Assembly (NCBI RefSeq): GCF_017115025.1
Contig: NZ_JABXKM010000032.1
Coordinates: forward strand, 1 to 33,499
Source of the DNA: Nostoc sp. NOS(2021)
Lineage (GTDB): Bacteria; Cyanobacteriota; Cyanobacteriia; Cyanobacteriales; Nostocaceae
Length of the DNA stretch: 33,499 bases
Reading direction: 5' to 3'
Shown: piece by piece, positions 1-33,499 of the stretch
Layout of the letters: every line of letters starts with the position of its first letter
Numbering within the stretch: the stretch's first letter is position 1
The notes under the pieces: model-generated
Databases searched by the model: none
Told to the model about the DNA's origin: nothing
The model's input: only the letters and a program-made list of their open reading frames with translations
Position numbers and translations under genes: made by a program

Positions 1-82
1 GAGGGGAGCTAAAGCGCAGCTTTGGCGGGGTGGGGTTCTTGGGGTTTAATTAAGTAATCAAGCGGACATGATATTAGACATC
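1..82. repeat. Dispersed GC-rich intergenic repeat, copy 1 (cut by window edge)
   Basis: The reverse complement of this stretch matches 18015-18121 nearly base for base: a leader like AATATCATGTCCGCTTGATT, then an AACCCCAAGAACCCCACC core. The leader alone recurs at 33450-33466. Three related copies in 33 kb, all outside genes, mark it as a dispersed repeat rather than a gene end. Confidence 0.75.
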
Positions 83-121
83 CATATATTTGAGATTAGA
101 AAAAAACTTGGAGGTTAAATC

Positions 122-646
122 ATGCCTTGGGAAATAACTGCTGAGGAGTTGCTGGCTCGGTATGCTGATGGAGAGCGAAACTTTGCTGGGATTGAGTTGA
201 TTCAATCCGAGGGTGTTCCCCAGGAAGCTTCGATTGACCTCGAAGGGGCTATTTTGAGAGATATCAACTTGCGTGGAGCCGATCTGTGTCGAGCCGATCT
301 GTGTCGAGCTGATTTGACTGGAGCCGATTTGTTTGGTGTTTCCTTGGAAAGCGCTTGGTTGAAACGCGCTATTGTCAGGGATGCTAATTTGTATTCTGCC
401 AACTTGAGTTGGTGTGACTTGACTGAAGCCGATTTGAGGGGAACCGACTTGAATCATATGAATGCTAGTCGTGCTGCCTTCTGTAGAGCTAACATCGGTG
501 GTTTTTCTTACGCCATTTTGGCTCATGCTAACTTTCGTTCCGCTGACGTCTCGGAGATCAATATTTGTAAGTTCGGTAATTTGATTTGGCAGACCACTAT
601 GCCCGATGGCACTATCAAAAGTGGTCCCTTCTTCGGAGAGTTTTAG
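122..646 (+). CDS. Pentapeptide-repeat protein
   Basis: The product is 174 aa. Residues of about 37-150 show pentapeptide repeats of the A(D/N)LXX type (for example GADLCRADLCRADLTGADL), which fold into a right-handed four-sided beta helix. The first 36 residues are a separate N-terminal cap with sequence WEITAEELLARYADGERNF. There is no signal peptide or membrane segment, so a cytosolic protein is expected. A clear Shine-Dalgarno GGAGG at 110-114 lies 7 bases before the ATG and fixes the start. Such proteins are very numerous in heterocystous cyanobacteria and mostly without known function. A long open frame on the opposite strand is a by-product of the repeats. It stands alone; the next gene, recQ, is convergent. 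Confidence 0.9.
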   Translation: MPWEITAEELLARYADGERNFAGIELIQSEGVPQEASIDLEGAILRDINLRGADLCRADLCRADLTGADLFGVSLESAWLKRAIVRDANLYSANLSWCDLTEADLRGTDLNHMNASRAAFCRANIGGFSYAILAHANFRSADVSEINICKFGNLIWQTTMPDGTIKSGPFFGEF

Positions 647-728
647 TTCATCCTCAGATGCAGTCATAAGGTGTGCATTCGGAACAAGGTAAGAGGATAT
701 TTGTAAAGTCTCAATTCATATTAGCCCT

Positions 729-1033
729 GGCGAATAGAATTCGCGGCTATACAGACAAAACCCACCTCCGTGGGTTTAAAACCTTGATTTTATCTTAGAG
801 GATGTTTGAAAAGTATTTGGCTGTGATTTTAGGCACTTGTTGATCCCCCCTAACCCCCCTTTTTAAGGGGGGAACTTGGAATCAAAGTCCCCCTTTTTAA
901 GGGGGATTTAGGAGGGTCTAAAACGTTTGGATACCTACAATCGGACTTTTAAAACATCCTCTTAGTCCACGGAGGTGGACTTTGCTTGTGTAGCCGCGAA
1001 TTCTATTCGCCCAATACTTTGAAAACATCCTCT
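729..1033. repeat. Composite repeat block: inverted hairpin repeats around a MITE-like element
   Basis: This 305-bp block fills most of the 399-bp gap between the pentapeptide gene and recQ. Outer repeats 729-777 and 964-1011 are inverted copies of one motif (GGCGAATAGAATTCGCGG followed by a hairpin with loop CTCC). Between them, 797-962 is bounded by 18-bp terminal inverted repeats (AGAGGATGTTTGAAAAGT at 797-814, its inverse with one mismatch at 945-962) and holds two CCCCC...TTTTTAAGGGGG hairpins. A third copy of the 18-bp end, unpaired, lies at 1016-1033. It may also serve as transcription terminator for both convergent genes. Confidence 0.8.
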
Positions 1034-1045
1034 AAAATTTAATTA

Positions 1046-3208
1046 TCATTTGCGATTTTCACGCCGCCACTTACCCCGCACTAAACGTATTTCATCAAAA
1101 GTATAGCTTTCACCTAGTTGTTCTTTGATGGGAGTGAGGGAAATTTCACCGAGTACTTCTAAAACTTGCCAAATTTTTTGTTGATGTTCTACAGAAACTA
1201 ATTGATTTAAATCAACTGGCTGATTTTTCTCAATTAGTTTCTCTAGATGATTGCTAACTGTTGCCGGACTCAGGTTACGTTTTTGGGCAATTTGAGCGAT
1301 ATTTAAACCTTGTTGATGTAATTGTAATGTCTGTAATTCGGTATAAGAAGGTGAGTTGGGAGAGGATACGGAAGCGGAAGTAACAGATTTATTTTGCAAA
1401 CCTTTTTCTAGGCGGTAGGCGCAAATTTCTGTAATAAACCTTTCGCCATATTGAGCGAGTTTGTGACTACCTACACCAGAAAGTTTGGCGAATTCAACTA
1501 AGTTTTGGGGTTGCACCTGCACCATCACTTTTAAAGTGGAATCGTGGAAGATTACATAAGGTGGTACAGATTGTTCATCAGCTAATTGTTTGCGTAGCGA
1601 TCGCAACTTTTGTAATAATACCTCTGCTTCTTCTGCTTTTTCACTCCCCGCTTCCCAGGTAATCTTTTGGACTATGGTTACAGCTAGCGAAACTGTGCGT
1701 TGTTTTCGCATTACTTCCCAACTCAGGCGGTTTAGTTTTAAAACTGAGTAACCATCGCTAGTTTGTTCTATTAACCCTTGATGTAAAAGCGATCGCCCCA
1801 ACATTCGCCATTCATCTAGAGTTCTATCTTTGCCAATACCGTAGGTAGAAAGTTTATCGTGTTCGTACTGGATAATTTTGTCTTTTTTTGCCCCCCGCAA
1901 CACATCAATTATGTGTAGCATCCCAAACCTTTCTTTGCAACGCGCCACACAAGATAAAAACTTCATGGCTTCAATTGTCCAATCTTGCATCGGTTTGGGA
2001 TGACGACAATTGTCACAGTTACCGCAATTCCCAGGAAACCTTTCGCCAAAATAACCCAGTTGAATCGTTCGCCGACAATCAGTGCCTTCAGCATAATCGA
2101 TCATCTGCCGCAGTTGTTGTTTAGCAATCAACTGTTCTTGAGGGTCACTTTTTTGATCAATACTCCATTCAATTGTTTTAACATCACCAAAGCTAAAAAA
2201 TATTGTACACCTAGATGGTTCTCCGTCTCTACCTGCCCGACCCGATTCTTGATAATAACTCTCTATATTTCTGGGCATATCAAAGTGAACTACCAACCGC
2301 ACATCGGGTTTATTAATTCCCATCCCAAAGGCGACTGTTGCCACCATCACCCGAACATCATCTCGAATAAATCGCGTTTGATTACTACTACGTTCTTCAT
2401 CAGTTAATCCGGCGTGATAAGGCAGAACAACAACTTTATCATTTTGTAGTTTAAAAGTGAGTTCATCAACTTTTTTCCGAGTTAAAGAATAAATAATTGT
2501 CGAACCTTGAGTTTCTCGAATTAGTTCTAACAATTCAGCGTAAGCATATTTAGTTTTAGGACGAACTTCGTAATAAAGATTTTCCCGGTTAAAACTGGCA
2601 AGATGGATGCTAGGTTGCTTTAGTCCTAATTGTTGAATGATATCACTACGGACGCGATCGGTTGCTGTGGCGGTGAGGGCGACGGTAGGAACATCAGGAT
2701 AGCGTTTTCTCAGAGATTTTAACTGGCGATATTCTGGACGAAAATCGTGTCCCCATTCCGAAACGCAGTGCGCTTCATCAATAGCAAAGCTAGAAATACC
2801 GATTTTTTCTTTAACTAAATCGAGAAACGGTAGAAACCTTTCACTTAGCAGACGTTCAGGGGCAACGTATAGTAATTTTACTTTACCGGCGAGGATGGCT
2901 TCTTCCCGCGATCGCACCTTGTAAGCATTCAAACTACTATTGAGAAATGTCGCATTAATATTATTATTTCGCAGTGCTTCTACTTGGTCTTGCATTAAAG
3001 CAATTAACGGCGACACCACCACCGTTAGTCCATTTTTTAACAATGCTGGTAGCTGAAAACACAGAGATTTCCCCCCACCAGTCGGCATCACAACCATTAA
3101 ATCTCGATTTTGCAGCGCATCTTCGATAATTTGCCGTTGTCCGGGGCGGAATCTGTCGTAACCGAAGTGATATTTTAGCGCTTGTTCGAGATGGGGATAC
3201 TGAAGCAT
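1046..3208 (-). CDS. recQ: ATP-dependent DNA helicase RecQ
   Basis: The 720-aa protein is a 3'-5' superfamily 2 DNA helicase acting in recombination and replication-fork repair. Walker A MPTGGGKS is at residues 41-48, the DEAH box at 144-147, TATAT (motif III) near 180, and motif VI QESGRAGRDGE near 320-330. The RecQ zinc subdomain has cysteines 378, 395, 398 and 401. A winged-helix (RQC) region follows, then an HRDC domain at about 532-602 (SGVGSHKLAQYG). A C-terminal helix-turn-helix module of about 620-720 (LNIAQIAQKRNLSPATVSNHLE) makes it longer than E. coli RecQ (about 610 aa), as in many cyanobacterial and Gram-positive RecQs. The ATG at 3208 starts just before the N-terminal helicase helix. 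No operon partner is seen. Confidence 0.97.
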   Translation of the reverse strand: MLQYPHLEQALKYHFGYDRFRPGQRQIIEDALQNRDLMVVMPTGGGKSLCFQLPALLKNGLTVVVSPLIALMQDQVEALRNNNINATFLNSSLNAYKVRSREEAILAGKVKLLYVAPERLLSERFLPFLDLVKEKIGISSFAIDEAHCVSEWGHDFRPEYRQLKSLRKRYPDVPTVALTATATDRVRSDIIQQLGLKQPSIHLASFNRENLYYEVRPKTKYAYAELLELIRETQGSTIIYSLTRKKVDELTFKLQNDKVVVLPYHAGLTDEERSSNQTRFIRDDVRVMVATVAFGMGINKPDVRLVVHFDMPRNIESYYQESGRAGRDGEPSRCTIFFSFGDVKTIEWSIDQKSDPQEQLIAKQQLRQMIDYAEGTDCRRTIQLGYFGERFPGNCGNCDNCRHPKPMQDWTIEAMKFLSCVARCKERFGMLHIIDVLRGAKKDKIIQYEHDKLSTYGIGKDRTLDEWRMLGRSLLHQGLIEQTSDGYSVLKLNRLSWEVMRKQRTVSLAVTIVQKITWEAGSEKAEEAEVLLQKLRSLRKQLADEQSVPPYVIFHDSTLKVMVQVQPQNLVEFAKLSGVGSHKLAQYGERFITEICAYRLEKGLQNKSVTSASVSSPNSPSYTELQTLQLHQQGLNIAQIAQKRNLSPATVSNHLEKLIEKNQPVDLNQLVSVEHQQKIWQVLEVLGEISLTPIKEQLGESYTFDEIRLVRGKWRRENRK

Positions 3209-3414
3209 AGCGATCGCTTTTTCGGGGGCTGTCTGCGTGAGTAGTTATTGAAGATATCAGGATTTTAACTCACATCTTCGGCAGCTTTGGTCAGACCTGC
3301 GTTTCTGTTGGCGATCGCAATTGTCTTAACAGAACTTCTCTTACCCCAGCTTTCACTTAGCTGGTACTGGCGGTAATGGTGAGAGAATGGAATAATAATC
3401 TTGGGCAGCTAATC

Positions 3415-3627
3415 ATGAAGCGAGAATTTAATGTGATTATCGAGCGGGATACAGATGGCTACTTTGTCGCTTCGGTTCCTAATCTTGCTGGGTGTCATAC
3501 ACAAGCTAAATCTTTAGATGAGTTGATAGAACGTATCTGAGAAGCGATCGCACTCTGTTTGGAATTTGAGGATGAACAGGATTCATTGGATTTTGTGGGC
3601 GTCCAACGAGTTGCAGTTGAAGTATGA
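3415..3627 (+). pseudogene. hicB: HicB-type antitoxin, broken by an in-frame stop
   Basis: The frame from ATG 3415 reads MKREFNVIIERDTDGYFVAS and continues as a typical HicB N-terminal domain (PNLAGCHTQAKSLDELIERI). It then meets TGA at 3538-3540 after 41 codons. The same frame continues without another stop (EAIALCLEFEDEQDSLDFVG) to TGA 3625-3627, giving the expected 70-residue length. The family usually has ERIREAI here, so a single CGA-to-TGA change is the likely lesion. The stop of the frame overlaps the ATG of the following hicA remnant (ATGA), as in active hicBA operons. Confidence 0.85.
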
Positions 3628-3761
3628 GCCAACTGCCAAGTTTGACAGGACGCGAAGTCATAGCAGCTCTTGGTAAAATAGGTTTTGATGTTGCTAGGGT
3701 GCGCGGAAGTCATCATATAAATCAGTCTAAGTTAAAAGTAGGTAGATCACAAACAAGTTGA
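3624..3761 (+). pseudogene. hicA: HicA-type toxin, truncated
   Basis: ATG 3624 overlaps the end of the hicB remnant. The 45 codons begin MSQLPSLTGREVIAALGKIG and reach VRGSHHI, which is the conserved HicA core with its GSH histidine. The frame then runs into unrelated sequence and stops at 3759-3761. The second half of a normal HicA of about 75 aa (the VPxHSGxxLxxGTL region) is missing. Only 6 bases separate it from the next hicB, so a deletion probably fused this dead pair to the following pair. Confidence 0.8.
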
Positions 3762-3767
3762 AAAGAT

Positions 3768-4007
3768 ATGGACAACAACAATAAACAAATTTACAATTAC
3801 ACAGTTCTTCTGGAAAAAGAATCAGATGGAGGTTATCACGCTTTTTGTCCTATTTTAAAAGGTTGTCATTCTCAAGGAGATTCTTTTGAAGAAGCCATCG
3901 AGAATATTACAGAAGCTATTGAATTATATATTGAAAGTTTAAGGGCTGATAATCAGTCAATTCCTAGAGATGATTTAATTGTTAAGCCTTTAAGTATCTT
4001 GGCATGA
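3768..4007 (+). CDS. hicB: HicB family antitoxin
   Basis: The 79-aa protein shows the HicB partial RNase H-like fold: YTVLLEKESDGGYHAFCPIL, then GCHSQGDSFEEAIENITEAI. HicB proteins bind and neutralise the HicA toxin and usually repress their own operon. No DNA-binding ribbon-helix-helix or HTH follows; the protein ends soon after the helix, so operator binding may need the complex. Its stop overlaps the hicA ATG by 4 bases (4004-4007), the classic translationally coupled hicBA order with antitoxin first. It follows a decayed hicBA pair by 6 bases. Confidence 0.92.
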   Translation: MDNNNKQIYNYTVLLEKESDGGYHAFCPILKGCHSQGDSFEEAIENITEAIELYIESLRADNQSIPRDDLIVKPLSILA

Positions 4008-4234
4008 GTAATTTTCCCAGTGTCAAAGCTAAAGAATTTATCAAAGTCATCGAAAATTTAGGTTTTTATCTTCACCGTCAAAAGGGGAGTTATGCTATTT
4101 ACAAGGATAGTCATGGACAAAGGGTTGTTGTTCCTATTCATTCGGGAAAAGACCTAAAACAAGGGACTCTAATGGGTATGATTCAAGATATTGGTATTGA
4201 TAAGGAAACTTTCTTTGAGTTATTGGGAAAATAA
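4004..4234 (+). CDS. hicA: HicA family toxin with unusual active-site region
   Basis: The 76-aa product matches HicA mRNA interferases: KAKEFIKVIENLGFYLHRQKGS, then VVVPIHSGKDLKQGTLMGMI. The family folds as a double-stranded-RNA-binding-like domain and cleaves mRNA using a histidine in a GSH motif. Here that motif reads GSY (codon TAT, about residue 30), so the presumed catalytic histidine is a tyrosine. A histidine persists 7 residues later (DSHGQR) and another in VPIH. It is coupled to hicB by a 4-base overlap. The toxin may be weak or inactive, or may use another residue. Confidence 0.9.
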   Translation: MSNFPSVKAKEFIKVIENLGFYLHRQKGSYAIYKDSHGQRVVVPIHSGKDLKQGTLMGMIQDIGIDKETFFELLGK

Positions 4235-4287
4235 ATTAGGTGTAATTTTATTGTTTGATGTCGGTACTAAACCCAACATACAAGCTT

Positions 4288-4318
4288 GGCGATGTCTACG
4301 ACGGGCGTAGCTGCGGCA
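4288..4318 (+). repeat. 31-bp small dispersed repeat, left copy beside higBA
   Basis: It is identical over 31 bp to 5206-5236 in the same orientation. It begins GGCGATGTCTACGACGGGCG and ends AGCTGCGGCA. It resembles a HIP1 site (GCGAT...CGC) split by an insert, like other very small repeats of Nostoc genomes. The rest of 4235-4469 holds another such insert (4348-4366) and no gene. Confidence 0.85.
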
Positions 4319-4347
4319 GGCTCATCAACCTTCATGCTAGGAGCGAT

Positions 4348-4366
4348 GTCTAACGGGCTACGCCTA
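4348..4366 (+). repeat. 19-nt insert splitting a HIP1 site
   Basis: Sequence 4320-4400 is a paralogue of 6029-6085 (both start GCTCATCAACCTTCAT and continue CGCTTGACTTT, then AAGACAGTTGCTA). At 6052-6059 the second copy has an intact GCGATCGC. Here the same octamer is GCGAT, then 19 extra bases (GTCTAACGGGCTACGCCTA), then CGC. The two copies act as an occupied and an empty site. Confidence 0.75.
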
Positions 4367-4469
4367 CGCTTGACTTTTAAGACAGTTGCTACAAGAGCCG
4401 CGATCGCGCTATTCCCCTGGTGTTCGTCTCAATCAATGCTATGATTAGCACAAATTTCTCACTTTAGGG

Positions 4470-4769
4470 ATGCACGTAATCAGCAAAGTGAAATTGCGGG
4501 AATTCTGGGTTCAACACGCTGATTCTGAAGATGCTCTCAATGACTGGTATAAGTTTGCATCTATTGCGAACTGGTCTAATTTGATGGATGTTCAGAAAAG
4601 ATATCCAAAGGCAGAAGCGGTTGGTAACTTTACAGTGTTTAACATCAAAGGTAATAACTATCGTTTGATTGTAGACATTAGATATTCCAGCCAGACAATT
4701 TTTATTAAATACGTTCTTACCCATCCTGAATACGATAAAGAAAGGTGGAAAGATGACCCCTACTTCTAG
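4470..4769 (+). CDS. higB: HigB-type mRNA interferase toxin
   Basis: The 99-aa protein has the RelE/HigB fold signature: WVQHADSEDALNDWYKFASI, then VFNIKGNNYRLIVDIRYSSQ, then a C-terminal strand with IFIKYVLTHPEYDKERWK. HigB toxins cleave mRNA on the ribosome. The toxin-first order with the antitoxin overlapping by 17 bases (4753-4769) is the hallmark of higBA. ATG 4470 fits the family N-terminus (MHVISKVKLREFW). The pair lies between two identical 31-bp direct repeats (4288 and 5206), which could have helped it move or be gained. Confidence 0.93.
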   Translation: MHVISKVKLREFWVQHADSEDALNDWYKFASIANWSNLMDVQKRYPKAEAVGNFTVFNIKGNNYRLIVDIRYSSQTIFIKYVLTHPEYDKERWKDDPYF

Positions 4770-5172
4770 TCAACAAACCTATACTGACTTACTGATTCAG
4801 TATCAGCCTAAGCCAATTAAAACAGAACAGGAGTATAACAGAGCCTTAACAGCAGTAGAGGGGATGATGTCTGGCGAGTTGACAGAGGCTGAAACTGCGC
4901 TTTTTGAGTTGTTGGTTCTTCTGATTGAGAATTACGAGTCACCTCATTATTCGATGGGTGAATCAAAACCTCTAGCTACTTTGGAATCCCTCATGCATGA
5001 GTTTGATGTGCAGCCAACTTCTTTAGTCGAGGTTTTTGGCACTGTTGAAATTGTTAGAGAAGTGGTTAATGGTCAACGCCAAGTTAGCCAATCTCAAGCT
5101 GAGTCCCTAGCTAAGTTTTTTAATGACCATTATTCTGGGCTTTCCCTAACGGCTCTTGACTTTGGACAGTAA
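4753..5172 (+). CDS. higA: HigA-type antitoxin with C-terminal HTH
   Basis: The 139-aa protein resembles the COG5499 group of HigA antitoxins. The N-terminal two thirds (YNRALTAVEGMMSGELTEAE and following) form the toxin-binding helical part. Residues of about 93-139 hold an Xre-like segment (LVEVFGTVEIVREVVNGQRQ, then SQSQAESLAKFFN). It should neutralise HigB and repress the operon. The start overlaps the end of higB, so translation is likely coupled. Confidence 0.9.
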   Translation: MTPTSSQQTYTDLLIQYQPKPIKTEQEYNRALTAVEGMMSGELTEAETALFELLVLLIENYESPHYSMGESKPLATLESLMHEFDVQPTSLVEVFGTVEIVREVVNGQRQVSQSQAESLAKFFNDHYSGLSLTALDFGQ

Positions 5173-5205
5173 GAAAATTGAAGATTAAACTGTCGCTACA
5201 AGATC

Positions 5206-5236
5206 GGCGATGTCTACGACGGGCGTAGCTGCGGCA
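5206..5236 (+). repeat. 31-bp small dispersed repeat, right copy beside higBA
   Basis: It is a perfect direct copy of 4288-4318. The flank just before it (TCGCTACAAGATCGGCGAT) resembles 6075-6096 (TTGCTATAAAATCGGCGAT followed by CGC), again suggesting an insert into a HIP1 site. Confidence 0.85.
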
Positions 5237-5259
5237 CTTCCCAAAATCGTGCGATCGGC

Positions 5260-5871
5260 CTAAACTACATTCTCGGCATCAGCTGCTAATACTTGGTCAA
5301 CGGTTAAAGTTAAGTCTGGAAAAGTTTGACAAGGAATTGTTTCTCCTTCAAGATACTCAGAGCGTTGATACTCACCATTTTCTAGGGTCAGGACGATCGC
5401 CTTTTTTCCTTTTCCTCGCAGACAATACTTAGCAGGAATTTGACCTCGGTAGTCGATAATCCAATATTCAGGTACTCCCAGGGCAAGATATTCTTCTTGC
5501 TTGTCTATGAGGTCAGTTGACCAGTTGGATGAGGCAATCTCAACAATCATGAATGGCTGAGTTTGGATGCCCATCCTTGGTTGATCGTCGGGGTAAAACT
5601 GGGGGCGTTGGATAATCGCAATATCGGGTCGTCGGCTTTGTGTCTCGTTAATTTGTAATGCGTTTCGCTTCCGAACTGAGTATTTCAGTTTACGCTTGCG
5701 GTAGGCAAGTTCAAACATGAAGGACAGGAATTCAAGAATTTCTTCATGCAGTTCGCTGGGTTCTGGCATTAGCACCAGCCTTCCAGCAACCAACTCATAC
5801 TCATTAAGTTCATTACCTTCGGCGAAATCAAGGAATTGGTTAAAGGTTAGTGGTTTAGGGGTTGTGATCAT
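5260..5871 (-). CDS. Uma2 family (DUF820) endonuclease-like protein
   Basis: The 203-aa protein belongs to the Uma2/DUF820 group of PD-(D/E)XK-fold proteins, which are greatly expanded in cyanobacteria. Putative active-site residues are D83 (RRPDIAII), E111 (MIVEIAS) and K124 (DLIDKQEEYLALGVPEYWIID). These residues keep the usual spacing, so a functional nuclease fold is plausible. Its substrate and biological role are not known; members are often found near mobile DNA, and this one neighbours two toxin-antitoxin modules. It is monocistronic and convergent with higBA. Confidence 0.9.
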   Translation of the reverse strand: MITTPKPLTFNQFLDFAEGNELNEYELVAGRLVLMPEPSELHEEILEFLSFMFELAYRKRKLKYSVRKRNALQINETQSRRPDIAIIQRPQFYPDDQPRMGIQTQPFMIVEIASSNWSTDLIDKQEEYLALGVPEYWIIDYRGQIPAKYCLRGKGKKAIVLTLENGEYQRSEYLEGETIPCQTFPDLTLTVDQVLAADAENVV

Positions 5872-6231
5872 GGCGATCGCTCCTGATTGATTAGCATCTG
5901 GCTTCTCATAACCTTTTGATCTTCAAGTTTATATCTATTTGCCATTAAGTTTTAGCTTGTTGAGTCTCATGCTTCGATCTAACCTACAAGATCGGCGTTC
6001 TGCTTGCAGCAGCGCTTCGCGATCGCACGCTCATCAACCTTCATACATGATGCGATCGCTTGACTTTCAAGACAGTTGCTATAAAATCGGCGATCGCACA
6101 AGTTTCCTACCCTGATTCTGTCCACTTTTGATGCGGGGATTTTTTTTCAGGGCAAATGCCTTTCATCAGTTAGTCTTGACCTTCACATACTGATAACTAT
6201 TTTCACAATGAGAATTGCTGTCATCTTATTC
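5872..6231. other. Gene-free gap with repeat remnants
   Basis: No open frame with coding character is seen in these 360 bases. It holds HIP1 sites at about 6019 and 6052 and near 6090, a paralogue of the 4320-4400 sequence at 6029-6085, and a hairpin-like insert TTCTGCTTGCAGCAGCGCTT at 5997-6016 next to another GCGATCGC. Confidence 0.6.
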
Positions 6232-7701
6232 TTATTTCGTATAATAAAGTACTGATAGTGTATAATTACCAACTCCTGTTATACGTTGAGGGTCGCTTGG
6301 ATCTTCAACAGCATCTAGAGTATGGAACTGACCATCGGCTGGATCCATATACCTCAACTGATAAGTTCCATTGTTAAATATACGTTCTGTTAGAATTATG
6401 TAGTGGTTACCATTAACATTGGCTACTATAGGTTTATCTTTATTCAGTATTCGAGTTATTGCACTTTTATAGTAGCTACCCGCACTATCACTGCCATCAA
6501 GCCGATTTAGATTACTTTGTTCTCCAATAATTCGATCAATGTCAGTTGGCTGATTTTGATCAAATATTGTTAAAACATTTGCATTTGCATGATTTTGCAC
6601 GAAAGTTCTAAGATCGATGTATTGCTGACCACCTTTATGCTTATGAATAGCATAACCAACAGCAGCCCAACATACATTCCCTGTAGGTTGTGTCTCACCA
6701 GAAACAACTCTTTGAACAATTCCCCTACCCTGCTCCATCGGTTCTCGAATATTTTCAGCAAGAGACTGTCCACTACCCTTTGCCTGTATTGACCGCGTTT
6801 CTTCCTGTAGCTGCACCCTACTAGCATTCTGCTGCACAACGTGAGTCAGCTCATGCGCCAACAACTCCTGCCCACCCCGATTACCAGGATTATATTCCCC
6901 CTGCCGAAAGAACACATCTTGCCCCGTTGTGAATGCACGCGCCTGAATTGACCGATTCAACTGGTCAGATTGACCATCTGTGTGAACCTTCACCCCACTG
7001 AAATCAGCACCAAACGCCTGTTCCATCGGTGACTTGATACTATCAGCCAGTGGTTGTCCGCTCCCCTGTGCCTGTTGTATTGACCTTTCCAGATTAGCTG
7101 ATGCAACTATGCCAGCGTCTAACGCACGACGTTGCACCATTGGTTTCATTTGCATCTGATTATCTTCGAGCAACGCTTCTCGATGTACGGGGCGCTCTGG
7201 TTTCATTTGCAGCTCATCATTTTCTGGCAATTCTTCTCGCTGAATTTTCTCGCTCTGTGGCTGATGAATCCGTTCCACTACCTGACGCGCTGTTTCGTCT
7301 GCTTCCTGCTCATACTTATCTCCTGGCTCCCCAATTGTCAGCTTTGCCTGAATTGGTGTATCTGGTCTTCTTAGTGGAATATTGGCAATATTATGACCAA
7401 ATCGCTTTGCGTGTTGCAGTTGAGAATTCAATAATCCATCCATCTTGGCTTGCAGCACAGTCAGCCGTTCCTGCCCCTCTGGCGTAATCTTGCCATATTT
7501 GGCTTGTAATTCCAGTCCAAAAGCCTCCATCTTTTGTTCTGCAAAGGCAACATCCTCTTTTGTACTTTGTGTCACTGGTGCAACTGATGCTTTTTGAATT
7601 TGGCTACCAAACGGTCTATACGCCAATTGAGGGTTTTGTTCTGCTGCTTGGGAATTGGAAAAAATGGATGAAGGAGTCTTTGACAATCTATTATTGTGCA
7701 T
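6232..7701 (-). CDS. DUF4157 protein with C-terminal papain-like cysteine protease domain
   Basis: The 489-aa protein has a Gln/Lys-rich linker with repeated ELQMKPxR and QMQMKPMVQRR motifs (about 150-192). It has a DUF4157 domain at about 213-292 with HELTH at residues 283-287, a zinc-peptidase-like HExxH. A second degenerate DUF4157 start (SGQSLAENIREPMEQ, 310-324) stops abruptly. The C-terminal part at about 335-489 looks like a papain-like/C39-like peptidase: C344 (NVCWAAVGY), H433 (NGNHYIILT) and D453 (YMDPADG) form the likely triad. DUF4157 domains are known from toxins loaded on extracellular contractile injection systems, but no such cluster is in this window. It is probably a secreted or injected effector, or a polymorphic toxin-like protease; no signal peptide is seen. 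Confidence 0.85.
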   Translation of the reverse strand: MHNNRLSKTPSSIFSNSQAAEQNPQLAYRPFGSQIQKASVAPVTQSTKEDVAFAEQKMEAFGLELQAKYGKITPEGQERLTVLQAKMDGLLNSQLQHAKRFGHNIANIPLRRPDTPIQAKLTIGEPGDKYEQEADETARQVVERIHQPQSEKIQREELPENDELQMKPERPVHREALLEDNQMQMKPMVQRRALDAGIVASANLERSIQQAQGSGQPLADSIKSPMEQAFGADFSGVKVHTDGQSDQLNRSIQARAFTTGQDVFFRQGEYNPGNRGGQELLAHELTHVVQQNASRVQLQEETRSIQAKGSGQSLAENIREPMEQGRGIVQRVVSGETQPTGNVCWAAVGYAIHKHKGGQQYIDLRTFVQNHANANVLTIFDQNQPTDIDRIIGEQSNLNRLDGSDSAGSYYKSAITRILNKDKPIVANVNGNHYIILTERIFNNGTYQLRYMDPADGQFHTLDAVEDPSDPQRITGVGNYTLSVLYYTK

Positions 7702-7880
7702 TGTTTTTACAGTTCTTTATTTGCAGTCAATCTGACATTAAGTTTTCGATCTACTGATATTGGGTAATAACTTTATCGTAAGGAATATATATGTAGTACT
7801 ACATAGAAGTATTTGATAGGGCAGAAAATGTATTCATCTATCTACAGATAGAGATTACTGTTCCAATAATCCAAATTTAA

Positions 7881-7984
7881 TTAAGCTGTTGCACCTTTAA
7901 TTTGCACTAATATTTTTTCAAGATGGTTGTGGGGTGGGCATCTTGCCCGCCCTGATTGTGCAAGTTGTATACATAACAGCTTAA
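7881..7984. mobile_element. 104-bp MITE-like element
   Basis: Perfect 10-bp terminal inverted repeats (TTAAGCTGTT at 7881-7890, AACAGCTTAA at 7975-7984) enclose a second inverted block TTGCAC/GTGCAA and a GTGGGGTGGGC hairpin. It encodes nothing. It sits in the 305-bp gap between two minus-strand genes. Confidence 0.65.
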
Positions 7985-8006
7985 TACCGCAAAATCTAAA
8001 ATTCAG

Positions 8007-9569
8007 TCAGCATCCACCTAACCGAGAATTTGCTGTTATTACTTTGCGCTGATGCCCTATCTGGGTGCATTTTAGCTGTGATTCTAAAGCATCAATCTTT
8101 CGTAAAAGCGATATTCCCCACACTATAGAAATCACCAACTTAATCGTCATGCCCGCAAGCAAAAGCGTTACTATTGTGGCAGCTTTCTTTTGTTGAGCCA
8201 GCCTTTTTTGTTGTTCTGTAAGTCGTGCTTCAACTTCTTTAGCACGTTCAGCCTCTAATGCCTGCTGCATTTCTCGCCGATCTAATTCTTCACTAGCAGC
8301 TAAAAATCGATAATCTAAATTGCTCAAGCTTTTACCATTTGCCCAAGTTTGGGCATCAATCAAAGCTTGTCCACGTAATAAGCGAGATTCATCCTTTTCC
8401 TTGGAAGCTATCCATGCATTGAAGGTTTCGTAGTAGGGGCGCAAATAAGCTAATTTTTTTCCAACCCATTCTAAATTGAAAACTTCTTGATAAATTCGGT
8501 TTTTGATTTGGAGAAAACCTTGCTTTTTGATCGCCAAACCAGACAGCAACAGTTCTACCTGTTCTCGACTATCGTCGGCTGGTACTTTCACTCCTTGGAG
8601 AATTTGCTGATAAATTCCCAGCAATCTGGCGGCAAATTGTTCGTTTCTGAGGATGCGATCGCGAATTGTCCGCAAATGCTCCGGTTCATCTTGTGATTCC
8701 CATTTTTCGATGATGTGCGATCGCACCACATTTTCTATCCAAAATTCTTCTGTGCCAGGGGGAATTTTTAGCTTTCTACCCACATCATCTTGAGATAAAC
8801 CACCAAGTAGCCGACACAACTTTTGAGTAAGAAATGGTTGCCCTTCTGTCCAAGCTAATACTTCTCTCAAAACTTTCTGGGGATGATTATCTTTAATATC
8901 CAGTCCCAAAGATAGTGGTTGAGCTTCTTCAAAGGTGAAACCATTTACTTGTATGGTTTTACCAAGATTAAATGGAGTCGTATGATTTCGATATAGAATT
9001 AAGTCTGAAGGTGTCGCAACACCGAAAATTGCAAATGTAATCCGATGATACTCTGGATCAATTGCTCGTTGATTATAACAGAACCGAATCAAGCTAAAAA
9101 AGTCATCAACAGAGAAATCGAGGCTGAGAATACTATCAATTTCATCAATAAAAATAAATAGTCTTTCGTTAGGAAACTGAGCTAACAGAATTTCCGAAAT
9201 AAACCGACTGAGTTTCTGAACCAAAGAAATATCATTTTGTTCTTGCCACCAGGTTTTTAAATTGACTTTTCCTAACAGTTTAAAACTCAACCATAGGTCG
9301 CCGATAACTCCTTTATACCACTGTTCTGGAGTTATATTTTCACAACCAATATTAGTCATATCAACGGTGGCACATCTAAAGCCCTCTTGTTGGAAGCGAT
9401 GCTTTGTTTTTACCATAAGTGAAGATTTGCCCATTTGCCTACAGCTCAGGATGTAGCAAAATTCACCCTGCTTCAAGGCTTCGTAAAGTTCCACATCCGC
9501 TCTGCGCTCAACATAGCTAGGAGCGTCACTGGTGAGAGTACCACCAACTTGGTATCGATAATTGTTCAT
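8007..9569 (-). CDS. AAA_35 (AAA-like) NTPase with C-terminal membrane segment
   Basis: The 520-aa protein starts with the cyanobacterial AAA_35 signature ([20 protein letters not shown]). The phosphate loop is SCRQMGKSS at 42-50, with the first glycine of a classical Walker A replaced by Ser. Walker B is LFIFIDEID at 137-145. A coiled coil at about 426-466 precedes one hydrophobic helix at about 468-494 ([20 protein letters not shown]). Relatives commonly continue into WD40 repeats after this helix; here the protein ends 26 residues later, so it is a short, membrane-anchored version or a truncated one. Its role is unknown; a STAND-like signalling NTPase is likely. Another AAA_35 gene lies upstream on the same strand. 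Confidence 0.88.
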
Positions 9570-9683
9570 TTGATTGATTTTAAATTTTAAATTATTTCTA
9601 TGTCTAAATCAAGAAATTTGTATCGGGACAGTTGAGAAAATTCATATAATAAATATTTTTATTATTTGTCTTCCCACAATTTA

Positions 9684-9790
9684 CTAGTAGTTTGTCAAGT
9701 TGGAATTGATGGATAAGCAAGTTCGTAGTAAGGACTTTAGTCCTTATTTTCTAAGCACTTTAGTGCTTACTACAAACTCTTCATTACTAG
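9684..9790. repeat. Dispersed cruciform-forming repeat, copy A
   Basis: About 105 bp match 33149-33256. It contains two adjacent hairpins, AAGGACTTTAGTCCTT and AAGCACTTTAGTGCTT, closed by an outer stem GTAGTAAG/CTTACTAC. A third partial copy (GGACTAAAGTCCTTACTAC) is at about 21406-21424 in the gap before pdxJ. The remaining 9570-9887 gap holds no gene; 9850-9877 has an imperfect GGTGCGTTA/TAACACACC hairpin just downstream of the next gene's stop. Confidence 0.8.
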
Positions 9791-9887
9791 CTTTAAAATT
9801 TACTATATGAATCATATTTGATTTCTGAAAAAATCTCAGTAGTCTTATAGGGTGCGTTACGCTATCGCTAACACACCTACGTGTATT

Positions 9888-11300
9888 TCAAAAATCAAAT
9901 ACTAGTCCTATAGAAGCATTAGCACTATTTTGCTTTCCAAGTTGTTGACTAAAATAAAGGCGATATAACTCACACATAGCGTGAGCTTGATTCCCATTTA
10001 GTTGAACCAACCCCATGCTTTCTAGTTTGTAAGCAGCGATCGCCTCTAGCTCCACTTTTTCATCTGTTGCAATTACCTGTTGCATAGCTGATATTAATTC
10101 TGGTTCTTTTTTGAGTAGAGTCAACAGTTCTCGTAAATGCTGACTGTAAATTCCTACTGGTGTAGCTGCGGTTTCTAGTAACATCTCTAATGTTATTTCC
10201 TCCTGACATAGATGATAAAGCGCAAGGCTCACCAAATAGGGATGTCCTCCTACCATTGCTTGTAGTGGTACAAGGCGTTTTGCCCCTTCGGTGTCTGCTG
10301 CCCAATGTAGTCCGTAACATAATGCTAAATTCTGTACCTGCTTGAGGGTAAATGGTGGCAGTGTAATTGTTATCCCGACATTGAAAGGCGATTGGTTGAG
10401 GTTGAGCGGAATATAAATTTCTGTTGTGTGAACTACCACCATCCGCAGTTTTTGCCAGATTTGATCCTGCTTTGCTTGTTCATGCCAAAATCGCAGCATT
10501 GGCAAAAAGTCTTTGGCAATATTGGGATGTTCAAAAACTCGATGGACTTCATTCAAAGCCAAAACTACAGGACTATGATCAATGTATTGCAGCAGATATG
10601 CTTCAAAATAGATTTTGCAGCTTACCTTGCTGCCCATTTGCGTATCCCAAAAATCATCTAGACAGGGAAGAAGATTTAACTGCCTGCTGACATTGACACA
10701 AAACCAACGCAAAAATTTATCAAGGGAAGCAAAAACGTCTTGGTCAGCTTCTTGAAAGTCCAAATAGACAATTTGATAACCTTGCTCTCTAGCATAAGCA
10801 ATCATCCGATTGAGCAGAGAACTTTTTCCCATCTTTTTAGGTGCTTTGATCCGGATTAAGCAACCAGGGTGTAAAATCTCGTTACAAACAAGTTCTTCCA
10901 AGGGAGGGCGATTGATGTAAAGAGGAGAACCCAGTGGTACAGGGCCGCTAGGAAATTCTATTTTGCTTGCTGGAAAAAAGTCTGGAAAAAGCATTTCTAA
11001 ACTAGATTTTTCGCCGGATTTTTGTTGGATCTGATTCTCCCGATCACCTATCTTGTCTTGTAGGTATTTGTTCAAGGCTAAATGCAGATTTTTTTTCGTT
11101 ACTCTTTTTCCCAGTGCGATGGAAAGGTCTTGCCACAACTCAGAGCCAACTTCTTTTATATAATTGTTGCCGTAGCCTGATGCCTCTGCCATTTCACCAT
11201 AAGTTTTGCCCAACCACGATTGAGAGAGTACAAACCACTGAATGGAAGCAAGAGGTTTGTCTTGCAGAATTCTTTCTACTGCTTGCAGAATATCTTCCAC
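9888..11300 (-). CDS. HTH plus AAA_35 NTPase (vWA-MoxR-associated-protein-like N-terminus)
   Basis: The 470-aa protein has an N-terminal helical/HTH region at 1-75 (LSQSWLGKTYGEMAEASGYG). It resembles the N-terminal domain found in cyanobacterial vWA-MoxR-associated proteins and WD40 NTPases. An AAA_35 NTPase follows, with Walker A APKKMGKSS at 153-161. The Walker B stretch reads VVLALNEVHRVF (246-257): N250 and H253 stand where relatives usually have Asp, so ATP hydrolysis could be impaired. No membrane segment and no C-terminal effector are seen. It lies 318 bp upstream of the other AAA_35 gene on the same strand, separated by a repeat, so co-transcription is uncertain. Confidence 0.85.
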   Translation of the reverse strand: MEDILQAVERILQDKPLASIQWFVLSQSWLGKTYGEMAEASGYGNNYIKEVGSELWQDLSIALGKRVTKKNLHLALNKYLQDKIGDRENQIQQKSGEKSSLEMLFPDFFPASKIEFPSGPVPLGSPLYINRPPLEELVCNEILHPGCLIRIKAPKKMGKSSLLNRMIAYAREQGYQIVYLDFQEADQDVFASLDKFLRWFCVNVSRQLNLLPCLDDFWDTQMGSKVSCKIYFEAYLLQYIDHSPVVLALNEVHRVFEHPNIAKDFLPMLRFWHEQAKQDQIWQKLRMVVVHTTEIYIPLNLNQSPFNVGITITLPPFTLKQVQNLALCYGLHWAADTEGAKRLVPLQAMVGGHPYLVSLALYHLCQEEITLEMLLETAATPVGIYSQHLRELLTLLKKEPELISAMQQVIATDEKVELEAIAAYKLESMGLVQLNGNQAHAMCELYRLYFSQQLGKQNSANASIGLVFDF

Positions 11301-11629
11301 GGATATTAAAGGTTAAACAGTTACTAGATGCATTTATCCACTTTGGACTAGTAATAATATACAACTGAATAAATACTTAAAAAAAGAAAAATTAAATTTG
11401 TATGGGTACAATTTTTACAGATCAATTAATCTTCAAACAAAGAAAATCCTTAGTGTGACACTTCCGAGTAGCAAAAGTGGATTTTAGTCGGAAAAGTCAG
11501 CCGTTACAAATGGTCTTCTTTCCAAGGGTTACAGATGAAAGTAAGTTATGGAACGACTATTTTTTGTAAAAGCGACACTACGGCCGCTTCTGTGTTCGTA
11601 ACAAATGGATAAATGGGGATTCAAAGACA
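11301..11629. other. Gene-free AT-rich gap
   Basis: These 329 bases separate the AAA_35 gene and the O-methyltransferase gene, both on the minus strand. No coding frame, clear terminator, tRNA or repeat is seen. It presumably contains the promoter of the AAA_35 gene just after 11300. Confidence 0.5.
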
Positions 11630-12292
11630 TTACTTCTTCAGTGCCAGAGTCAAACCATCTGCGATCGCTACTAAACTAAGACTAACTCGCTGGTCTTGAT
11701 GCAGCTTTTGATTAAAGGCACGAATCTTTTTAGTTCTATTATCTTGCACTTGGGGGTCGGCAACCTTGCCTGACCAGAGGACATTATCGATCGCAATCAG
11801 TCCCCCCGATCGCACTAATTGCAGCGATCGCTCATAATAGCCATCATAGTTGCTCTTATCTGCATCGATGAAGGCAAAATCAAAGGTTTCCGCTTCTCCC
11901 GTTGCGAGTAGCCGATCCAAAGTCTCCAAAGCTGGGGCAATGTGCAGTTGAATTTTATCCGCCACTCCTGCTTGCTGCCAATAGCGGCGAGCGATCGTTG
12001 TAAATTCCTCACTCACATCACAGGCTACCACCTTACCGTCGCTCGGTAACGCCAATGCCACTACCAGGGAACTATAACCTGTAAATACCCCAATTTCCAA
12101 AGTTTTCTTAGCTCCCAGCAACTGCACCAGTAGCACCAAAAACTGCCCCTGTTCGGGAGCAATCTGCATTCTCCCTATTGGATACTGGGCTGTTTCCTGT
12201 CTCAGTTGGGTTAAAATTTCCGGTTCTCGCAGAGAGACTGATAGTAAATAGTCATAGAGGTTTTGTTCGAGTCCTAGTGTTTGAGTTGTCAT
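11630..12292 (-). CDS. Class I SAM-dependent O-methyltransferase (caffeoyl-CoA/catechol type)
   Basis: The 220-aa enzyme has the cation-dependent O-methyltransferase layout: motif I EIGVFTGYSS at 66-75, acidic residue after strand 2 (ACDVSEE), and metal ligands D143 (FIDADKSNYDGYY), D169 and N170 (AIDNVLWSG). It should methylate a hydroxyl of a small aromatic or catechol-like compound; the substrate is unknown. An open frame extends 75 codons upstream to 12517, but this part is low-complexity (PQCPMPHAQSPMP) and derives from a repeat, so ATG 12292, which gives the normal family length, is preferred. No Shine-Dalgarno is visible because the repeat occupies the leader. Confidence 0.93.
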   Translation of the reverse strand: MTTQTLGLEQNLYDYLLSVSLREPEILTQLRQETAQYPIGRMQIAPEQGQFLVLLVQLLGAKKTLEIGVFTGYSSLVVALALPSDGKVVACDVSEEFTTIARRYWQQAGVADKIQLHIAPALETLDRLLATGEAETFDFAFIDADKSNYDGYYERSLQLVRSGGLIAIDNVLWSGKVADPQVQDNRTKKIRAFNQKLHQDQRVSLSLVAIADGLTLALKK

Positions 12293-12332
12293 GGGCATTG
12301 GGGATTGGGCATGGGGCATGGGGCATTGGGGA
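12293..12332. repeat. Heptamer-type short tandem repeat in a gene leader
   Basis: Degenerate GGGCATG/GGGCATT/GGGGATT units run directly up to the start codon of the minus-strand O-methyltransferase. This matches the short tandemly repeated repetitive sequences known from heterocystous cyanobacteria. Confidence 0.7.
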
Positions 12333-12333
12333 C

Positions 12334-12364
12334 TTATCCACGAGTCTTTGATACTCGTGGATAA
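12334..12364. repeat. Perfect 12-bp hairpin, loop CTTTGAT
   Basis: Arms TTATCCACGAGT and ACTCGTGGATAA are exact reverse complements around the 7-base loop CTTTGAT. The first 18 bases are identical to 29458-29475, the entry to the 42-bp hairpin array. Confidence 0.85.
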
Positions 12365-12422
12365 GTGTTTGATAGTCGCCAACGATTTTTTAGAAGTCAA
12401 AATTATCTTTAAATGTAGATTG

Positions 12423-12696
12423 TAATGATTGTGCCAAAAGCGATCGCGCAGGCGGATGAGAGTTTGTGTAATCGCGAATTCTATTCGCCCTGGCTCTAAG
12501 TTGACACCCATGAGCATTGCTGTGCCCTTACAACATTTGCATCAGATTACTCTAACAGCTATGTAGATTGATTACAGGACTTACGCACAAGCAACGGAAA
12601 ATCGAACCACAGAGGACACGGAGGAATAAGAGTTTGGGAGGTTTTTTGCGTAAGTCCTAGATTAATGATTGTGCCAAAAGCGATCGCACAATCATT
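12423..12696. repeat. Repeat cluster left of the integrative element
   Basis: A 25-bp direct repeat starting TAATGATTGTGCCAAAAG occurs at 12423-12447 and 12663-12687; the second copy forms an 11-bp hairpin (AATGATTGTGC/GCACAATCATT, 12664-12696). Between them lie a partial copy of the CGCGAATTCTATTCGCC repeat (about 12473-12489, as at 994-1011) and an 83-bp MITE-like element at 12576-12658. Confidence 0.75.
12576..12658. mobile_element. 83-bp MITE-like element
   Basis: Perfect 12-bp terminal inverted repeats AGGACTTACGCA (12576-12587) and TGCGTAAGTCCT (12647-12658) enclose a short non-coding core. A related single end, AGGATTTACGCA, lies at 33302-33313. Confidence 0.75.
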
Positions 12697-12698
12697 CT

Positions 12699-12718
12699 AT
12701 ATGTAGAAATATTGCATA
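12699..12718 (+). other. Putative attL core repeat
   Basis: The core TGTAGAAATATTGCATA (12702-12718) matches 15351-15367 at 16 of 17 positions, and the match extends upstream by TAT with one mismatch between. The first arm-type TGAGCATT starts 52 bases after it. Confidence 0.5.
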
Positions 12719-12770
12719 AAACATCTATAATGCTTTAATAGCAGTTGCCTCAAAACTGACTTCCACCAAT

Positions 12771-12789
12771 TGAGCATTTATTGAGCATT
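12771..12789 (+). promoter_or_regulatory. Pair of TGAGCATT arm-type sites before int
   Basis: TGAGCATT occurs at 12771-12778 and 12782-12789, exactly 11 bp apart, about one helical turn. The second copy abuts the integrase ATG at 12790, so a protein bound there would also block its translation start or transcription. Matching pairs occur at the other end of the element. Confidence 0.5.
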
Positions 12790-14244
12790 ATGGTAAACAG
12801 CGCAAAAACACCAACAGGTAGGGCTAAAAAGGGGTTAGTAACCATCAGACCTGATGGTGAATACATCAAGGCTTGTTTTCCCCGTTCACCGTTCCCAGGT
12901 GAAAAGGCACAAGTGAAACGAGCTATAGGTATTCCACTAGTTGATGGTTGGGAAGGCAAGGCTAGCCAGTTGCAGAGTCGATTACAGCTTGAATTAGATG
13001 AAGGGAAGTTAGCCGCCCCCGGTGGGATGTTCAATCTGAAGCGATTCAACGAAATCTTGGTTGAGTACAAACTAAGACCGGATCTAAAAATAGTAGAGAG
13101 TGCCGTAACCTCGGATGGTCAGCTACCCCCTAAACCTCAGTTATCACTGATGGAAGTGTGGGATATGTATTGTGAACACAGGAAACATGGGCTTGCTGAA
13201 ACAACCTATGAACTCATGTACAAAGGTCAGTACTCAAATTATCTTCAGGATGCTATCGTTGCCGTGGGTTGTGAGGATGCAATAAAAATAAAAAATTGGT
13301 TGATTGAGAATAGAAGCCTAGCTGTTGTTAAATGCGTTATAAGTAATCTGTCAAAAGCCTATCATGTGGCTATCAGGCAAGGATTAATCAAAGCTTTCAA
13401 TCCCTTTGAGGAGTTTAGAGAAGAAACAGCAAAAGCGGGAAAACAAGGATATACATCAAAAACAAAGGATAAAGATTGTGAGAACGATAAAGATATTCTT
13501 GACAAATCAAAAGCATATACATGGAATGAAGTAGAGGCAATACTTGAGTATGTAAAAGATAATAGTAGAGTGTCGTATTGGTACAACTTTATAAAATTCA
13601 AATTCCTTACTGGTGTACGAACTGGTGAGGCTATTGGATTATGGTGGAGAGATGTTAAATGGGAAAATGAATGTTTAACAATTCAACGAACTTATAGCAA
13701 TGCAATTAAAAAAACTTTAGATACAAAAAACGAGACACCTAGATTTTTCCCCATGCCAAGAGACGGGGAATTGTGGAAGCTTTTAAAGTCTATTCCACAA
13801 GGGAAACCGAATGATACAGTTTTCAAAAGTAAGACAGGAAAAATAATAGGTAGGTCTTACTTTAATGCTGTTTGGTCAGGGCTTGCTTGTCGCAACATTA
13901 AAGGCATAATTCCAGAATTAATAGAGCAAGGCAAGCTTACCAAGTACCTGCCACCTTACAATACTCGTCACACATTCATCACTCACCAAGTATTTGAAGT
14001 GGGTGTTGATGAGAAAATAGTTGGCGCATGGTGTGAACATAGTGAAACAACGTCTAGAAAACATTACCAAGATATCGCTGACAGGGCATCAAGAGTTGTC
14101 CCAGGTTACGGAACACCAGCTACCACTACTCAGCAAGTTCAGCAACAATCTGAGATTGACCTACTTAGGGAACAGAATAAATTGCAGCAAGAACAAGTGG
14201 AAGAATTAAAAAGAGTGCTTGAAAGGTTAACTAAAGATAGCTAA
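12790..14244 (+). CDS. Tyrosine recombinase (site-specific integrase)
   Basis: The 484-aa protein has an N-terminal arm-binding-like region, a core-binding domain (about 115-205) and a catalytic domain (about 240-430). R277 lies in FLTGVRTGEAIGLWW, a lysine in the beta-hairpin (KTLDTKNETPR), R393-H394 in PYNTRHTFITH, H417 in WCEHSETT, and the nucleophile Y426 in RKHY. The box II histidine of the family (HxxR) is Tyr390 (YNTR). A coiled coil at about 455-484 (REQNKLQQEQVEELKRVLER) closes the protein. A TTG nine bases upstream is also in frame, but ATG 12790 is preferred. It is the first gene inside the putative attL, oriented inward. Confidence 0.93.
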   Translation: MVNSAKTPTGRAKKGLVTIRPDGEYIKACFPRSPFPGEKAQVKRAIGIPLVDGWEGKASQLQSRLQLELDEGKLAAPGGMFNLKRFNEILVEYKLRPDLKIVESAVTSDGQLPPKPQLSLMEVWDMYCEHRKHGLAETTYELMYKGQYSNYLQDAIVAVGCEDAIKIKNWLIENRSLAVVKCVISNLSKAYHVAIRQGLIKAFNPFEEFREETAKAGKQGYTSKTKDKDCENDKDILDKSKAYTWNEVEAILEYVKDNSRVSYWYNFIKFKFLTGVRTGEAIGLWWRDVKWENECLTIQRTYSNAIKKTLDTKNETPRFFPMPRDGELWKLLKSIPQGKPNDTVFKSKTGKIIGRSYFNAVWSGLACRNIKGIIPELIEQGKLTKYLPPYNTRHTFITHQVFEVGVDEKIVGAWCEHSETTSRKHYQDIADRASRVVPGYGTPATTTQQVQQQSEIDLLREQNKLQQEQVEELKRVLERLTKDS

Positions 14245-14269
14245 ATATTATTAGTCCAAGTCAATGGTC

Positions 14270-14301
14270 AATACTCTCTAATCAACTGGAGAGTATTTTT
14301 G
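14270..14301 (+). terminator. Rho-independent-like terminator after int
   Basis: Stem AATACTCTC (14270-14278) and GAGAGTATT (14289-14297) with a 10-base loop is followed by TTT. It lies 26 bases past the integrase stop and would separate int from the downstream small gene. Confidence 0.65.
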
Positions 14302-14378
14302 TGTTAAAAATTATTGCTTTGGTTGACTTAATTAAATAACTAAATTAAATTATTGCTTAATCAATTTTCATCAATATT

Positions 14379-14705
14379 ATGGATGAGAAAAACTGTAGGC
14401 GATGCAAGCATTTTAATATTGAAATTAACTCAAATCATGTTGTGGCAATGGAATGTCCATACAAGAGCGATGATAATAATTTAAAATTTAGAAAAAGTCA
14501 AATGGAAGATGTTTTTGAAATAATTGTTGATGAATGTGAATTTTACAAAGACACGGGTAATTTTAACAAAGACTATTATCGAGATGTAAAAAATCAAACA
14601 ATACCACGCCAACAAACCGAGCTTGACCTAATGAAAGAGCAAAATCAATTACTTAAGCAACAGGTTGAGGAATTGAAGAAGCTACTTCAGGACAGAGATA
14701 GCTAA
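14379..14705 (+). CDS. Small four-cysteine protein with integrase-like C-terminal coiled coil
   Basis: The 108-aa protein is not recognised as a named family. Cysteines 6, 9, 26 and 53 (NCRRCKHF, MECPYK, DECEFY) could bind zinc. The tail at about 79-108 (ELDLMKEQNQLLKQQVEELK) aligns with the integrase tail (EIDLLREQNKLQQEQVEELK): about two thirds of positions are identical, and both genes end GATAGCTAAA. A heteromeric coiled coil with the integrase is the simplest idea, for example a directionality or regulatory factor; this is inference. The gene is AT-rich like the integrase and lies 134 bp downstream of it, behind a terminator. Confidence 0.75.
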   Translation: MDEKNCRRCKHFNIEINSNHVVAMECPYKSDDNNLKFRKSQMEDVFEIIVDECEFYKDTGNFNKDYYRDVKNQTIPRQQTELDLMKEQNQLLKQQVEELKKLLQDRDS

Positions 14706-14877
14706 ACCTCTATTATTTGTAGTACTCTAAGAACTACTCTAAGTAACACTTCAAGAACTATCAATTATGCGTATCAATGGAAAGCTACTTCGCGATCGCA
14801 ATTTAGGGCCCAATGCCCAATCTTGATTCTGTTACTTTTTCAAGTTAAGGTGGTAGAACGTATACAGGATAGGGATT

Positions 14878-15180
14878 ATGGTAAGGGAAGACAGTAATAG
14901 TCACGGTGGCAAGCGTAGCGGCGCTGGTAGGGCGAGTAAATGGGGTGAAGGTGTGAAGACTCAGATTTACCGCCTACCACCTTCCCTTGGTGATAATGTT
15001 GAGGAGATGGCAAGGGAACTGGAAAGTCTACGGCACGTCCTTGATAACTGGCAATTAAAGGTGGATGAAAGCAAGGGGAAGTCAGCGACGGGTCAACCTG
15101 GGGAAAGGTACAAATATGTGGCTCAACTGGTGAGTGAGTTAAAACAGGCAATGGAGGTGATGGGAAGTGTCGTAAATTAG
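14878..15180 (+). CDS. Small basic DNA-binding-like protein (GGKRSGAGR motif)
   Basis: The 100-aa protein begins with a basic glycine-rich motif (HGGKRSGAGRASKWGEG) followed by a strand-helix segment (KTQIYRLPPSLGDNVEEMAR). Proteins with such GxRxGAGR starts and ribbon-helix-helix-like segments are common in phages and integrative elements. The rest is helical and charged. A purine-rich GGATAGGG at 14867-14874 can serve as ribosome binding site. It is the last gene before the TGAGCATT cluster and the putative attR, a position suited to an excisionase or repressor; the function is not shown. Confidence 0.75.
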   Translation: MVREDSNSHGGKRSGAGRASKWGEGVKTQIYRLPPSLGDNVEEMARELESLRHVLDNWQLKVDESKGKSATGQPGERYKYVAQLVSELKQAMEVMGSVVN

Positions 15181-15215
15181 CAAATCAGTTTACGACCCGT
15201 TTACACTCCCCAAGG

Positions 15216-15318
15216 TGAGCATTAGTTGAGCGCGGTTATTGAGTGTTACTTGCTTGACTGATATGGTGAAAATAGGGTGTTTGAGCATTATGTGAGCATT
15301 TTAATGAATAGAATGCTC
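15216..15318. promoter_or_regulatory. TGAGCATT site cluster near putative attR
   Basis: Sites are TGAGCATT 15216-15223, TGAGCGCG 15227-15234 (11 bp on), TGAGTGTT 15240-15247, TGAGCATT 15282-15289 and 15293-15300 (again 11 bp apart), and an inverted AATGCTC at 15312-15318. The last direct pair ends 50 bases before the putative attR core, mirroring the left end. Confidence 0.5.
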
Positions 15319-15347
15319 CAAAGTCTTTTATTTAGCTTAATTTAGTT

Positions 15348-15367
15348 ATGTGTAGACATATTGCATA
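15348..15367 (+). other. Putative attR core repeat
   Basis: TGTAGACATATTGCATA (15351-15367) repeats the left core with one mismatch. It lies about 100 bp upstream of the phosphoribulokinase-family start codon, so insertion would have replaced or displaced that gene's original upstream region. Confidence 0.5.
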
Positions 15368-15464
15368 CCAAGTCTTTGCTTGAGTTACTCGCCTAAACCC
15401 TTCTAGAATTAAAACTATTGTAGGGAATTTTATTAATAAACTTGCTTTTATTGTGGGAGGTATG

Positions 15465-16403
15465 ATGAGCCGTCCAATAATTCTTGGTATTGTCGGCGAC
15501 AGCGCTGCTGGAAAAACAACACTAACGCGAGGAATCGCTCAGGTACTCGGCCCAGAAAATGTCACGATCATCTGCACAGATGATTACCACCGTTACGATC
15601 GCCAACAACGTGCAGAAATTGGCATCACTGCTCTCCACCCGGACTGCAACTATCTAGATATTATGCAGCAACACCTGTCGTTGCTACGCACAGGACAGCC
15701 AATTCTTAAGCCCGTTTACAGCCATAAAACCGGCACATTCGAGCCACCGCAGTATATCAAGCCCAATAAATTCGTGATTATTGAGGGATTACTCGGTTAT
15801 TCTACTCGTGCCGCTCGTGACTCTTACGATGTTAAAGTTTACCTTGCACCCCCGGAAACACTACGCTCTAAGTGGAAAGTCAAGCGGGATACGCAAAAGC
15901 GCGGCTACACTGCTGAACAAGTGTTAGCGGAACTAGAAAAGCGCGAATCAGACTCAGCACAATTTATTCGTCCGCAACGGCAATGGTCTGATATAGTCAT
16001 TAGTTTCTACCCACCCACTGAGGACGATGATGAAACCAATGGACACCTGAATGTCCGTCTGGTACTACGTCCGACAATTCCCCACCCAGATTTTACCCAG
16101 ATTATCAACTCTGGCTATGGTAATTCTGACTCAGCGATTCGCTTGGGGCTGGACAGGGATATGAGTAAGCCCGTAGATGTTTTAGAAGTTGATGGTCATG
16201 CCACCTTAGATCAGGTGAATAAGCTAGAGCATATTATTTGTTCTGATATGCCCCATTTACGAAATATTTGCGATCGCGAAAGTAATCCAGAACTGGGTAA
16301 AATTGCTGGTACAACTGGGGAGACAATCCAGAGTTATCCCCTCGCTCTGACTCAGTTAATCATTACCTACCATATGCTGAAAGCAACGCAAATCTATCAG
16401 TAA
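15465..16403 (+). CDS. Phosphoribulokinase/uridine kinase family protein (PRK paralogue)
   Basis: The 312-aa protein has the P-loop GDSAAGKTT at 11-19, ICTDDYHRYDRQQRAEIGIT at 36-55 (the ribulose-5-phosphate-binding stretch), and KPVYSHKTGTFEPPQYIKP. All are features of phosphoribulokinase, which makes ribulose-1,5-bisphosphate in the Calvin cycle. The canonical cyanobacterial enzyme carries a redox cysteine in its P-loop (GDSGCGKST); here that residue is alanine (A15), while the second cysteine (C37) remains. Thioredoxin/CP12-type control through the Cys pair is therefore unlikely. It is probably a second, divergent PRK, perhaps with a different pentose substrate. GGGAGG at 15455-15460 supports ATG 15465 (or 15462, three bases before). 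Confidence 0.9.
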   Translation: MSRPIILGIVGDSAAGKTTLTRGIAQVLGPENVTIICTDDYHRYDRQQRAEIGITALHPDCNYLDIMQQHLSLLRTGQPILKPVYSHKTGTFEPPQYIKPNKFVIIEGLLGYSTRAARDSYDVKVYLAPPETLRSKWKVKRDTQKRGYTAEQVLAELEKRESDSAQFIRPQRQWSDIVISFYPPTEDDDETNGHLNVRLVLRPTIPHPDFTQIINSGYGNSDSAIRLGLDRDMSKPVDVLEVDGHATLDQVNKLEHIICSDMPHLRNICDRESNPELGKIAGTTGETIQSYPLALTQLIITYHMLKATQIYQ

Positions 16404-16465
16404 TCAGTGAAGATGAAGGGGTTTAACGGGTTTGCGATCGCGTTTAGTGTTGGCTGTTGAATTAT

Positions 16466-17113
16466 GCGATGCCTACGGCGGGAAACTACACACTTTGCTG
16501 ACTCAAACTTAGATGCTCAGGATTGTGACTTGACGGGGGCTTGCAGCAATTCAATATCTCTAATCTGAAGAATGCCACTACTTTCAAATTGCACACTGAT
16601 TTGAACTTTGGCAGCATCTGCTTCTTTTTGAAAATGGGCACGCGCTTCGTAAGGCTTAAAATCTTGCGTTAGTGAAACTTCTGTTGGCCATAATCTCGTC
16701 ATTGTGCCCCACTGTCCTGATCTACGTAAAGCTAAACTCACTTTGATTGGTTTTTTATTATTTAGCGCTTTGGCGTTAAATTGACAAGCAAGAACACACT
16801 CTTGAACATCGGGTGCTGCAACTTCAAACAAGATGACATCGCGCAAAGGATCTGTACTAGTTATCAAGCGCTGAGTATTATCGTCATAGGCTTCAATTTG
16901 CCAACTTTCTCCGACAATTGCAATGCCTCCCCTTGTCACCGTGGAATCGGCAGGTGTGAATCGACGAATCAGCACAAATGGCTCTGCGGGTTCGGGAACG
17001 CCGAAGCGTTTTTCCAGTTCAATACCGACTTCCTGAATTTTAGAGTCAATAAAACCTTTCAAATTATTGAATAGATCATCGAACATAGCGTAGTTTCCCG
17101 CCGTAGGCATCGC
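16466..17113. repeat. 24-bp perfect inverted repeats around one gene
   Basis: 16466-16489 (GCGATGCCTACGGCGGGAAA and 4 more bases) is the exact reverse complement of 17090-17113. The pair encloses only the 190-aa unknown gene. The motif belongs to the same GCGAT-split-HIP1 type of small repeats seen beside higBA. Confidence 0.85.
16517..17086 (-). CDS. Conserved hypothetical protein
   Basis: The 190-aa protein is not recognised. It has an N-terminal amphipathic helix (DDLFNNLKGFIDSKIQEVGI) followed by a mostly beta-strand region, with strands such as RRFTPADSTVTRGGIAIVGE, SLALRRSGQW and VQISVQFESSGILQIRDIEL. There is no signal peptide, membrane helix or cysteine cluster, so it is probably cytosolic or bound to a larger assembly. 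The frame extends eight codons upstream (MPTAGNYA), but these are encoded by the inverted repeat at 17090-17113, so ATG 17086 is preferred. It is divergent from radC. Confidence 0.8.
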   Translation of the reverse strand: MFDDLFNNLKGFIDSKIQEVGIELEKRFGVPEPAEPFVLIRRFTPADSTVTRGGIAIVGESWQIEAYDDNTQRLITSTDPLRDVILFEVAAPDVQECVLACQFNAKALNNKKPIKVSLALRRSGQWGTMTRLWPTEVSLTQDFKPYEARAHFQKEADAAKVQISVQFESSGILQIRDIELLQAPVKSQS

Positions 17114-17276
17114 CCTAAATCATATAATTTTTAGTGTTTCCTTTGAAAGTTGCAAATGAGATTACCCATACAAACTTAGCAAAATTAAAGATTTTCTCAA
17201 ATAAAGATGATTTTGAGAGCAAACAAGGGATAACTAAAGATAGTTACATCTTTAGTGACGATTCTCTTAGTTTTCT

Positions 17277-18008
17277 ATGACCTATTGCCTCAGAATTGCC
17301 GACCTACCTACAAATGAGCGTCCGCGTGAACGACTAATGACGCATGGTGCTAAAATTTTAGCCACAGCAGAATTAATTGCAATTCTTCTAGGCACCGGTC
17401 AAGGGCCAGGGAAACTGTCTGCTGTGGGTTTGGGACAATATATTTTGAGCGAATTAGGCAAACACCAACGTGATGCTTTGGCAGTTATGCGAGAAGTTAC
17501 CGCCGCCGAATTGATGCAAATTCCTGGTGTTGGGCCAGCGAAGGCAACAAGTATCTTAGCAGCAATTGAATTGGGCAAACGCGCTTTTCAATCTCGGCCC
17601 AATGACGGCACATTAATTGATAGCCCACTTGCTGCTGCTGCTACCCTTAGCCAAGATTTGATGTGGCAAATAAAAGAACGTTTTGCAGTGGTGCTGTTAG
17701 ATGTTAAGAATCGCTTATTGGGTACGCAAGTAATTACCATTGGTACCGCAACCGAAACCCTAGCCTCTCCCCGTGAAATCTTTCGAGAAGTTATTCGTCA
17801 AGGTGCAACGCGGGTAATAGTTGCCCACAACCATCCTTCTGGGAACCTTGAACCCAGCCAGGAAGATATAGAATTGACGCGTCAGTTATTAGCAGGGGCG
17901 CAGCTTTTGGGCATTCCGGTACTAGATCATCTGATTTTGGGCAATGGCAATCATCAAAGTTTACGGGAACTGACAACCTTGTGGGATGAGCATCCACAGG
18001 GGGATTAA
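17277..18008 (+). CDS. radC: RadC/JAB-domain protein (UPF0758)
   Basis: The 243-aa protein has the family N-terminus ([20 protein letters not shown]), a helix-hairpin-helix segment [20 protein letters not shown] at 79-98, and a JAB1/MPN-like metal site with H184, H186 and D197 ([19 protein letters not shown]). It carries the historic name DNA repair protein RadC, but a role in repair is poorly supported; related proteins occur on mobile elements. It is single and chromosomally placed here, with full family length (about 225-245 aa). The divergent 190-aa gene shares its upstream region. Confidence 0.95.
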
Positions 18009-18014
18009 TCAATT

Positions 18015-18121
18015 AATATCATGTCTGCTTGATTACTTACTAAACCCCAAGAACCCCACCCCGCCAAAGCTACGCTTTGTCTCCCCTCCCGAAGAGCGGG
18101 GAGGGGCTGGGGGTGGGGTTC
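18015..18121. repeat. Dispersed GC-rich intergenic repeat, copy 2
   Basis: It is the inverted counterpart of 1-82. It ends in a strong hairpin (CCCCTCCCG/CGGGGAGGGG, about 18085-18107) that could terminate radC transcription. Confidence 0.75.
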
Positions 18122-18263
18122 AATGACTGTGGGAATGATAACTAATTATCCAGACTTGATATGAGACAAGTTTTCTGTCTATGGCTGGTATCAAAATGTC
18201 CTATTGCCGATAAATTTATGGAAAATTATATACAAATTTTAAGTAGCTAATGGCAACACCAAG

Positions 18264-18863
18264 TTAAATGCGAAGTAGCAAGAGTCCACTTCTTAAAGCT
18301 TCATTCCACAGAGACGATTTTTGAACTTCTAGTAAAGAAAGAGGTGAATTTATTGGTAGGGGTAGCTCTTGTTGCAGAGATAGTTGCCACCAGCCGACAT
18401 CATGCCACTCACTAAATTTATACCCAACTCTGCAAAATACACCTACAGGCGAAAACCCGACAGCCTCATGCACAGCGACACTTGCTGGATTAGGTAAAGC
18501 GATCGCAGCAAAAACGTTGTAATATCCTTGGAGTTGCAGCAACCCAAAAAGGGAAGTGTACAAAGCTTTGGCAACTCCTTTTCTGCGATACTCAACATTG
18601 ACGTACACGGATGATTCCACAGACCATTGGTAAGCGGCACGAGTCCGGTAGGGAGTAGCATAGGCATAGCCTAGAAGCTCACCGTTAATTTCACACACTA
18701 ACCAAGGCATCTGCTGTTGATAATTCTGGATGCGCCCCTCAAATTCCGTTTTACTAGGAGGTTCTATTTCAAAGGAAATTGAAGTTTCCCGGACAACTGG
18801 CGCATAAATTGCTAGCATTTTTAAGGCATCACTTTCATTAGCTAGTCTGATTGCAGCCTTCAC
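18264..18863 (-). CDS. GNAT family N-acetyltransferase (phosphinothricin-acetyltransferase-like)
   Basis: The 199-aa enzyme matches the Pat/Bar-type GNAT group: IRLANESDALKMLAIYAPVV, PWLVCEINGELLGYAYATPY, acetyl-CoA loop RRKGVAKAL at 93-101, and FAAIALPNPASVAVHEAVGF. It would transfer acetyl from acetyl-CoA to an amino group of a small molecule, such as methionine sulfoximine-like or other amino-acid analogues. The C-terminal tail after about residue 170 (PLPINSPLSLLEVQKSSLWN) is longer than usual and not conserved in character. The VOC gene upstream on the same strand ends 28 bases before this start, so the two are likely co-transcribed. Confidence 0.9.
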   Translation of the reverse strand: MKAAIRLANESDALKMLAIYAPVVRETSISFEIEPPSKTEFEGRIQNYQQQMPWLVCEINGELLGYAYATPYRTRAAYQWSVESSVYVNVEYRRKGVAKALYTSLFGLLQLQGYYNVFAAIALPNPASVAVHEAVGFSPVGVFCRVGYKFSEWHDVGWWQLSLQQELPLPINSPLSLLEVQKSSLWNEALRSGLLLLRI

Positions 18864-18891
18864 AGCAGATCCTTTTTGAGCTAAAAATTAA

Positions 18892-19251
18892 TTATGCAAG
18901 CTCAATATACTCAATAATGGTTCCATCAGGATGCATCGCTCGCATATTGATTCCAGTGGGAACTTTGTTAGGTTCCGCCAGAATCACTGCACCCTGCTGA
19001 ATAAGTGCTTCTTTAAAGTCATTGAGTGAGTCAACGAGAAATGTTGCTTGTGTACTCTTGAATGGAGAGAGTGCTTCTGCCGAACCAGCAATTAAAAGAA
19101 TAGAACCCACACCGGCAAGTTCCAACTCAGCCTCGGAATATTGAAACCACAACCAACATTTTTCTGTAAAGAGGTTTTCATAGAAAGCGATCGCTTCATC
19201 CAAGTCTACCGGATTAAGATAAACTCTGGTTAGTACTTTAATAATTTGCAT
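18892..19251 (-). CDS. VOC (glyoxalase/bleomycin-resistance fold) protein
   Basis: The 119-aa protein has the paired beta-alpha-beta-beta-beta fold of the VOC superfamily: RVYLNPVDLDEAIAFYENLF, then AELELAGVGSILLIAGS, and the C-terminal half DSLNDFKEALIQQGAVILAE ending MRAMHPDGTIIEYIEL. The H in AMHPDG and the E in IEYIEL are candidate metal ligands. The substrate cannot be told. It probably forms a two-gene unit with the GNAT gene 28 bases downstream. Confidence 0.9.
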   Translation of the reverse strand: MQIIKVLTRVYLNPVDLDEAIAFYENLFTEKCWLWFQYSEAELELAGVGSILLIAGSAEALSPFKSTQATFLVDSLNDFKEALIQQGAVILAEPNKVPTGINMRAMHPDGTIIEYIELA

Positions 19252-19312
19252 TGCAAACTGTCTATTAGGCAGCTAGTGTATTTTATTTTGCTTACTCGGC
19301 AATCATAGTTAA

Positions 19313-19733
19313 CTAAGATTGATCAATAAATAGTCTATCTTCAATTTGAAAAAGGTCTTCAATTCTCTGTTCACCTAGCTCTAGATAACGTTGTTCGCTA
19401 TCAATGAAAATACATTTCATTTCTACTCCTTTAGCCCCACAAAAGTCATCTGTATAGCTATCAACAATATATATACATAATGATGCATCAGTACTTGGTA
19501 CAAATTTGCGTAAAACTGTGGCGAATTGAGGATTGAAACTGAAACGCAAAGGTTGGCACACAGAGAAGTCGGAGCTAAGTCATAGTCACTTCGTAAAGGT
19601 TAGTGGTTTGCGTTGGTTATCAATGATGCTATTGGTTGAAATTCCTTGGGCTACTTTTTCTGGCTCACCTGATTCAACCGAGATGATAAAAGTCCCTCGC
19701 CTTTTATTTTAATTTTTGAGGGATATTAGACAT
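19313..19733 (-). pseudogene. Hypothetical gene broken by a frameshift and two stops
   Basis: An 82-codon GTG-start frame (19313-19561) looks coding (IYIVDSYTDDFCGAKGVEMK). Upstream in the same frame, across TGA at 19586-19588 and 19580-19582, there is more protein-like sequence (TFIISVESGEPEKVAQGIST). Beyond that an ATG at 19733 reads MSNIPQKLK, then a TAA that disappears if one base is removed from the A/T run. Restored, it would be one protein of about 140 aa with no family I recognise. It is most likely a decaying gene whose 3' part stayed open. The 82-aa frame could instead be a real short protein. Confidence 0.5.
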
Positions 19734-19748
19734 AGGAGTGAAAATGAC

Positions 19749-19776
19749 GTAGGCACAATTCATGAATTGTGCCTAC
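19749..19776. repeat. 28-bp perfect palindrome
   Basis: GTAGGCACAATTCA is followed directly by its exact reverse complement TGAATTGTGCCTAC with no loop. It lies between two minus-strand genes, downstream of the phosphatase gene. It could be a terminator core, a repeat end or a protein site. Confidence 0.8.
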
Positions 19777-19887
19777 CAAGGATTTCGGCCAACGCATAAT
19801 TAATTTCTGGAGATATCTATTGCTGTTTACGCTGCTTAATTGGATAAAGCCTCGTAAATAGACTGATTAAACATGATCATAGCAAAC

Positions 19888-20433
19888 TCAAAATGTTTTA
19901 TGTATTGCTAGACGGCAATCATTCAGAAGCAAGTCAAGTTCTTTTAAAACTTTCAAGGGATTTCTACCTCTAAAGATAGCAGCGATTGCAGCTTCATAAG
20001 GATTTCTACCTGTTTTTTTGACAGCATTTATTGCAGCTTGATTTGATAATCCTCGGACACTAACTAGCCATGCCGCTAACACATGTCCAGTACGCCCAAT
20101 CCCACCAGAGCAGTGTACAACGACTTTCTCATTTTGTTTATCTGCTTCTATTAAGAAAGGAAGTATTTTCTGTGTGAGGGTTTCTAAATCACATAAATGG
20201 AAATCTGCAATTGGTGCCCAACAAACTAATTGATTATCAAATTCCTGTTTGTATGTACCCAGAAGATCAGAGTAAGAAGCTAGCTGTTGCTCTGAAAGAA
20301 GACAGCAAACTCGCTTGATGTCTTGGCGCTTCATGAATTCTATCCAATCTTGAAGCTCCTTGTTAGTGTATCCAGGTCGTGCAGCCCCAAATACTATTTG
20401 CTCATTCTCCCCAGCCGGGGCAAATTTATACAT
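19888..20433 (-). CDS. Protein tyrosine/dual-specificity phosphatase family protein
   Basis: The 181-aa protein has the Cys-based phosphatase loop HCSGGIGRTG (HCX5R), and an upstream FIISLL-type strand replaced by VCCLLSEQQL. ADFHLCDLET supplies the likely general acid region (WAPIADFH). It should remove phosphate from phosphotyrosine or a similar phospho-substrate in the cytosol. The frame is open to 20529, but MYKFAPAGENEQIVFGAARP at 20433 looks like the natural family N-terminus; ATG 20481 is an alternative. No clear ribosome site helps. pdxJ lies upstream on the same strand. Confidence 0.87.
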   Translation of the reverse strand: MYKFAPAGENEQIVFGAARPGYTNKELQDWIEFMKRQDIKRVCCLLSEQQLASYSDLLGTYKQEFDNQLVCWAPIADFHLCDLETLTQKILPFLIEADKQNEKVVVHCSGGIGRTGHVLAAWLVSVRGLSNQAAINAVKKTGRNPYEAAIAAIFRGRNPLKVLKELDLLLNDCRLAIHKTF

Positions 20434-20580
20434 CTTTAACTGTCTAACTTCTGAATCTTGGAAGTTGCTCGTTGTAGCCATAAAATAGTTAGTTATTTTT
20501 TGATTAAATAGAATACTTTGCCGGAGCATTCAGATGGTAAAATACATGATGTATTCACCTTTTTTACATAGGTTTTAAAT

Positions 20581-21300
20581 CTAGTTAAAAGATAGGATTT
20601 TTAAATACTCTTGCACAGCAGTAAATAATCCCACCTCCAAAGCATCGGCAATCAGGGCATGACCAATAGACACTTCAAGTATGCCAGAAATTGAACAGAA
20701 CTTTTCTAAGTTTTGCAGATTTAAATCATGCCCGGCGTTCACTCCTAAACCAATTTCCTGAGCCTTTTGTGTTGCTTTTTGATAGTCTTGGAATACAGAC
20801 TCTACATTACCATTACGAAAAGCTGTAGCATAAGGTTCTGTATATAACTCAATGCGATCGCTTCCAATCTCTTTTGCACGTTTAATTTGAGTTAAGTCAG
20901 TATCCATAAATAGACTGACTCGAACTCCGAGGTCTTTTAGCTCTCGAATGATTGGTCTGAGCCAAGAGCCATCTGTAGCCAGATCCCATCCGTGGTCTGA
21001 TGTGAAAGCATCTGGTGCATCGGGAACTAAGGTACACTGCGTTGGTTTGATTTTTCGGACTATCTCTAAAAATTGAGGTGACGGATTACCTTCTATGTTG
21101 AACTCAACAGTCAATATCTGCGCCAATGCATCGACATCTTCGGGCTTGATATGTCGTTGGTCTGGGCGTGGGTGAACTGTGATTCCTTGTGCGCCAGCTT
21201 TAATGCAGGTAGAAGCCGCTTCAATCACGCTCGGTCTCCCAAAATTTCGAGCATTCCTGAGTAAAGCGACTTTGTTAAGGTTAACGCTGAGATTGGTCAT
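20581..21300 (-). CDS. pdxJ: Pyridoxine 5'-phosphate synthase
   Basis: The 239-aa TIM-barrel enzyme condenses 1-deoxyxylulose-5-phosphate with 3-amino-2-oxopropyl phosphate in vitamin B6 synthesis. Visible family features are SVNLNKVALLRNARNFGRPS, H43, R45 and H50 in GITVHPRPDQRHI, catalytic E70 in EFNIEGNPS, and GVNAGHDLNLQNL with the C-terminal catalytic His. The loop usually reading EGGLD is SDHGWDL here, which places it in a less common PdxJ subgroup. It lies in a minus-strand run beside a phosphatase and a HAD hydrolase, but gaps of about 150 and 310 bp argue against a tight operon. Confidence 0.93.
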   Translation of the reverse strand: MTNLSVNLNKVALLRNARNFGRPSVIEAASTCIKAGAQGITVHPRPDQRHIKPEDVDALAQILTVEFNIEGNPSPQFLEIVRKIKPTQCTLVPDAPDAFTSDHGWDLATDGSWLRPIIRELKDLGVRVSLFMDTDLTQIKRAKEIGSDRIELYTEPYATAFRNGNVESVFQDYQKATQKAQEIGLGVNAGHDLNLQNLEKFCSISGILEVSIGHALIADALEVGLFTAVQEYLKILSFN

Positions 21301-21609
21301 ATTAAAAATATATAAGTAAGTAGGTGAGAATAAATCAAAGTAGATTAAGTAATGTAAAAAATCTTGATATGAGTTCTTAGTGAGCGGCTCCAGCCCTCAA
21401 ATTAGGACTAAAGTCCTTACTACAAACCTTGAATTATTCACGCCGCTCTACTTAGTCGATTCTTAGGGTCGTTTTGAACTACTTATTTTTTTAGATATTA
21501 CTCGAAATTTAATCTATTATGGTGCGTTAGGTAGAGGCATAATGCATCCTACAAATTAAGATTGGATGATTTTTTTGGTACTCACTTAAACCATCTGGTG
21601 CAAATGTGT
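21301..21609. other. Gene-free gap with a repeat fragment
   Basis: These 309 bases upstream of pdxJ carry a partial copy of the cruciform repeat (GGACTAAAGTCCTTACTAC, about 21406-21424) and a fragment starting GGTGCGTTAGG near 21521. No coding frame is seen. Confidence 0.55.
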
Positions 21610-22308
21610 TTAAATTGACATATTTTTTACTATTTCTATTATTCCTGTTACATTTTTACAATAAAATCTGTAATTCTTTTCGTTTGGTTTTCTTACTAGG
21701 ATTGCTTTGATTCCTGCGCGTAAAGCTCCAGCAATATCAGCGTCATAACTATCGCCTATCATGATACATTTTTTCTTTTCAAGATTTAAATCGTTGATAA
21801 CGTAATCATAAAATTTGATGTTTGGTTTTTCATAACCAATTTTTCCAGATGTATATATTTCAGTAAAGTAATCTCTAATTCCTAAATTCTCTATAATATC
21901 GTTAAGTTCGGGTATATGATTCGATAAAATTACATTTTGATAATCGTTATTTAAGGCATATTTTAATGTAGACGTTACATCATTATATATATAGCATTTT
22001 CTGATATTTTTGTATTCATTTTGTACTTGCAAAGCAAATCTTGTAGCATCGTTTTTACCTATTCCTACTTTCTCATAGACTTCTACAAAATATTCATTCA
22101 TATACTCCCACCATGTTTTGCCATTCAAAAATATGCTATGGGGAGTATCAGGGGAGTGCCAAGTAAAGCCAATGTTGAGAAATGGTCGAATATCCTCTAG
22201 CTTTATATTTTGGATTCCATTACTTTCTAATATTGAATGTAAAGTTCCACTCCACATTCCCTGACGATAACCTAGTGTATTCTCAAAATCCCATAATAAA
22301 TATTTCAT
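21610..22308 (-). CDS. HAD-family hydrolase
   Basis: The 232-aa protein has the haloacid dehalogenase core: motif I WDFENTL (D7 nucleophile; the usual second Asp of DxDxT is Glu9), motif II ILSNH, motif III lysine in KIGYEKPN, and motif IV IGDSYDADIAGALRAG. A helical cap of about 15-110 suggests a small-molecule phosphatase of subfamily I. The Glu in place of the acid/base Asp could slow turnover or mark a different reaction. The gene is markedly AT-rich and Asn/Lys/Ile-rich compared with its neighbours, a sign of transfer from elsewhere. Confidence 0.88.
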   Translation of the reverse strand: MKYLLWDFENTLGYRQGMWSGTLHSILESNGIQNIKLEDIRPFLNIGFTWHSPDTPHSIFLNGKTWWEYMNEYFVEVYEKVGIGKNDATRFALQVQNEYKNIRKCYIYNDVTSTLKYALNNDYQNVILSNHIPELNDIIENLGIRDYFTEIYTSGKIGYEKPNIKFYDYVINDLNLEKKKCIMIGDSYDADIAGALRAGIKAILVRKPNEKNYRFYCKNVTGIIEIVKNMSI

Positions 22309-22357
22309 AAGTTAATTTTAATTAGGTCTACCTACTTAGCGATAATTACTCTTCAGC

Positions 22358-22387
22358 GTAATTCGTAATTTTTTAATTACGAATTAC
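22358..22387. terminator. Hairpin downstream of the binding-protein gene
   Basis: A perfect 13-bp stem GTAATTCGTAATT/AATTACGAATTAC surrounds TTTT. It lies 53 bases past the stop of the minus-strand lipoprotein gene. The same AATTCGTAATT word recurs at 22434-22448 and at 29339-29360, so it also belongs to a repeat family. Confidence 0.55.
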
Positions 22388-22439
22388 ATTAGCGAGTCTC
22401 CGTTCGCTTTTAGCGTCTCGTAGAGAGCGTCATTACGAA

Positions 22440-23522
22440 TTACGAATTATTCACTTTGCCTTGCCAAACGATTTCCTTCACTTTGATTTCTTTCGGGATC
22501 AATTTAATTTTGTAGAAGGTATCTGCAACCTCTTGTTGTTTAGTAATCACTTCATCTGTGATCGGAAGTACATCATATTCACGCCGCTTTTCTGCTATTT
22601 CCAACACCGGAGCATCTATCCCCAAAGCCGGGGAAAGAAATTTAGCAACTTCACTAGGATTATTTTTTGCCCAGTCACTAACTTTCTTTACCTGATCTAG
22701 AACTATTTTCAATGCATCCGGCTTGGCATCAACAAAAGATTTTGCAGCCAGATAATAACCACGATTGGGAGCTAATCCCGTCGCGTCTGCTAAAGTACGT
22801 GCGCCTGTTGCTGCTTCTGCTGCGGCTAAGTAAGGGTCCCAAATTGCCCAAGCATCAACCTTTTTTCCCTCAAAGACAGCACGAGCATCGGCGGGAGTGA
22901 GACTTACTCGTTGGATATCACTGTACTGTACTCCTGCCTTTTCCAGTGCTTTCACCAATAGGTAGTTAGCATTAGAACCTTTGGCAAAAGCAACTTTTTT
23001 GCCCTTGAGTTCAGCCACACTTTTTATAGGTGAATCCTTCGACACCAGAATGGCTTCAGCCTTGGGACTCCAAGGATCGTAGGCAACATAAACCAAAGGA
23101 ATGCCCCCAGCTTGAGCAAATATAGGTGGTGATTCTCCGGTATAGCCAAAATCAATACTGCCTGCATTTAATGCCTCTAGAAGCGGAGGCCCAGCCGGAA
23201 ATTCCGACCAAGTTACCGAAGATCCTGAAGCTGCAAAGGCTTTCTCTAATTCCCCTCTCGCCTTCAGCGCATAGAGGACAGTTGACGCTTTCTGGTAACC
23301 TATGCGAACTGTAGTTGCGCTAGCTGCTGGAGTTTGGGTTGTCTGCGATGTGCCAGAGTTGTCGCTTGCGCTTGGAGAACAAGCAGAGACAGCCAAAGTT
23401 AAACTAAGTCCCACTGCAAACATTATAGAAAAGGTGCGGATTCTTCGTTGTTGGAACCTTTGGAGGAAGGCGATCGCAATGCCCAAAAATCGACTTAGAG
23501 AGAACTTAGTCAACATCTTCAC
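22440..23522 (-). CDS. ABC-type aliphatic sulfonate/nitrate-like substrate-binding lipoprotein
   Basis: The 360-aa protein has a long basic N-terminus (QRFQQRRIRT), a hydrophobic helix and a lipobox ending SACS with C48, so it is an exported lipoprotein on the outer face of the inner membrane. The body matches the SsuA/TauA/NrtA-like periplasmic binding fold: VRIGYQKASTVLYALKARGE, FPAGPPLLEALNAGSIDFGY, DSPIKSVAELKGKKVAFAKG, VDAWAIWDPYLAAAE. It should bind alkanesulfonates or a related sulfur compound. No permease or ATPase gene is next to it, so partners must be elsewhere or lost. Confidence 0.92.
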   Translation of the reverse strand: MKMLTKFSLSRFLGIAIAFLQRFQQRRIRTFSIMFAVGLSLTLAVSACSPSASDNSGTSQTTQTPAASATTVRIGYQKASTVLYALKARGELEKAFAASGSSVTWSEFPAGPPLLEALNAGSIDFGYTGESPPIFAQAGGIPLVYVAYDPWSPKAEAILVSKDSPIKSVAELKGKKVAFAKGSNANYLLVKALEKAGVQYSDIQRVSLTPADARAVFEGKKVDAWAIWDPYLAAAEAATGARTLADATGLAPNRGYYLAAKSFVDAKPDALKIVLDQVKKVSDWAKNNPSEVAKFLSPALGIDAPVLEIAEKRREYDVLPITDEVITKQQEVADTFYKIKLIPKEIKVKEIVWQGKVNNS

Positions 23523-23689
23523 TCTGCTTTCAAGGATAAATAAATATCAGACTTCAGCAAACTTTCAGTAAATCACCTACAAGTTTATTGATTTACCGTA
23601 TTATTATGGAATAATCAAAATATCACATAATTAAAGCTGAAATGCAAGTTTATTCGCTGAAGAAAAAATTCTCCCTAAATGTCATAGTA

Positions 23690-23813
23690 AGGGACTGACA
23701 AATAAAAAAATACTCAACTACTTATTGTGGGGTGGGCGTCTCGCCCGCCCTAGCCAAAGGCGCTCATGTTGCCCACCCCACAAGATTGGATAATTTATTT
23801 GTTGTCAGTCCCT
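23690..23813. mobile_element. MITE-like element, AGGGACTGACA family, copy 1 (124 bp)
   Basis: The ends AGGGACTGACAA(A)TAA and its inverse ending TTGTCAGTCCCT enclose GTGGGGTGGGC...GCCCACCCCAC arms and nothing coding. The second copy is at 30794-30940. It lies 39 bp upstream of the methyltransferase start codon and may carry or replace its promoter. Confidence 0.75.
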
Positions 23814-23852
23814 AACGTCAAATCTAAACTTAATCGGATCAGAAAGCACGCG

Positions 23853-24542
23853 ATGACAGATAATATTCTTCAACAACAGATTGATTACTATCGCGCTAGA
23901 GCCAACGAATATGATCAGTGGTTCTATAGGAAAGGACGCTACGATCGCGGTACCGAAAACAACCAGCGCTGGTTTAATGAAGTAGCTGTGATCAAAAATA
24001 CATTACACCAAATTGGCGTGGTGGATGATATTTTAGAGTTAGCCTGTGGAACAGGTATCTGGACGCAGGAACTTTTAAGTATCGGTAAAAAAATTACTGC
24101 GATCGATGCCTCTGAAGAAGTGATTACAATTAATCGCTCGAAGTTAAATTCATTGAGTGTTGAATATCACCTCATGGATTTATTTACATGGCAACCTAAC
24201 ACTGAATATGATTTAGTGTTTTTTGCTTTTTGGCTCTCTCATGTGCCGCCAAAATTACTCGATTCATTTTTGACGAAAGTCTATCAATCTGTTCGCCTTG
24301 GTGGACAAGTATTTATCATTGACTCTTCCTTTGAAGCGACATCTACGGCTAACAATCATATCCTTAAAGATGACGGAAACATATATAAAACCCGTAAGTT
24401 AAATGATGGTCAAGAATTTCAGATTGTCAAAATTTTTTATCAGCCTGATGAACTTCAAGTTCAGCTAAATAAAACAGGTTTTCAGATTGAAGTGAAGGTG
24501 ACAGATAACTATTTTATCTATGCACATGGAACAAAGGTTTAA
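23853..24542 (+). CDS. Class I SAM-dependent methyltransferase
   Basis: The 229-aa enzyme shows motif I ILELACGTGIWTQEL (about 60-74), acidic ITAIDASEEVI, motif II-like EYDLVFFAFWLSHVP, and RLGGQVFIIDSS. It uses S-adenosylmethionine to methylate an unknown small molecule. An open frame begins 29 codons earlier (23766) but those codons lie within the MITE-like element, so ATG 23853 (MTDNILQQQIDYYRARANEY) is chosen. It is convergent with another methyltransferase. Confidence 0.92.
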   Translation: MTDNILQQQIDYYRARANEYDQWFYRKGRYDRGTENNQRWFNEVAVIKNTLHQIGVVDDILELACGTGIWTQELLSIGKKITAIDASEEVITINRSKLNSLSVEYHLMDLFTWQPNTEYDLVFFAFWLSHVPPKLLDSFLTKVYQSVRLGGQVFIIDSSFEATSTANNHILKDDGNIYKTRKLNDGQEFQIVKIFYQPDELQVQLNKTGFQIEVKVTDNYFIYAHGTKV

Positions 24543-24620
24543 ATAAAATGAATAGCCGCTTACCTACTCTTAAACTTATCGAAAGCATCTATAGCAATCC
24601 TAAATAATTCGTGAAAAGTT

Positions 24621-24654
24621 AGATCCCCGACAACTTTTACGAAGTCGGGGATCT
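24621..24654. terminator. Bidirectional hairpin between convergent methyltransferase genes
   Basis: A perfect 11-bp stem AGATCCCCGAC/GTCGGGGATCT has a 12-base loop. It sits in the 150-bp gap between two converging genes and resembles a common cyanobacterial GATCCCCGAC repeat. There is no long T-run, so termination is only likely. Confidence 0.6.
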
Positions 24655-24692
24655 GGACACCGATAATTTTCACAAATTTCTTTGAAGTAAGT

Positions 24693-25415
24693 TCACAACC
24701 GCACCTTATACAACTCGAATAATTCCCCTGATTTCTGCGTTACTACTTTAGCACCAGCCGCTTTAATCGTTTTTTCCCACTTAGCCAAAGGTTCTAAAAA
24801 CACCTCAGCCCCCAAATAGGTTTCTAGAACTGCCCAATCTTCCGCTAAAGGCTGTTCTGGGTTGAGGATGTCAAACACAAAATGTCCACCTGGTTTTAAT
24901 ACCCGCTTGACTTCTGCTAGTACAGCATCCCAATATTCGAGTGGAAAATAGCAGCTGAATCCTGTGGCGATCGCAAGATCAAATTGCTCTGATGGATAGT
25001 TTAACTGATGAGCGGCTCCCAACTCAACACCTTTGAATAGCTTAGAATTCAACTGCGGCCCACGGGAATTAAGGGTATCCCGTGCCACATTACTGATTTC
25101 TTGCCCATAAAACAACGCTTGCCAATCCCGCCAAGGATAAATTAAAAAGCTGATACCACAGCCAATATCTATACAGTGCTGGTTCTTTTGAGGTTTAGCA
25201 ATTTCCCAGAAAGGGGAAGCAATTCTCCCTGAGAAACTACCTCCAATCCACTCGCGGAATATCGGCATCGCTTGTACTTCTGTTGGGAGTTCAAAGGTTT
25301 CACCTTGATATTCTCGGTTAAAGCGATAGGCTATTTGGGCTAATCTTTCGTCCCAGTTTGTTGGTTTGGGTGAACTAAAGAGATTTTGGAACTGCGAATC
25401 GGACTTTTTAGACAT
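24693..25415 (-). CDS. Class I SAM-dependent methyltransferase
   Basis: The 240-aa protein has motif I CIDIGCGISFLIYPW at 81-95, YGQEISNVARDTLN as the acidic-loop region, LNYPSEQFDLAIATGFSCYF, and VKRVLKPGGHFVFDILNPEQ, typical of methyltransferases of the UbiE/Coq5-like fold. The N-terminal 75 residues form a helical lid (NWDERLAQIAYRFNREYQGE). The substrate is unknown. It is not close in sequence to its convergent neighbour beyond the shared fold, so the pair is not a recent duplication. Confidence 0.92.
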   Translation of the reverse strand: MSKKSDSQFQNLFSSPKPTNWDERLAQIAYRFNREYQGETFELPTEVQAMPIFREWIGGSFSGRIASPFWEIAKPQKNQHCIDIGCGISFLIYPWRDWQALFYGQEISNVARDTLNSRGPQLNSKLFKGVELGAAHQLNYPSEQFDLAIATGFSCYFPLEYWDAVLAEVKRVLKPGGHFVFDILNPEQPLAEDWAVLETYLGAEVFLEPLAKWEKTIKAAGAKVVTQKSGELFELYKVRL

Positions 25416-25625
25416 TTAGGTTTTTGCTACTCTTTAAGTACTTCAGTCAAGTTATAGTGTAGACAAAGTGCAACCAGTAATTGCAAAATAGCTTACCTGA
25501 ATCCCCACCAAGAATAAAAGGGCTAATAAAGTTTGTTACAGAAGTGTTGAATGTTAAGAAAAAGCCGAGAAATTGCCTTGGGATGTTGTTTAAAATAAGC
25601 TTGGAGTTACTTGCAGATAAACACT

Positions 25626-25952
25626 ATGGCAGAAATTCAGTTGGCGATTGAGGGTAAAGATGCGATCGCAGCAACAGAGGCGCTTTTGGCAATTCCTGGT
25701 ATATCGGGTAACTATAGCGTTAGTTCAGATGCAGCCGAAAGAGAGGGAGTAACAGCAACAGTTGCTACCATCGTTGGTATTGTTGGGGGAGCGATCGCTA
25801 TTGCTGAACAAATCCGCAAGTGGTATCAAGAGTATAAAGCTAAACAGTCTGGTAAAAGAATTGAAAAGGTGTTGATTGTCGGGCGCAATGGTAGGCGATT
25901 GCTTTTGAAGGATGCAACCCTGGAAGAGATTCGCCAAATTTTAGAATCGTAG
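25626..25952 (+). CDS. EACC1-like small component of a CHAT-NTPase conflict system
   Basis: The 108-aa protein has an N-terminal strand-helix unit (MAEIQLAIEGKDAIAATEAL), a Gly/Ala/Ile-rich hydrophobic stretch (about 45-66: ATVATIVGIVGGAIAIAEQI), a basic helix (KWYQEYKAKQ) and a terminal beta-alpha unit (KVLIVGRNGRRLLLKDATLE). This layout matches effector-associated constant component 1, a partner encoded beside NTPase-linked effectors in multicellular bacteria. The similarity is judged by eye. GGAG at 25603 is far from the ATG and nearer an in-frame TTG at 25611, so the start is not certain. The stop lies 57 bp before the CHAT gene, so the two likely form an operon. Confidence 0.78.
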   Translation: MAEIQLAIEGKDAIAATEALLAIPGISGNYSVSSDAAEREGVTATVATIVGIVGGAIAIAEQIRKWYQEYKAKQSGKRIEKVLIVGRNGRRLLLKDATLEEIRQILES

Positions 25953-26009
25953 AGACGGAATTGGGGGTGGTAGACTTGGGGTAAATACTGAAGTCTCAGG
26001 ATTCAGAAC

Positions 26010-29000
26010 GTGCAAACGCTCCACCTCGACCTCAAACCAGTTGATGATAATTACGTAGAGTTACGTTACTTTGTTGATAATCCTAACCAGTATGAGAAGC
26101 GATCGCTCTCTCTAACAGAAGTTGCCGACTTAATTAAGTTGGCTGAGAGAGATTATTACGTTTCGTTTTTCCCAGAGGATTATACGATAACTGGACGGCG
26201 GTTGTATGACTGGTTAGATGGGAGCGATCGCTGGCTGCAACCCTTGCTAGATAAGTATCGGCGTGAAGGGATTGTGTTAGCGATCGCCACAACAGAAAAA
26301 CTCGCCCATCTGCCTTGGGAAGTCCTGCACGATGGTGTTAGCTTTTTGGTTGAGCGAGTCCCGGCTATTGTCCCAGTGCGTTGGGTGTCAGATAGCACGG
26401 TAAAAAAATTGACCATTGAAGGGGAACCAGAAAACCGAGCGTTGCAAGTTTTGTTTATGGCTACTTCGCCCCTAGATGTAAAACCTGTGCTGGATTTTGA
26501 GGGGGAGGAAGCACGGATTTTGGAGGCGACAAAGCGGCAACCTTTAGCGCTGACGGTGGAAGAAAGCGGCTGTTTGTCGGAGTTGGGTTATTTAGTCGAT
26601 GGTTACGACAGCGGTTATTTTGATGTTTTACACTTGACGGGTCATGCTACTTTACAAGATGGGCAACCCCGGTTTATTACAGAAACGGCAACAGGTGAAG
26701 CTAACTATGCCAGTGCTGGAGATATCGCCCAAGAATTACAATTTAGACTGCCTAAACTCATCTTCCTCTCTGGTTGTCGCACTGGACAAGCAGGCAATTC
26801 GGGATCTGTGCCATCAATGGCTGAAGAATTGCTCAAATCGGGTGCAAAAGCGGTTTTGGGTTGGGGTCAAAAGGTTTTAGATTCTGATGCAACAGCCGCA
26901 GCTGCTGCACTATATCAGGAATTGTCAGCCGGAAAACAAATCACTGAAGCTGTTGCTTGTACATACCAAGCATTAATTAAGAATAAGGCGCGGGATTGGC
27001 ATTTATTGCGGCTTTATGCAGCAGGCAATTTACCAAGTTCGTTAGTCACACCTTTACGGACTCGTGGACGGAAACCAGCACCACCGCTTTCTGTTTCTAC
27101 CCAGTTTTTAGATCCTGCGGGTAAGGTGAAAGTCCCGACGCGGGAGAGTTTTGTTGGTCGTCGCCGTCAATTACAAAATTGTTTACGGGTGCTGAGTCAA
27201 TCAACCGATGAGGTTGGAGTGTTGATTCATGGTATGGGCGGTTTGGGTAAAAGTAGTTTAGCAGCTAGGCTTTGCGACAGACTGCCGAATCTTGAGCGCG
27301 TTGTCTGGGTGGGGAGAATCGATGAAGCTAATTTGGTGAATCGCTTGGCGGAAAAGTTGGATGACAACGAACAACGCAAACGCCTACAAAATTACGATGA
27401 AGAATTGAGATATAGGCTGCGGCGAGTTTTCCAGCAGTTGCATGAGCAAGGAAAGCCGTTTTTGTTCGTGCTGGATGACTTTGAAGTGAATTTAGAACCT
27501 CGCGATCAGAGTTATGTCTTGCAATCAGAAGCAGCAGAGGTAATGAAGGCTTTAGTTTGGGCAATTAAAGAAAATTCCACTTCCCACCGCATCATAATTA
27601 CCTGCCGTTACGATTTTGAATTTACTCAGTTGCAGTATTTCCACAAGCAGCCGTTGGATGCACTGCAAGGTGCAGATTTGCAAAAAAAGTGCGATCGCCT
27701 CACAGCCTTTAGTGCTAAATCTCAGGTGGATGAAGCGTTAAAATCGCAGGCGCAGAAGTTGGCGGATGGTAATCCCCGCTTGCTGGAATGGTTGAATAAG
27801 ATTCTGCAAAATACAACTGTTGATGTGGCGGCAATTTTGAATCGGTTGGCAGCAGATCCGGTGGAGTTGCGAGAGCAAGTTTTGGCAAAGGCGTTGCTGG
27901 AACAGATGGATACAACCATGCGGGAGATGTTGTCACGGGGTTTGGTGTTTGAGTTACCAGTACCAAGGGAAGCTTTAACCGCAGTTTGTGACACTATCCC
28001 CAATTTGGAACATTATATTAGTCGAGCAGTGGCGTTGGGACTGTTGGAAGTAAGCCATGATGAGGCGTTACGAGTGCCGCGCATTTTGCCTGTGCAGTTA
28101 GTGGAAGATGGTGAAGTTTTGCATAAGCAAGCGGCTGAGGCGCTGTATCGCCTTTGGTGGGAAGAGGCAGAGAAATCCACAGAAGAACGAGGGTTAGAAA
28201 TTCATCGGCTAGCATACAGAGGTAAAGCAGAAAAAATTGCTATTGATGTTACAACTGTGCTTGCAAGAACATGGATTAATCTCAGCCAATTTCGCCAAGC
28301 AACTAAGATTTGTCAAATTACTTTAAAAATCATCGACAACTATCATATATTTCATCAACTAGCCCGTTCTGAAAAAGAACTTGGTAAAATTGAACCAGCA
28401 CTCAAACACTATCAACAAGCTTTGAGTCAGTGTCCTGTAGAGGATGAAACAACTAAGTCAGCTATTATTCATAATTTGGCAGGAATATATATTCAGCAAG
28501 GTCAAGTTTTAATAGCGATTAATCTTTTTGAACAGTCTTTAGAAATCACGAAACGTCTCGGTAAGTTTAAAGGGCAAGCTGCCACTTTGCACAATTTAGC
28601 AAGTATTTATGCTAACCAGCGACAGTTTGACAAAGCTAATACATATCTACAGCAAGTGATTGAAATAGACGAGCGTCTCGATAATTTACCAAGTAAGGCA
28701 ATAACTCTGAATACCATAGCCACTATCATCTATGCCAATCAGGGTAAACTTGAAGAAGCCATAACATATCTTCAGGAATCATTTAAAATCCATAAACATA
28801 TTGGTAATGTTCAAGCTCAGGTGGTTACTGCGCTTAATCTTGCAACTATCTATCAGAGACAAAATAAGCATAAGGAGGCAATTCTCATTCTTGATGAGAT
28901 TCTTATAATTGAACAAAATAATGGTTATATCCATGAGAAAGCTGCAACATTAAATAGCATTGCATTTATCTACAGTCAACAAGGTCAACTTGACAAAGCA

Positions 29001-29351
29001 ATTGCATATTGGGAGCGATCTTTTGAAATAACAAAAAGCCTCAAAGATGTTAAGGGTCAGGCAACAACACTGACTAATATGGCATTTATCAATGCTAGAC
29101 AGGGTAAAGTTAGAGAAGCAATTACTTTATACGAGCAATTATTGGAACTCCAAGAAAGTATTAATGATATTCCAGGCAAAGCAGCGACAATGGGAATGCT
29201 AGGGCAAGTTTTAGCAAAACAGGGAAAATTTGATACAGCACTTGATTATTTGCAGCAATCCTTGGAGATATTGCAGCGTATCCAATCTCCTGATGCTGAG
29301 GAAGTTAGGCAAATGATAGCGAGAGTGCAAGGTTTAATTCGTAATTCGTAG
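26010..29351 (+). CDS. CHAT protease / NB-ARC-type NTPase / TPR protein
   Basis: The 1113-aa protein has three parts. A CHAT (caspase-like) protease domain spans about 75-345, with catalytic H212 (HLTGHA) and C256 (LSGCRTG). A STAND/NB-ARC-type NTPase spans about 375-610: FVGRRRQLQ, Walker A GMGGLGKSS 408-416, Walker B FLFVLDDFE 484-492, sensor TCRYDF 531-536 and a GNPRLL motif. A helical region leads into about eight TPRs (about 755-1105; e.g. ATLHNLASIYANQRQFDKAN). Such STAND proteins stay inactive until the repeat sensor meets a trigger, then oligomerise and unleash the effector, here proteolysis. The start codon is GTG 26010. An antiviral or cell-suicide role is inferred from the architecture. 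All key residues are intact. Confidence 0.93.
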   Translation: MQTLHLDLKPVDDNYVELRYFVDNPNQYEKRSLSLTEVADLIKLAERDYYVSFFPEDYTITGRRLYDWLDGSDRWLQPLLDKYRREGIVLAIATTEKLAHLPWEVLHDGVSFLVERVPAIVPVRWVSDSTVKKLTIEGEPENRALQVLFMATSPLDVKPVLDFEGEEARILEATKRQPLALTVEESGCLSELGYLVDGYDSGYFDVLHLTGHATLQDGQPRFITETATGEANYASAGDIAQELQFRLPKLIFLSGCRTGQAGNSGSVPSMAEELLKSGAKAVLGWGQKVLDSDATAAAAALYQELSAGKQITEAVACTYQALIKNKARDWHLLRLYAAGNLPSSLVTPLRTRGRKPAPPLSVSTQFLDPAGKVKVPTRESFVGRRRQLQNCLRVLSQSTDEVGVLIHGMGGLGKSSLAARLCDRLPNLERVVWVGRIDEANLVNRLAEKLDDNEQRKRLQNYDEELRYRLRRVFQQLHEQGKPFLFVLDDFEVNLEPRDQSYVLQSEAAEVMKALVWAIKENSTSHRIIITCRYDFEFTQLQYFHKQPLDALQGADLQKKCDRLTAFSAKSQVDEALKSQAQKLADGNPRLLEWLNKILQNTTVDVAAILNRLAADPVELREQVLAKALLEQMDTTMREMLSRGLVFELPVPREALTAVCDTIPNLEHYISRAVALGLLEVSHDEALRVPRILPVQLVEDGEVLHKQAAEALYRLWWEEAEKSTEERGLEIHRLAYRGKAEKIAIDVTTVLARTWINLSQFRQATKICQITLKIIDNYHIFHQLARSEKELGKIEPALKHYQQALSQCPVEDETTKSAIIHNLAGIYIQQGQVLIAINLFEQSLEITKRLGKFKGQAATLHNLASIYANQRQFDKANTYLQQVIEIDERLDNLPSKAITLNTIATIIYANQGKLEEAITYLQESFKIHKHIGNVQAQVVTALNLATIYQRQNKHKEAILILDEILIIEQNNGYIHEKAATLNSIAFIYSQQGQLDKAIAYWERSFEITKSLKDVKGQATTLTNMAFINARQGKVREAITLYEQLLELQESINDIPGKAATMGMLGQVLAKQGKFDTALDYLQQSLEILQRIQSPDAEEVRQMIARVQGLIRNS

Positions 29352-29457
29352 TTCGTAATTAAGAAAGCCAGAATTTAATTGGTCTTTCCAGGTTGGCATC
29401 TGTCGCCTACTTTCAAGAATTGGTATGAGCAATTCGCCTATTTCGCGTTAAGTTTAT

Positions 29458-29721
29458 TTATCCACGAGTCTTTGAACTCCATTAATGAGCCTTTGATACT
29501 CATTAAAGAGGTTCTGAACTCCATTAATGAGTCTTTGAGCTTCATTAAAGAGGTTCTGAACTCCATTAATGAGTCTTTGATACTCATTAAAGAGGCTTTG
29601 AACTCCATTAATGAGCCTTTAATACTCATTCAAGAGGCTTTGAACTCCATTAATGAGCCTTTGAGCTTCATTAAAGAGGCTTTGAACTCCATTAATGAGT
29701 CTTTGATACTCGTTCAGCAGT
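29458..29721. repeat. Tandem array of 6 x 42-bp hairpin units
   Basis: Units begin at 29470, 29512, 29554, 29596, 29638 and 29680, each made of two related 21-mers (CTTTGAACTCCATTAATGAG and CTTTGATACTCATTAAAGAG, each plus one base). Each unit can form TTAATGAGT / loop CTTTGAT / ACTCATTAA or a close variant; 29566-29590 is perfect. The entry sequence TTATCCACGAGTCTTTGA (29458-29475) equals the left side of the hairpin at 12334. The period is a multiple of three, so a 144-codon frame on plus (29379-29813, TTG start) and frames on minus stay open; these look incidental. Nothing else is found in 29352-29950 except a terminator. Confidence 0.88.
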
Positions 29722-29907
29722 ATTTTAGACTTGTGGCTTGGTTGTCGGAGATTGCGATCGCCATAATTCACCCAAAAGCACATCCTAAACCAAAGAATCT
29801 GGATATGCACTAAGCGCTCTGAGACATTCTGCTAGCATTTCCAGTGATTTTCTTTGCCTTCACGCAACCCACAAACATACTGATTTAGCAAACGTAATAT
29901 CCTGATT

Positions 29908-29933
29908 AAAAGGCTCATCTAAATGAGCCTTTT
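29908..29933. terminator. Bidirectional terminator before pirin gene end
   Basis: A perfect 11-bp stem AAAAGGCTCAT/ATGAGCCTTTT with loop CTAA has A-run and T-run on either side, as expected for a Rho-independent terminator that works in both directions. It lies 18 bases past the pirin stop. Confidence 0.75.
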
Positions 29934-29950
29934 AACAGAGAAAGGAGATA

Positions 29951-30667
29951 TTAGCCTAAATCGAAAAGCAAGATTTCGCCGCCGATATTAGTACTAATTT
30001 CTAGCTGTTCTTCGCCGTTGATTTGTACACCATCACCGGCTCTGAGTTCTTCACCATTCAAGTTAACTATGCCTTGGGCTATTTGTAACCAGGCATAACG
30101 ATCGCCTTTGACTTGATAATTAACAACATCACCTGACTGTAAAACAGATGTATATAAATCAACATCTTGGTGAATTGTCACAGCACCATCGCGTCCATCT
30201 TTAGCAGCAATTAACCGGAGTTTGCCTTGCTTTTCTTCCAGAGGAAAAGTTTTTTGTTCATACCTTGGTTTCAACTCTTCTTGATCGGGAAGAATCCAGA
30301 TTTGTAGTAAGTGCAGTGGTTCAGTTGGTGAGGGATTAAATTCGCTGTGGCTGATCCCAGTTCCAGCGCTCATAATCTGTGCATCACCAGGACGAATCAC
30401 CGACCCAGTACCCAAGCTGTCTTTATGTTCTACAGCACCTTCTAAGACATAGGTGAGGATTTCCATGTCACGATGGCTGTGGGTAGGAAATCCAGCACCG
30501 GGGGCGATGCGATCGTCGTTGATTACCCGCAGAGAGCGAAATCCCATGCGGTTGGGATCGTAAAAACTACCGAAGGAAAATGTGTGAAAACTATCGAGCC
30601 AGCCTGTTTGAGCATGACCGCGTGCATTGCGATCGTGAATTAAGTGGGTAATTGTATTTTGAGACAT
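29951..30667 (-). CDS. Pirin family protein (cupin; quercetinase-like)
   Basis: The 238-aa bicupin has the pirin metal ligands in place: H63 and H65 ([17 protein letters not shown]), H107 and E109 (ISHSEFNPS). The opening [20 protein letters not shown] is the family signature. Bacterial pirins often show quercetin 2,3-dioxygenase activity and bind Fe or similar; physiological substrates are unclear. The full family length is present. It is monocistronic on the minus strand, with a terminator directly downstream and a MITE-like element about 125 bp upstream. Confidence 0.95.
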
Positions 30668-30793
30668 AAATTTACCTTGTTGTTAATGAGTATTTAGAGA
30701 CGCGATTAATCGCGTCTGTACAAGAGTTAAGAATCAGAATGGAATTAGCATACCTTTTCAGTAACCTACTAATTTCTTCAAGTTGAAGTATTA

Positions 30794-30940
30794 AGGGACT
30801 GACAAGAAATAAATTATCCATCTTGTGGGGTGGGCAGGAAAGCCCGCCCTGAATATGGGACGGGTGTTCGCGTAGCGGCACGTAGTGCGGACACCCATCC
30901 CACAAGAAAATTTGGGATGTTTTTTTATTTGTCAGTCCCT
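30794..30940. mobile_element. MITE-like element, AGGGACTGACA family, copy 2 (147 bp)
   Basis: The ends AGGGACTGACAAGAAATAAA and TTATTTGTCAGTCCCT match copy 1 at 23690-23813. The centre carries a palindromic GGGACGGGTGT...ACACCCATCCC arm with an extra CG-rich insert (about 30862-30886) that copy 1 lacks. It occupies the middle of the 443-bp gap between pirin and dps. Confidence 0.75.
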
Positions 30941-31032
30941 AATCTTGATGTATCACTTGTCAAAGATATTTTTTAATTTCTTGACTTAGTTTTGAACTAT
31001 TTCAATAGTAAGGTATATACATATCAAATGAA

Positions 31033-31059
31033 AAGTACGCACTTAAAAGTGACGTACTT
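31033..31059 (-). terminator. Hairpin downstream of dps
   Basis: AAGTACG and CGTACTT pair around an inner ACTT/AAGT. Read on the minus strand it follows the dps stop by about 50 bases and is followed by TTTTCATTTG, so it is a plausible terminator. Confidence 0.5.
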
Positions 31060-31110
31060 ACCAAAAAGATACTACTAGATTTAAGAAAGGCTACTTGATC
31101 TCAAAAGTGC

Positions 31111-31689
31111 TTATTTTACACCAGCAGCAACAGGTGTCTTTTGAGTTTTAGTAGTACCCGTTTTGCCATTCTCTGCCTTAATTTCTGCTACTTGCAGATG
31201 AGCTTCTAAGAACCAAAGTCGTTTGTCAATGGTGCGGGAAATTTCGGTGTAAAGGTCAGCAGTATCGAGGTCGTCTAATTCATCAGTTTTAGCGATCGCT
31301 TCCCGGAGATGTTTAGCATAGGATGCAAAGCGATCTGCCAACGCTGTCACATGGTCTTTGCCATCCAAAATATCTAAGGGGTATTCTGGCAGGATCGAAT
31401 TACTAGCTGCGGCGCGAACTGTTCCGAAAGCGTATCCGCCTAAAGCTGTGACGCGTTCAGCTACCATATCGACGTACTCTTCCAATTCCCCAGCAATTTC
31501 ATCAAATAATAGATGTAGCTGGTAGAAGTCAGTTCCTTTAACATTCCAGTGCGCTTGCTTTGCTTGGGTTTTCAGATCCGAAGTAGCTGCCAAGGTTTGG
31601 TTGAGAAGTACGACAATTTGCACTCGCGCTTCAGCGGGAATGTCAATGCGGGTCGGGAACAGACGTGATGAAATGGTGTTGTCGCTCAT
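31111..31689 (-). CDS. dps: Dps family ferritin-like DNA-protection protein
   Basis: The 192-aa protein forms a four-helix bundle that assembles as a dodecamer, oxidising Fe(II) with hydrogen peroxide and storing the iron. The inter-subunit ferroxidase residues are all present: H47 (AHWNV), H59, D63, D74 and E78 (LHLLFDEIAGELEEYVDMVA). A Lys/Thr-rich C-terminal tail (GKTGTTKTQKTPVAAGVK) extends about 15 residues beyond the core and could contact DNA. Heterocystous cyanobacteria keep several Dps paralogues with different metal preference; this is one with the typical His-type site. It is monocistronic. Confidence 0.96.
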   Translation of the reverse strand: MSDNTISSRLFPTRIDIPAEARVQIVVLLNQTLAATSDLKTQAKQAHWNVKGTDFYQLHLLFDEIAGELEEYVDMVAERVTALGGYAFGTVRAAASNSILPEYPLDILDGKDHVTALADRFASYAKHLREAIAKTDELDDLDTADLYTEISRTIDKRLWFLEAHLQVAEIKAENGKTGTTKTQKTPVAAGVK

Positions 31690-31803
31690 AGTTCTACTTA
31701 ATGCCTTTTACAACTAACTTTACATATTTTGATTGGCTGTGCGAAACTCTCTGACGATGGATTGAATTAAGGGCTGAATGTGTTACTATTTATGACTATT
31801 AGT

Positions 31804-32856
31804 TCAGATACGATGGTTTTCTATGGTATTGAATGTACCACCGAAAAGGCGATCGCGAATATCATCATTCTGCAAAAAGTCGTGCGGAAAACCCAGTTCA
31901 ATTTGACTCACTTCATCTAACCGTTGCAAATGTTCTGGCGAGAGGCGGATATCTAAAGAAGCTAAGTTATCTTGAAATTGCGTTAATTTACGTGCGCCAA
32001 TGATTGGAATAATCACGCCACTTTGAGCGCGTAACCAAGCTAATGCTATTTGTGAAGGTGTGTGTCCAATTTCTGTTGCAACTTCACTGACAACTTGAGC
32101 GATCGCTAAATTCCGTTCTGAAATAGTTCCAAACATTGCATTTGCAAATCGCCCCTGTTCGCTACCCTCTTGAAGAGGCTGATTATACTTGCCTGTCAGC
32201 ACTCCACCACCCAAGGGAGACCACGGCGTTACTGCTAAATCAAAAGCTTTCGCCATCGGTAGCAAGTCTCGTTCTGGTGTTCGCTGAATCAAACTATACT
32301 CAACTTGCAGGGCAACAAACTGCGTCCATCCTTGGTATTGGGCGATGGTATTTGCTTGGGAAACAATCCAAGCAGGGGTATCAGAAATGCCGATGTAAAG
32401 TACTTTACCTTGACGGACTAGATCATCAAGCGATCGCAAAACTTCTTCAATAGGTGTTGTAAAATCCCAAGCGTGCAACCAGAATAAATCAATGTAATCG
32501 GTCTTGAGCCGTTTCAGGCTACCTTCTAAAGACTGAATTAAATTCTTGCGATGGTTTCCACTGGCGTTAGGATCGCCCTTGTTGTCGCTCACCTGTAAAG
32601 GAAAGGAATATTTTGTTGCAATTACAAAGCGTTCGCGTTGTTTAGCGATCAACTCACCAACAATTTTTTCACTGCTACCATTGGTGTAACCGTTGGCGGT
32701 GTCAATGAAATTGCCCCCTGCTTCTACATAGCTATCAAAGATTTTACGACTTTCGTCAACAGATGCACCCCAACCCCAATCTTCACCAAAGGTCATGGTT
32801 CCCAAGGAGAGTTCAGAGACTCTTAACCCGCTTTTGCCCAAGAGTTTATATCTCAT
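31804..32856 (-). CDS. Aldo/keto reductase
   Basis: The 350-aa enzyme has the (beta/alpha)8 aldo/keto reductase tetrad D52, Y57 (DTANGYTNGSSE), K82 (IATKYSF) and H128 (LFWLHAWD). It also has the C-terminal NADPH-binding stretch (IIPIIGARKLTQFQDNLASL). It belongs with the bacterial group of general AKRs that reduce aldehydes or ketones with NADPH; the substrate is unknown. The frame is open 17 codons further upstream, but MRYKLLGKSGLRVSELSLGT at 32856 is the family start. It is monocistronic, with a HIP1 repeat array about 120 bp upstream. Confidence 0.95.
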   Translation of the reverse strand: MRYKLLGKSGLRVSELSLGTMTFGEDWGWGASVDESRKIFDSYVEAGGNFIDTANGYTNGSSEKIVGELIAKQRERFVIATKYSFPLQVSDNKGDPNASGNHRKNLIQSLEGSLKRLKTDYIDLFWLHAWDFTTPIEEVLRSLDDLVRQGKVLYIGISDTPAWIVSQANTIAQYQGWTQFVALQVEYSLIQRTPERDLLPMAKAFDLAVTPWSPLGGGVLTGKYNQPLQEGSEQGRFANAMFGTISERNLAIAQVVSEVATEIGHTPSQIALAWLRAQSGVIIPIIGARKLTQFQDNLASLDIRLSPEHLQRLDEVSQIELGFPHDFLQNDDIRDRLFGGTFNTIENHRI

Positions 32857-32974
32857 GAATATTTTCTCACTAATGAAAAAACTAAGCAAATACCATTCCA
32901 AAAGCATGATAACTGGAAACCAGGCGCGATGTTTAAGGACAAGCCCTTTAGTATTTGTATTGTCGTCCTATTTA

Positions 32975-33079
32975 AATGCGATCGCTTGCATTGTGAATGC
33001 GATCGCTTGCATTGTGAATGCGATCGCTTACATTGTGAATGCGATCGCTTACATTGTGAATGCGATCGCTTGCATTGTT
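32975..33079. repeat. Tandem array of 5 x 21-bp HIP1-containing units
   Basis: Units starting AATGCGATCGCTTGCATTGT (plus one base) begin at 32975, 32996, 33017, 33038 and 33059; units differ only by G/A at one position and the last base. Each holds one GCGATCGC and an AATGC/GCATT dyad. It lies in the 643-bp stretch 32857-33499, which has no supported gene; the open plus-strand frame over it is a by-product of a 3n period. Confidence 0.9.
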
Positions 33080-33148
33080 AACCCACTCTTTTTTTACTTA
33101 ACACTCAGTATTGTTTCGCTAAAACCAGAGCGATCGCAATTCATTACT

Positions 33149-33256
33149 CTAGTAGTCTGTCAAGTTTAAATTGAAGTGTAAGCAAGTTCGTAGTAGGGAC
33201 TTTAGTCCTTATTTTCTAAGCACTAGAGTGCTGACTACAAACCCTCAAAATTAGCT
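33149..33256. repeat. Dispersed cruciform-forming repeat, copy B
   Basis: It is the counterpart of 9684-9790 in the same orientation. Hairpins AGGGACTTTAGTCCTT and AAGCACTAGAGTGCTG differ from copy A, and the loop side changes more than the stem. It is followed by a lone MITE end (AGGATTTACGCA, 33302-33313) and another copy of the AATATCATGTCCGC leader (33453-33466). Confidence 0.8.
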
Positions 33257-33499
33257 GGACATAAACCAGTAGTACACTGTGGCGGAAGTTTGCCTACCTA
33301 TAGGATTTACGCAATAATTCTCTGAAACTTTTATCAAACGAATTTTTGTTTTGGCTGAGGTGAATTGCATTACTTAGCACTGCTTTAGTCAGGCAAGAGC
33401 GATCGCTACGGTTTTCTAAGCTAGAATACCAAAGTTGTATTTAAACACATCTAATATCATGTCCGCATAATTAGTTATGCTAACCACAGTCAATACACC

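Follow-up and report, generated by a model that had tools for sequence, protein, structure and literature searches.

A 2649-bp element encoding a predicted tyrosine recombinase lies between 21-bp direct repeats beside the phosphoribulokinase gene prk of Nostoc sp. NOS(2021), and it probably arrived when a circular form recombined site-specifically with a 21-bp site (probability roughly 0.9). The window, i.e., the whole stretch of DNA analyzed, spans 33,499 nucleotides. The element is bordered on the left by an O-methyltransferase gene (Pfam) and on the right by prk (NCBIfam). Its repeats (TATATGTAGAAATATTGCATA on the left and TATGTGTAGACATATTGCATA on the right) are identical at 19 of 21 positions and start 2649 bp apart. 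The earlier note had placed them at 12699–12718 and 15348–15367, with about 18 of 20 positions in agreement; they are real and each one base longer, beginning at 12698 and 15347, respectively. Direct repeats of this quality (19/21, spaced by at least 1 kb) were absent from all 60 dinucleotide shuffles of positions 12500–15600. Only three ORFs of at least 80 aa are present on the int strand within the element, and searches of Pfam, NCBIfam, and PHROG recognized no replication, transfer, or structural genes inside it, as the earlier note had held. The window contains neither tRNA nor tmRNA, which rules out a tRNA as the target, and no RNA family reached gathering score in 12300–15800. No second copy of the element was found in the window's genome; the one other match shared 32% identity.

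The decisive test of insertion, proposed in the earlier note, used the prk loci of related genomes and came out in its favor. A prk-like match was detected in 59/59 genomes searched (own included), though several order-level genomes among the 58 relatives match only a second kinase; we inspected the loci of 29 relatives, all of the window's genus and excluding the window's own. In this comparison, a single core joined the flanks in all 29 loci, with no element upstream of prk and with the break at the core rather than away from the repeats. To the right of the relatives' core is the same conserved sequence that begins at 15368 in the window, and the distance from core to prk start codon is 94–99 bp in the relatives and 94 bp in the window. 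Sequence left of the core varies among the relatives, and the stretch from the core through the prk start codon is conserved. Compared with the core pattern, 23 of the relatives' 29 cores are exact, one has one mismatch, one has two, and four have three. At no more than one mismatch, the core occurs in 60 of 217 family genomes, including 47 of the 53 from the same genus (own included); the window's genome is alone among the 217 in having two cores on one contig. When the flanks are joined at the window core, a 28-aa frame is the only product, i.e., the site is non-coding and no gene is interrupted. Because the relatives show a single core and no element, the alignment indicates that the conserved region upstream of prk has gained 2649 bp at its outer edge, with the right repeat rebuilding that edge. 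Moreover, int is not confined to one pair of flanks: integrase-bearing relatives sit at other sites and have other cores. The two window cores differ at two positions, and both lack the G at position 11 found in most relatives. Since they differ both from each other and from this common G, the insertion may be old; alternatively, core mismatch may be tolerated.

Table 1. Positions of the element's features and of its host target within the window.
Feature	Position	Strand	Evidence
Left core repeat (attL core)	12698..12718	+	19/21 match to right copy; single copy at 29/29 relatives' loci inspected
TATAATGCT: predicted int -10 box (12726-12731) overlapping inverted arm unit AATGCT (12729-12734)	12726..12734	+	Consensus scan; putative function
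Left arm pair TGAGCAT-N4-TGAGCAT	12771..12788	+	11-bp-spaced pair in 32/34 loci compared; putative Int binding
int, tyrosine recombinase, 484 aa	12790..14244	+	ATG 12790, stop 14244; Pfam PF00589 (Phage_integrase) E 5.3e-13; PHROG integrase E 7.3e-34; model matches Tn1549 and lambda integrases
Terminator-like hairpin just 3' of int	14270..14297	+	Pattern scan: 1 found vs 1.9 expected in shuffles, weak by itself
108-aa ORF: Cys-containing head and tail resembling C-terminus of family integrases	14379..14705	+	Alignment; tblastn to relatives' Int tails
100-aa GGKRSGAGR protein, tentatively an accessory factor (guess)	14878..15180	+	22 database matches (itself included); 71% relative in L115
Outer right arm pair with modified second unit TGAGCGC	15216..15233	+	66 bp from inner pair
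Inner right arm pair TGAGCAT-N4-TGAGCAT	15282..15299	+	
Inverted arm unit AATGCT	15312..15317	-	
Right core repeat (attR core)	15347..15367	+	Restores outer edge of conserved prk upstream region; 19/21 match to left copy; single-copy core in 29/29 relatives' loci
Predicted prk promoter TTGAGT-18-TAGAAT (host)	15380..15409	+	Consensus scan; conserved in alignment of 29 relatives
prk, phosphoribulokinase (host target gene)	15462..16403	+	NCBIfam phosphoribulokinase model E 1.5e-145

Pfam, PHROG, and predicted fold all place the element's largest gene among the tyrosine-recombinase integrases, and it faces inward as previously proposed. Int is full length and retains the conserved residues. Its structural model adopts the Tn1549/lambda recombinase fold, with 14–19% identity across the aligned fold; by our reading of this model, the head of three strands and a helix resembles arm-binding domains. 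Database searches at E 0.001 returned 172 proteins matching Int. Twelve phage records matched, the widest at 24.8% identity over 86% and the best (E 2e-26) at 30.4% over 64%, as did four plasmid records (widest 28.1% over 89%). No Int relatives were confirmed in viral contigs. A phage or plasmid origin of Int was rejected on these record and viral-contig searches. We also rejected defense cargo as an explanation of the gene content: PADLOC gave no match for int or the 100-aa protein, and two matches of the 108-aa ORF near E 0.008 were taken as chance.

Arm-type repeats flank the core on both sides, in an arrangement like that of the relatives and of lambda- and Tn916-type attP sites. A single base separates the left arm pair from the int start codon; 52 bp separate the left core from this pair and 47 bp separate the right pair from the right core. 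The attP measures approximately 220 bp up to the int start. The order of arm, core, arm, and integrase had been recognized in the earlier note, and it stands, with pairs at both ends and a layout common to relatives; the note had missed the outer right pair and the inverted AATGCT units. This outer pair is partly decayed, and its spacing from the inner pair is 66 bp, compared to 76–87 bp wherever else two right pairs occur. A predicted int promoter, TAGAAA-16-TATAAT, matches the consensus at 10 of 12 positions.

Both small genes reported previously are present as ORFs, but one of them looks like a fragment of another integrase's tail. Residues 45–104 of the 108-aa ORF align with the C-terminus of the window Int (score 105, whereas 300 shuffles gave nothing above 51), and the score against the integrase of a related element, L072, is higher still at 137. 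One database protein matched this ORF, at 98%. It is likely that the tail of another family integrase has here been fused to a short Cys-containing head. The 100-aa protein has residues strongly conserved within its family, and its model, considered for an excisionase fold, predicts only two helices, i.e., a helical hairpin, after a disordered head (mean pLDDT 70.5; first 23 residues <50). Neither small protein matched a named family in Pfam or NCBIfam, and no model in these libraries names an excisionase among the small ORFs; our guess is that the 100-aa protein is the best candidate for a directionality or regulatory factor.

Related integrases (E < 1e-90) were detected in 29 of the 217 family genomes (own included), with relatives sharing 38–60% identity. 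Most of the loci inspected have the same motifs upstream of int, i.e., AATGCT at the same place, a dyad, and TGAGCAT-N4-TGAGCAT near the start codon. A pair of 7-bp repeats spaced by 11 bp precedes int in 32 of 34 integrase loci compared; L074 and L110 lack it, and L100 and L122 represent one place. Eleven loci had been left out of this count beforehand: L033, L092, and L099 (same places as other loci), L089 (cut), L075 to L080 (truncated or distant integrase), and L126 (masked bases). The repeat is TGAGCAT in 26 of the 32, TGAGCCA in two, TGAACAT in two, and TGAGTAA/TGAGTAT in two. Each variant arm repeat corresponds to one supported subclade of two loci; the TGAGCAT loci do not form one clade.

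Both ends were bracketed for 13 elements, namely that of the window and L036, L068, L069, L070, L071, L072, L112, L113, L115, L116, L118, and L125. Twelve contain two right arm pairs, some with altered units, and L118 contains only one. A core repeat was located in 12 of the 13 (that of L118 being a 97-bp repeat) and none was found for L125; core-to-core sizes range from 2.1 to 19.8 kb. In 11 measured elements, 69–82 bp lie between the end of the core and int, and 47–58 bp between the end of the inner right pair and the core. The cores are 8 to 22 bp long. They vary from element to element apart from two shared sites, one in L068 and L070 and the other in L113 and L037; for L068, L070, L115, and L116, the search covered a narrow stretch beyond the arms and gave cores of just 8 to 11 bp. 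L037 retains int and both exact cores, has no right arms, and is an int-only remnant. As judged from these alignments, the attP plan is a family trait and the elements are mostly at different targets.

We joined the flanks at 11 loci and compared the resulting reading frames. Joining yielded a 399-aa frame at L036 (vs 208 and 35 at the ends) and a 369-aa frame at L115 (vs 176 and 120), and it gave the gene its start back at L068, L070, and L071. There was little frame gain at L112 and L116 and none at L069, L072, L113, or the window, as expected for the non-coding site of the latter. Inspection by eye suggests that the genes restored in L036, L115, L068, L070, and L071 encode a RecQ-like helicase, an aminotransferase, Cas4 (twice), and a phosphoglycerate-mutase-like protein.

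The larger family members share a gene set comprising small proteins, a long protein cluster (11 loci), and a P-loop protein recognized by eye (9 loci). Their P-loop ATPase was detected in 14 of the 217 family genomes, weakly in some; it was not found in the window's genome (95.7% complete), and neither phage records nor viral contigs contained the P-loop protein. Two of the ten L112 proteins had a PHROG match below 1e-5, and those L112 and L068 proteins tried against Pfam gave sub-threshold matches only. The 7.9-kb element L115 is satellite-like, encoding a D5/DUF5906 primase and the 71% relative of the 100-aa protein.

In the mechanism we propose, a circular form of the element would recombine with the 21-bp site upstream of prk upon entry, and exit would be the reverse reaction. 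By analogy with lambda- and Tn916-type integrases, we expect the head of Int to bind the TGAGCAT pairs and its catalytic part to engage the core. Int would thereby bridge arm pairs and core, recombine attP with the target, and leave one core on each side. The host would likely be spared, because one core remains at each end and the right copy leaves the sequence upstream of prk intact. Bound Int would likely also repress int, as suggested by the left pair abutting the int start and the inverted unit overlapping the predicted -10 box; the 100-aa protein might act in directionality or regulation. Having no recognized transfer or particle genes, the element would depend on a helper to move between cells. 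A joined attP, as expected of a circular or tandem form, was found in 0/217 family genomes and in no viral contigs, and assemblies rarely hold rare circles. Present-day mobility of the window element is unproven, given that no circular form was found in assemblies or viral contigs.

These observations leave almost even odds, if somewhat short of them, that the window holds the same kind of element in relic form, no longer mobile and reduced by deletions from a larger relative, with int still open and excision lost. Such decay is consistent with the core mismatches (one near the center), the decayed outer arm pair, the missing circle in the 217 genomes and viral contigs, and debris of an integrase tail that is closer to another family integrase than to the element's own Int; the remnant L037, with exact cores and no right arms, is a precedent. 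Set against this, Int keeps its full length and its conserved residues, the inner arms carry unaltered repeats, and the 100-aa gene is open and belongs to a strongly conserved family. Larger family members could be helpers or parents of the minis, and we are doubtful of the stronger view that the element is a non-autonomous hitch-hiker moved by 14–20-kb members that would supply transfer. While the same arms and core spacing recur in 14–20-kb elements sharing a gene set, and L115 combines a primase with a relative of the 100-aa protein in a satellite-like manner, the search of the window's genome yielded no large-element ATPase and nothing marks the large elements as viruses or mobile, with no phage-record or viral-contig match. 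Equally speculative, and unlikely to hold in full, is the view that one Nostocales integration module (integrase, 11-bp-spaced arm pairs, and a target-changing core) is common to 14–20-kb elements of an unrecognized and perhaps viral type, primase-bearing satellite-like elements, and two-gene minis, with the window mini a natural hitch-hiker whose insertion would restore the promoter edge of a Calvin-cycle gene and so spare the host.

Heterocyst-forming cyanobacteria carry developmentally excised elements that interrupt nifD, hupL, fdxN, and other genes, as described in an excerpt of PMC4874684 on tyrosine-recombinase elements of this group. The window element resembles these in its filamentous cyanobacterial host, the recombinase gene near one end, and the flanking direct repeats, and several of its relatives interrupt genes likewise. 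We nevertheless consider it very improbable that the window element is of this type, as it interrupts no gene, prk lies downstream of the restored site, and the excerpted text does not mention phosphoribulokinase. Integrase genes are common (84/118 genomes), such that one might lie by chance within a repeat pair as an ordinary genomic gene; this possibility is negligible and was ruled out by the empty sites, with the break at the core in 29/29 loci inspected, and by the result of 0/60 shuffles. Entry by site-specific recombination thus remains our preferred reading.

Tn916/Tn1549- and lambda-type systems have paired arm repeats around the core. The window element shares this arrangement and the integrase fold, but differs in containing no conjugation or phage genes; a Tn916/Tn1549-type conjugative transposon was ruled out, as none of the three ORFs is a transfer gene. 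The Tycheposons of Prochlorococcus are likewise cyanobacterial tyrosine-recombinase elements with a common integration module; they use tRNA sites, whereas the window has no tRNA, a comparison made by description.

With an integrase between att repeats and no signature replication, transfer, or virion gene, the window element corresponds to the small cryptic integrated elements, a class described for archaea (PMC6563490, in excerpt). According to the same excerpt, the smallest such element of Thaumarchaeota, NitUzo-E2, is 2.6 kb and encodes a winged-helix protein and two others besides its integrase. The two are near-equal in size, each with an integrase and a few small genes between direct repeats and no recognizable replication or transfer genes; compared by description, they differ in that thaumarchaeal elements have archaeal hosts and a winged-helix protein, whereas the small proteins of the window match no named family. 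The PICMI phage satellites of Vibrionaceae, as excerpted from PMC10803314, are defined by int, alpA, and a primase at fis, with 17-bp repeats. They too are small integrase elements between repeats, and L115 comes close to their gene content in combining an integrase and a DUF5906 primase with a small conserved protein. Membership of the window element in PICMI was ruled out, as its three ORFs include no AlpA or primase match and it sits at prk rather than fis. Minimal integrated elements are thus already known elsewhere; we recognized no description of this family in the open-licence literature.

The analysis defines, from sequence alone, a compact module of one enzyme, an attP of ~220 bp, and a 21-bp target found in 47/53 same-genus genomes, which, if functional, would be a possible integration tool for filamentous cyanobacteria. 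The same ends tie tiny elements to 14–20-kb elements, whose genes have few counterparts in the libraries searched. The family also provides natural experiments in how enzymes came to use many targets, with variant arm repeats that track enzyme subclades.

Elements of 14-20 kb that encode integrases of the same family as the tyrosine recombinase of the window element share a common gene set, which was found in other genomes (at loci L112, L113, L068 with L081, L070 with L082, and L125); part of this set is also present at L090, L117, L121, L124, and L126. Few of the shared genes have matches in Pfam or PHROGs, and one protein of the set, read by eye as a P-loop protein, had no match in phage records or viral contigs. 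These larger elements are possibly an unrecognised family of viruses or plasmids.

The 19-kb elements at L068 and L070 lie in two genomes at an identical insertion point within one gene, whose sequence reads by eye like cas4. A single genome (G258) carries two 16-kb elements, at L112 and L113, with unlike cores; in the L113 copy, the P-loop gene is split into two pieces as read.

A dyad is present ahead of the integrase gene, and its letters vary from element to element. Perfect stems of at least 6 were observed at 17 of 31 loci, compared to 2.0 expected from shuffles; the stem in the window is 5, with a probability of 0.07 by chance in shuffled sequence. The dyad may form a hairpin within the leader of int.

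Features of the window
Feature	Position	Composition	Setting
Dyad	12738-12754 (equivalent place in relatives)		Between predicted -10 box and left arm pair
Short inverted repeat	12576-12658	AGGACTTACGCACAA / TTTTGCGTAAGTCCT, arms separated by 53 bp	A short distance left of window element
144-aa ORF	29379-29813	Built from ALNSINEPLILIKE-type repeats	

The short inverted repeat is perhaps a MITE-like repeat. Elsewhere, L037 (5912-7462) is a 1.5-kb remnant in which two exact 19-bp cores flank the integrase, with the left arms retained and the right arms absent.
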